Positions 1 to 45,159 of a stretch of DNA of 45,159 nucleotides are shown here, piece by piece (within the stretch, counting starts at the first letter, position 1; every line of letters starts with the position of its first letter). The DNA comes from Desulfobacterales bacterium GWB2_56_26. GTDB lineage: Bacteria > Desulfobacterota > Desulfobulbia > Desulfobulbales > Desulfocapsaceae. Made by a program: the position numbers and the translations under genes. Location: positions 1 to 45,159 of the forward strand of contig MGTI01000023.1 in assembly GCA_001799365.1 (NCBI GenBank). The letters are read 5' to 3'. Below the pieces are notes generated by a model. The model searched no databases and had not been told where the DNA came from. It saw nothing but the letters and a program-made list of their open reading frames with translations.

Positions 1-2858
1 GGAACATCCTCACAGCCATGTGGCTTTTCCCCCTCTATATGGTTGCTATCAACATCTTCGTCGTGCCAATCGCGCTCTACGGCATCAATACGGGGATTCC
101 GGTCGCTGATGCCGACACCTTTGTGCTCGACATTCCGGTCAACAATGGCAACCTCCCCATGGCCCTGCTGGTGTTTATCGGCGGTTTTTCTGCCGCGACC
201 GGGATGATCATGATCTCGGCCATGACTATGTCGACCATGACAGTCAATCACCTCCTCCTGCCGCTGTTCGACACCATTCGCCTGTTCTCTCCCATGCGCC
301 GGCATCTCCTGCGCTGGCACTGGATCGGCATCGCGGCCATCCTTTCGGCCGGCTACTGGACTGAATCGCAGATCGGCGATTCCTATGCCCTGGTCAATAT
401 GGGCCTCATTTCGTTTGCCGCGGTTCTTCAGTTCGCCCCGGTCGGGATTGGTGCGCTTTTCTGGCAGAAAGGCAGCAAGGCGGGCGCCCTGGCGGGTCTT
501 GTCGCAGGATTTGCGGTGTGGTTCTACACTTTGATGCTGCCGGCTTTCATCAAGAGCGGATGGCTCAAAACATCGCTGCTCGAACATGGTCCCTGGGGAA
601 TCGGCATCTTATGCCCGGAACATCTTTTCGGCCTGAACACCCTGCCCGTTCTGTCCCACGGCGTGTTTTGGTCGCTGCTGTGCAACATCGGTCTTTTCGT
701 CATCGTTTCCCTGGCTGTGGGCCAGAGTGAGGAAGAGCGACGGATCGCCCTCGACTTTCACTTCTCGACCACTGAAGCCACTCTGCCTCCGGGTCTGCGA
801 AAAGTGGAAGAAGCGACCATCGACAGAGCCCAAAAAATGAAAGCCTTTCTCACGGTGCTGAACGGCTATTTTCCCACCCCGAAGTGCATTGCCATACTTC
901 ATGAAGAGATGATACGACTGTCTCTTGAAAACAAGGAAAAATTCACCATCATCGAATTTGCCGAATTGCATCGGAGCATCGAAAGCACCTTGGCCGGCTC
1001 GATAGGTTCGGCAATGGCTCACCGCGCGCTGAGCCGAAACACCGTATTTAGTCAGGAGGAGAAAGATCGCCTTTCCGTGGCGTATGCCGATATCCTCTCC
1101 CGGCTCAACGTATCGCCCCAAGAGCTCGTGGAAAAAGTCAACTTTTACATGGCCCGCGAAGAACTGCTGACCAGTCACAGCAAGGAACTGGAAAAACGGA
1201 TCCTTGAGAAAGAGTACGAAATCCAAGCCAGAGTCCGGGTGGAACAGGCCTTGAAACAGGCCGAACAGCAATACCGGTCGATTTTTGAAAATGCCCTCGA
1301 AGGTATCTTCCAGATTGCTGCAGATGGTCGGTTACTCACGATTAATCCCGCAATGGCGGCGGTCCTTGGCTACCACTCCCCTGCGGCGGCAATCCGTTCG
1401 GCACCCGATATCAATACGCATCTGAGTGTCGATCCGGCTCGTCGGGACATGCTGTTTCACAGGTTGTCGATCGGCAAGCCGGTAAAGGACTTTGAGATTC
1501 AGGTTACCCACACCAGCGGCGGAACTCTTTGGCTCAGCCTCAACGCCAGGCCTATTCTCGATGCGGCAGGACATCTGGAAAAGGTCGAAGGAATAGCCGA
1601 GGATATCACCAAGCGCAAGGAAGCGGAAGAAAAACTCGCCCGGTACCACGAGAGCCTGGAAGAAACAATCCGCCAGCGAACCGCCGAAGTCCTGGAAAAA
1701 CAGACCTTTCTGGAAGAGGTCCTGGAAGGAATACAGGCGGCGGTCATTGTCATTCATCGCGATATCCAAGTCGTGGTGGATTGCAACTCAATCGCCGTAA
1801 AGCTGCTGGGCTACGATCGCAAGGACATGATCGGCGCCAGGAATTTCATTCGAATCGACAGCAAGCTTTTCGGCGATCTTTCGGAAAAATCCCTGAACAG
1901 GGAATTTGTCACCAGCCGCAAGGACGGCACCACCCTGCCCGTGCTCCGCAATGTCCTGTCCGTCGTGTATAAAGGGTTGCCGACCTATGCCGTTATTCTC
2001 TTCGACATCAGCGAGCGCAAGGCCTTGGAACGCCAGGTGAGCATGGCCCAGAAACTGCAATCCATCGGCCAGCTGGCGGCGGGCATCGCTCATGAAATCA
2101 ATACCCCGATTCAGTATATAGGCAGCAATATTACCTTTCTGGCGGAGTCATTCAAGCAGCTGCTCGATCTCCACCGGCAATATCACGACCTGCTGGAAAA
2201 GGCCCAAGAAGATCTGGACATCAACGACTGCCTTGCCCGTGCAACAAAAATCGTCGAAGATTTGGATCTCGATTTTCTCATAGAAGAAGTCCCCCAAGCC
2301 ATTCAGCAATCCCTGAACGGCGTCGACCAGGTCGCATCGATCGTCAAGGCCATGAAACAGTTCGCCCATCCCGAACAGGATACCCTTGCCGTCATCGATA
2401 TCAATTCGGCACTTGAGCAAACTACTATCGTTGCCAGAAACGAATGGAAGTACGTGGCCGATCTCGAACTCGATCTGGATCCGGAAAAACCGACGATAGA
2501 AGGCTATCCCGGACCTCTTAATCAGGTTTTCCTGAATATCATCGTCAACGCGACGCAGGCCATTGCCGAACGGGTGGGCAATTCCGGCGCCAAAGGAAAG
2601 ATTGCCGTCCGCACCGCAACCGAAAAGGCGGCTGTGCTTGTCGAGGTCTCCGATACCGGCAACGGTATTCCCGCCGACAAGATCAACAAGGTATTCGATC
2701 CATTCTTCACGACCAAAGAGGTCGGCAAAGGGACGGGACAAGGCTTGAGCATTGCGTACGATATTATCACCAATAAGCACAAGGGAACGATCGATGTGGC
2801 AAGCACCGTCGGTGAGGGTACCACCTTCACCTTGCGCCTTCCTTCCTGCCATGGGTGA
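1..2858 (+). CDS. Sodium/solute symporter-PAS-PAS-histidine kinase fusion (5' end outside window)
   Basis: The frame is open to the left edge, so the N-terminal half of the transporter is missing and the first visible Met (base 18) is not a reliable start. Numbering from that Met, residues 1-240 carry about five to six hydrophobic helices typical of the C-terminal part of a sodium:solute symporter. A charged linker follows to about 417, then PAS domains at roughly 418-540 and 565-680. The HisKA-type H-box GIAHEINTP has the phospho-acceptor His at 692. The HATPase domain has a G1 box DTGNGIP near 879 and a later GTGQGLS. The arrangement resembles CbrA-type sensor kinases, in which transport or binding of a solute is coupled to autophosphorylation. 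No DNA-binding regulator sits beside it; the next genes are receivers with HD-type outputs, its most likely partners. The domain calls are secure; the substrate is unknown. Confidence 0.9.
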   Translation, partial: NILTAMWLFPLYMVAINIFVVPIALYGINTGIPVADADTFVLDIPVNNGNLPMALLVFIGGFSAATGMIMISAMTMSTMTVNHLLLPLFDTIRLFSPMRRHLLRWHWIGIAAILSAGYWTESQIGDSYALVNMGLISFAAVLQFAPVGIGALFWQKGSKAGALAGLVAGFAVWFYTLMLPAFIKSGWLKTSLLEHGPWGIGILCPEHLFGLNTLPVLSHGVFWSLLCNIGLFVIVSLAVGQSEEERRIALDFHFSTTEATLPPGLRKVEEATIDRAQKMKAFLTVLNGYFPTPKCIAILHEEMIRLSLENKEKFTIIEFAELHRSIESTLAGSIGSAMAHRALSRNTVFSQEEKDRLSVAYADILSRLNVSPQELVEKVNFYMAREELLTSHSKELEKRILEKEYEIQARVRVEQALKQAEQQYRSIFENALEGIFQIAADGRLLTINPAMAAVLGYHSPAAAIRSAPDINTHLSVDPARRDMLFHRLSIGKPVKDFEIQVTHTSGGTLWLSLNARPILDAAGHLEKVEGIAEDITKRKEAEEKLARYHESLEETIRQRTAEVLEKQTFLEEVLEGIQAAVIVIHRDIQVVVDCNSIAVKLLGYDRKDMIGARNFIRIDSKLFGDLSEKSLNREFVTSRKDGTTLPVLRNVLSVVYKGLPTYAVILFDISERKALERQVSMAQKLQSIGQLAAGIAHEINTPIQYIGSNITFLAESFKQLLDLHRQYHDLLEKAQEDLDINDCLARATKIVEDLDLDFLIEEVPQAIQQSLNGVDQVASIVKAMKQFAHPEQDTLAVIDINSALEQTTIVARNEWKYVADLELDLDPEKPTIEGYPGPLNQVFLNIIVNATQAIAERVGNSGAKGKIAVRTATEKAAVLVEVSDTGNGIPADKINKVFDPFFTTKEVGKGTGQGLSIAYDIITNKHKGTIDVASTVGEGTTFTLRLPSCHG

Positions 2859-2961
2859 TGAATAATCATCCGAGCCGACAACAGAACCGACCGGCACAAG
2901 ACCTCCGGCCAGGATGCTTGCAACCGGCAAAAAGGGTTGACCAGCTTCTCACCAAAAGCTG

Positions 2962-2993
2962 CTGATTATTTGACAAATCTGGGAAATAATCAG
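2962..2993. repeat. 10-bp perfect inverted repeat, possible operator
   Basis: The arms ctgattattt (2962-2971) and aaataatcag (2984-2993) are perfect reverse complements around a 12-base loop. No T-tract follows, so a terminator is unlikely. The repeat overlaps the -35 box and spacer of the candidate promoter at 2970-2998, a position that would suit a regulator binding site. Confidence 0.45.
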
Positions 2994-2998
2994 ATAGT
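2970..2998 (+). promoter_or_regulatory. Candidate sigma70-type promoter for the REC-HD gene
   Basis: A consensus TTGACA lies at 2970-2975 and GATAGT at 2993-2998 (four of six -10 positions), with a 17-base spacer. It is about 90 bases upstream of the receiver gene at 3087 and would allow that gene and the following ones to be expressed independently of the symporter-kinase. Confidence 0.45.
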
Positions 2999-3086
2999 TG
3001 GAGAAAGAAGAGAGGTGCTCATTTCGAGATTTATCATGTCAGCACCTAAGAATTCCTATGATTTTGTCAGTACATGAGAGGCAAGG

Positions 3087-4220
3087 ATGACCGACAAGGT
3101 TCTATTCGTCGATGATGAAGAAAACATCCTGCATTCGATCAAGCGGGAACTGCGTAAGCGTTTTCAAATACATACCGCCGGCAGCGGAATTGAAGCCCTG
3201 GAGGTACTGAAAAATGAAGGGCCTTTCGCGGTAATTGTGTCCGATATGCGCATGCCGGGGATGGACGGCATACAACTCCTGGCGGCAGTAAAGGACCAGT
3301 ATCCCGACACCATTCGGCTCATGCTCACCGGCAATGCCGATCAGGAAACGGCAATCGAGGCGGTCAACAAGGGGCAGATCTTCCGATTCCTCAACAAGCC
3401 CTGTCCGACACCCACGCTGGTGATGGCTATCGCCCTGGCCCAGAGGCAATACCGGCTGGTGAATGCCGAAAGGGAACTGCTCGACAAGACCCTGAAGGGT
3501 GCAATAACTGTTCTGTCCGAGGTCCTGAGCCTCGCGAGTCCTCTCGCTTTCAGCAGCGGTCTGAGGGTGAAAAGCCTGGTCGGCGAAATCGCCAGGAAGC
3601 TGCAGATGGATAATATCTGGCAGTTGGAGATAGCGGCTCTCATTTCTCAGATCGGCTGCATCACCTTGCCCCCGGATACACTCTACAAGTTGTATGCCGG
3701 CCAGGAATTGGCTGCCCAGGAAGAGGCGATGTACCGCGACCATCCGCAGATCGGCTCGAAACTCTTGGAAAAGATTCCCCGACTTGAAGAAGTTGCGGCG
3801 ATTATCGCTCATCAACTCCTCCCCTATTCGGCTCTGGCCGAATCCCGAAATATCAAGGAAGAAGTGAGTCTTGGCGCGCAGATCCTGAGGATGGCTATAG
3901 ATTTCGATGCGCTGCTGCATCGTGACTGGAAACGCACCGAGGCCCTGGCCCATCTTGAAAGCCAGCCCGGAGAGTATAATCCCGAACTGCTCAAGATCCT
4001 TACCGGGATAAAGCTCGGCCCGGAAAATGAACGGGTGGTAGCTGTGGAACTTCGCGATATGTCGGCGGGAATGATCGTCGAACAGGATATTGAAGCCTTG
4101 AATGGCGTATTGATTGCCCCAAAAGGCCAGGAAGTTACCTGGTCGCTGATCAAGGGCTTGAAAAATTTTGCGCAGCAGGTCGGTGTGAAAGAGCCGATTT
4201 TAGTAAGGGTGAGACAATGA
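3087..4220 (+). CDS. Response regulator with degenerate HD-GYP-like output domain
   Basis: Residues 1-120 form a receiver domain with the acidic pocket DDE near 9-11, the phospho-acceptor Asp53 in SDMRMPG, and a conserved Lys in the NKPC segment. Residues about 140-280 align with RpfG-type HD-GYP proteins: a segment ending in IGCITLPPDTLY corresponds to the usual HDIGKIxIPDxIL, and HPQIGSKLLEKIP is typical of the family. The metal-binding HD pair is absent (LISQIG instead of LxHDIG), so c-di-GMP phosphodiesterase activity is unlikely and a protein-interaction or sensing role is more plausible. The C-terminal 90 residues resemble the tail seen in other receiver-HD proteins. It lies 56 bases before the REC-HDOD gene and is probably co-transcribed with it. 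The ATG is preceded by a GAGAGGCAAGG-type ribosome-binding site. Confidence 0.85.
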   Translation: MTDKVLFVDDEENILHSIKRELRKRFQIHTAGSGIEALEVLKNEGPFAVIVSDMRMPGMDGIQLLAAVKDQYPDTIRLMLTGNADQETAIEAVNKGQIFRFLNKPCPTPTLVMAIALAQRQYRLVNAERELLDKTLKGAITVLSEVLSLASPLAFSSGLRVKSLVGEIARKLQMDNIWQLEIAALISQIGCITLPPDTLYKLYAGQELAAQEEAMYRDHPQIGSKLLEKIPRLEEVAAIIAHQLLPYSALAESRNIKEEVSLGAQILRMAIDFDALLHRDWKRTEALAHLESQPGEYNPELLKILTGIKLGPENERVVAVELRDMSAGMIVEQDIEALNGVLIAPKGQEVTWSLIKGLKNFAQQVGVKEPILVRVRQ

Positions 4221-4276
4221 TGCGGCAGTGGCAAGCTCGATCTGGCAATCTCTTATAGTCCGAGTGAAAAGCAACA

Positions 4277-5488
4277 ATGGAAAAGAAAAAGATAATTTTT
4301 GTCGATGACGAGCCGAATATTCTCGACGGCCTGCGTCGGATGCTGAGATCGCTCAGAAACGAATATGACATGCACTTTGCCTCGGGAGGACGTGAGGCGC
4401 TCGCCCTGATGGAAGAGGATCGTTTCGATGTGGTGGTATCCGATATGCGCATGCCGGGCATGGATGGCGCAGAACTTCTCGAAACAATACAAAAAAAACA
4501 TCCTCATGCAATCCGCATTATGCTGACCGGTCAAGCCGACGAACAATCGATCCTGCGGACGGTTGGGGTAGTACACCAGTTCCTGGCCAAACCCTGCGAT
4601 CCGGAACGGCTGAAAATCATTCTGACCAGAACCAGCGCCTTGCAGGATATGTTGTCGGACGGCGGTTTGAAGGATCTCATCTCGCAGGTCGGCAAACTGC
4701 CGAGCCTGCCGACCATCTTCGCCAAATTACAGAAAGCTATTGCCACTCCCGGGGTGGAAATCGATGAAATCGGCGAGATTATTTCCCAGGATATCGCCAT
4801 GACGGCCAAGGTGCTGCAGCTGGTCAATTCGGCATTTTTCGGCATCTATTCACGGGTCGACACTCCCGCTCGGGCGGTCACCCTGCTCGGTCTAGACACC
4901 ATCAAGGTGCTGATCCTCAATCTGGAATTGTTTTCCGAGATCAAAGTTGCGGATGAAGTTTTTCAAATTGACCGGTTGTGGGAGCATAGCCTCCTGGTAG
5001 GCAAGATGGCCAGGGCCATCGCCGCCAAAGAGAGTGACGATAAGGATGTGATCAGCAATACTTTTCTCGCCGGCACCCTGCACGATCTAGGCAAACTGAT
5101 TTTGCTGTCCAGCCAGCCGAAGCAGTACCGACAGGTAATCGAGTTGACCCAGGAGAAGAGTATCTCCATGATCGAGGCGGAGCAGGCGGTTTTTGGAGTA
5201 GGTCAGAGTGCGGTCGGTGCATACCTGGTCGGCCTTTGGGGCTTTAACGGTTCGATCATCGAAGCGATTTGTTTTCACAACTGTCTGGAAAAATATCCGG
5301 GCGATGTCTTCACCCCGACCCTTGCCGTTCATGTCGCGAACATCATGTATTACAAGCATCGACCGGAAGAGATCATCGGTAAAAATCTCGGCATCAACAT
5401 GCCGGTTCTCGAACGTCTGGGTTTCCAGGCCAAGCTTGAGGAATGGGAAGGAATATGTTCGGCGATTATGCAAACACAGTCGGCGTGA
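4277..5488 (+). CDS. Response regulator with HDOD output domain
   Basis: Residues 1-120 are a receiver (DDE near 10-12, Asp56 in SDMRMPGMDG, Lys in the AKPCD segment). From about residue 130 to 340 there is an HDOD domain, recognised by LPSLPTIFAKL, then the ISQDIAMTAKVLQLVNS-type helix and a GTLHDLGKL motif that keeps an HD pair. HDOD proteins usually act as signalling scaffolds rather than enzymes; receiver-HDOD proteins commonly sit beside hybrid kinases. It lies between the degenerate HD protein and a PAS kinase, so the kinase starting 50 bases downstream is a likely phosphodonor. The start ATG is the first in frame with the receiver; the upstream Shine-Dalgarno is weak. The domain assignment is firm, the cellular target unknown. 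Confidence 0.88.
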   Translation: MEKKKIIFVDDEPNILDGLRRMLRSLRNEYDMHFASGGREALALMEEDRFDVVVSDMRMPGMDGAELLETIQKKHPHAIRIMLTGQADEQSILRTVGVVHQFLAKPCDPERLKIILTRTSALQDMLSDGGLKDLISQVGKLPSLPTIFAKLQKAIATPGVEIDEIGEIISQDIAMTAKVLQLVNSAFFGIYSRVDTPARAVTLLGLDTIKVLILNLELFSEIKVADEVFQIDRLWEHSLLVGKMARAIAAKESDDKDVISNTFLAGTLHDLGKLILLSSQPKQYRQVIELTQEKSISMIEAEQAVFGVGQSAVGAYLVGLWGFNGSIIEAICFHNCLEKYPGDVFTPTLAVHVANIMYYKHRPEEIIGKNLGINMPVLERLGFQAKLEEWEGICSAIMQTQSA

Positions 5489-5538
5489 TGGGAAATTGTC
5501 CACCCGAATAAGGTTTTTAGGTAGAAGGTTGTAAGTTA

Positions 5539-6816
5539 ATGACGGAAGAAACAGCGGATATACACAGCATGCAGAAGAAGCTGGAAGGGCTGCTTGAGAC
5601 CCTCAAGCAGGTCAATTACCAGAATTCGATGATGCTGAATTGGGTGAATGGCGCGGTGATTACCGTTGATCGCGATGGGCGGGTGATCCAGGCGAATAAA
5701 ACTGCCTTGACGGCATTGGGGTGGGCAGAAGAGGATTTTCTCGGCCGGCACCTGCATGACACCATTCATTACAACCAGGAAGACGGCAGCGAATATCCTT
5801 ACGATTTTTGTCCGGAGTTCGCGGCGATCGAAGACGGCTCCTCCCACCATGTCAACGGCGACGTATTCTGGCACAAGGACGGAACGAGTTTCTCTGCTGA
5901 TTTTATCGTCTGCCCGACCCGAAACGACCGCAATGAAATTACCGGCGCCGTGGTGACCTTCCGCAACCTTACCGAACAGCGTCTCCAGGAAGCCAAACGG
6001 ATCCAGAGCATGAAGCTGGAATCGATCGGCGAGCTGGCGGCGGGCATCGCCCATGAAATCAACACTCCCATTCAATTCATCGGCAGCAATATCTCCTTTC
6101 TGAAGGACAGCTTCAATGATCTGCAACAGGTCATCCAGGCCTACGCCAAACTGCGGGAAACGGTGCGGACCGTGTCGGATTTTGCCGGGATTATCGAGGA
6201 TATCGACCAGCTTGAGGAAGATGTCGACATCGCCTATCTCGCCGAAGAAGCCCCGAAAGCCTTTGGGCAAACTATGGACGGCATCGAGCGGGTGACCAAA
6301 CTGGTGCTCGGACTGAAAGGCTTTGCCCGCAGCGGGGTGGGTGAAAACAAGAGCGAGTCCGATATCAACGAGATTATCGCCAACAGCCTCATCGTCTGTC
6401 ACAACGCCTACAAATACGTGGCCGAGCTGGAAACGGCATATGGCGTTCTGCCGTCGATCAAGATCTATCCCGGAGATATCGGTCAGGTTATCATTAATCT
6501 GGTGGTCAACGCCGCCCATGCCATTGCCGAACAAAAGGAAAAAACCGGCATGATGGGAAGGATCGGGATTCGCACGAGCTGCGTTGACCAGAAGATTGTC
6601 ATAGCCATCTCCGATACCGGTGGCGGAATTCCGCAGAACATCCGGCAAAGGATCTTCGATCCCTTTTTCACCACCAAGAAAGTCGGCCAGGGGTCGGGAC
6701 AGGGGCTCGCCATTTGTCGAACCATTGTCCATGACAAACACAAGGGGGAGATAACGTTTGAATCCACCGCCTGCAAAGAAACAACCTTCTATGTCCGGCT
6801 GCCCCTCGACCAATGA
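5539..6816 (+). CDS. Soluble PAS-domain sensor histidine kinase
   Basis: The 425-residue protein has no membrane segment. A short N-terminal coiled coil is followed by one PAS domain (about 25-150, starting near LNWVNGAVITVDRDG). The HisKA H-box GIAHEINTP has the phospho-acceptor His at 172, and the HATPase C-terminal domain shows the N-box NLVVNAAHAI, the G1 box DTGGGIP and a GSGQGLA box. The H-box with its following INTPIQFIGSN segment is almost identical to those in the symporter kinase and the minus-strand receiver-kinase, pointing to a locally expanded paralogous family. It probably senses a cytoplasmic signal through PAS and phosphorylates the adjacent receivers. It converges on the receiver-kinase gene, separated by a strong hairpin. 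Confidence 0.9.
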   Translation: MTEETADIHSMQKKLEGLLETLKQVNYQNSMMLNWVNGAVITVDRDGRVIQANKTALTALGWAEEDFLGRHLHDTIHYNQEDGSEYPYDFCPEFAAIEDGSSHHVNGDVFWHKDGTSFSADFIVCPTRNDRNEITGAVVTFRNLTEQRLQEAKRIQSMKLESIGELAAGIAHEINTPIQFIGSNISFLKDSFNDLQQVIQAYAKLRETVRTVSDFAGIIEDIDQLEEDVDIAYLAEEAPKAFGQTMDGIERVTKLVLGLKGFARSGVGENKSESDINEIIANSLIVCHNAYKYVAELETAYGVLPSIKIYPGDIGQVIINLVVNAAHAIAEQKEKTGMMGRIGIRTSCVDQKIVIAISDTGGGIPQNIRQRIFDPFFTTKKVGQGSGQGLAICRTIVHDKHKGEITFESTACKETTFYVRLPLDQ

Positions 6817-6835
6817 TCTCACCGCGTCTGGAGGA

Positions 6836-6883
6836 GCGGAAAATCTTTCGCCATCCGAAATTTCAGGGCGAAAGATTTTCCGC
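6836..6883. terminator. Bidirectional hairpin terminator between convergent kinase genes
   Basis: A perfect 17-bp inverted repeat (6836-6852 with 6867-6883) surrounds a 14-base loop. It fills the gap between the stop of the plus-strand kinase (6816) and the stop of the minus-strand receiver-kinase (6888), as expected of a shared terminator. It shares the core CGAAAGATTTT with the hairpin at 14419-14444. Confidence 0.65.
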
Positions 6884-6887
6884 CAGT

Positions 6888-8291
6888 TCAGCTGCCGTTG
6901 GAACTCGCAGCTTTTCCTTTGGCGATGGGCAACCTGATAGTGAAGGTTGTACCCTCGCCGATAACGGTTGCAAAGGTCAGGTTCCCGCCATGCTTGCGGG
7001 TGATGACATCATAGGCGATGGCCAACCCTTGACCGGTTCCTTTGCCGACCTCTTTGGTAGTGAAGAAAGGTTCGAAAATCCTCGCTTGGTACTCTTCGGG
7101 AATGCCGCAACCGGTATCGGCGATGTGAATGAGGACCTCGCTGCCGACCGTTTCCGTGGTGATGGTGATGGTGCCTTTCCCACCCTCCGGGGTTCTCCCG
7201 AGTTTTTCGGTGATAGCCTGCGCTGCATTGACCAAAAGGTTCAACAGCACCTGCCCTATCGCCCCGTCGACGCAGGGAACTGCCGGGAGATTCGGAGATA
7301 GCTTGAGGACCACCTCGGCGCTGTATTTCCATTCGTTTCTGGCTACAGTCACCGTCGTTTCAATGAGATGATTGACATCCGAGTGCTCCGCATCCTGACC
7401 GCCGGGATGGGAGAATTCTTTCATCGCCCTGACAATCGAGGTTACCCTGGCCAAACCCTCCCGCGATTGCCGTATCGCTTTCGGGACTTCATCGTGGAGG
7501 TACTCCCAGTCCGCTTCCGTCATGGCATCCCGCAGAATATCCGGGGTCAGCTTTCCCTCCGCCGCCGCCTCTGTTAGATTCTTGAAGCACTGAGAAAGAT
7601 CGGCAAATGCCTCGTCGAGAAAACTGACATTGGAACTGACGAACTGGGTTGGCGTATTGATCTCATGGGCAATGCCGGAGGCCAGTTGCCCCACGGATTC
7701 CAGCTTATGGGCCTGAAGCAGCTGGGACTGGAGGATTTCCTTTTCCCTGAAGGCCTTTTCCAGTTCGGCCATGGCCCGTACCGTCAACTGTTCCTGATGC
7801 TGCCGTTCGTTAATTTCCGACGCCAGCCGGGCATTTTGTTCGAGTAGGTCCGCCGTGCGTCTTTCCACTGTTTCATCAAGAAAATTCCGGTAATAAAGGG
7901 ATTCCTGAACCAGTCTGACCTGTTCCATCGCCTTATCGACGCAATGTTTCAGTTCAAAGGGATTGACCGGTTTGGTCAAATAACTCCAAGCCCCAAGCCG
8001 TAGTCCTTCAACGGCATCCTCCATGGCTCCTTCGCCGGAAATGATTATGAAAGGTGTATCCGCCGATTCATTTTTAACGATGTCCAGAAACTGCAATCCA
8101 TCCAGTTTCGGCAAGCGCAGGTCTGAAATGATGATATGAGGACGACTCTTACGAAAAAGATCAAGGGCCTCGGCACCGTTGGCCGCAACGGTAACAAAAT
8201 GGCCTTCTTTGCTGAGAAAATCACACATCGATCGACAGAGTACCGGATTGTCAGCGACCAGCAGAATTGAAGAATTATTTTTCATATCCAT
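6888..8291 (-). CDS. Hybrid receiver-histidine kinase
   Basis: The order is receiver first, kinase second. Residues 1-120 are a receiver with Asp57 in [11 protein letters not shown] and Lys in YLTKPVNP. A long helical linker (about 125-195) follows. The HisKA H-box GIAHEINTP has His209, and the HATPase domain has [17 protein letters not shown] and GTGQGLA boxes. There are no membrane segments. The N-terminal receiver suggests that the kinase is itself controlled by phosphorylation from another kinase, possibly the symporter or PAS kinase across the terminator, forming a phosphorelay. Met1 and Met3 are both possible starts; neither has a clear Shine-Dalgarno. Confidence 0.9.
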
Positions 8292-8636
8292 GTTCGCGCG
8301 CTGTGCTCTTCAGCCATAGCTCTTTTGATGCTCAAAATAGTACGCCCCTTTTTTGCAAGGCAGGACAATACCGATCCGGAGTCAGCTCGAAGAAGCAATG
8401 TTTGTCCAAGCCAATGGCTTAGTATATCTTTTTCCATTTTCGATAGCAAATTCAGCGGCGATCTTCGCTTTCTCGACCGGTGGGGAATCTCACTTTGTTA
8501 CAGCATCCTGCAAAAAAAGACTTGACCGGAAAAGCCGGGGAAGGCATAAAGTGCCGTACCGATGAGCCAGTCGCCTGATGCCGGGCCAGGTCTCCGCGGC
8601 GCAGTGTTCAACTATTAAAGATGTGAGAAAAAGGAA
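8292..8636. other. Intergenic region with a possible structured RNA but no convincing gene
   Basis: This 345-base gap separates the receiver-kinase from the small membrane protein. Two overlapping short open frames (8325-8525 and 8353-8565) show no family signal. A GC-rich segment (8524-8592) can fold: GACCGG at 8524-8529 pairs with CC-A-GGTC at 8586-8592, enclosing a GGCA/TGCC hairpin at 8543-8555. This could be a leader structure for the gene at 8637, but I could not match it to a known riboswitch class. Confidence 0.3.
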
Positions 8637-8804
8637 ATGGATAAAGGAACGATCATACTCTTCATCCTGCTGACGGCTGCCTTTCTCTGGTGGTTCAAAT
8701 TGGGCTTTGAAGAAAATAGAAGTACAGTCAGAGAACTTGAACGGAAGAAAAGGGAAAAATTATTGCGGGCGGAGCGGGTCAGACAACTGGTTAATAAACG
8801 CTGA
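8637..8804 (+). CDS. Small single-span membrane protein, 55 aa
   Basis: This frame encodes 55 residues: a hydrophobic N-terminal helix (about 4-20, ending in FLWWF) followed by a highly charged helical tail rich in Arg, Lys and Glu. AAGGA lies very close upstream of the ATG. The layout, one N-terminal membrane anchor with a short basic cytoplasmic coiled coil, is common in small bacterial membrane peptides, but I recognise no family. It stands alone, directly before the palindromic element at 8812, which may supply its transcript end. The function is unknown; that it is real is supported by the amino-acid composition and start context only. Confidence 0.5.
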   Translation: MDKGTIILFILLTAAFLWWFKLGFEENRSTVRELERKKREKLLRAERVRQLVNKR

Positions 8805-8811
8805 AGGGGCT

Positions 8812-8957
8812 TAGGAGGCTGTCCGAGAATGCCCTTTTCTCCCATATCTTCGTTAAACTCGAAAAAATATCCTCGGAATATTAAGTATATGCCTCCGGTA
8901 ATTTTTTTGAGTTTGCCTCGATCTGAGAGAAAATTGCTATTCTCGGACAGCCTCCTA
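8812..8957. mobile_element. Palindromic MITE-like element, about 146 bp
   Basis: The ends are a perfect 19-bp inverted repeat (8812-8830 and 8939-8957, beginning with an AGGAGGCTGTCC motif). The similarity continues inward, with a one-base gap and scattered mismatches, so that nearly the whole element (arms 8812-8876 and 8892-8957) folds around a 15-base loop. It carries no coding capacity. Terminal repeats starting with GGCTGTCC are common in IS families, so a non-autonomous derivative is plausible. No clear target-site duplication was found. Confidence 0.5.
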
Positions 8958-8970
8958 TCAGACATCAGCT

Positions 8971-9011
8971 GTCAGCGTTCAGCTGCTTCCTGCTGAAAGC
9001 TGAACGCTGAC
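8971..9011. repeat. 14-bp perfect inverted repeat
   Basis: The arms gtcagcgttcagct (8971-8984) and agctgaacgctgac (8998-9011) are exact reverse complements around 13 bases. It lies 33 bases beyond the stop of the minus-strand lipoprotein gene and may act as its terminator, although no T-tract is present. The neighbouring sequence repeats parts of the same motif (ATCAGCTGTCAGC), which suggests a dispersed extragenic repeat. Confidence 0.45.
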
Positions 9012-9044
9012 TGCGGACCAGATTGATAAATGAGACTGTTTGGC

Positions 9045-9554
9045 TTATTGGTTGACCGGTTCGCCGAAGGGATTGAGACGGCCTGCCGCGGCCACATCGA
9101 CAGTTACATAGAAATTAGCCTGCGTTTTGCCAAGTACTGCTGAATCCTCGGACAGGACCACCATGCAGGTCCGGTTAGGTTTGGTAAAGGCGAGCATGAC
9201 GTTTTTATAGGAGGCCTCTCCGACCAGTTTCCATTTGTGGTTGCGCATTGAGGCAATGACATAGTCCCGCAGGGAGGCGATCTGCACTCTTCCCCGATAG
9301 ACATGGATGCCGCCCTGGAAGGAATCGGTGCGCATTGCCATGCTTTTTTCCGGTTCGAGGGTCATTTCCAGCGGCAATTCTATATCGCCGTAGCTTTCGA
9401 CCATAGTCGTTACTTGCGAGAGAGATTCTTCTTTTATCGGCTCTAACGAGCTGCCGCTGCCGCTCCCGCTGCCGCCACAACCGGCCAGAAGATTAAGGGA
9501 AAGCATCAGGCAACATCCCATTCCAATTTTTTTTGCCACTGAAATCATTTGCAT
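9045..9554 (-). CDS. Putative lipoprotein of unknown function
   Basis: The start at 9554 is chosen because AAGGGAG lies about 10 bases upstream, and because the resulting N-terminus (basic MQMISVAKK, hydrophobic stretch, lipobox LLAGC with Cys26) is a classic lipoprotein signal. A Gly/Ser-rich tether follows, then a compact domain of about 120 residues with the segments DSFQGGIHVYRGRV, SLRDYVIASMRNHKWKLVGE and NRTCMVVL. The pattern, a short beta-rich fold with a conserved Trp, resembles small uncharacterised lipoproteins of Desulfobacterota, but I cannot name the family. It is probably anchored at the periplasmic side of a membrane and transcribed alone; the next gene is divergent. Confidence 0.8.
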   Translation of the reverse strand: MQMISVAKKIGMGCCLMLSLNLLAGCGGSGSGSGSSLEPIKEESLSQVTTMVESYGDIELPLEMTLEPEKSMAMRTDSFQGGIHVYRGRVQIASLRDYVIASMRNHKWKLVGEASYKNVMLAFTKPNRTCMVVLSEDSAVLGKTQANFYVTVDVAAAGRLNPFGEPVNQ

Positions 9555-9794
9555 AATAGTATTACTCCCTTGTGTAGTTACCAGTAACCAATGGTTGTAA
9601 TTCGTATGTCCAGCCAAATCGATGAATCGTTCTTCCCCTGACAAGCATCGGAAGAACGAACGAAATCAATCCAATGATAGATTTTTTGCTTTATACCATA
9701 TTATTTTGAGAATTCGAACTCTTTTGTCCGTGCGCAATCAGGTGGAAAAGATCCATCGTTGCGAGGACATGCATAACGACAAGGATAACATTTA

Positions 9795-10028
9795 ATGAGA
9801 AATCCACAGCACAAAATTTCCGTCACGGAATTACCGATTCGGCTCGGTCAGTTTCTCAAGCTGGCAAATCTGGTTCAGGACGGCTTTGAAGCCAGGATAA
9901 AAATCCAGGAGGGCGAAGTACTGGTCAATGGAAGTATCGAAAAAAGACGGGGCAAGAAACTTCTTCCCGGAGATACGGTCACAATCGGGGGCGAAACCTG
10001 GATTATCGACGAAGGCGAAGACCGATAG
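9795..10028 (+). CDS. S4-domain RNA-binding protein (YbcJ-like)
   Basis: This 77-residue protein consists almost entirely of one S4 RNA-binding domain: RLGQFLKLANLVQDG, GEVLVNGSIEKRRGKKL and GDTVTIGG match the helix-turn-beta pattern of S4 proteins. Its length equals that of the stand-alone YbcJ-type family, whose members bind structured RNA, probably rRNA; the exact role is not established. The ATG follows an AAGGATAA-type ribosome-binding site. The gene is convergent with the cyclase gene, only seven bases apart, and no separate terminator is evident. Confidence 0.87.
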   Translation: MRNPQHKISVTELPIRLGQFLKLANLVQDGFEARIKIQEGEVLVNGSIEKRRGKKLLPGDTVTIGGETWIIDEGEDR

Positions 10029-10035
10029 AATAAAT

Positions 10036-11592
10036 TTATCCCTCTGTTTCGTCAATGGATAACGAATAGACTGTTACCTCGGATTCCATGCCTCGCAGCC
10101 ATCTGTTGCTGTCGATTCGGACCGGAAACTGCTCGCCCAGATGATTATGAACCCGGTCGGTAATAAGGATCTGACCGGACGATGTCTCGGAGGCCAGGCG
10201 CTGGGCGATGTTGACATCGGCGCCAATGACCGTATAATCCAAGCGCTTCGAGGAACCGACATTGCCAAGAAACATCGGTCCCCGGCTGATCCCTATCCCT
10301 AAGCCCACTTTTTCAAAAATCTGGTCCTTCTCACTCCAGAAAAGCCGCAATTGCTCAAAGCCTTTCATTATTCGGATCGCCGCAGTGACCGCGGCAACGC
10401 ACGGATTATCGGTCTTGATGGGCGCTCCGAAAATCACCAGCGCAGCATCTCCCATAAACTTGTCCAGCATTCCCTGGCAGGAAAAAACGATCTGCGCGAA
10501 TAATTCGAAGAAACTGTTGAGAAAAATGCGCAATTGTTCTGGCGGCAGATGTTGTACAAGCAGGGTAAAATTGCGGATGTCGGCAAACAGCACCGTCAAT
10601 TCCTGCACGCTTCCCACCTCAAGGAGATCCTGATTCCGTTCCATCAGCAGATGGGAAACCTCCGGGGACACATACTGTTCGAGGAGCGCCCGAATCCTGC
10701 TGTTCTCTTCCCGTTCCCGGATAAACCTGACATTTTCCAGCGCCATCATCGCCTGACTGGTGATAATGGAAAGCATCTCGATGTCCGCTTCGCTGAATTC
10801 GTTGCCGTCGCGGGTCTCGCTGATATTGAGAACGCCCAGCACCTTGCCGCGACTGACAATGGGGAAAGAGATTGCGGCGGAAAGTTCTTTTCTTTTCAGC
10901 AGATCGCTGTAGGGACTCAGGTATTGGCTGGTCCGGTTGAGGATAATGGGGACGCTCGATTGAAACACCCTTCCGGCAATTTGTTCGCCCGGTTTGATCT
11001 CGAGGTTGTCGACAAACTCTGCTTTTAGTCCCCGATGCGCGACCACTTTCAGCGTGCCGGAAGGAATGTCGAACATCATCACCGACACGCACGGCACATC
11101 CACTTCGCGCATCACCGCATCGGCAAGCTCTTCGTAGACGGCCTGTTCACTTTCGGCGGCGAAAAACCTTTCGCTCAGGTCGTAGAGGGGCAGTAGGGTT
11201 TTCATCCGGGTGATATCTTCTCTCAGGCAGGCAATCTTGAGCGTCTCGGACACAGCCTGGACCAGTTCCCTGACATCGATCGGCTTTTTGCAGACCCGGC
11301 TGAAGCCGTTGTTCATGGCTTCAATCACCGTATCGAGGCTGGCATGGGCAGTGACCAGTATGCCGGCGAGCGTCGGATTCGATTGACGAATCATCTCGAA
11401 GGCCTCGATGCCGGATATCCCTTCAAGCCGTTTATTGACGATGGCCAGATCGAAATTCATGTTGTCCGCCATCAGAACCGCCTGTTCGCCGCTCATGGCG
11501 CAAAAAACCTCATGGCCAAATTTGCCGAGTGATATTCGGCAGATATCCGCCACGAGGTTTTCGTTATCAATTACCAGAATTTTTCTTGCCAA
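10036..11592 (-). CDS. Pseudo-receiver-GAF-class III adenylate cyclase
   Basis: The domains are receiver (1-120), GAF (about 140-300) and class III nucleotide cyclase (about 325-510). The cyclase keeps both metal-binding Asp residues (VLFADIRNFT and KFMGDAALVIFG), and the LDYTVIGADVN segment with its Asp, together with the Lys before FMGDA, fits ATP rather than GTP specificity. The receiver is unusual: the acceptor position in FDLAIVNKRLEG is Asn53 rather than Asp, so classical phosphorylation is unlikely. The protein is soluble; the GAF domain probably binds a small ligand or senses redox. It lies 42 bases downstream of pepA on the same strand and may share its transcript. The product would be cAMP, but no CRP-type regulator gene is visible in the window. 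Confidence 0.88.
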   Translation of the reverse strand: MARKILVIDNENLVADICRISLGKFGHEVFCAMSGEQAVLMADNMNFDLAIVNKRLEGISGIEAFEMIRQSNPTLAGILVTAHASLDTVIEAMNNGFSRVCKKPIDVRELVQAVSETLKIACLREDITRMKTLLPLYDLSERFFAAESEQAVYEELADAVMREVDVPCVSVMMFDIPSGTLKVVAHRGLKAEFVDNLEIKPGEQIAGRVFQSSVPIILNRTSQYLSPYSDLLKRKELSAAISFPIVSRGKVLGVLNISETRDGNEFSEADIEMLSIITSQAMMALENVRFIREREENSRIRALLEQYVSPEVSHLLMERNQDLLEVGSVQELTVLFADIRNFTLLVQHLPPEQLRIFLNSFFELFAQIVFSCQGMLDKFMGDAALVIFGAPIKTDNPCVAAVTAAIRIMKGFEQLRLFWSEKDQIFEKVGLGIGISRGPMFLGNVGSSKRLDYTVIGADVNIAQRLASETSSGQILITDRVHNHLGEQFPVRIDSNRWLRGMESEVTVYSLSIDETEG

Positions 11593-11634
11593 TGCTCACT
11601 TCCCCAATAACTGCCTGTTGTAATAATGTCGTTA

Positions 11635-13209
11635 TCAGTTCGATTTTTTTTCTCCGGCCTCCGAGTTTCGTCTCGGAAAGCCACCTTTCTCCCATTGCCG
11701 CAACATGGTGATCAGCGTTCGTACGCCAAAGCCGGAAGGCCCTTTGGGAATATAGGATTTCTCGGTAAAATCCCAGGCAGTTCCGGCAATATCCAGATGC
11801 GCCCAGGGAACCTTGCCGGTAAACTGATGCAGGTATTCCGCCGCGGTAATCGCGCCGCCATGCTTGCCGCCGGTGTTCTTCATATCGGCGATGGTCGATT
11901 TGATCTGCTTACGATACACTTCTCCCATAGGCAACCGCCAGTACGGCTCGCCGCAGTATTTACCGGCGGCCAGTATTCTTTCAGCCAGAACATCGTTATT
12001 ACTCAACAATCCAGCATAATGATGACCTAAGGCGACAACCACCGCCCCCGTCAGGGTGGCCACATCGATCACACAATCGGGCTGGTATTTTTCGATGCCG
12101 TAGGCCAGGGCATCGGCTACTATCAACCTTCCTTCCGCATCGGTATTTTCGATTTCGGCGGTAAGTCCGCCGTAATGGGTGATGACATCCCCTGGTTTCA
12201 GTGCCCCGCCCCCGGCCATATTGTCCGTTGCCGGCACCATCGCCACCACTCGAATGTCCGGCTTTTCCCGGGCAATGACTTCCATGACCGTTATCACCGC
12301 CGCGCCGCCGCACATATCGTATTTCATATCCATCATGCCCTGGGCGGGTTTGAGGCTAATTCCCCCTGAGTCGAAGGTAAGGCCTTTGCCTACCAGCAGT
12401 ACCGTTTCCGCCGATTTCCCGGGCGGTTCATATTCCAGAATCACCAGCTTCGGAGGAGTTTCCGAACCTTGATTGACGGCAATAATCCCGCCCATGCCAA
12501 ACTCGGCCAGTTCCGGTTTTTCCAGCACGGTACATTTGAGTCCCCGGGCAACCAAATTTTCCGCATATTCGGCAAAATGCGCGGGTGTCCAGCCGTTGGC
12601 GGGTTCATTGGCCATATTCCTTGCCGCACATGCCGCAAGCGCACTGCTTTCGGCTCTGGCTATACCTGCCCGAAGAGCGACAGTATTCTTATCGGTCAAA
12701 AGTTCAATTTTTTTAATGCCGAGATAGGCATCTTCCTCATCCTTCTTCCTGGTTTTATATTTGACGAACCGATAGTCGCCAAGAAGAATGCCCTCGGCAA
12801 GAAATTCTGCGGACTCCGCATCGGGTGCTGCCGCAAGACCGGGGAGAACGACACCTGCTTCCTCTATCTTGTGGGTCTTGCATTGTGCAGCAATTATTCC
12901 CCCGGCGACCCTGAACGCTTCGTTTCTTTCTCCGGCGTCGGCAACGGCCTGGATCTTGCCCAAGCCGATCAGCAATAGCCTGCGGCAGGAAAGTCCGTCT
13001 GCCAATGGCACAAAGGGAGGATACAGCAGGATATGTTCCTCCGCCTTGCCGGTGAATTCCTTGTATTGCTGCAACGACTCGAGCAACGGCTGCAACAATC
13101 CGGCACCGGCAGGAGTCCCTTCTTCATTCTGGACGATAAAGGCAACCAGCAGTTCGCCTGGATATTGATGGATTTGCTTTTTGGAAACGGTAACTTTTGT
13201 AGATTTCAT
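11635..13209 (-). CDS. pepA: Leucyl aminopeptidase (M17)
   Basis: This cytosolic aminopeptidase, usually a hexamer with two metal ions, removes N-terminal residues from peptides and assists turnover of short peptides and glutathione conjugates. The C-terminal catalytic half has the family signature NTDAEGRL, the metal and substrate residues in VGKGLTFDSGGISLKP, and the MKYDMCGGAA segment. At 524 residues the length is close to the family norm. The N-terminal third is the more variable domain. The ATG choice agrees with the length, although the Shine-Dalgarno is weak. It is the first gene of a likely two-gene unit with the adenylate cyclase. Confidence 0.95.
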   Translation of the reverse strand: MKSTKVTVSKKQIHQYPGELLVAFIVQNEEGTPAGAGLLQPLLESLQQYKEFTGKAEEHILLYPPFVPLADGLSCRRLLLIGLGKIQAVADAGERNEAFRVAGGIIAAQCKTHKIEEAGVVLPGLAAAPDAESAEFLAEGILLGDYRFVKYKTRKKDEEDAYLGIKKIELLTDKNTVALRAGIARAESSALAACAARNMANEPANGWTPAHFAEYAENLVARGLKCTVLEKPELAEFGMGGIIAVNQGSETPPKLVILEYEPPGKSAETVLLVGKGLTFDSGGISLKPAQGMMDMKYDMCGGAAVITVMEVIAREKPDIRVVAMVPATDNMAGGGALKPGDVITHYGGLTAEIENTDAEGRLIVADALAYGIEKYQPDCVIDVATLTGAVVVALGHHYAGLLSNNDVLAERILAAGKYCGEPYWRLPMGEVYRKQIKSTIADMKNTGGKHGGAITAAEYLHQFTGKVPWAHLDIAGTAWDFTEKSYIPKGPSGFGVRTLITMLRQWEKGGFPRRNSEAGEKKSN

Positions 13210-13374
13210 TGCATCTGCCTGCAGTGGATTTCTTGGAATGCTGTCGATCGCTCTTTATTATCAGGCAATTTACAGTATAATTCAATTATCGATACAGAAT
13301 ATTTATATTTTTTTACGGCAATCAGGCCTTTTCGTCTGCCGTTTCCGTAATTTTCACCGTGGAGCTTCACACCG

Positions 13375-14421
13375 TTGCTAGAGACTCTGATCACTGCCGT
13401 GACCCTGGCCATTGTCGTTTCCGCCCTGTGCTCTCTCTGCGCAGCGGTTCTCGACTCGCTAAGCGCGAGCCAGATCGAAATGCTCAAAAATAGCGGACAT
13501 GCTTCCGCCGAATATCTGCAGAATCTGCGGGCCGATATAGTCGAGCCGATTACGGCGATCCAGACGTTGAACACCATAGCCAAAACAATTGGTGCATCCG
13601 TGGCCGGAGCAACTGCTGCGAAATTGTTCGGTGATGAACACCTCCTCCTATTCTCTTCGACCTTCACCCTCACCCTCTTGATCTTCTCCGAGATCTTACC
13701 GAAGGCCATCGGAGTCAGCTATGCATATACCCTCGCCCCCTTTGTCTCCTATCCTTTGCGGGCCATCGTCATTCTGCTGAAACCCTTTGTCTGGTTATGC
13801 CGGACAATCACCGGGTTTTTCCCGCATAAAGCCGAGGAAACCATTTCCGCCCTGGAGTTCCAGACCAAATTATCCAGGATCTCAGGCGACATAGAGGAAA
13901 CCGAGGAACGGGTGATAAACAATATTATCGATCTAAGGAACAAGATCGTCAGAGAAGTCATGACCCCTCGCACGGTCACCTTTTCCCTGAACGAGCATAG
14001 TACCGTGGGCAACGCGATGGAGATGCTGACCAAATTGAGCAGCCACAGCCGGATTCCCGTCTATAACCGGGAGCCGAACAACGTCACCGGTATCGTTCTG
14101 CGCAAGGATGTCCTGCAGGCTCTGGCTGAAGGCAAAAATAAACTGACCTTGGCCCGCTGCAAGCAACCGGCACATTTCGTACCGGAAACAGCCCCGCTCA
14201 ACCGCATCCTCATCGACTTCTTCGACCGCAGGCAGCATCTCTTCATCGTTGTCGACGAGTACGGCACCATGACCGGTATAATCTCTATGGAAGACGTGCT
14301 GGAGGAAATTGTCGGACTGGAGATCATCGATGAATCGGACAAGGCCAAGGACATGCGAGAACTGGCCCGGTCCCGAAACCTCGAATCTCGGAAAAAGATG
14401 AAAGAGAATATGCGGAAATAA
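13375..14421 (+). CDS. CNNM/CorC-type membrane protein with DUF21 and CBS pair
   Basis: The start is a TTG at 13375 with GGAG ten bases upstream; no ATG gives a better N-terminus. Residues 1-170 form the DUF21 membrane domain with about four hydrophobic helices, and about 190-315 form a CBS pair (EVMTPRTVTF at its start, then VVDEYGTMTGIISMEDVLEEIVG). This protein ends soon after the CBS pair with a basic tail and lacks the C-terminal CorC_HlyC domain seen in longer members. Related CNNM proteins act in magnesium or cobalt efflux. The nearby mgtE gene fits a metal-homeostasis neighbourhood, although they are on opposite strands with a protease gene between. Transport direction and ion are inferred. 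Confidence 0.88.
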   Translation: MLETLITAVTLAIVVSALCSLCAAVLDSLSASQIEMLKNSGHASAEYLQNLRADIVEPITAIQTLNTIAKTIGASVAGATAAKLFGDEHLLLFSSTFTLTLLIFSEILPKAIGVSYAYTLAPFVSYPLRAIVILLKPFVWLCRTITGFFPHKAEETISALEFQTKLSRISGDIEETEERVINNIIDLRNKIVREVMTPRTVTFSLNEHSTVGNAMEMLTKLSSHSRIPVYNREPNNVTGIVLRKDVLQALAEGKNKLTLARCKQPAHFVPETAPLNRILIDFFDRRQHLFIVVDEYGTMTGIISMEDVLEEIVGLEIIDESDKAKDMRELARSRNLESRKKMKENMRK

Positions 14422-14444
14422 GGGGGAAAGATTTTTCGCCCTTA
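14419..14444. terminator. Hairpin between convergent CNNM and DegS-like genes
   Basis: The stop codon TAA begins a stem TAAGGG...CCCTTA with an inner GGAAA/TTTC part and one mismatch. It lies exactly between two convergent stops and probably serves both strands. Its core AAAGATTTTTC resembles the hairpin at 6836-6883. Confidence 0.55.
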
Positions 14445-14447
14445 CAG

Positions 14448-15539
14448 TCAATTCATCGCACTCAAACGGACCGGCACGTCCACCAGCTCGTTATTTCTCT
14501 GGATCGTCAGGGTAACTTGCTCACCCACTTTGTATTTCTCTATCTCCGCCAGCAAGTCGTCGTACGAGTGTATTTTCTCCCCGGCCACCGCCACAATGAT
14601 ATCGCCCAGCACGACCTCGCCGCGAACCTGGGTGGTGGGCCGCAAGCCCGCTTCTTCGGCGGGGCTGCCGGTCTCCACCCCGAGGATTAAAGCCCCGTCG
14701 ATGCCTATTTCCTTGGCGATCCGCTCATCGACGAGAGCTACGCCGATACCGGGACGAATAATCCTGCCCCTTTTGATAAGTTGAGGCACTATCTCGTTGA
14801 CCACATCCACCGCCACGGCAAAGCCGATGCCGGCATAGGCCCCGGAAGGGCTGTAGATTGCCGTATTGACGCCGATCAGCCGGCCGGCACTGTCCAACAG
14901 AGGACCGCCGGAATTGCCCGGATTGATGGCGGCGTCCGTCTGGATCATCCCCCGGATCATCCTGCCGGTGATCGCTTTGATCTCCCGGCCGAGAGCGGAA
15001 ATGATCCCCGAAGTGATTGTCTGGTCGAGGCCGAAGGGATTGCCGATGGCAAAGACTTTCTGGCCAACCCGGAGATCCTTGGATAGGCCGACGGTGATCG
15101 GCTGCAACCGGTCGCCGGGCGCACTGATCTGCAGGATGGCGATATCCTTGTCCGGGGCCACGCCGATCACTTCGGCCTTCCAGGTCGAGTTATCGGCCAT
15201 GGCCACCTGGACTCGGCTGGCATCGCTAACAACATGATAATTGGTAACTATCCGGCCCAGTTTGTCCCAGATAAATCCGGAGCCCGTGCCTTGGGGAATC
15301 TCAACCGCATTCAGGGAGAATAATCCTCTCCGCAGGGCAATGCTGGTCACATGGACCACCGACGGAGAATTGGCCTGGAAGATATCGATGGTGTTCTGTT
15401 CGTCGGCGGCAAGATCGCCGCGGGCGGTGACCATCCTTGGTTCCGCTGTGCTGGAATAATACAGCCGTTTGACCGGATCGACGAGCAGCCAGGCGACGAG
15501 AAGGATGACAACTATTATGGCCAGGGGTGATGTTTTCAT
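14448..15539 (-). CDS. Membrane-anchored DegS/HtrA-type serine protease
   Basis: An N-terminal signal anchor (about 6-20) places the protease in the periplasm. The S1C trypsin-like domain has the catalytic triad His102 (TNYHVVSD), Asp132 (DKDIAIL) and Ser210 (NPGNSGGPL). One PDZ domain follows at about 265-360 (VETGSPAEEAGLRPTT). The 363 residues and a single PDZ match DegS rather than DegP, which has two. Such proteases sense misfolded envelope proteins and can start regulated proteolysis of an anti-sigma factor. No rseA or sigma-E gene is nearby, so that pathway is not shown. A strong AAAGGAG precedes the ATG. It sits downstream of mgtE on the same strand and could be co-transcribed. Confidence 0.93.
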   Translation of the reverse strand: MKTSPLAIIVVILLVAWLLVDPVKRLYYSSTAEPRMVTARGDLAADEQNTIDIFQANSPSVVHVTSIALRRGLFSLNAVEIPQGTGSGFIWDKLGRIVTNYHVVSDASRVQVAMADNSTWKAEVIGVAPDKDIAILQISAPGDRLQPITVGLSKDLRVGQKVFAIGNPFGLDQTITSGIISALGREIKAITGRMIRGMIQTDAAINPGNSGGPLLDSAGRLIGVNTAIYSPSGAYAGIGFAVAVDVVNEIVPQLIKRGRIIRPGIGVALVDERIAKEIGIDGALILGVETGSPAEEAGLRPTTQVRGEVVLGDIIVAVAGEKIHSYDDLLAEIEKYKVGEQVTLTIQRNNELVDVPVRLSAMN

Positions 15540-15569
15540 AGCACTCCTTTCATAATTGGTCAGGTGGAC

Positions 15570-16952
15570 TTACAGCTTGAGGAGTAGTTTCGCCACGTAA
15601 AAGTACATGAGAACGCCCAGGATGTCTATCGAGGTGGTCACGAAAGGTCCCGTGGCGATAGCGGCATCGACGTCGAATCGTTTCAGGATGAGAGGGATGG
15701 TCGTGCCCAGAGTCGCCGACATAGCCATACAGAAAAAAATTGAAACGCCGACCACCGCACCGAGCATGGCAGGCTCGGAAAAACCGAGATAGGTAATCAC
15801 TCCGAGAAACAAACCGTAAATCAATCCGAGGATGATGCCGACCTGCATCTCCTTGAAGACGACCTTGAGCGAGGCATCGAGATTGATCCGGCCGGTGGCG
15901 ATCCCCCTGACAATAATTGTCGACGACTGGGTGGCGATGTTTCCCCCCATGCCGATGACGATCGGAATGAATGAAGCAAGCGTAATCACCTTTTGCAGCT
16001 CATGCTCAAAGGAGCCGATTATGAACATCGCCATGATACCGCCTAGCCATGAGGCAAAAAGCCAGGGAGCCCGGATGAAGGCGCTCTCCCGGGTCGATTT
16101 TAATAGAATTTCCCGATCCTTACCCGCACCAGCCATCTGCAGAAATTCTTCCGAGGCTTCCTCACGGATAACATCGATAATATCGTCAACCGTGACAATA
16201 CCGACCAAGGTGTAGTTCGAGTCGACCACCGGCACCGCCAGGATATTGTACTTGGATATGACCTGCGCCACCTCGCCCTGATCGGTATCTGTGGACACTG
16301 AAATGACATTGGGGTTCATTATCTCTTTCAGTTTTCGATCGGCCGGATGCATGAGCAGCTGCCTCAGCGATACAACCCCGGAAAGCTTATGGTCGCCATG
16401 GGTGATATAGAGATAGAATACCATCTCCTTTTCTTCGCTTCTCTTCTGGACACTCTTGATCGCGTCCCCCGTCGTCAACTCCTCGTCGAGGTACATGAAA
16501 TCGGGCGACATGAGACCGCCGGCGGTCTCCGGATCGTACTGGAGAAGTTCCTCGACCTCCTCCCGATCCTTTATAGCCATATGCTCACGGATATCGTTGG
16601 CAATCGCAGGGGGAAGGGCCTCCAGGATATCGACCGCGTCGTCCGACGGCATTGTCGCAAGGATCTCGGCAAGAGACTGCGGGGTAAGGCCTTTGACCAA
16701 TTCAGTGAGATGCGAGACGTCAAGTTCACTCAAGAATTCCCCGACCGAGTCGGTCTTGACGATAATATTGAAGACCGCGGTACGTTCATCCTCGGTGAGG
16801 TGACGGTACACCCAGGCCATATCCGCCGGATGTGTTTTATCGATGAGCTTTCTGAGGTGATCGATGGCGGCGCGTCTGTTCAACCTTCTGACCATGTCAA
16901 GGATAACCATCCCCTCGTTGCCGATCATTTCCCTCTTGTCGCTGCCACGCAT
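15570..16952 (-). CDS. mgtE: Magnesium transporter MgtE
   Basis: The N-terminal helical domain (about 15-120) is followed by a CBS pair (about 125-255, with LVGIVTVDDIIDVIREEASEE) and a five-helix membrane domain at about 285-455. The membrane part keeps the conserved IGMGGNIATQSSTIIVRGIATG stretch of the pore region. MgtE proteins are homodimeric Mg2+ channels gated by magnesium bound at the cytoplasmic domains. The first ATG (16952) is used; a TTG at 16964 and internal ATGs at 16928 and 16910 are alternatives, and no start has a convincing Shine-Dalgarno. The upstream region (16965-17176) shows hairpins, including a 7-bp palindrome at 17004-17021, but I could not match it to an M-box magnesium riboswitch. 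Confidence 0.93.
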   Translation of the reverse strand: MRGSDKREMIGNEGMVILDMVRRLNRRAAIDHLRKLIDKTHPADMAWVYRHLTEDERTAVFNIIVKTDSVGEFLSELDVSHLTELVKGLTPQSLAEILATMPSDDAVDILEALPPAIANDIREHMAIKDREEVEELLQYDPETAGGLMSPDFMYLDEELTTGDAIKSVQKRSEEKEMVFYLYITHGDHKLSGVVSLRQLLMHPADRKLKEIMNPNVISVSTDTDQGEVAQVISKYNILAVPVVDSNYTLVGIVTVDDIIDVIREEASEEFLQMAGAGKDREILLKSTRESAFIRAPWLFASWLGGIMAMFIIGSFEHELQKVITLASFIPIVIGMGGNIATQSSTIIVRGIATGRINLDASLKVVFKEMQVGIILGLIYGLFLGVITYLGFSEPAMLGAVVGVSIFFCMAMSATLGTTIPLILKRFDVDAAIATGPFVTTSIDILGVLMYFYVAKLLLKL

Positions 16953-17176
16953 AATGTGCACCAAAAAATAATTGAGCGATCAATTCTCGATTGAAAACAG
17001 ACAGTAGAGTACCCACTCTACATGGATATACTCAGGTAGGTCAATTGCAATTTCGTTTGCCTCGTGCTGCGACAGTCACCGGTCTTCGCCCGAAGGACCG
17101 AGGCAGGAACAGCACAACAAAATCGAAATGTTACGGTATAAAGTGTGAGGAGCAGGCCAAGTGGACAAATCCCTGG

Positions 17177-17380
17177 CTAAAACTGCAGTAAAGAGGTTCT
17201 CTGAACGACAAAACAGATTGCAAGTCCGGAAAACATGGCGATCAGACCCAGCACCCGTAGCTGATTGGGCTTGACTTCACTCACCCTTCTCAACCAATCC
17301 TGCATAGTTTCCGGGGCTGCCACATAGGGCATGCCTTCCAGGACCAAAACCAATCCGACAAGAAGTATTAAAATTTTCAT
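17177..17380 (-). CDS. DUF2065 small membrane protein (YjeT-like)
   Basis: The start at 17380 gives 67 residues beginning MKILILLVGLVLVLEG, with an AGAAG ribosome-binding site; the frame can be extended upstream but without a start context. Two hydrophobic helices (about 2-20 and 43-60) are separated by a short hydrophilic loop rich in Trp and Arg (DWLRRVSEVKPNQLRVLG). This agrees in length and pattern with the DUF2065 family, whose Escherichia coli member YjeT has no firm function. In proteobacteria such genes are often near purA or hflC; here purM is divergent and next to it, and no hfl genes are visible. Confidence 0.82.
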   Translation of the reverse strand: MKILILLVGLVLVLEGMPYVAAPETMQDWLRRVSEVKPNQLRVLGLIAMFSGLAICFVVQRTSLLQF

Positions 17381-17475
17381 AGTAGATCTTCTAACAGAAC
17401 GTCCCGATAATTTCAAGAACCACATTTTGCAGGGCCTTCCTCGCACAACATTTGCTGGGGCTCGATGCAATTACA

Positions 17476-17504
17476 TTGCTTTTTCCGGGCGTCGCTAATA
17501 TTAT
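17476..17504 (+). promoter_or_regulatory. Candidate promoter upstream of purM
   Basis: TTGCTT at 17476-17481 and TATTAT at 17499-17504 are separated by 17 bases. The -10 box differs at one position from consensus; the -35 box is weak. No PurR-type operator was identified. Confidence 0.35.
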
Positions 17505-17582
17505 ATAACACGCTTGTAATATTCCGATAATTTGATTTTTTATTATTTTCCGCTAGGGAGAGCAGATCCATTAGTACCCGAT

Positions 17583-18638
17583 ATGAATAAAATTAAACCA
17601 AGTAAGTACAGCGAAGCCGGCGTCGATATCGACAAGGGCAACGCCTTCATAGAAGAGATTCGAGATATTGTCTCAAGCACCCATCAACGCGGTGTGCTGG
17701 GAGGGCTTGGTGGTTTCTCGTCCCACTTTGCCATCGATACCAACAAATACAAAAAGCCGGTGATCGTTACCTCGACCGACGGGGTTGGCACAAAACTCGC
17801 CGTTGCCCACCTTTGCAATAAGCATGACACCATCGGGATCGACCTGGTAGCCATGTGCGTGAACGATCTGGTGGTTGGTGGCGCCACGCCTCTCTGTTTT
17901 CTCGATTATTTTGCAGTCGGCAAGCTCGATCTGGACATCGCCAAGCAAATCATCACCGGCATTGCCGAAGGCTGCAAACAGGCCAACTGCTCTCTGGTAG
18001 GCGGCGAAACAGCTGAAATGCCGGGACTTTACCAGGGGGAAGATTACGACTTAGCCGGTTTTGTCACCGGCATTGTCGATCGTGATGCCATCATCGACGG
18101 TTCCGATATCCGGGCCGGCGACAAGATTATCGGCCTCGCTTCCAGCGGCCTCCATTCCAACGGCTATTCCCTGGTCCGCAAGATTTGCTTTGCCGATAAC
18201 AAACTGGATGTAAATCAGTATATCGAAGAGCTCGGCGCCAAACTCGGGGAAATTCTTCTCAAGCCGACGAAAATATACGTGCAATCGGTCCTCAAGGTCT
18301 TGAAGAACTATCCTTTGAACGGCATGGTGCACAACACCGGCGGCGGCTTCATCGATAATATCCCCAGAATTCTGCCCAAAGGCTACAAGGCTGTCCTCGA
18401 TACCGCCACCTGGCCAACGCCCCCGATCTTCTCCTTCCTGCAAAGGCTTGGGGAAATACCGTGGGATGAGATGTACCGGACCTTCAATATGGGAATCGGC
18501 TTACTGGTTATTGTCGATGAGGCGAAGGTGAACGACATTCGCCACCATTTTGAGGCGGTGGGCGAAGAAGCATATATTATTGGCGAAATCGCTCCCATGG
18601 ATGAAGGCGAAACCGCCACGGTAGAGATCCTCAGGTAG
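17583..18638 (+). CDS. purM: Phosphoribosylformylglycinamidine cyclo-ligase
   Basis: PurM (AIR synthetase) catalyses ATP-dependent ring closure of FGAM to aminoimidazole ribonucleotide, step five of purine synthesis. The ATG at 17583 is chosen because MNKIKPSKYSEAGVDIDKGN aligns with the known N-terminus; a TTG-started extension to 17532 would add unrelated residues. The family segments STDGVGTKL, GIDLVAMCVND, LVGGETAEMPG and HNTGGGFIDN are intact. The 351 residues agree with the usual 340-350. The gene stands alone, with no other pur genes near, and is followed by a hairpin terminator shared with the convergent mogA-like gene. Confidence 0.96.
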   Translation: MNKIKPSKYSEAGVDIDKGNAFIEEIRDIVSSTHQRGVLGGLGGFSSHFAIDTNKYKKPVIVTSTDGVGTKLAVAHLCNKHDTIGIDLVAMCVNDLVVGGATPLCFLDYFAVGKLDLDIAKQIITGIAEGCKQANCSLVGGETAEMPGLYQGEDYDLAGFVTGIVDRDAIIDGSDIRAGDKIIGLASSGLHSNGYSLVRKICFADNKLDVNQYIEELGAKLGEILLKPTKIYVQSVLKVLKNYPLNGMVHNTGGGFIDNIPRILPKGYKAVLDTATWPTPPIFSFLQRLGEIPWDEMYRTFNMGIGLLVIVDEAKVNDIRHHFEAVGEEAYIIGEIAPMDEGETATVEILR

Positions 18639-18663
18639 TTACCGCAGCAGCTTGAAAAGAAGC

Positions 18664-18694
18664 GGGCCCGGAGAAAGTTTCTTCGTCCGGGCCC
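18664..18694. terminator. Hairpin terminator between purM and the MogA-like gene
   Basis: A 9-bp GC-rich perfect stem (18664-18672 with 18686-18694) lies between the convergent stops at 18638 and 18723. The loop is 13 bases. No long T-tract follows on either strand, so termination strength is uncertain. Confidence 0.6.
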
Positions 18695-18722
18695 CTTATG
18701 AATAAGATTGCTTAGAGTCTAC

Positions 18723-19232
18723 TCACACCACGCCGCAGTCGCTCGTCCCACCTTTGATTTTCTCCAGGGCATGCGGAATCACCGGCAGCACCACTTCAAG
18801 GTTTTCCCTTGCCGCCTTCAAGCTTCCGGGCAAATTGATAATTAGGCTTTCCCCCCGAATGCCGGCTTTGCCGCGCGACAGCATCGCCCGTGACGTTTTC
18901 AAAAGGCTGGCACTCCGCATGGCCTCGGCCATTCCGGGAATTTCCTTCTCCAGGATTTCATTCATGGCCTCGGGGGTGACATCGGTCGGCGACACGCCGG
19001 TGCCGCCGGTTGTCACTATCAGGGCCACCTTCCGGTCATCGGCAAGGTTTTTCAGCCTATCGATAATCACCTGCTTGTTATCGGGAATTATCTCATAATG
19101 CTGGAAAGTATAACCTTCCCTGGTCAGCCTTTCCCGGAGATAACCGCCGCTGGTATCCTCCCGCTCACCACGAGCCCCTTTGTCACTCATGGTGAGAACG
19201 GCGAATGAATATTGCTCATTGTTGTTTGTCAT
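18723..19232 (-). CDS. MogA/MoaB-type molybdopterin adenylyltransferase family protein
   Basis: The 169 residues form one MoCF-binding domain: SFAVLTMSDKGARGEREDTSG at the N-terminus, TTGGTGVSPTDVTPEA with the conserved GGTG nucleotide/pterin loop, and SRGKAGIRGESLIINLPGS near the C-terminus. MogA adenylylates molybdopterin before metal insertion; MoaB is a close homologue of the same fold, and sequence alone does not separate them securely here. Molybdenum or tungsten cofactor would serve formate dehydrogenases and similar enzymes usual in anaerobes. It is divergent from no other cofactor gene and seems to be monocistronic, with the EF-G gene upstream on the same strand. Confidence 0.9.
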   Translation of the reverse strand: MTNNNEQYSFAVLTMSDKGARGEREDTSGGYLRERLTREGYTFQHYEIIPDNKQVIIDRLKNLADDRKVALIVTTGGTGVSPTDVTPEAMNEILEKEIPGMAEAMRSASLLKTSRAMLSRGKAGIRGESLIINLPGSLKAARENLEVVLPVIPHALEKIKGGTSDCGVV

Positions 19233-19302
19233 GCGGGAGCACCCATAGCAATTAAGCCGTTGTACAACAATAAAGGTAACAAAGAATTACCGAAACGGCA
19301 TA

Positions 19303-19355
19303 AGGGGCCGTAACGAAATGGACATGATTGTTTCAGTTATTTCGTAACGGCCCCT
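19303..19355. terminator. 17-bp perfect inverted repeat overlapping the EF-G-like stop codon
   Basis: The arms 19303-19319 (AGGGGCCGTAACGAAAT) and 19339-19355 are exact reverse complements around a 19-base loop. The 3' arm includes most of the TAG stop of the minus-strand EF-G-like gene. It is probably a terminator or mRNA 3'-end stabiliser; there is no clear T-tract. Confidence 0.5.
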
Positions 19356-21411
19356 AATCTCCGAGGTTGGCCTCGGCAATCACCTTTTCGGCAATCTGGG
19401 CGGGGACCTCTTCATAGTGCGAGAATGACACGCTGAAGCTTCCCAGGCCGCCGGTCATCGAGGTGAGGTCGGTGGCATAGGAGAGGATCTCCGCTTGCGG
19501 CACCTGGGCATTGATGATCTCCAGACCGTCCATGGAGTCCATGCCCATTACCTTGCCTCGGCGCGAATTAAGATCGCCCATAATATCTCCCACGTGATCC
19601 TTGCCGACCCTGATTTCCATATTCACGTAGGGTTCGAGCAGGATAAGGCCGGCCTCCTGAGCTCCTTTCTTGAATGCGAGTGAGCCGGCGATCTTGAACG
19701 CCATCTCCGAAGAGTCGACGTTATGGAAGGAACCGTCGACCAGAGCCACCTTGATATCGATAACCGGATAGCCTGCGAGGACACCTTTCTCCATGGCTTC
19801 CTGGATCCCCTTATCAACCGCCGGCCGGTATTGCTGCGGGATGACGCCGCCGATGATCTTGTCGACGAACTCGTAGCCGCCGCCCGGCAGCGGCGAAATC
19901 TCTATCCAGCAGTCGCCGTACTGGCCTCGGCCGCCGCTCTGTTTCTTGTGTTTGCCCTGGACTCTGGCGGAGCCGCGAATCGTTTCCATATAGGGGATTT
20001 TCGGCGTTGAAAGCTCCATTTCCACGCCGAATTTTTTCTTGATTCTCGCCCCAACCACATCGAGATGAACCCGGCCAACCCCTGAGATCAGAACCTGCTT
20101 GGTCTGCTGCTGCCTGGTCAATTGTAGCGTCAAATCCTCATCAAGCATCTTGGTGATCGAGGAGAACACCTTCTCCTCATCGCCCTTTTTGGCGCTTACC
20201 GCATATGAAATGACCGGCTTCAAAGGTTCAGGCGGAGTGAAAACAATCGGATTGGCTGGGTCGCAGAGGGTGTCGCCGGTGACTGTTTCTTTCAGTTTGG
20301 CAACAGCGATAATCATCCCGGGCCCGACGCTGTCGATGGGCTTCTGCTCCTTGCCTTCGAGAACATACAGCTGACCGAAACGCTCGGAGGTCTTTTTCGT
20401 CGAATTGTAAAACGTGTCGCCTTGCAGGGTTCCGCTATAGATCCGGAAAATCGTGAGGCGTCCAGTATAGGGATCTGCCATGGTCTTGAAGACCAAAGCG
20501 GCAAACGGCTGATCGGCTTGCGGTTGAACCTCCACCGGCTCCCCGTTTACTTTCTTTGCCTGAATCGACGGACGATCAGCGGGCGACGGCATATACATGT
20601 TGATGACATCGAGAATCGGCGAGATCCCTTTATTCTGCGCCGCAGAACATACGCAGATGGGAGCGATGGCCGATTTGGCCAGACCATTTTTCAGGCCACT
20701 CTGGATCTCATCCGGCGTCAATTCTCCTTCCTCAAGAAACTTTTCGATGAGGTCGTCGTCGGTTTCCGCAACCGATTCCATGAGACTCTCGCGGAGAGTG
20801 GCCACCTCGTCCGCCATGTCGTCCGGCACGTCGATCTGTTTCAGTCCGCCTTTATCACCGTCGAAAAGATAGGCTTTGCCGCTGGCGATATCGACATATC
20901 CCCGGAAATTGTCCTCAGCTCCGATCGGCAGATGCAAAATAACGCCATTGAACGGCAGCGATTCCTTGATTTGGGCGACAGTGCCCAGGAAATCGGCACG
21001 CTCTCGATCCATTTTATTGATGGCGATGACGGTCGGCAGATTGTGCTGTTTGACGATGTTGGAAAACTTGATGGTCTGGCCCTTAACCCCCATCACCGCA
21101 TCGACAACAAAGAGAGCGTTGTCAGAGACATTGGCGGCGAATACGGTTTCATTAAGAAAATTGTCGTCGCCAGGAGTATCGGTCAGGAAGATCCAGTACT
21201 TTTTCCAGTTGTAGTTGTGAAAGCTCGAATTGATGGAAATCTTCCGGCTGGTTTCCTCGTCGTCGTAATCCATCGCCGAACTGCCGTCATCGACTTTCCC
21301 CAGCCTGTTTATTTTCCCGGAAGTAAACAGCATAGCTTCTGCAAGTGAAGTCTTGCCACAATTGCCATGACCGATTATTGCCAAATTCCTTACTATATTT
21401 GTATCCTGCAT
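19354..21411 (-). CDS. EF-G-like translational GTPase with altered switch II
   Basis: This 685-residue protein has the EF-G domain order: GTPase (1-270), beta-barrel domain II (about 290-375), domain III (about 390-460), IV (about 465-590) and V (about 595-675). P-loop GHGNCGKTS (14-22) replaces the usual AHIDAGKTT, NKMD is intact, but switch II reads DTPGDD (78-83) where canonical EF-G has DTPGH: the catalytic His position is Asp82. This marks the EF-G-II/FusA2-like lineage rather than the main elongation factor, which should be encoded elsewhere with rpsL, rpsG and tuf. Its function is unsettled: proposed roles include a second ribosome-dependent GTPase. A strong GAGGAG precedes the ATG. 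Confidence 0.9.
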   Translation of the reverse strand: MQDTNIVRNLAIIGHGNCGKTSLAEAMLFTSGKINRLGKVDDGSSAMDYDDEETSRKISINSSFHNYNWKKYWIFLTDTPGDDNFLNETVFAANVSDNALFVVDAVMGVKGQTIKFSNIVKQHNLPTVIAINKMDRERADFLGTVAQIKESLPFNGVILHLPIGAEDNFRGYVDIASGKAYLFDGDKGGLKQIDVPDDMADEVATLRESLMESVAETDDDLIEKFLEEGELTPDEIQSGLKNGLAKSAIAPICVCSAAQNKGISPILDVINMYMPSPADRPSIQAKKVNGEPVEVQPQADQPFAALVFKTMADPYTGRLTIFRIYSGTLQGDTFYNSTKKTSERFGQLYVLEGKEQKPIDSVGPGMIIAVAKLKETVTGDTLCDPANPIVFTPPEPLKPVISYAVSAKKGDEEKVFSSITKMLDEDLTLQLTRQQQTKQVLISGVGRVHLDVVGARIKKKFGVEMELSTPKIPYMETIRGSARVQGKHKKQSGGRGQYGDCWIEISPLPGGGYEFVDKIIGGVIPQQYRPAVDKGIQEAMEKGVLAGYPVIDIKVALVDGSFHNVDSSEMAFKIAGSLAFKKGAQEAGLILLEPYVNMEIRVGKDHVGDIMGDLNSRRGKVMGMDSMDGLEIINAQVPQAEILSYATDLTSMTGGLGSFSVSFSHYEEVPAQIAEKVIAEANLGD

Positions 21412-21688
21412 TCGTATCTCCTCACTAACGACGATTTTTCAATGCTCTCTCCAAATACCGATAATCTCCTCTCGCTGTCATTCCGGGCATCCTAAACGAC
21501 ATACTCATATATGCAATTTCAAAAGACAAAGTCAAGAAAGATCGGCCCGTGATTCCGGTGAAAAAAATATTTCACGGAAAAAAGCGGAAGGTTTACAGCA
21601 AAAGTATGATTTTATAGCGGATTCTTTTCAATCGAGGTATCATTGCCGGGCGCATCGCGTTTTTCAATTTCTTCAAGGCGGCGGATCA

Positions 21689-23281
21689 TTGAGCGATCAA
21701 ATACAACGAAACAAAACAATAGCAAAATCGGCAGCTTCCGTGGGAATTGCCGTCATGTGCAGCCGTGTGCTCGGACTGGTCAGGGAACAGGTTTTTGCTG
21801 GTATGTTCGGCGCCGGCTTTACCTACGATGCGTTTGTTGTGGCCTTTCGAATTCCTAACCTCCTGCGGGATCTTTTTGGCGAAGGAGCTCTGTCCGCCGC
21901 GTTTGTGACGGTCTTTTCCGCCTATGAAACCAAACGGTCTCAGGAAGACACCCAGCGACTGGCGGCAAATGTCCTCACCTTTCTCCTAGTGCTGTTGAGT
22001 CTGCTCACATTATCGGGCATCTTTTTCGCCGACGAAATTGTATCCATCTTAGCCCCTGATTTTGCGCTGGTCCCCGGCAAAACGGCACTCACGGTGCTGT
22101 TGACCAGCATTATGTTGCCCTTTCTGGTGTTTATCTCGCTTTCGGCGGTGGTAATGGGTATTTTAAACACTAAGGGCCGATTTTTCGTTCCCGCTCTTGC
22201 CTCCAGTTTTTTCAATCTCGGTTCCCTGATCGGCGGGGTAAGTCTCGCGTTTATTCTGCCGCATTACGGGCAACCGGCAATCGTCGGCATGGCGATAGGA
22301 ACCCTCATCGGCGGCCTGGCACAGCTTGGCAGCCAGCTTCCTACTCTCTGGAAAACGGGTTTTCGTTATCGGCCGGTGTTCAACCTGAAAGACCCCGGCC
22401 TGATCCAGATCCTCAAGCTCATGATTCCGGCGACGATTGGTCTCTCCGCTATTCAGATCAATATCTTCATCAATACCAATTTCGCTGCTTCCTGCGCAGA
22501 AGGATCTGTCTCCTGGCTCTACTACGCCTATCGTCTGGTGCATTTGCCGATTGGCGTCTTCGGGGTTGCGTTATCGATAGCCATGTTGCCGGTTCTGGCC
22601 AAACAGGCCGCGCAAAAAGATATTCCGGCGATGAAGGAAACCATGGTTTCTTCCCTCACCATGGTCTTTGCTCTCAGCCTGCCGGCAACCGCCGGCCTCA
22701 TCATCCTTTCCCAGCCGATTATTCGGCTCATCTTCGAGCATGGCGCCTTTACCCCTGCCGACACCATCGCGACGGCCCAGACCCTCAGCCTCTATGCAGT
22801 CGGTCTTTTCGCCTATTCGGCGAACAAAATTCTCGGTCCGGCTTTTTACGCCCTCGATAAGACACAGTATCCGGTTATCGCCAGCTTTCTCGCGATCATC
22901 AGCAATATCCTTATCATTACTCTTACAATCGATCGCTTTCAGCACTTGGCCATAGCACTGTCCACTTCTTGCTCAATGCTCATCAGTTTTCTGTTTCTCG
23001 TGGTGGTGCTCTACAAAAAGCTACACGGCTTTAACGTGTCTTACCTGATCCGGGGCCTTGCCAAGATTGCCGCGGCCACCTTGGCGCTCATCACCATGCT
23101 GCTCCTGACGAGCCCTCTTTTGGCCGGATGGCTCCTCGGCAATACCCTGCAGCAGGCTATTGCTCTCTTGACACTGGTGGTCACAGCAGTCGCTCTCTAT
23201 GGAGCTGTTTTACATCTGCTGCAACTCTCCGAGATGAACATCATCTCGGATAAGATAAAAAGCCGTCTCCGGCGAAAATAG
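21689..23281 (+). CDS. murJ: Lipid II flippase MurJ
   Basis: This 530-residue integral membrane protein has about 13-14 hydrophobic helices and the MviN/MurJ hallmarks [20 protein letters not shown] near the N-terminus, then [24 protein letters not shown]-like sequence ending here in AAFVTVFS. MurJ moves lipid-linked peptidoglycan precursor to the periplasmic face for cell-wall assembly. The start is TTG at 21689 with AAGGCGG about ten bases upstream; the next ATG codons would delete the first helix. It is divergent from the EF-G-like gene (277-base gap, containing an imperfect GTGAAA/TTTCAC hairpin near 21553-21578) and convergent with the phasin-like gene. Confidence 0.95.
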   Translation: [530 protein letters not shown]

Positions 23282-23294
23282 AGAAGAGCTGGCA

Positions 23295-23615
23295 TCACTC
23301 GTCCTTCCGAACGGTGCGCAAAGCTTCAATCTCCTTGCGCAACCCCTCGATCTCCGCCTGTAATTTTTCGAGATCTGAAGCCTTCGCCAGCTGCATTCTG
23401 TCGAGTGCCGATTCCACCAGCTTGTCGGTCTGCTGTTTCAACGCTTCGCGCGACTCTTCCGCCCGTTTCTGCATCTCCTGCAGAAACTTTTCTCCCTCCT
23501 GCTCGCTCAGTTTGCCCTTATCGATCAAATCTCTGGATAATTCTTCGACTTTTTCCATGGTGAGGGATGCAACACCTATCCCGGCCAGGACGGCTTTCTT
23601 GAAAAGATCCATCAT
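23295..23615 (-). CDS. Phasin-like coiled-coil protein
   Basis: The 106-residue protein starts MMDLFKKAVLAGIGVASLTMEKVEELSRDLIDKGKLSEQEG, typical of small phasin/PHA-granule-associated-like proteins, and continues as a nearly uninterrupted amphipathic coiled coil rich in Glu, Lys and Leu. A strong AAGGAGG precedes the ATG. It is the last gene of a minus-strand unit after dus (24-base gap). No polyhydroxyalkanoate synthase is visible in the window, so a granule role is not supported by context; a structural or chaperone-like role is equally possible. Family recognition is from pattern only. Confidence 0.75.
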   Translation of the reverse strand: MMDLFKKAVLAGIGVASLTMEKVEELSRDLIDKGKLSEQEGEKFLQEMQKRAEESREALKQQTDKLVESALDRMQLAKASDLEKLQAEIEGLRKEIEALRTVRKDE

Positions 23616-23639
23616 TGCTTGTTCCTCCTTGGTTAAATG

Positions 23640-24626
23640 TCAGATGTAATCGCTGAAAAATTCGGTTGCCCTCTCTCTTGCCTGTTCGATTGACGTACAG
23701 GTCTGGATTGCCGACGCCAGATGATGACCGAACGTAAACGGAGCGGCGAAATACGGGGTAAACTGCTTCAATCGACCAAGTCGCCTCTCGGGAGCGAAAC
23801 GCTCTTCCAGCAGAGAGATAAATTTGAAATATATCTCAGTCTTGCTGTTCTGTCTGCCAACCCTTTCACCATAAACATTCTTTGCTATTTCGGCACATAA
23901 GTTGGGATTTTCCCCCGCCCCTCGGCCGATCATCAAGCCGTCTGCGCAGGACAACGCCAGGCACTTACGGGCATCCTCGACGGTAAAGATGCCGCCGTTG
24001 GCAAAAATGGGAACCGACACGGCGTCCTTGATTTCGCCGATCATCGCCCATCGCGGCTTGCGACAGAATTTTTCCCCGTTGAGGCGGGCATGAATAGTGA
24101 TGAGGTCAACGCCCTCATCCTGGAGAAACCGACAAAAGCTTCTCGATCCGGCAGTATCGATCGATTCACCCAGCCGAATCTTCACACTGACCGGCAACTC
24201 GGTGCTTTTTCGTAATATCTGCAGCACCTTCGTGAGCTTAATCCGGTCCTCTGCCAGCGAGGCGCCGGCGCCCTGCTTCTTCATCATCGGTGCCGGACAG
24301 CCCAGATTGAGATCGATCCCCTGCGCCCCGAGCCGGTGCAGTTTTTCGACTGCAGCCGGGACATACTCATCCGATGCTGTGACAAATTGATAGAAGAGGG
24401 GGTGCTCTCCTTCGCTTCTGACCAGCAGCGGCGAACATTTTTCATTGTCATGGGGCAGACGTTTGGCGGCCAGCATCTCAGTATAGAGCAGGCCCACGCC
24501 GCCTGCCTCCTGGACCAGGGAACGCAGAGCGGAATGCGATAGTCCGACCATGGGAGCGAGAGCGATCGGTGGCGTTATCTCCACGCTCCGAACTATGAGT
24601 TTATTCTGGCGTTGTTGATCGGACAT
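23640..24626 (-). CDS. tRNA-dihydrouridine synthase
   Basis: This FMN-dependent TIM-barrel enzyme reduces uridines in the tRNA D-loop. It has IALAPMVGLSHSALRSL at the first strand, the catalytic-loop signature GIDLNLGCPAPMMKKQGAGASL with its Cys, then SVKIRLGES, IHARLNGEKFCRKP and ANGGIFTVEDA. The start at 24626 has CCGAGG six bases upstream and gives 328 residues; it overlaps the preceding gene's end by 26 bases, so translational coupling is likely. An upstream in-frame Met at 24692 would lengthen the overlap without a conserved N-terminus. The DusA/B/C class is not assigned. Confidence 0.93.
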   Translation of the reverse strand: MSDQQRQNKLIVRSVEITPPIALAPMVGLSHSALRSLVQEAGGVGLLYTEMLAAKRLPHDNEKCSPLLVRSEGEHPLFYQFVTASDEYVPAAVEKLHRLGAQGIDLNLGCPAPMMKKQGAGASLAEDRIKLTKVLQILRKSTELPVSVKIRLGESIDTAGSRSFCRFLQDEGVDLITIHARLNGEKFCRKPRWAMIGEIKDAVSVPIFANGGIFTVEDARKCLALSCADGLMIGRGAGENPNLCAEIAKNVYGERVGRQNSKTEIYFKFISLLEERFAPERRLGRLKQFTPYFAAPFTFGHHLASAIQTCTSIEQARERATEFFSDYI

Positions 24627-26994
24627 GGAGAGCCTCGGCAGATTGCTCCTGCTTATCAATTGGAAACACGATGCGGTTGAAGGTGACATCATCTATCTGC
24701 CTGGCAAGCTTGACGTGAATACTGAAATCTTTGGCAATTCCATTTCGCTGTCTGACTCCCACCACAATTCCGCTGCATTGCGCGATTGACTGACCATCCG
24801 CCTGTATAGTCGAAGAAATCTCCCTGCCCAGCAACAGTCTGGCATTCTCGCGACCGGATATCTTGACGGTAAAGGCCAGTCCATTGCGGGAGATATCGAC
24901 GAGTTCGCCGTTGAAAGCCCTTGATTCTCCGGCGCCGTAAGGATCATGCAGGCAATTGGTGATCAACCGGATTGTCGGATAGCGCGGAAATTCCCGTCGA
25001 TCATCGCCAGTTGTTTTTAAGAGTTCGGCAATCATTTCTTCATACTTGGTACAAAAGTTGTGCAGTTTCTGTTCAAGCTCCGGAAATTTCTCAACCAACA
25101 GGCGAAAAGACTCGCGCTTGAGAAGATGCACATGAACATCGGAGAGCGCCCTGAGCGAGAATGTCCAGACAGAGGCGGCAAAAAATGGGGTGCTGCCAAG
25201 GATATCTCCCGGCTTCATTCGCTTAAGGAATCGCTCATCCCCTCCGGAAAGGCAATTAAGGCCGATGTGTCCGGAGGTTAAGAAGTACAGCGATTCATCC
25301 GATTCACCGGCCTGGATTATGAGATCGCCTTTACGGTAGCTTTCCCGGCGCAAGGCATGATGGAGGGCTTTGAATTCGACCGGTGCCAGCAACTCGCCGA
25401 GATTGCGCCATGTGTCGGAATGTAGCGGTTCCGTCAGGGCTTTCTTCTGGTTTTCCAGCCAATTGCCAAGTTCCACCACCTCGATTAAAGCCATGGGGTT
25501 GACTTCGAGAATACGATCCCTCAGTATTTCCGCCGCGACAAAATCTCTTTCCTGGCCGGCAGTGCGGGCATGTTGATAGAGGAGTTGCCCGGCGCCCTTA
25601 CTGTCGCCCAGACGCAGGGTTTTTCTTACTTCCTCCTCAATTTTGGCTATTTTGTTGCGCGCGAGTTGTTTGTGCACCGGGTCCGAATCGAAAAATACTT
25701 CTCCGGTATCATCGGGAAACTGCCGATTATGCCGCAACTGAGGGGTCAGTATCTTGATGGATCTATCTATCTGCAGCCGAAGGCGATCGTTGTTGGCCAG
25801 TTTTTCGTACTCGTGGTGCAAACGATCGAGCACTTCGATGCTTTGCCGGTGAGGAAAAGTTCTCAGGGCGATGACTACGGCTCTTACCAGCCCCTGCCGT
25901 GCGTTTGGCGCGAAGTCATTCCTGCTGTCGATGAACTCACAGAGGGCAGCCAACACCGACTCATCCCCTCCTGCATGTTCAGCGAGCAGGCGAATGATGG
26001 TAATTTTCAAACTGTCATGCACCACTCCGAGTCCGGCCATCAACCTGGCCTTCATCTCTCGGCCGCCGAGCTTGACGATATACCGGATCATCTCCTGCTG
26101 AACCCGTTTATCCTCATGAGTAAGGCACCGTTGAAGACCCTGATATATTACTACTCCATTATTCTCGGCCGCAAAATGGATGATGTCTTGTAGCGCCTCC
26201 GCTGCGGGGTGCTGTTGCAGAGCGTCCTCGACAAGGTCGGGGAATGCCTCGCCGGCAACGATCCATACAAGATTGAGGAGCTGTTGCCGTTCCTTACGGT
26301 CTGAGCTTTGTAAGATTTTCCTAAACAGAAAACCCGCCGAAGGTATTCCCAGGCTTCGCAGAATTCCCAGGTAAAGCTCATTGTCATTCTGCAGGTAACC
26401 ATCGATTAGCTTTTCGACAGCAGACTGAGTTGCCAGCTTGCTCAAGGACTTGCCAATAAGACTTCTGATGGCTGCACTTTTTCCCAATCCTCCACAGTGG
26501 ATCCTGGCCAGCAGACCAACGATCTTCTCCGCATCCTCCCAGAGCGACTTCTGGAGCAGCCAGTCCGAAAGCTCCTCGATCCGTTGGCAGATCACCGCAA
26601 GACCTGGCAACACTTCCTGCTCATACTCCAGCCAATGAGAGAAAATGTGAACGAGCAGAACAATCTCCCCGCGATCATTTTCTTGCAGAGAATTCAGCGC
26701 AACAAGTGACAACACAGTAAGAGTCCGCTCCCTGATCATTCTATCGGGACAGACTGCTGCCTCGCCGAGAGCAGAGAGAATTTTCTGGTTCTTGTCCTTC
26801 TCTTCTAAACCATTAGCAAGAAACGCGGCAAGATCGGCCACGAATTCATTGCTGCCAAGAACCCGAACTGAGCCAACGGCGAGCGCCGCAAGATTGTACT
26901 CGAACCGGAGTTGTCGCCTTTTTTCTTCGGACAGGAATATATTTCGATTGATCGTTTCCAGGACGTCAGGCTGCTGTATGGCCTTCTGTTTCAT
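24601..26994 (-). CDS. HEAT-like repeat, cyclic-nucleotide-fold and PilZ protein
   Basis: The start at 26994 is supported by AAAGAGG about eight bases upstream and gives 797 residues. Residues 1-480 are helical with HEAT-like repeats. A cNMP-binding fold follows at about 545-660 (LHHALRRESYRKGDLIIQAGES, LYFLTSGHIGLNCLSG), then a PilZ domain at about 680-785. PilZ keeps RREFPR (RxxxR) and DISRNG (DxSxxG), so c-di-GMP binding is likely. The phosphate-binding cassette GDILGSTPFFAASVWTFS lacks the usual Arg-Ala-Thr, so cAMP binding is doubtful and another ligand or only structural use is possible. It heads an operon with dus and the phasin-like gene. The protein is soluble and probably a c-di-GMP-controlled scaffold. 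Confidence 0.8.
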   Translation of the reverse strand: MKQKAIQQPDVLETINRNIFLSEEKRRQLRFEYNLAALAVGSVRVLGSNEFVADLAAFLANGLEEKDKNQKILSALGEAAVCPDRMIRERTLTVLSLVALNSLQENDRGEIVLLVHIFSHWLEYEQEVLPGLAVICQRIEELSDWLLQKSLWEDAEKIVGLLARIHCGGLGKSAAIRSLIGKSLSKLATQSAVEKLIDGYLQNDNELYLGILRSLGIPSAGFLFRKILQSSDRKERQQLLNLVWIVAGEAFPDLVEDALQQHPAAEALQDIIHFAAENNGVVIYQGLQRCLTHEDKRVQQEMIRYIVKLGGREMKARLMAGLGVVHDSLKITIIRLLAEHAGGDESVLAALCEFIDSRNDFAPNARQGLVRAVVIALRTFPHRQSIEVLDRLHHEYEKLANNDRLRLQIDRSIKILTPQLRHNRQFPDDTGEVFFDSDPVHKQLARNKIAKIEEEVRKTLRLGDSKGAGQLLYQHARTAGQERDFVAAEILRDRILEVNPMALIEVVELGNWLENQKKALTEPLHSDTWRNLGELLAPVEFKALHHALRRESYRKGDLIIQAGESDESLYFLTSGHIGLNCLSGGDERFLKRMKPGDILGSTPFFAASVWTFSLRALSDVHVHLLKRESFRLLVEKFPELEQKLHNFCTKYEEMIAELLKTTGDDRREFPRYPTIRLITNCLHDPYGAGESRAFNGELVDISRNGLAFTVKISGRENARLLLGREISSTIQADGQSIAQCSGIVVGVRQRNGIAKDFSIHVKLARQIDDVTFNRIVFPIDKQEQSAEALHVRSTTPE

Positions 26995-27307
26995 GCAAAT
27001 AACCTCTTTCGAGAGAGGAAGACATTGACATCCGGGCAAGGAGTATATTACACATTCCTTTCTTCACTCACTGCTCAAGTATAAGGTATTTCCTGGTGAA
27101 TACAAAGGGTTAAAAATGGATCGACAGTATCTGCGACACGTCTTTTCGCCTCGGGGGTGATAGCTCATGGGTCATTAAAGGTTGACATAACACTTTGTAA
27201 ACTGAATTAAATTTTATTATTATAAATTGTGCGAAGAATGATATTCAACCATATGGGATCCGCAATCTCAGTTCCCGCAATCATGTTCATCTGTGCCGGA
27301 GATAAAT
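26995..27307. other. Divergent intergenic region (313 bases)
   Basis: This gap separates the HEAT/PilZ gene from the SH3 gene. It holds the minus-strand ribosome-binding site at its left end and an AT-rich stretch (27182-27230) with possible plus-strand promoters. No open frame with family signal, RNA gene or repeat was recognised. Confidence 0.5.
27182..27223 (+). promoter_or_regulatory. Candidate promoter region for the SH3-domain gene
   Basis: TTGACA occurs at 27182-27187 but has only a poor -10 partner. TTGTAA (27195-27200) with TATTAT (27218-27223) at a 17-base spacing is the better pair. It lies about 85 bases before the start codon. Confidence 0.35.
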
Positions 27308-28063
27308 ATGTTACGACCTGTTGCTTTCGCTTTCTTTCTCTTTATCTTCCTGGCTGCAAACCAGATTTTGGTTGAATCCGCATCCGCCCAGTCCGAGGCG
27401 GATACTCTTCGATATATTACCGATGTGCTCGTAATCAACATCAGAGATCAACTGGAGAAACCCAATGCCGTCGTCGGAGTCGTTCGCACGGGGGACCCCG
27501 TTCGCATCATCGATGAACAGAATAATTATGTCAAAATTGAAACTGCAGATAAAAAACAGGGCTGGCTCAGTAAACAGTATCTGAAGAAGGAAGAGCCCGA
27601 TTCCAGCGTACAACAGTTGAAGCAGGAAATTGCCGATCTGAAAAAGCAACTCGAAACAAGGCCGACAGACGAGGCAACAGTCGGAGCGGATAAAGGAAAA
27701 GATTCTGGGGAAGCCTGCGCCGCCCTGCAGCAGAAACTGAACGATGCCGAAAAACAGATGCAACAGCTTCAGGAACAGCAGCGCAAACAGTCCTCGTCAC
27801 CTGGAGCCCCGCATGGTGCAACAGGACAACAGGAGCAGAATCCGGAACTCGCCGCCCAACTGGAACAAACTTCCCAACGGTATAATCAACTCATTATCGA
27901 GTATGAAAAACGCGGTGAAGAGATCGCCGAACTGCAGAATTCCATAGCCAAACAGGACGATACGACACGATTCTTATGGTTTGGCGCCGGAGCAGTGGTC
28001 TTTTTCCTCGGCATCCTTGCCGGGAGATCGGCCAATCGGAAAAAAAATAAGTTCCTGTACTGA
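27308..28063 (+). CDS. Anchored SH3-domain protein (TIGR04211-like)
   Basis: The ATG at 27308 has GGAG six bases upstream and opens a signal peptide (about 1-27, ending ASAQ). Mature residues 35-95 form a bacterial SH3 domain: TDVLVINIRDQL, GVVRTGDPVRII, YVKIETADKKQGWLSKQYL. A coiled coil rich in Glu/Gln (about 100-215) follows, and a C-terminal hydrophobic segment (about 222-240) ends in NRKKNKFLY. This layout of exported SH3, coiled coil and C-terminal anchor matches the YgiM/TIGR04211 type. It probably faces the periplasm and may contact peptidoglycan. It precedes the lipid gene cluster by 163 bases but is not clearly part of it. Confidence 0.85.
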   Translation: MLRPVAFAFFLFIFLAANQILVESASAQSEADTLRYITDVLVINIRDQLEKPNAVVGVVRTGDPVRIIDEQNNYVKIETADKKQGWLSKQYLKKEEPDSSVQQLKQEIADLKKQLETRPTDEATVGADKGKDSGEACAALQQKLNDAEKQMQQLQEQQRKQSSSPGAPHGATGQQEQNPELAAQLEQTSQRYNQLIIEYEKRGEEIAELQNSIAKQDDTTRFLWFGAGAVVFFLGILAGRSANRKKNKFLY

Positions 28064-28226
28064 AATTCCGTTCATTATTGGCGTTCATCCTTTGTTTTTG
28101 CGTGACATTCCGCCTGTTCTCGCGGTTTTTTCATTGACGCATTAAGGAAAATAACCCATTTTGTAGGGTTCTTTCAGAGAAATACGAGCGGATATCCCAG
28201 AACCCAATTAAACAAACGATACGCAA

Positions 28227-29465
28227 ATGCAAAATAGCAGAATAGTGATTACCGGGATTGGTCTTGCTGCCCCGAATGCGTCAACGCTTTCGGAATTCAG
28301 AGAAAAGCTGGTAAACGGCATCAGTGAAATTACGGAAATCGATCTCAGGTATTTCGGCAAAGCCCCGGCCGGCATCTGCTCTTTTCCGGAAACATTATAC
28401 AGAAAGAAAAAAGAGAACAAAAAAGGCACCCGGGCCGGATGTCTGGGCGTCTATTGTGCAAATGAAGCCCTGCGGGACGGCGGACTCGATATCACGGCCT
28501 ATTCACCCGACAGAATTGGGGTGTATATCGGACTGACCGAACATGGCACGGTCGAGACCGAAAACGAAGTCTATAACATCAGCAAGTACAACTACGATGT
28601 CGATTACTGGACGCATCACCATAATCCGCGGACCGTCTTGAACAATCCGGCTGGGGAAATCACCATGAACCTCGGCATCACCGGCCCGCATTATGTCATT
28701 GGGGCAGCATGTGCGGCCGGCAACGCCTCTCTCATTCAGGCAGTGCAGATGCTGAAATTGGGAGAAGTCGACATGGCGCTTGCCGGCGGCATTTCCGAAT
28801 CAACTGGATCTTTTGGAATTTTTGCGAGCTTCAAGGCCCAGGGAGCTCTTGCCGAAGCCGAGGACCCACGGCGTGCCTCGCGTCCTTTCGATATGTCCAG
28901 AAATGGCATCGTCATCTCCGAAGGCGCCTGCATCTATGTGCTTGAATATCTGGAAAAAGCTATTGCCAGGGGGGCGCATATTTACGGCGAAATCGCAGGT
29001 TACGCCATGAATTCCGATGCCAGGGATTTTGTCCTGCCGTACGGCAAACGCCAGGCCGAATGCATGCGCCTGGCCCTGCAGAGGGCCAGGCTGCAACCGG
29101 CAGAGATCGATCTCATCAATACCCACGCCACGGGGACAAAACAAGGTGATATCGAAGAATGCAAGGCAATCCGAGAGGTCTTCGATAACTGTCCGTCTAC
29201 CTACTTCAACAACACCAAGAGCATAATCGGTCATGCCATGGGGGCGGCAGGAGTCCTGGAACTGGCCGGCAATCTGCCGTCTTTTGAAGATGGCATCATC
29301 CATCCGACGATCAATATAGATACCCTCGACCCGGAGTGTGCCCTGCCCAATCTGGTTGCCAACAAAGCGGTTCAGGTAGAATCGGTCAACACGCTTCTGA
29401 ACAATTCATTCGGCATGGTCGGCATCAATTCCGCTGTCATTGTCAAAAAGTATACTGGTGATTGA
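28227..29465 (+). CDS. Beta-ketoacyl-ACP synthase (FabF-like)
   Basis: The 412-residue thiolase-fold enzyme keeps the KAS I/II catalytic set: Cys162 in GAACAAGNAS, His300 in NTHATGTKQGD, Lys331 and His336 in NNTKSIIGHAMGAAG. It elongates an acyl chain on ACP by decarboxylative condensation with malonyl-ACP. The YWTHHHNPRTVLNNPAGEI region, lining the acyl pocket, is not the usual FabF sequence, suggesting a special substrate. It opens a six-gene plus-strand run with a dedicated ACP and two CrtI-like flavoenzymes. Such context points to a secondary fatty acid or polyene route rather than bulk fatty acid synthesis. No good Shine-Dalgarno is visible; the ATG is supported by alignment to RIVITGIG. 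Confidence 0.9.
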   Translation: MQNSRIVITGIGLAAPNASTLSEFREKLVNGISEITEIDLRYFGKAPAGICSFPETLYRKKKENKKGTRAGCLGVYCANEALRDGGLDITAYSPDRIGVYIGLTEHGTVETENEVYNISKYNYDVDYWTHHHNPRTVLNNPAGEITMNLGITGPHYVIGAACAAGNASLIQAVQMLKLGEVDMALAGGISESTGSFGIFASFKAQGALAEAEDPRRASRPFDMSRNGIVISEGACIYVLEYLEKAIARGAHIYGEIAGYAMNSDARDFVLPYGKRQAECMRLALQRARLQPAEIDLINTHATGTKQGDIEECKAIREVFDNCPSTYFNNTKSIIGHAMGAAGVLELAGNLPSFEDGIIHPTINIDTLDPECALPNLVANKAVQVESVNTLLNNSFGMVGINSAVIVKKYTGD

Positions 29466-29617
29466 TTTTTTCCCTATTGAGGACAAAAAAGTATAAACAA
29501 GAAAGCGCTGGTATGTTATAGGAAGAGTTTTGCCGTTGCATCTGTAAATTATTCCCAAGGACGCCGGGATATTGCTATTTTAACTATTTACGCCACCCGT
29601 TCAATCCGGAGAGTTTC

Positions 29618-29869
29618 ATGACACAAGAAGATATTAAAAATCTGATTTTGGAAATTATCGAAGACATAGATGACGAAGCGGATTTTGCCGGCCTCGACCC
29701 TGATCAACCTCTGCGCGATCAACTTGATCTCGATTCCATGGATTTTCTCGATATCGTGATGGAACTGAGAAAGCGACATAAACTCCAGATCCCTGAAGAA
29801 GACTACCCGCAACTCGCCACACTCAACAGTTGTGTTGCCTATCTCTTGCCGCTGTTAAAAAACGCCTGA
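29618..29869 (+). CDS. Acyl carrier protein
   Basis: The 83-residue acidic protein has the 4'-phosphopantetheine attachment site Ser40 in DLDSMDFLDIV, with the helix II pattern of ACPs. The N-terminal helix (EDIKNLILEIIEDI) and the length are normal. GGAG precedes the ATG. It lies 152 bases after the ketosynthase gene and four bases before the first flavoenzyme, so it likely carries the growing chain for both. It needs a phosphopantetheinyl transferase, which is not in the window. The motif reads DSMDF where the main fatty acid ACP usually reads DSLDT, consistent with a specialised carrier. Confidence 0.92.
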   Translation: MTQEDIKNLILEIIEDIDDEADFAGLDPDQPLRDQLDLDSMDFLDIVMELRKRHKLQIPEEDYPQLATLNSCVAYLLPLLKNA

Positions 29870-29873
29870 TGTT

Positions 29874-31262
29874 GTGAAAGTCCCACTTTTGGTTATTGGT
29901 GGCGGCCTTTCCGGTCTGGCCGCTGCCATCCGTGCAGCACGATTTACCCCCGACGTTCTCCTTGTAGAAAAACATTCCCGCCTTGGCGGCCTCAATTCCT
30001 ACTTTTATCGCAATAAAATCCTTTTCGAAACCGGCCTGCATGCCATCACTAATTACGCCGAACCGGATAACAAAAAAGCCCCGCTCAACAGATTGCTGCG
30101 GCAGCTGAAACTGCCCCGCAAAGAGCTGACCTTTTGCCAGCAGCTGCAAAGCGAGATCGTTTTCCGGGACTGTCAGTCTTTGTTGTTTTCCAATGATTTC
30201 GAGTTATTCAGAACTGAAATCAACACCAAATTTCCGAAGGCGGTCGATCATTTCCATCGCCTTCTTCAGTTTCTCCATACCTTCGATCCTTTTCTTCCCG
30301 CGCCATTCAGGTCTACAAAAAAATTTCTTGCGGAGATGATCCCCGACCCTCTTCTCATCGAAATGATGCTCTGCCCATTGATGTATTATGGTTCAAGCCA
30401 CGAACAGGATATGGACCTCAGCCAGTTCGCCATCATGTTTCGGGCAATCTTCCAGGAAGGCATGTTTCGGCCTCGTGGAACTATGAAGGATTTCATTGAG
30501 CTCATCGATACCCATTACCTCAACCTTGGGGGAACGAGGCGGCTCTGCTGCGGTGTCAAAAACATCATAGTGCAACAGAACCGCGCAATGGGCGTCGAAC
30601 TTGAGAGCGGCGAGATCATCGAGTGTAACCATATTGTGTCGACCATCGGTCATGCGGAAACTTTCCGCCTTATTGCCGGGCACAGGGTTCCGGAGGAAAA
30701 ACTGCCGCGGCTGGGATTCATAGAATCGATTTTTCATGTCAAGGAACCTTCCCCCTCCCCGCTTCCCGCCGATCGGACCATCATTTTCTTCAATGACGGC
30801 CACCGGTTCAGCTACGCATCTCCTGTAGATTTTGTCGATTTTTCCAGCGGCGTCATCTGTTTCCCGGCAAATTTCCGGGGATTGCCTGCCAAGAGTATGC
30901 GAGAAATTCGTTCTACCCACCTGGCAAACGGTTCGAAATGGCAAAACCTCGCAGCTTCCCCCGCCGAGTACACCATGCAAAAACAGGCCGCCGCCCAGCT
31001 CTCCGTGCAGCTGCTGGAGAATATGATTGGCAGTTTTTGGTCAAATATTGTATATGTTGACACTTTTACGCCTGTGACGATCGAACGCTATACCTCAAAA
31101 ATGGGGGGAGCGATCTACGGCAGCCCGAATAAGATAAAAGATGGTAATATCGGGTTTTCCAATCTCTTTCTTGCTGGCACCGACCAGGGATTTCTTGGTA
31201 TCATTGGTTCCATGCTCAGCGGCGTTTCGATCGTCAATCAGCACATCCTGCCCAAGTTATAA
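29874..31262 (+). CDS. CrtI-like FAD-dependent oxidoreductase, first copy
   Basis: A GTG start four bases after the ACP stop gives 462 residues. The N-terminal dinucleotide-binding motif is VIGGGLSGLAAA (GxGxxG at 9-14), then the acidic residue ending strand 2 in LLVEKHSRLGGLNS. The C-terminal FAD contact is LFLAGTDQGFLGIIGSMLSGV. This is the phytoene desaturase/retinol saturase superfamily, whose members desaturate, saturate or isomerise conjugated chains. No isoprenoid genes (crtB, crtE) are nearby; the context is ACP and fatty acid enzymes, so the substrate is more likely an acyl-ACP or derived lipid. The reaction is inferred, the fold is certain. Confidence 0.85.
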   Translation: MKVPLLVIGGGLSGLAAAIRAARFTPDVLLVEKHSRLGGLNSYFYRNKILFETGLHAITNYAEPDNKKAPLNRLLRQLKLPRKELTFCQQLQSEIVFRDCQSLLFSNDFELFRTEINTKFPKAVDHFHRLLQFLHTFDPFLPAPFRSTKKFLAEMIPDPLLIEMMLCPLMYYGSSHEQDMDLSQFAIMFRAIFQEGMFRPRGTMKDFIELIDTHYLNLGGTRRLCCGVKNIIVQQNRAMGVELESGEIIECNHIVSTIGHAETFRLIAGHRVPEEKLPRLGFIESIFHVKEPSPSPLPADRTIIFFNDGHRFSYASPVDFVDFSSGVICFPANFRGLPAKSMREIRSTHLANGSKWQNLAASPAEYTMQKQAAAQLSVQLLENMIGSFWSNIVYVDTFTPVTIERYTSKMGGAIYGSPNKIKDGNIGFSNLFLAGTDQGFLGIIGSMLSGVSIVNQHILPKL

Positions 31263-31298
31263 ATTTTTCGGCTTCCAAATCATCTGAGCTGTTATCCT

Positions 31299-32702
31299 AT
31301 GCCTGTGTCATTTTCTCATATTGACGACAATTACGATGTCATCGTTATCGGTTCCGGCCTTGGCGGGCTGACCACCGCCAACCGTCTCGCCAACTGCGGG
31401 CATAAAGTCCTCCTGCTCGAACACCATCACAGGCTCGGTGGGCTGGCTACCTGGTTCAAACGACGGGGCCATATCTTCGATATCTCTCTGCACGGTTTTC
31501 CCTACGGGATGATCAAAACGTGCAAGAAATATTGGAACAAAGCCATCATGAATTCTATCGTGCAGCTGAAAAGCATTGTCTTTGACAATCCGCAATTTTC
31601 TCTGCGCACGACGTTCGATAAAGAAGATTTTACCCGCCTGCTGCAGTCGTACTTCAAAATACCTGGCGTAACCATCGATAAATTCTTCGCCACGATTTCC
31701 GGCATGAACTTTTACGACGACCGGACCATGACCACTCGCGAACTCCTTAATCAATTCTTTCCTGAACGTTCGGATGTTCATCGTTTTCTCATGGAACCGA
31801 TAACCTATGCCAACGGCTCGACTCTCGACGATCCGGCCATCACCTATGGCATTGTCTTTTCCAATTTCATGAACAAGGGCGTCTATACCTTTGAGGGCGG
31901 CACCGACAAACTCATCGGCATGATGACCGACGAACTGGAGAAAAATGGGGTGACCATATGTACCAATTCGAAAGTCGATCGGATTATCGTCGAAAATGGC
32001 AGGGTCAGAGGTGTTGAAGCCCGCGGCAGGACTATTACTTCCAAAGCGGTCGTTTCCAATAGCGGCATCACCAACACTGTCAAAAACCTTACCGGGCGAG
32101 AAGCATACTCGGCTGAATTTCTGGAAAAGGTCGATACTATCAGAGTGAACAATTCAAGTTGCCAGGTCTATTTCGGCATCAGGGAAGATGAGGTGATCGA
32201 GGACGTCGGCGACCTGCTGTTCACTTCCTCTGCGCCGGTGTTCGACTCGGAGGAATTGCTCGACATGCACACAAAGTCGAAGACCTTCTCTCTCTACTAT
32301 CCCAAGACTCGTCCGGGTCTGAATCGTTATACCATCGTCGCCTCGATGAACAGCCGATTCGATGACTGGGCCGCACTCGAAGAAACTGCCTACCAACGGG
32401 AAAAGGAGTCCCTTATCGCGAGAACCCTACAGGATTTAGATCATTATATTCCAGGGGTAAAGGGAAAAATCGACTGGATGGAAGCCGCAACTCCCAGAAC
32501 CTTCAACAGCTACACACTGCACACCAAAGGCACATCCTTTGGCACTAAATTCGAAGGTCTCGACATATCACGTTCTCTCTTTAAACAGGTTGCCGGTCTT
32601 TTTCATGTCGGGTCGGTAGGAATTATCATGTCCGGATGGTTGGGTGCGATAAACTATGGGGTCATCGTCTCGAACGATGTTGACAGTTTTTTGAGGGCTT
32701 AG
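31299..32702 (+). CDS. CrtI-like FAD-dependent oxidoreductase, second copy
   Basis: This 467-residue protein belongs to the same superfamily as its neighbour but is clearly different in sequence. It has VIGSGLGGLTTANRLA at the N-terminus, then LLLEHHHRLGGLATWFKRRGH and, at the C-terminus, a VGSVGIIMSGWLGAINYG segment. The central part (TFEGGTDKLIGMMTDELEKNGV) is typical of the desaturase family. Two divergent paralogues in tandem suggest successive steps, for example dehydrogenation and isomerisation or reduction. The start ATG follows a 36-base gap without a strong Shine-Dalgarno. It is followed after seven bases by the ketoreductase. Confidence 0.85.
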   Translation: MPVSFSHIDDNYDVIVIGSGLGGLTTANRLANCGHKVLLLEHHHRLGGLATWFKRRGHIFDISLHGFPYGMIKTCKKYWNKAIMNSIVQLKSIVFDNPQFSLRTTFDKEDFTRLLQSYFKIPGVTIDKFFATISGMNFYDDRTMTTRELLNQFFPERSDVHRFLMEPITYANGSTLDDPAITYGIVFSNFMNKGVYTFEGGTDKLIGMMTDELEKNGVTICTNSKVDRIIVENGRVRGVEARGRTITSKAVVSNSGITNTVKNLTGREAYSAEFLEKVDTIRVNNSSCQVYFGIREDEVIEDVGDLLFTSSAPVFDSEELLDMHTKSKTFSLYYPKTRPGLNRYTIVASMNSRFDDWAALEETAYQREKESLIARTLQDLDHYIPGVKGKIDWMEAATPRTFNSYTLHTKGTSFGTKFEGLDISRSLFKQVAGLFHVGSVGIIMSGWLGAINYGVIVSNDVDSFLRA

Positions 32703-32709
32703 TAAATCG

Positions 32710-33450
32710 ATGGAAAACTTCAGCGGCAAAACGGCGGTAATATCCGGAGCTACGCGAGGGATCGGCGGAGCCATTACCCACAATTTCCTTGAAGCGGGAG
32801 CCCGCGTTATCGGGCTTTATGCAGGCAACACTGAAGCTGCCGCCCTGTTCATGGAGGAACATAGCCGCTTTGCCCCGCAATTGGAACTGGTGCAGTGCGA
32901 CGTCGCCAGCGAAAGCCAGGTTGCCTCTCTCTTTGCAATGATTGAAGAAAAATACGAATCGATTGCCATCCTGGTCAATAATGCCGGTATTCGTCGAGAC
33001 GCCGTACTGGCTCTGATGACCACCAGTCAATGGCAGCAAGTGATTGATACCAACCTGACCGGCACCTACCTTATGGCCAAGCAGGCGGTCTTGCTTATGA
33101 TGAAAAACAAGTACGGGCGAATTATCAACATTACTTCGCCGGTGGCCCATATGGGGTTTCCCGGCCAAGCCAATTACGCCGCATCCAAAGCCGGGCAGAT
33201 AGCCTTGACGAAAACCCTTGCCAAAGAGGTCGCCAAAAAGAAAATTACGGTAAACTGCGTGTCGCCTGGCTTTATTGCCACAGATTTTATCAACACCCTT
33301 GACCAGGAATTGCTCCTCGAATATAAGAAGATGGTACCGATGAAAAGGTTCGGAACCGCCCAGGAAGTAGCAGATGCCGTTCTCTTCCTCGCCAGCAGTC
33401 GGGCCACCTATATAACCGGCACAGTCCTCGACGTAAACGGTGGCCTCTAA
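32710..33450 (+). CDS. 3-oxoacyl-ACP reductase (FabG-like)
   Basis: This is a 246-residue short-chain dehydrogenase. It has the cofactor motif SGATRGIGG near 12-20, NNAGI, catalytic Ser in ITSPVAHMG and YAASKAG (Tyr and Lys). The C-terminus TGTVLDVNGGL is the FabG ending. It reduces the 3-keto group after condensation by the ketosynthase at 28227. The gap of seven bases upstream and two bases downstream indicates one transcript with the second flavoenzyme and the dehydratase. It appears to be dedicated to this cluster, although no substrate evidence separates it from general FabG. Confidence 0.93.
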   Translation: MENFSGKTAVISGATRGIGGAITHNFLEAGARVIGLYAGNTEAAALFMEEHSRFAPQLELVQCDVASESQVASLFAMIEEKYESIAILVNNAGIRRDAVLALMTTSQWQQVIDTNLTGTYLMAKQAVLLMMKNKYGRIINITSPVAHMGFPGQANYAASKAGQIALTKTLAKEVAKKKITVNCVSPGFIATDFINTLDQELLLEYKKMVPMKRFGTAQEVADAVLFLASSRATYITGTVLDVNGGL

Positions 33451-33452
33451 TC

Positions 33453-33902
33453 ATGCAGTGTGTTGATGAGATAACAGCCCTTATCCCCCATCGTCCGCCA
33501 TTTCTTTGGGTCGATAAAATTGTTTCATGTACAGGTGAAATGATAGTTACCGAAAAGCATATCCCGGATAATCTTGAAGTATTTCAAGGACATTTTCCCG
33601 GCAATCCGATAATGCCCGGCGTTTTGCTCTGCGAAGCCATTTTTCAGAGCGCAGCGCTTTTAATGGCCAAAAAGTCCGACAAAACAAGTTATAGTGACCG
33701 CCAACTTCCATTTCTGACTCGAATATCTCAGGCCAAATTCAAGAAAACTGTGCTTCCCGGGGATAACGTACAAATAGAGGTAAAATTGATAGAAGCAGTG
33801 GCATCGGCATGCTACTTTAAAGGAGTCCTCAAGGTTGCCGGCAAGGTCGCGATCGTCGTCGATTTCGCCTGCAAAATGACCGCACCCCCAGTGAAAGAAT
33901 AA
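33453..33902 (+). CDS. FabZ-like 3-hydroxyacyl-ACP dehydratase
   Basis: The 149-residue hotdog-fold protein keeps HRPPFLWVDKIV at the N-terminus and the catalytic segment GHFPGNPIMPGVLLCEAIFQ, containing the active His and Glu. It removes water from 3-hydroxyacyl-ACP to give the trans-2-enoyl product. With KAS, ACP and FabG it completes an elongation cycle except for an enoyl reductase. Absence of a local FabI-type reductase means that enoyl groups may be kept and handed to the flavoenzymes, which would yield a polyunsaturated chain; this is inference. It is the last gene of the run; a gap of 195 bases precedes tolQ. Confidence 0.93.
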   Translation: MQCVDEITALIPHRPPFLWVDKIVSCTGEMIVTEKHIPDNLEVFQGHFPGNPIMPGVLLCEAIFQSAALLMAKKSDKTSYSDRQLPFLTRISQAKFKKTVLPGDNVQIEVKLIEAVASACYFKGVLKVAGKVAIVVDFACKMTAPPVKE

Positions 33903-34097
33903 GCTCAGGTTCGATCGACAATCCCCCTTGAAAATCCCGCTCACTACCGGTTGAATATTTCAGTAAAGTAAGTAAGATGTTCAGGCTAACCAGACAGTAA
34001 AACAAATGTTTTTATTATTTTTGAACACCGGATTACCGGGTCATGCAGCGGTTGCAACGGTTTTGCGCGACTGAGCTGATAAAGAAAGGATTGTCTC

Positions 34098-34799
34098 GTG
34101 CAGTTATCAATTACCGATATGATCATTCATGCTGGACCTGTCGGCCAGCTGGTGATGCTCACTTTGCTTATTTTTTCTCTTGCTTCATGGACTATCGTCG
34201 TCATGAAAGCCCGTTTGTTTAAGAAAGTCCGGGTTGATTCCGAAGATTTTCTCGAATCCTTCTGGAAATCGGCAAATCTCAATGAAGCAAACACTGCCGC
34301 GGCGGAATACGAATACAGCCCCCAGGCAGCAGTTTTTGTTGCAGGTTTTGCCGAGCTGCAGAAGATCAACAAAATCCGGAACCGGAAAGACGACAGCAGA
34401 GGCGTGGAAACCCTGGATATGCAGCTTGCCACCATGGACAACCTCAAGCGGGCGGTCAGAAAGGCGGAATCACAAAAATTGTCGGAACTCGGCAGCAGCC
34501 TGCCGTTTCTTGCGACCACCGGCAGCGCTACTCCTTTTATCGGCCTCTTCGGCACAGTCTGGGGCATCATGGCCTCGTTCCATGATATCGGCCAGAAAGG
34601 CTCCGCCTCGCTTGCGGTTGTCGCACCTGGAATTTCGGAAGCGCTTGTTGCCACCGCCGCAGGTCTTGCCGTCGCTATCCCCGCGGTCATTTTCTACAAT
34701 TTCTTTTCCAACAAGCTCGATGAAGTCGATGGTGAGATCAGTGATTTCTCCACCGACTTTCTCAATCTTGTAGAACGAGATCTGTTAAGCAGGGTTTAG
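34098..34799 (+). CDS. tolQ: Tol-Pal proton channel subunit TolQ
   Basis: A GTG start with GAAAGGA seven bases upstream opens a 233-residue protein with three hydrophobic helices (about 15-36, 133-158 and 168-190). TGSATPFIGLFGTVWGIMASF and APGISEALVATAAGLAVAIPAV are hallmarks of TolQ/ExbB. With TolR it forms the inner-membrane proton-driven motor that pulls the outer membrane inward during division. The order tolQ-tolR-tolA-tolB-cpoB favours Tol over the Exb system. The gap to tolR is six bases. Confidence 0.94.
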   Translation: MQLSITDMIIHAGPVGQLVMLTLLIFSLASWTIVVMKARLFKKVRVDSEDFLESFWKSANLNEANTAAAEYEYSPQAAVFVAGFAELQKINKIRNRKDDSRGVETLDMQLATMDNLKRAVRKAESQKLSELGSSLPFLATTGSATPFIGLFGTVWGIMASFHDIGQKGSASLAVVAPGISEALVATAAGLAVAIPAVIFYNFFSNKLDEVDGEISDFSTDFLNLVERDLLSRV

Positions 34800-34805
34800 C
34801 CGACA

Positions 34806-35222
34806 ATGGGGCCTACAAACAATAACGGCAGAAAAAAACTGGTCTCCGATATCAATGTGACACCCTTGGTTGATGTCATGCTGGTTTTGCTGATCATTTT
34901 CATGATTACAGCACCGATGATGACGCAGGGATTGAATGTCGATCTTCCCGAGACAACCTCAAAAGCGTTGCGCCAGGAGGATAAGCCCCTCGTTGTGACC
35001 ATCGACGAAGCAGGCGAGATCAGCATCAACAATATTCCTCAGGTCCGAGCTCTGATGGTTCAGGAACTGAAGAAAAGTTTCGATGCCAACAAGGAGCAAC
35101 CCATCTTCCTGCGAGCGGACAAAAAAGTGCCATATGGACATGTGGTAACAGTGATGGCCGACATAAAATCGGTAGGTTTTGATAAAATTGGCATGATTAC
35201 CAAGCCTCCGGAGAAACAGTAA
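34806..35222 (+). CDS. tolR: Tol motor subunit TolR (ExbD family)
   Basis: The 138-residue protein has one N-terminal membrane helix after the conserved SDINVTPLVDVMLVLLIIFM segment, with the functional Asp in PLVDVMLVLL. A periplasmic ExbD-type domain follows, ending with DIKSVGFDKIGMITKPPEK. It partners TolQ in the proton-driven motor. The gene is six bases after tolQ and three bases before tolA, so translational coupling is likely. Confidence 0.94.
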   Translation: MGPTNNNGRKKLVSDINVTPLVDVMLVLLIIFMITAPMMTQGLNVDLPETTSKALRQEDKPLVVTIDEAGEISINNIPQVRALMVQELKKSFDANKEQPIFLRADKKVPYGHVVTVMADIKSVGFDKIGMITKPPEKQ

Positions 35223-35225
35223 AGA

Positions 35226-36155
35226 GTGGTTGAACGATATCGAGTTGTGGTTATGCGGTCGAATGGCTGGAAACTCCCCTTTAATATTGCGTTAGGGATA
35301 CATATCATGGTCCTGGTGGGAACTGTGTATCTTCCGGCTATCTTCAAATCTAAACCCAAATTTGCCGATGTATATTCGGTCAGTCTGGTCAATATTGTCG
35401 AGCCGGAAACAGCTCCACCTGTAAAGGTACAAGACCCCGGTCCGCCGAAGGTTGCCGCGAAACCGCCCCCGCCTCCGCCGCCAAAAATCAGAAAAGAGGT
35501 GGAACCGGAAACGCCGAAGGTGGTCGAGAAGGTGGAACCGGTTAAGGAAGAACCGGTGTCAGAGGAACCTGCGCCGCCGAAAGCTGTTTCCCTGAAACCG
35601 CTCAAACAAAAGAAAGTCATAAAGGTGGTCAAAGAGGAAACTCCCCCGAAAAAGCCAGAAGTTGACCGCAGAGAGATTCAAAAACTCGCCGAGGCACTCA
35701 AAGAAGAAGAAATCTTGACTGAAAAGGCCAGGCTTGCCCGGGAGGCGTTTGATCAGGAGAGAAAGCTTCTTGCCGACAGCATAAAAGCGAGTGAAGCACG
35801 GCAAACCTCATCGCCTGCTGCCGCGCGGCAAACGGGTTCTTCAGCTGCTGGTCCGAGCAGCAGCTCAACTTTGATTGAAAACCAATATAACGCGTTAATC
35901 CTCAGTCACCTCCTGCAATTTTGGTCAGTCCCTGAGTATATGCAGAAAGATTTGACAGCAGTTATTGGCCTCACCATCAAGCAAGACGGAGACGTGACAA
36001 ATTTCGAATTCGAAAGCAAATCAGGTGACCGGATGTATGATCAATTTGTCAATAAGACCATTGAGGCTGCCAAACCGTTTCCGCCGATACCCCCGGCCAT
36101 GAAAAAGCAGACGCATGAGATAGGACTGCGCTTTAAACCTGGCGACATCCAATAA
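35226..36155 (+). CDS. tolA: TolA-like energy-transducing protein with TonB-type C-terminus
   Basis: One inner-membrane helix (about 17-38) is followed by a long Pro/Lys/Glu-rich spacer (from about residue 55, with PPPPPPP and repeated EP/KP) and an alpha-helical part (about 140-190). The C-terminal domain (about 215-309) has VIGLTIKQDGDVTNFEF and related TonB_C sequence. It spans the periplasm and transmits motor energy to TolB. GTG at 35226 is used; an ATG at 35253 is possible and better placed before the helix. The position between tolR and tolB supports TolA, although domain sequence alone could be called TonB. Confidence 0.88.
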   Translation: MVERYRVVVMRSNGWKLPFNIALGIHIMVLVGTVYLPAIFKSKPKFADVYSVSLVNIVEPETAPPVKVQDPGPPKVAAKPPPPPPPKIRKEVEPETPKVVEKVEPVKEEPVSEEPAPPKAVSLKPLKQKKVIKVVKEETPPKKPEVDRREIQKLAEALKEEEILTEKARLAREAFDQERKLLADSIKASEARQTSSPAAARQTGSSAAGPSSSSTLIENQYNALILSHLLQFWSVPEYMQKDLTAVIGLTIKQDGDVTNFEFESKSGDRMYDQFVNKTIEAAKPFPPIPPAMKKQTHEIGLRFKPGDIQ

Positions 36156-36184
36156 ACCTTTTCGTATCTGTGAGACTTATAACA

Positions 36185-37480
36185 ATGAAACCCTTACGAT
36201 ATCGAGCTCTCATTCAGTCAATCGTATCCTTATTGCTTCTGCATTGCTTGATGAGCAATGCAACTGCAGCCGATCGTGTCTATTTGGACGTAACATCCTC
36301 GGCAGTACGGAAAATTAATTTTGGCGTACCATGGTTCCAAAATAAAGACCTTCCTCAGCAAAAGCAACCGCTGGGTCGCGAGCTCGCCGATTCTCTCGCC
36401 AAATCCCTTGAATTTCACGGTATTATTTCCATTATTCCGCCAGATAAATACGGCGGAAACCAGACCGCTGAGTGGAAAAAACTAGCCGCCGACTATGTCG
36501 TCATGGGCCAGTATGCAGTCTCCGGTGATACGGTTAGCCTTGAGATGCGCTTGATGGATGCGGCTTCGGATGAAATCCTACTGGGTAAAAGCTACTCCGG
36601 AACCATGCAGCAGAAGGAAAAGATGATCTTTAAATTCTGCGACGCCGTTATCGAAAGTTTGACAGGAAAGCCCGGTATTGCCACTACCCAGATTGCCTTC
36701 GTCAACCGGGAAGGCACCGTCAAGGAGGTTTTTCTGACGAATATTCTGGGAAAGACCCTCAGACAGGTAACTCGCCACAAGCACCTGACCGTTTCGCCAA
36801 AATTTGTTCCAGGCGGGCCTTTCCTCAGCTACACATCATACCATTCCGGCACTCAGGCCCTCTACATAACCGATTTGCGACAGGATAAGGAAACGCGGGC
36901 TATTTCCCGGCGGAAAGGACTCAATCTGGCACCGGCCTGGTCATCCGATGGCGAGAGGATGGTGCTCACCCTGTCCAAAGACGGCAACCCCGATCTCTAT
37001 CTTCTTGATCGAAAAGGGGAAATTATCGAAAAACTCACCGATCGGGCCGGCATCAACGTGTCTCCCACCTGGTCTCCCGATGGTGCCACTCTGGTGTTTG
37101 TTTCCGATCGTACCGGCAAGCCCCAACTCTATTCTATGGACATGCGTACCAGAAAGGTCAGGAGATTGACCTTTGAGGGTACGGAAAATGCGGAACCTAA
37201 CTGGTCGCCGACCGAAAGTCTGATAGTTTTTTCCAGCCTGCGTAATGGAGTGTATCAACTGTATACGATGAATCCGCTTACCGGCGAAGAACCCAAACCG
37301 CTTACTTCGGATCCCAGCCATCATGAATCTCCAAGCTGGTCACCGGACGGCAATCAGGTCATCTTCACAAAACGTGATGGCCAAAAGCAACAGTTGTACG
37401 GTATAATGAAAAACGGCTCCTTCGAAAGAAGACTCTTTAATATACCGGGCAGCCAGTCATTTCCTCAATGGTCAAGATAG
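36185..37480 (+). CDS. tolB: Tol-Pal translocation protein TolB
   Basis: The ATG at 36185 begins a signal peptide (basic MKPLRYR, hydrophobic LIQSIVSLLLLHCLM, cleavage near ATAA). An N-terminal TolB domain (about 30-155) precedes a six-bladed beta-propeller with WSPDG-type repeats (for example AWSSDGERM, TWSPDGATLVFVSDR, NWSPTESLIVFSS, SWSPDGNQVIF). This periplasmic protein connects TolA with peptidoglycan-associated Pal in the outer membrane. A GTG at 36170 is a possible alternative start. The length of 431 residues agrees with the family. Confidence 0.95.
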   Translation: MKPLRYRALIQSIVSLLLLHCLMSNATAADRVYLDVTSSAVRKINFGVPWFQNKDLPQQKQPLGRELADSLAKSLEFHGIISIIPPDKYGGNQTAEWKKLAADYVVMGQYAVSGDTVSLEMRLMDAASDEILLGKSYSGTMQQKEKMIFKFCDAVIESLTGKPGIATTQIAFVNREGTVKEVFLTNILGKTLRQVTRHKHLTVSPKFVPGGPFLSYTSYHSGTQALYITDLRQDKETRAISRRKGLNLAPAWSSDGERMVLTLSKDGNPDLYLLDRKGEIIEKLTDRAGINVSPTWSPDGATLVFVSDRTGKPQLYSMDMRTRKVRRLTFEGTENAEPNWSPTESLIVFSSLRNGVYQLYTMNPLTGEEPKPLTSDPSHHESPSWSPDGNQVIFTKRDGQKQQLYGIMKNGSFERRLFNIPGSQSFPQWSR

Positions 37481-37516
37481 ATCCTTGACTCCACCTTTTT
37501 ATAGATATAGCTGAAC

Positions 37517-38617
37517 ATGAAAAAGTTTATTTCAATAGCATTTGGTCTTGCGGCATTACCATTTCTGGTACAATGCGCCTCACAGAGCGATGTTTCGGAG
37601 CTCCGTTATCAAATGAGAATCGTCAACAAGAAGATTGAAGATATGAAATCTTCAACAGTTGACCCTCTCCAGAAACGTCAGGCCGCAGCAACCGGACAGA
37701 TGGAGCAACTCGAAAAAGAGATCCTCGAACTGAAAAATCAACTCGAAGACACAGCTCATCTGAACCAGAGACTGAAAGAACAGAACAAGGATCTCCAGGA
37801 AAGTATTTCCAATGTCGCTCAGGAAGAGGCCAGCAAACGGGAGGAAGCCCTTAGCCGACTTGAAGAACTGCAACGGGAAAAAGAAGCGCAACTGGCGGAC
37901 TTGAACAATAAACTGAATGCACAACAGGAAAGTGTCAAGGCTATTCAGGAGGCACGGCTCAAGGATGCGGAACGCAAGGCCAAAGAAGCCGCGCTCAATG
38001 CAGAGCTGGCGAAGAAGAAGACTCAATCGATAAAACCTGGTGCCTCGTCCGCCCCGACTGATAATAAGACCAGTGCCCATATCCAGTCGGAAAAGAAAAA
38101 GACGAAAGCTGCTTCTACTCCCGGCCAGGAGACAACTAAAACACCTCCAGTGAGTGAAGCCGCTGCAGCCCCGGAAAAATCTCCTCAACCAGCACAGGAA
38201 GCACCGACTCCCGCTGTATCGAGTGCAACAACCGTAAAGGCGGAGAGCAAACCGGCGGACAGTAATTTCAAGAAAGCGCAAAAGCTTTACGAGAAGAACA
38301 GCTATGCAGAAGCCCTGCCGCTCTTTGAGCAGGTTGCTGCCGACAGTTCTACGGGCGAAGGCGTGGACGCCCGATATATGATGGGGGAATGTCTTTTCAA
38401 CCAGAAGGAATACGATAAAGCTATCATGCAATATCAAAAGATCATCTCCCAGAATTCCGAACATACCAAGGCCCCTGCAGCCATGTTGAAACAAGGGATG
38501 GCATTTGAAAAGCTGGCTGATAAGGAGACCGCCAAAGTCATTTACAAAAAGCTCCTGAAGAAACATGCCAATGCTCCGGAAGCGGCGAAAGCCCAGGAAA
38601 ACCTAGGTAAACTTTAA
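37517..38617 (+). CDS. cpoB: Tol-system coiled-coil/TPR protein (CpoB/YbgF-like)
   Basis: The 366-residue exported protein starts MKKFISIAFGLAALPFLVQC; the Cys at 20 may be a lipidation site, although Gln before it is unusual for a lipobox. A coiled coil (about 22-175) and a low-complexity Ala/Pro/Lys/Thr region (about 180-245) precede three to four TPR units (about 250-360, FKKAQKLYEKNSYAEALPLF, YDKAIMQYQKIISQ). CpoB links Tol activity to cell-wall synthesis. Its place directly after tolB, where pal normally sits in between, indicates that pal has been moved or lost from this locus. The length exceeds the E. coli homologue (about 260) because of the longer coil. Confidence 0.85.
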   Translation: MKKFISIAFGLAALPFLVQCASQSDVSELRYQMRIVNKKIEDMKSSTVDPLQKRQAAATGQMEQLEKEILELKNQLEDTAHLNQRLKEQNKDLQESISNVAQEEASKREEALSRLEELQREKEAQLADLNNKLNAQQESVKAIQEARLKDAERKAKEAALNAELAKKKTQSIKPGASSAPTDNKTSAHIQSEKKKTKAASTPGQETTKTPPVSEAAAAPEKSPQPAQEAPTPAVSSATTVKAESKPADSNFKKAQKLYEKNSYAEALPLFEQVAADSSTGEGVDARYMMGECLFNQKEYDKAIMQYQKIISQNSEHTKAPAAMLKQGMAFEKLADKETAKVIYKKLLKKHANAPEAAKAQENLGKL

Positions 38618-38636
38618 CCTGCGGATGCCGTGACCC

Positions 38637-39392
38637 TTGAAGGCCCGTCTCGACCAACTGCTCATCGACCGTAATCTGGCTCGGTCACTGGCTGAAGCCC
38701 AGGCGATGATCGGTGCGGGTGAGGTATATGTCGACGATCGGACGGCAGATAAACCGGGTCGATTATATCCTCCGACTGCTGTCCTCCGTCTGAAAGAAAA
38801 GTGCCCCTTTGTGTCCCGAGGAGGGCTGAAGCTGGCCAGGGGCCTCTCTCACTTCCATATCTATGTCGAGGACAAGGTTTGTATCGATATCGGGGCTTCC
38901 ACCGGCGGCTTCACCGATTGCCTTCTTCAGCATAATGCCAGAGTAGTCTATGCCGTTGATGTTGCCTACGGGCAGCTCGCCTGGAAAATCAGGCAAGATC
39001 CGCGAGTGGTGGTGTTGGAGAGATTCAACGCAAAGAACATTTCCGCAAAGGATATCCGTAACAGCCGCCTGGATCTTGCGGTTATGGATGTTTCTTTTAT
39101 ATCCATAACGACCTTGCTGCCGCCGCTAGTCAACCTCTTTACTTCTACTGTGGCGATACTCGCCTTGATCAAACCACAATTCGAACTTCCGAAGAACCTG
39201 GTCGGCGAGGGAGGCGTAGTAACCGATCCCGCCCTCCACCTGCAATCCATCGACAAGATAATACAGTTTTCGGAGCAGATGGGATTGCAATGTCATGGTG
39301 TGATCGACTCGCCTCTTCTCGGTCCCAAAGGCAATCGCGAATTTTTGATATCTCTTTCGTCTCACAACTCTTCCTTTGTGGCTATGCCATGA
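38637..39392 (+). CDS. tlyA: TlyA-family 2'-O-methyltransferase
   Basis: The protein joins an N-terminal S4 RNA-binding domain (about 1-60, RLDQLLIDRNLARSLAEAQAMI) to an FtsJ-type methyltransferase (about 65-250). SAM binding DIGASTGGFTDCLLQ, catalytic Asp in AVMDVSFIS and Lys in LALIKPQFE are visible. TlyA proteins methylate 16S and 23S rRNA ribose and affect capreomycin sensitivity. The start is TTG at 38637; ATG and GTG codons just upstream are blocked or out of frame. It lies 19 bases after cpoB and 42 bases before the selenoprotein gene, so may be co-transcribed. Confidence 0.92.
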   Translation: MKARLDQLLIDRNLARSLAEAQAMIGAGEVYVDDRTADKPGRLYPPTAVLRLKEKCPFVSRGGLKLARGLSHFHIYVEDKVCIDIGASTGGFTDCLLQHNARVVYAVDVAYGQLAWKIRQDPRVVVLERFNAKNISAKDIRNSRLDLAVMDVSFISITTLLPPLVNLFTSTVAILALIKPQFELPKNLVGEGGVVTDPALHLQSIDKIIQFSEQMGLQCHGVIDSPLLGPKGNREFLISLSSHNSSFVAMP

Positions 39393-39434
39393 GAGGAGAT
39401 GGAATACCATCTTAGGGATAAGGGAATTCTCATC

Positions 39435-41033
39435 ATGAAAAGTGCTCACCTGATTATGGCAATAGCCCTGCTGGTCAGTCTTCCCGCTCATTTGCCCGCA
39501 GCTGCCGAGGCAGACCCATATTCATCCTATACTCTTCTTTATTCCAGCAATGTGGCCGGCGAAATCGAACCCTGTGGCTGAAAACAAAATCAGCTGGGCA
39601 GTCTGTCCGGAAAAGCAAAACTGGTGAAGGATCAGAAGTCGGATTCGCAAACTCCCCTGCTTCTGATGGATGCCGGCAATCTTCTCTTCAAAAAAGGGGA
39701 TTCGGGCAACAATCCTGTGGCAATGATCACTGCTCACGGCATTGTTCGAACCTACGGCACATTATCCTATGATGCGGTTGCGGTAAGTCCACAGGACATG
39801 AATGCCGGAAGGGCTTTTTTCCGGACCTCCCAAGCTAACGGTTTTCCCTGGATATCCGCCAATATTTTTGACGAGGATGAACGGCTGGTATTTTCTCCCA
39901 CAGTTGTCATCAAAAGAACGGGAGCACCGGATGTCGGCATCATCGGTTTGACCGGTAAAAGTGAAAACAATTCTTTTTGGGCTCGGATCGGTGACTGGCG
40001 GGAAACGCTGCCGGAGCATCTCGCCCAACTGGAGTCGACCTGCGGACTACTGATCTTGCTTTCCAATCTTTCAGATGATGAAAATAGTGAAATCGCGAAG
40101 ATGTATCCGCAGATAGATGTGATCGTCGCCTCCTCTCCCACCAGATACGGCAATCAGGCTCCTCAGGTGGTTGGCGACAGCCTGATCACCCAAAGCGATG
40201 GAAGAGGAACATACCTGGGAAAACTTGAACTTAAATGGCACCCGCAAGGTTCCTGGCTGGCGACTTCTCCAACGGAGTCCCACGAACGCTTACAGGAAAA
40301 GGTTGCGGCAATTGAATTGCAGATTAAAAAATACCAGGAAGGGAAAAGCGAAGCAGATCAGGAATACGATAAAAAACTGACGGAAATGCTCAACTCCAAG
40401 AAATCGGTGGAAGATCGAATAACTTCGCTTGAAAGCGTCATTGCCGAACAGAAAGAACCTGTCTTCACAAACACCTTTAATTCCACATTTCTTCCCGTGA
40501 AACCCCGACCCTCGGGAGATGAAGTGGACACTATAGTTCAAGACATCAAAAAGAGCATCAGTGCCTATCAAAAGACCCGGCTCAAGGAAAAGGGCCAAAT
40601 CGATCAGCAGGCAGGCGAGGCGCTGCAGCTCTCTCAATTCGCAGGGGTGGCTGCCTGCACAAGCTGTCACGAAAAACAATCCGCCTTTTGGACTGAGACA
40701 GCGCATGCCAGAGCTTTTGCAACCCTGGTAAACACCGGTCAAAACTATAACCCGGAATGTCTGCCATGCCATGTCACCGGCGGGAGCATCTCCCCGGTCT
40801 CATCCTTTGCCAAAAAAGATTTGCTTCTAGTATTGCCCGAGGATAGACAAGCAGTGGGATGCGAGGCATGTCATGGCCCCGGCAGGCAACATTCCCTCAA
40901 CCCCGGAAATGTCCTACCCACCCGCAAGCCCGCCGAGCAGAAATGTATCAACTGTCATACCCCGGAGCATGACGACGATTTCGACTTTTCAACAAAGATG
41001 AATAAAACAGCGTGCCCACCGACTCATAATTGA
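39435..41033 (+). CDS. Selenoprotein: 5'-nucleotidase-like domain fused to tetraheme cytochrome c (TGA read as Sec)
   Basis: The ATG at 39435 (AAGGGA nine bases upstream) opens a Sec-type signal peptide ending near PAAAEA. After LLYSSNVAGEIEPCG the frame meets TGA at 39579-39581 (residue 49) and continues as KQNQLGSLSGKAK without another stop to 41033. Related proteins have Cys here (EPCGCxxNQLGGL), so Sec replaces the second Cys of a CGC motif. A SECIS-like hairpin follows at 39594-39610. Residues 50-260 resemble the metallophosphatase/5'-nucleotidase fold (LMDAGNLLF, ITAHGI). A coiled linker leads to four c-heme sites, CxxCH at 408, 442, 476 and 504. It should be periplasmic and redox-active. 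A pseudogene is less likely because the downstream part is fully intact. Substrate unknown. Confidence 0.82.
39579..39581 (+). other. Predicted selenocysteine codon (TGA)
   Basis: The TGA is in frame with both flanking parts. It follows Cys47-Gly48 and takes the position where homologous proteins carry Cys. The sequence between the signal peptide and the TGA and the sequence behind it are both family-like. Confidence 0.8.
39594..39610 (+). promoter_or_regulatory. Bacterial SECIS-like hairpin
   Basis: CTGGGC (39594-39599) pairs with GTCCGG (39605-39610) in six base pairs, two of them G-U, closing the five-base loop AGTCT. The loop begins 19 bases after the TGA and has G as its second base, as expected for SelB-dependent elements. 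The loop and closing stem resemble the GCAGGTCTGC apex known from E. coli fdhF. Confidence 0.75.
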
Positions 41034-41063
41034 CCCGCCTCTTACATGAACTTAAGAGCAAAC

Positions 41064-41098
41064 AAAAAGGGCGACCACCATGGGTGGTTGCCCTTTTT
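41064..41098. terminator. Bidirectional intrinsic terminator
   Basis: An 11-bp stem (41069-41079 with 41083-41093, one G-U pair) with a three-base loop is flanked by five A on the left and five T on the right. It can end transcription of the selenoprotein gene and of the convergent ppaC gene. It is the most classical terminator in the window. Confidence 0.85.
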
Positions 41099-41190
41099 GT
41101 TTTACCTTTTGATTTCCGAGAGATTCAGGGAGCCGTAATACGTTTGTGTCCTCTGCGGCTCCCCATTCCCTTCCGGTTACTCTAAATCAA

Positions 41191-42120
41191 TTAGCAGCCG
41201 AATGCCTTCTGCAGATTGGGAATGGTCTGCTTTTTACGGCTCATCATTCCGGGAATCCACATGGAATTGCCTTCGAGTTTGCCGTTGAATGCCTTCTCGA
41301 TCAGGGCAGGATCATCGGACAGAACCACCAGGTCGGTACCTTCTTTTACGACGTCGGTGAGCATGAGCAGCACGGAATGACGGCCTTCCGCCTTGACTGC
41401 TTCCATGGCTTTCATAAGATCGCCGCGAACATCGGCAACCTGATCGAGGGTGGCGAGTTCGAGCTGGCCGACACCGACTTTGCTGCCTTTCATATCGAAG
41501 TCTTTGTAGTCACGGAACAGCAGGTCTTTGGCGGAAACACCGGCTACGGCCGATTTGGCTTTGAGCATTTCCATGAAGAGCTCATCGGTATCGCTCACCC
41601 CGGCAACAACCTTGAGATCGGCCACAGCGGCTTTATCGGCGTCAGTGCAGGTGGGGGATTTGAAGTTGACGGTATCGCTCAGAATGGCTGCCAGCATGCC
41701 GCCGGCAATGTTCTTCGGAATGGCGATACCTGCTTCTTTGAACATTTTGTTCAATACGGTGCCAGTACAGCCAACAGGCTCTGCCCGGAACAGAATCGGG
41801 TTATTGGTGGTGACGTCGCCGATTTTGTGATGATCGACTACAGCAACGAGATTGGCGGAGGCGAGATTGGCCGGTCCCTGAGCCAAGTCACTGAAATCTA
41901 CCAGTGCGATATCTTTGCCGGCCGCATCGGTCAGCAATTCCGGGGCAGCAAGACCAAAACGCTTGAGAACGGTGGTCGATTCGGGATTGAGGTTTTTTGC
42001 ATCGATCTGCATGCAGGCTTTGGCTTCCATGCCTTGTGCGGTGAGCAGCGCAGCAAGTGCGATCGCAGAAGTAACGGAATCGGTATCTGGGTTTGCATGT
42101 CCAACAACAGAAATAGCCAT
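41191..42120 (-). CDS. ppaC: Manganese-dependent inorganic pyrophosphatase
   Basis: This 309-residue DHH-family enzyme hydrolyses pyrophosphate in the cytosol. It keeps VGHANPDTDSV, LVDFSDL, VVDHHKIGD and the C-terminal DHHA2 motif SRKKQTIP, which together hold the metal pair and phosphate. No CBS regulatory domain is inserted, so it is the short, unregulated form. A strong GGAGG precedes the ATG. In sulfate reducers pyrophosphate from sulfate activation must be removed, which would fit such a host; this is context only. It is monocistronic. Confidence 0.96.
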   Translation of the reverse strand: MAISVVGHANPDTDSVTSAIALAALLTAQGMEAKACMQIDAKNLNPESTTVLKRFGLAAPELLTDAAGKDIALVDFSDLAQGPANLASANLVAVVDHHKIGDVTTNNPILFRAEPVGCTGTVLNKMFKEAGIAIPKNIAGGMLAAILSDTVNFKSPTCTDADKAAVADLKVVAGVSDTDELFMEMLKAKSAVAGVSAKDLLFRDYKDFDMKGSKVGVGQLELATLDQVADVRGDLMKAMEAVKAEGRHSVLLMLTDVVKEGTDLVVLSDDPALIEKAFNGKLEGNSMWIPGMMSRKKQTIPNLQKAFGC

Positions 42121-42170
42121 TAGTGTTCCTCCAATTAAACTTTAATAATAACAACCATAAACTATTCTAT

Positions 42171-42198
42171 ATTTTACTTAAATACTGTATGCCGCCAA
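42171..42198 (-). promoter_or_regulatory. Candidate promoter for ppaC
   Basis: On the minus strand TTGGCG (42193-42198) and TAAAAT (42171-42176) are separated by 16 bases. The -10 box has five consensus positions, the -35 box four. It lies about 50 bases upstream of the ppaC start in an AT-rich region. Confidence 0.35.
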
Positions 42199-42401
42199 CA
42201 ATTTCGCCACATCAAAATAGTGTTTTCGTAGATATGAGTCAAGCATTAACTGATTAGCCGTTCCGAATGACCTGTTTGCACTGTCGATGTAATGCATGAT
42301 GATAAACCGGGCCATTCACCCGTGACAATATCCGAACTATGGAGTAATCTTTTCGCTACAATCTACCACCCATAACATTCTTACCCAAAATCCAAAGTAG
42401 T

Positions 42402-43391
42402 ATGACAAAACATAACGCCAAAGAGCGACCTCAGTCGCGCGCGAAAGCATCTTCAGGTTTTCTGTACGGTGTTTTCGTTGCAATTGTCCTGATGAGCATC
42501 GGAGGATTTCTTTATTGGCAGTATTTCTCCCCAAAACTTGCGGAACAACAAAAACTTTCCCTCAATGGTGCAGGACCGACGACAGTAGCGCCCCCTCCCA
42601 CCGCCGGATTTAAAGCGGAATTGCCCCATCAACCCATTCAATCATCCGGCGAAGGAACGCTCCCGACTCCGACCACAGGAGAACACTCTTCCTCACAAAA
42701 TGCGGAGGCTGAGGATAAGAACACCCCAGCCGAAAGCAGCGAGACCGGCACCCTTTCGCCAACCGCCACCGATCCCCAGCAACTTATAACCGAGTTGAAC
42801 GCCTTCTATACTCATCTTGATCAGCAGGCGTATATGCGGGATTTCGGCCTCAAAGAACCGAGCAAGACGCATTTTTCCAAGTTACTGCAAAAGCTCATAG
42901 ATAATCCTCCGGTAGTCATCCGTGAAACCGACGACCTCTTGACCCTTTTAAAAAACACCGCTCATTTTTACAGGATCCTGGATAAGGAAAATATCACAGT
43001 TCTGAAAGGCATACTCGATCGGGACAGGAAATCTTTTGAGCAGATACTCAAAACATTTTATGGCCTGACATACCATCCGGAATATCTGCAAAAAGAGTAT
43101 TCACTCACTCTTCCCTTGGATGCCCTTCACGATTATGCTGCCTTTTTCCTGAATACCATCGGCGGGAAGCTCTATCTCTTCCGCCGGGATTCCGCATCGC
43201 GGATGACGGTGAGCTACTATGCCATCCTAGTCATCGACCGCGCGAACCAGGAGGGTAACAATCCTCACGGCATCGATCTTCGGCCGGCTATCGACTCACT
43301 CATCGAAGAGATAGAAAATACCGCAAAGAACCTGAAGTTCAGGGATGAATATCTCGACAATCTCTACGACCTGAAGGAAAAGTATAATTAG
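42402..43391 (+). CDS. Membrane-anchored protein of unknown function
   Basis: The 329-residue protein has a basic N-terminus (MTKHNAKERPQSRAK), one membrane helix (about 22-44, LYGVFVAIVLMSIGGFLYW), and a Pro/Ser/Thr-rich spacer to about 130. The remaining 200 residues form a mainly helical extracytoplasmic domain (TELNAFYTHLDQQAYMRDFGL, LIDNPPVVIRETDDLLTLLKNTAHFYRIL). I recognise no named family; similar anchored helical proteins occur in Desulfobacterota and Geobacter relatives. The ATG lacks a strong Shine-Dalgarno. It is 78 bases upstream of the GYF_2/AIM24-type gene, on the same strand. Confidence 0.78.
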   Translation: MTKHNAKERPQSRAKASSGFLYGVFVAIVLMSIGGFLYWQYFSPKLAEQQKLSLNGAGPTTVAPPPTAGFKAELPHQPIQSSGEGTLPTPTTGEHSSSQNAEAEDKNTPAESSETGTLSPTATDPQQLITELNAFYTHLDQQAYMRDFGLKEPSKTHFSKLLQKLIDNPPVVIRETDDLLTLLKNTAHFYRILDKENITVLKGILDRDRKSFEQILKTFYGLTYHPEYLQKEYSLTLPLDALHDYAAFFLNTIGGKLYLFRRDSASRMTVSYYAILVIDRANQEGNNPHGIDLRPAIDSLIEEIENTAKNLKFRDEYLDNLYDLKEKYN

Positions 43392-43469
43392 TGCTGTCCA
43401 GCAATATGCATTTATGGACAGGCACTGACTCGCGGCAAGAACACGATCATTATCGGACGGAGGATGGTT

Positions 43470-44468
43470 ATGACAAGTTGGTATGTAGCAATCGGCGGGA
43501 AACAGGAAGGACCTTATTCCACGGCGGAGATTTTGACAAATCTGCAGAATGGAGCCTACACGCCCAACACATACGTCTGGCGTCAGGGCTTTCAGAACTG
43601 GCTGGAGATTTCGCAATGCCCGGAACTATCGCTGGAAAGGGTCGCACCTCCTCCCACCATGCCTCTTCGTGGAGCGGCTGATGAAATAGATTTTCAGATT
43701 ATCGGCAGTGAGATGCAGTACGTTGAAATCGAACTCGACTCACAGGAAAGCGCCGTCGCCGAAGCGGGTTCAATGATGTACATGTCGGACAACATTCAGA
43801 TGCATACGGTTTTCGGCGATGGCAGCGAATCTGCCGGCGCCGGCTTTCTCGACAGAATGCTGGGTGCCGGGAAAAGACTGATTACCGGCGAAGGATTGTT
43901 TTCAACCATTTTCACCTATCAGGGGCCCGGCAAAGGGAAGGTGGCTTTTGCCGCTCCCTATCCGGGCAAGATCATAGCCCTCGATTTGAAGGAGTACGGC
44001 GGCAAGCTCGTCTGTCAGAAGGATGCCTTTCTCTGTGCCGCAAAAGGAGTAGCCATCGGCGTTGAATTCCAGAAAAAGATCGGCACTGCTCTGTTCGGCG
44101 GCGAAGGCTTTATCATGCAGAAACTGGAAGGTGACGGCAGAGTCTTTGTTCATGCCGGTGGCACCGTCATTCAAAAAGACCTGCAAGCGGGCGAAACAAT
44201 GCGTGTCGACACGGGGTGTCTGGTCGCCATGACCCAAAACATCAATTACGACATCGAGTTTGTCGGGGGCGTCAAGTCAGCCATCTTCGGCGGTGAAGGC
44301 TTTTTCTTTGCGACCATCACCGGGCCCGGTCACGCCTGGCTTCAATCGCTGCCCTTCTCGCGCCTGGCGGGCAGGATTCACCGGGCTATGCCACAGAACA
44401 ATTCGGGTTTCTCCACCAAGGGCGAGGGTTCGGTACTGGGCGATCTCGGGAATCTTTTTGAACGATAG
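43470..44468 (+). CDS. GYF_2-AIM24/TIGR00266-type fusion protein
   Basis: The ATG at 43470 is preferred to that at 43464 because GGAGG lies six bases upstream. Residues 1-55 form a GYF_2 domain (SWYVAIGGKQEGPYSTAEI, YVWRQGFQNWLEI) as found in many bacterial membrane-associated proteins. Residues about 75-300 form a beta-helix/AIM24-like TIGR00266 domain, with repeated GGEGFIMQKLEGDGRVFVHAGG and GGEGFFFATITGPGHAW. No signal peptide or membrane helix is visible, so it is probably cytosolic. The function of this family is not established; GYF_2 may bind proline-rich peptides. The fusion suggests recruitment of the AIM24-like part to a partner protein. Confidence 0.88.
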   Translation: MTSWYVAIGGKQEGPYSTAEILTNLQNGAYTPNTYVWRQGFQNWLEISQCPELSLERVAPPPTMPLRGAADEIDFQIIGSEMQYVEIELDSQESAVAEAGSMMYMSDNIQMHTVFGDGSESAGAGFLDRMLGAGKRLITGEGLFSTIFTYQGPGKGKVAFAAPYPGKIIALDLKEYGGKLVCQKDAFLCAAKGVAIGVEFQKKIGTALFGGEGFIMQKLEGDGRVFVHAGGTVIQKDLQAGETMRVDTGCLVAMTQNINYDIEFVGGVKSAIFGGEGFFFATITGPGHAWLQSLPFSRLAGRIHRAMPQNNSGFSTKGEGSVLGDLGNLFER

Positions 44469-44546
44469 GAGTATGTTCTGCCAGGAAAACTGTGGGCAAA
44501 ATATCGAACCGAGTTTCTGCTTAGGACCGGAGGATTATCTGCATAT

Positions 44547-44575
44547 TTGCCATTTTCAGCAATTTGCTCTATAAT
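44547..44575 (+). promoter_or_regulatory. Near-consensus sigma70 promoter before the SprA-related gene
   Basis: TTGCCA (44547-44552, one mismatch to TTGACA) and TATAAT (44570-44575, perfect) are separated by 17 bases. The transcript start would lie about 25 bases before the ATG at 44607. It is the strongest promoter recognised in the window. Confidence 0.7.
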
Positions 44576-44606
44576 ACTTGTGTCATAACCAACAACAGGT
44601 TCGCCT

Positions 44607-45159
44607 ATGGAAACCCGACTCAGTGTTCAGCAGGTTATCAACTCCGGCTACTTTTATAAGCCGCTTAATAAGTCCGGTGATCCTCAAGAATCATCGGCAA
44701 ACGTTGCCGGATCTGCAGAAGAGCAAACTGGCCTGGACCAGGTTACTCTGTCACGGGAAGGGCGGGAACAATCTTCAGGTAAAGGATCGTCCGCTATAAA
44801 GGATGCGGAAAAGGTCCAGCTCGACCGGCAGGAAATAGAAGAACTGCAAAAGCTCAAATTCCGGGATAAAGAGGTGAGGACCCATGAACAAGCCCACCTC
44901 TCGGCTGCCGGTCAATTTGCACGCGGGGGGATGTCGTTTAGCTATCAAAAAGGACCGGATGGTGTGGCCTATGCGGTGGGCGGTGAGGTCGGCATCGACC
45001 TGGGGAAAGAATCTACTCCCGAGGCTACTCTCCTCAAGATGCAGACCGTCAAGAGGGCGGCGCTGGCCCCCGCCAATCCTTCGGGAGCAGATCGACAGAT
45101 AGCTGCCCAGGCCACAGCCAAGGAAGCGCAGGCAAGACAGGAAATGCTGCGCGAGACCC
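44607..45159 (+). CDS. SprA-related putative metalloprotease family protein (3' end outside window)
   Basis: The frame starts METRLSVQQVINSGYFYKPL and is open to the right edge (184 codons visible). A low-complexity N-terminal region rich in Ser, Gln and Glu precedes a conserved part: EVRTHEQAHLSAAG contains the zinc-type motif HEQAH, followed by GGMSFSYQKGPDGVAYAVGGEVGIDL. These are hallmarks of the SprA-related family (PF12118), which are putative metalloproteases of unknown target. No signal peptide is seen. An in-frame start at 44607 is placed behind the promoter at 44547-44575. The C-terminus, usually Ala/Gln-rich, begins to appear at the edge. Confidence 0.8.
   Translation, partial: METRLSVQQVINSGYFYKPLNKSGDPQESSANVAGSAEEQTGLDQVTLSREGREQSSGKGSSAIKDAEKVQLDRQEIEELQKLKFRDKEVRTHEQAHLSAAGQFARGGMSFSYQKGPDGVAYAVGGEVGIDLGKESTPEATLLKMQTVKRAALAPANPSGADRQIAAQATAKEAQARQEMLRET

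Follow-up and report, generated by a model that had tools for sequence, protein, structure and literature searches.

Does the in-frame TGA in the gene at positions 39,435 to 41,033 encode selenocysteine (Sec) and, if so, what kind of protein carries it? The window, that is the whole stretch of DNA analysed, comprises 45,159 nucleotides of a contig from Desulfobacterales bacterium GWB2_56_26. The initial annotation had seen in it a single frame leading from a signal-peptide-like start through one TGA (39579–39581) to four CxxCH motifs, and direct reading of the sequence confirmed this. The frame 39435–41033 translates into 532 residues, with one internal TGA at codon 49 and a terminal TGA, and under the standard code two open reading frames result, of 60 aa (39399–39581) and 469 aa (39624–41033, with a GTG start). 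The features considered below are as follows.

38637–39392, forward strand: TlyA-family rRNA methyltransferase gene, upstream (TIGR00478, 231 bits, cut-off 185.8)
39435–41033, forward strand: UshA-like selenoprotein gene, 532 aa with Sec49, stop codon included in the coordinates (NF041198 and translation)
39435–39509, forward strand: probable N-terminal signal peptide, about residues 1–25, read by eye
39525–40260, forward strand: degenerate UshA-type metallophosphoesterase head (profile match to 1ush and 3ivd; column counts)
39573–39581, forward strand: Cys47-Gly48-Sec49 (CxU) motif, with the TGA codon at 39579–39581 (columns alike in 71 of 71 homologues)
39594–39610, forward strand: bacterial SECIS-type hairpin CTGGGCAGTCTGTCCGG; base 20 after the UGA is a conserved G in its loop
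40656–40958, forward strand: tetraheme c-type cytochrome tail (CxxCH at 40656, 40758, 40860 and 40944; PF13435)
40704 and 40890, forward strand: conserved extra His424 and His486 of the tail
41191–42120, reverse strand: manganese-dependent inorganic pyrophosphatase gene, convergent (NF003877, 395 bits, cut-off 283)

A match to the protein was present in 130 of the 144 genomes searched, the source genome included. For alignment, the 30 best loci (among them the window) were combined with L047 and 40 further loci, six of which lack internal stops and were picked deliberately, and two weak stop-free rows spanning the site (G095:C26 and G102:C94) were left out. Among the resulting 71 rows, two of which (L047 and L057) represent one gene, 65 read TGA at codon 49 and 6 read TGC. 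The expectation that homologues would carry Cys at the position of the TGA thus held for those six only, the other 65 having TGA themselves. The proposed Cys two residues before the Sec was found throughout, the columns of Cys47 and Gly48 being invariant (71/71). Across the phylum, 158 of the 297 genomes searched gave a match and, by a hand count among the matches listed, at least about 114 rows spanning residue 49 carry an internal TGA, at whatever position, and at least 11 are stop-free. A scan of genome contigs yielded one relative, and none was found in the viral contigs searched.

The reading of the TGA as Sec is borne out by the 65 homologues that share it and by the retention of a SECIS-type hairpin. 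It could be argued that the UGA genuinely terminates translation, or results from a sequencing error, within a split gene or pseudogene, since two open reading frames exist under the standard code and no selA was found in the draft genome. However, the same codon is TGA in homologues from many genera and the hairpin is conserved, such that we consider this explanation extremely improbable; sequencing error and pseudogene were dismissed because the TGA is common to 65 of the 71 homologues. On the comparative evidence, the window gene is almost certainly a genuine selenoprotein gene.

The hairpin with a G-containing loop, described earlier as starting at the 13th base after the TGA, was confirmed at 39594–39610. 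Among the 65 Sec genes the loop starts at base 19 after the UGA in 63 and at base 20 in two, and the best hairpin energies range from -4.7 to -11.5 kcal/mol. Of the 63 distinct Sec forms, 62 or 63 show standard pairing at each step from 14:28 to 18:24, 42 at 13:29 and 8 at 12:30. When each gene was recoded synonymously 100 times, mean energies were -6.6 kcal/mol for the hairpins of the 65 Sec genes versus -2.6 for the recoded sequences, and -6.5 versus -4.9 kcal/mol for the six Cys genes. Taken singly, only 43 of the 65 Sec genes, and also three of the six Cys genes, reached a fraction of 0.1 or less against their own synonymous controls. For the window gene, two of 100 recodings gave an equally good hairpin. 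Moreover, pair 18:24, both bases of which occupy third codon positions, is a C:G pair in all but one of the 63 Sec rows and standard in only one of six Cys rows, and the homologues align across the TGA as one piece. For these three reasons the window hairpin, judged at the sequence level, is beyond chance. Its loop retains the G at position 20 but carries A instead of G at position 19, a difference from all other 62 distinct Sec rows that corresponds to a change of Gly56 to Ser. Free folding of 39576–39640 provided weaker evidence (z = -2.07), the best fold having a second stem that includes the UGA codon, and Rfam at gathering scores gave no match within the window.

The initial annotation had named selA, selB, selC and selD as the genes to look for. 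The genome carries selB (352 bits, cut-off 242.25), selD (348 bits, cut-off 125; G000:C124:4916-5845) and a tRNA-Sec with TCA in the anticodon loop, which scores 49.2 bits (gathering score 47), is truncated at the edge of contig 125 (G000:C125:3) and was not called by ARAGORN. No selA was found in the draft, which is 89% complete and consists of 263 contigs. Within the genus, selA was present in 12 of the 15 genomes searched, the source genome included; the misses were the window's draft and two genomes that are 56% and 84% complete, and all ten genus genomes with a completeness of 90% or more and a contamination of 5% or less carried the gene. The absence of selA from the draft is therefore likely to reflect an assembly gap. 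The selD match itself contains one in-frame TGA and probably encodes a selenoprotein. In several drafts of the genus selA or tRNA-Sec lies less than about 600 bases from a contig start, for selA at G014:C180:517, G007:C3:316, G006:C219:244, G009:C110:557 and G008:C49:482, as if the assemblies break beside Sec genes.

The relationship between Sec and Cys forms was followed in a tree restricted to rows of more than 430 residues (63 rows), rooted for drawing only, from which the sixth and shorter Cys row (L055) was omitted. The five Cys rows sit among Sec rows and need two label changes, both forced by well-supported branches. Both copies were checked in two genomes, G142 (Sec L068, Cys L050) and G135 (Sec L079, Cys L051), and for three further genomes with a Cys form (G105, G122 and G114) a second match is listed with a TGA, at whatever position. 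The TGC copy in G142 has a SECIS-like hairpin matching those of the Sec copies in form, apparently a fossil SECIS, which suggests a recent replacement of Sec by Cys. An origin of the Cys forms through loss of the Sec machinery was ruled out, given that selA is present in all seven genomes tested, six of which have a Cys copy. One locus of the same genus as the window (L082, G005) reads PCGGU, with one extra Gly between Cys and Sec.

To which family does the protein belong, and what has already been described? It matches the NCBIfam model NF041198, "UshA-like (seleno)protein", over residues 18–519, heme tail included, at 474.1 bits (cut-off 275), and all 27 scanned proteins of our alignment A2 match the same model at E <= 0.001. 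With its score, its PCGU motif (residues 46–49) and its heme tail, nothing separates the window protein from NF041198 (UshA_like_PCGU) as a family, and the QLGGL motif shows the single change at Gly56. It is thus very probably a member of the UshA-like (seleno)protein family with Sec at the TGA. The earlier designation as a new selenoprotein did not survive, since the family is represented both by NF041198 and in published tables; the NF041198 match, at 474 bits, rules out a new selenoprotein family, and the window contributes a new sequence of a known family whose selenoprotein status has been catalogued for years. Nor need automated annotation split the gene, as had been predicted, given that an annotation model exists.

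UshA-like proteins with a CxU motif appear in the tables of PMC2398784 (2008), whose data include 76 Sec and 92 Cys forms, of PMC9312934 (2022) and of PMC13188914 (2026), the last naming NF041198; these share family name and motif with the window protein. The available part of the 2008 paper files the family under the COG0737 nucleotidases and lists it, with SelD and FdhA, as one of the three major selenoprotein families lacking a conserved Cys-based redox motif. The available parts of these three papers describe no function for the family and mention neither hemes nor a lost metal site. A literature search, with most subscription journals outside its range, likewise found no paper on hemes or a lost metal site in the UshA-like family. 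The main texts of PMC12013277 and PMC1794560 contain no UshA entry, and PMC10454023, which concerns ushA-like genes, mentions neither selenocysteine nor cytochromes. Two other families invite comparison. UshA-like (seleno)protein family 2 (NF049981) matches the head weakly, at 38.1 bits and below its cut-off of 140, and its motif is CxxU, according to the part of PMC13188914 available, as against CxU in the window protein. The same source places other multiheme cytochromes among the selenoproteins, namely ExtKL and an octaheme protein of the tetrathionate reductase family; ExtKL (NF040886) is likewise a multiheme c-type cytochrome (seleno)protein but belongs to another NCBIfam family, which 6 of the 27 alignment A2 members match weakly.

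The head of the protein is recognised by the A2 profile, which matches UshA (1ush) and the nucleotidase 3ivd, and no Pfam family was found in it at E values up to 1. We take the ligands of the two-metal site of UshA to be D41, H43, D84, N116, H217 and H252. Mapped by sequence via the profile match, metal-ligand positions of UshA correspond to N39, A41, N82 and P119 of the window protein, and the canonical residues are kept rarely among the 71 homologues (D39 in 23, H41 in 8, D82 in 3 and N119 in none). In the regions of the last two metal motifs (residues 206–212 and 229–235) a His occurs in one of the 71 rows and not in the window protein. Just outside these regions His228, which presumably aligns with no UshA metal ligand, is found in 36 of 71, and the first metal motif, directly after which the CxU motif lies, is partly preserved in some members. 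Thus, while the head is related by profile to E. coli UshA, 3ivd and SoxB, the family differs from them in lacking conserved metal ligands and in carrying CxU and, mostly, hemes. The term 5'-nucleotidase used initially is accordingly not sustained, the mapped ligands being absent from the window protein and not conserved across the family.

Because these positions are not conserved, the head is probably dead as a nucleotidase, and a 5'-nucleotidase-type fold that has lost its metal site would most likely not act as a phosphoesterase; it may still bind metal through other residues or at another site. That the head instead still functions as a metallophosphoesterase (5'-nucleotidase), with a redox switch formed by Cys/Sec and the hemes, would accord with the clear profile similarity to 1ush and 3ivd, with the D-x-H partly kept in some members and with the placement under COG0737 in the available part of PMC2398784. 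Nevertheless, the changed ligand positions of the window protein and the lack of a conserved His column in the last two motif regions of 71 homologues render this highly improbable.

The four C-terminal heme motifs were confirmed at residues 408, 442, 476 and 504, with support from Pfam matches to Cytochrome_C554 (PF13435; 44 bits, cut-off 20.8) and Cytochrome_C7 (26.1 bits, cut-off 24.8). The A2 profile relates the tail to the multiheme chain 6i5b and to cytochrome c554 (1bvb), from which it differs in being fused to a Sec-bearing head. Four CxxCH motifs occur in 63 of the 71 homologues and none in the other eight. Among the 63, His424 and His486 are the only invariant extra histidines (63/63 each) and His512 is present in only 38, which leaves one or two hemes without a conserved distal His within the tail. 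Of the 47 rows long enough to include position 527, 45 have a Cys there (Cys527). An AlphaFold2 model of the window protein, run with one homologue, had a mean pLDDT of 39.7, and the placement of the Cys/Sec pair near the hemes, as proposed in the initial annotation, is a conjecture. In the available sequence downstream of the eight homologues without CxxCH, seven show no such motif, and L070 is followed by a decayed heme-like remnant with one CxxCH. Four tail-less homologues (L094, L095, L096 and L110) retain Cys and Sec and lie between tlyA and the pyrophosphatase gene like the window gene. The existence of the eight implies that the Sec head can do without heme coupling.

How might such a protein act? 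SelB and tRNA-Sec, together with the hairpin 13–29 bases downstream, insert Sec at UGA codon 49, as conservation indicates, and the protein would be exported by means of its signal peptide. The Cys-Gly-Sec pair, placed just past the old first metal motif, would replace metal chemistry, most likely by reversible selenenylsulfide/thiol redox chemistry on a small molecule or a protein, and the tail's four c-type hemes would supply or accept the electrons; in tail-less relatives another electron carrier would serve. The protein is best read as a thiol/selenol redox protein of the periplasm, built on a dead phosphoesterase fold, and we give its redox mechanism about an even chance; the invariant Cys-Gly-Sec/Cys speaks for it, whereas the grouping of the family, in the available part of PMC2398784, with those lacking a Cys-based redox motif speaks against it.

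A more specific version, to which we assign a rather low likelihood, has the Cys-Gly-Sec site at the old metal site of this periplasmic oxidoreductase exchanging electrons directly with the protein's own c-type hemes, where selenium might transiently ligate a heme without a conserved distal His; the substrate would be a thiol, sulfur or selenium compound of anaerobic bacteria. We think it improbable that CxU serves chiefly to bind metal or heme, in a structural role or as a heme ligand, rather than as a redox catalyst: one or two hemes do lack a conserved distal His (H424 and H486 being invariant and H512 present in 38/63), but the heme-less orthologues at the same locus keep Cys and Sec, so that a role as heme ligand is not universal.

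Added to the published picture of the family are the non-conserved nucleotidase metal site, the invariant Cys-Gly-Sec/Cys accompanied by a c554-like tail in 63 of 71 homologues, and the heme-less Sec orthologues. Taken together, the Sec found in most of the members sampled, the lack of a conserved phosphoesterase site and the heme tail suggest that "UshA-like" may be a misleading name; they also point to an uncharacterised selenium redox protein that is common in the order, probably the Desulfobulbales to judge from L047.

The surroundings of the gene were compared in 22 neighbourhoods, made up of 21 loci and the window. The pyrophosphatase gene is convergent in 20 of them, at up to 2.3 kb from the match start in 17 and at 5–7.4 kb in three, and was not found in the neighbourhoods of L097 and L098. 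Being convergent, it is not an operon partner, and we draw no functional link. The tlyA gene lies immediately upstream in 7 of the 22, and the arrangement of tlyA and pyrophosphatase genes represents a conserved gene order and not an operon.
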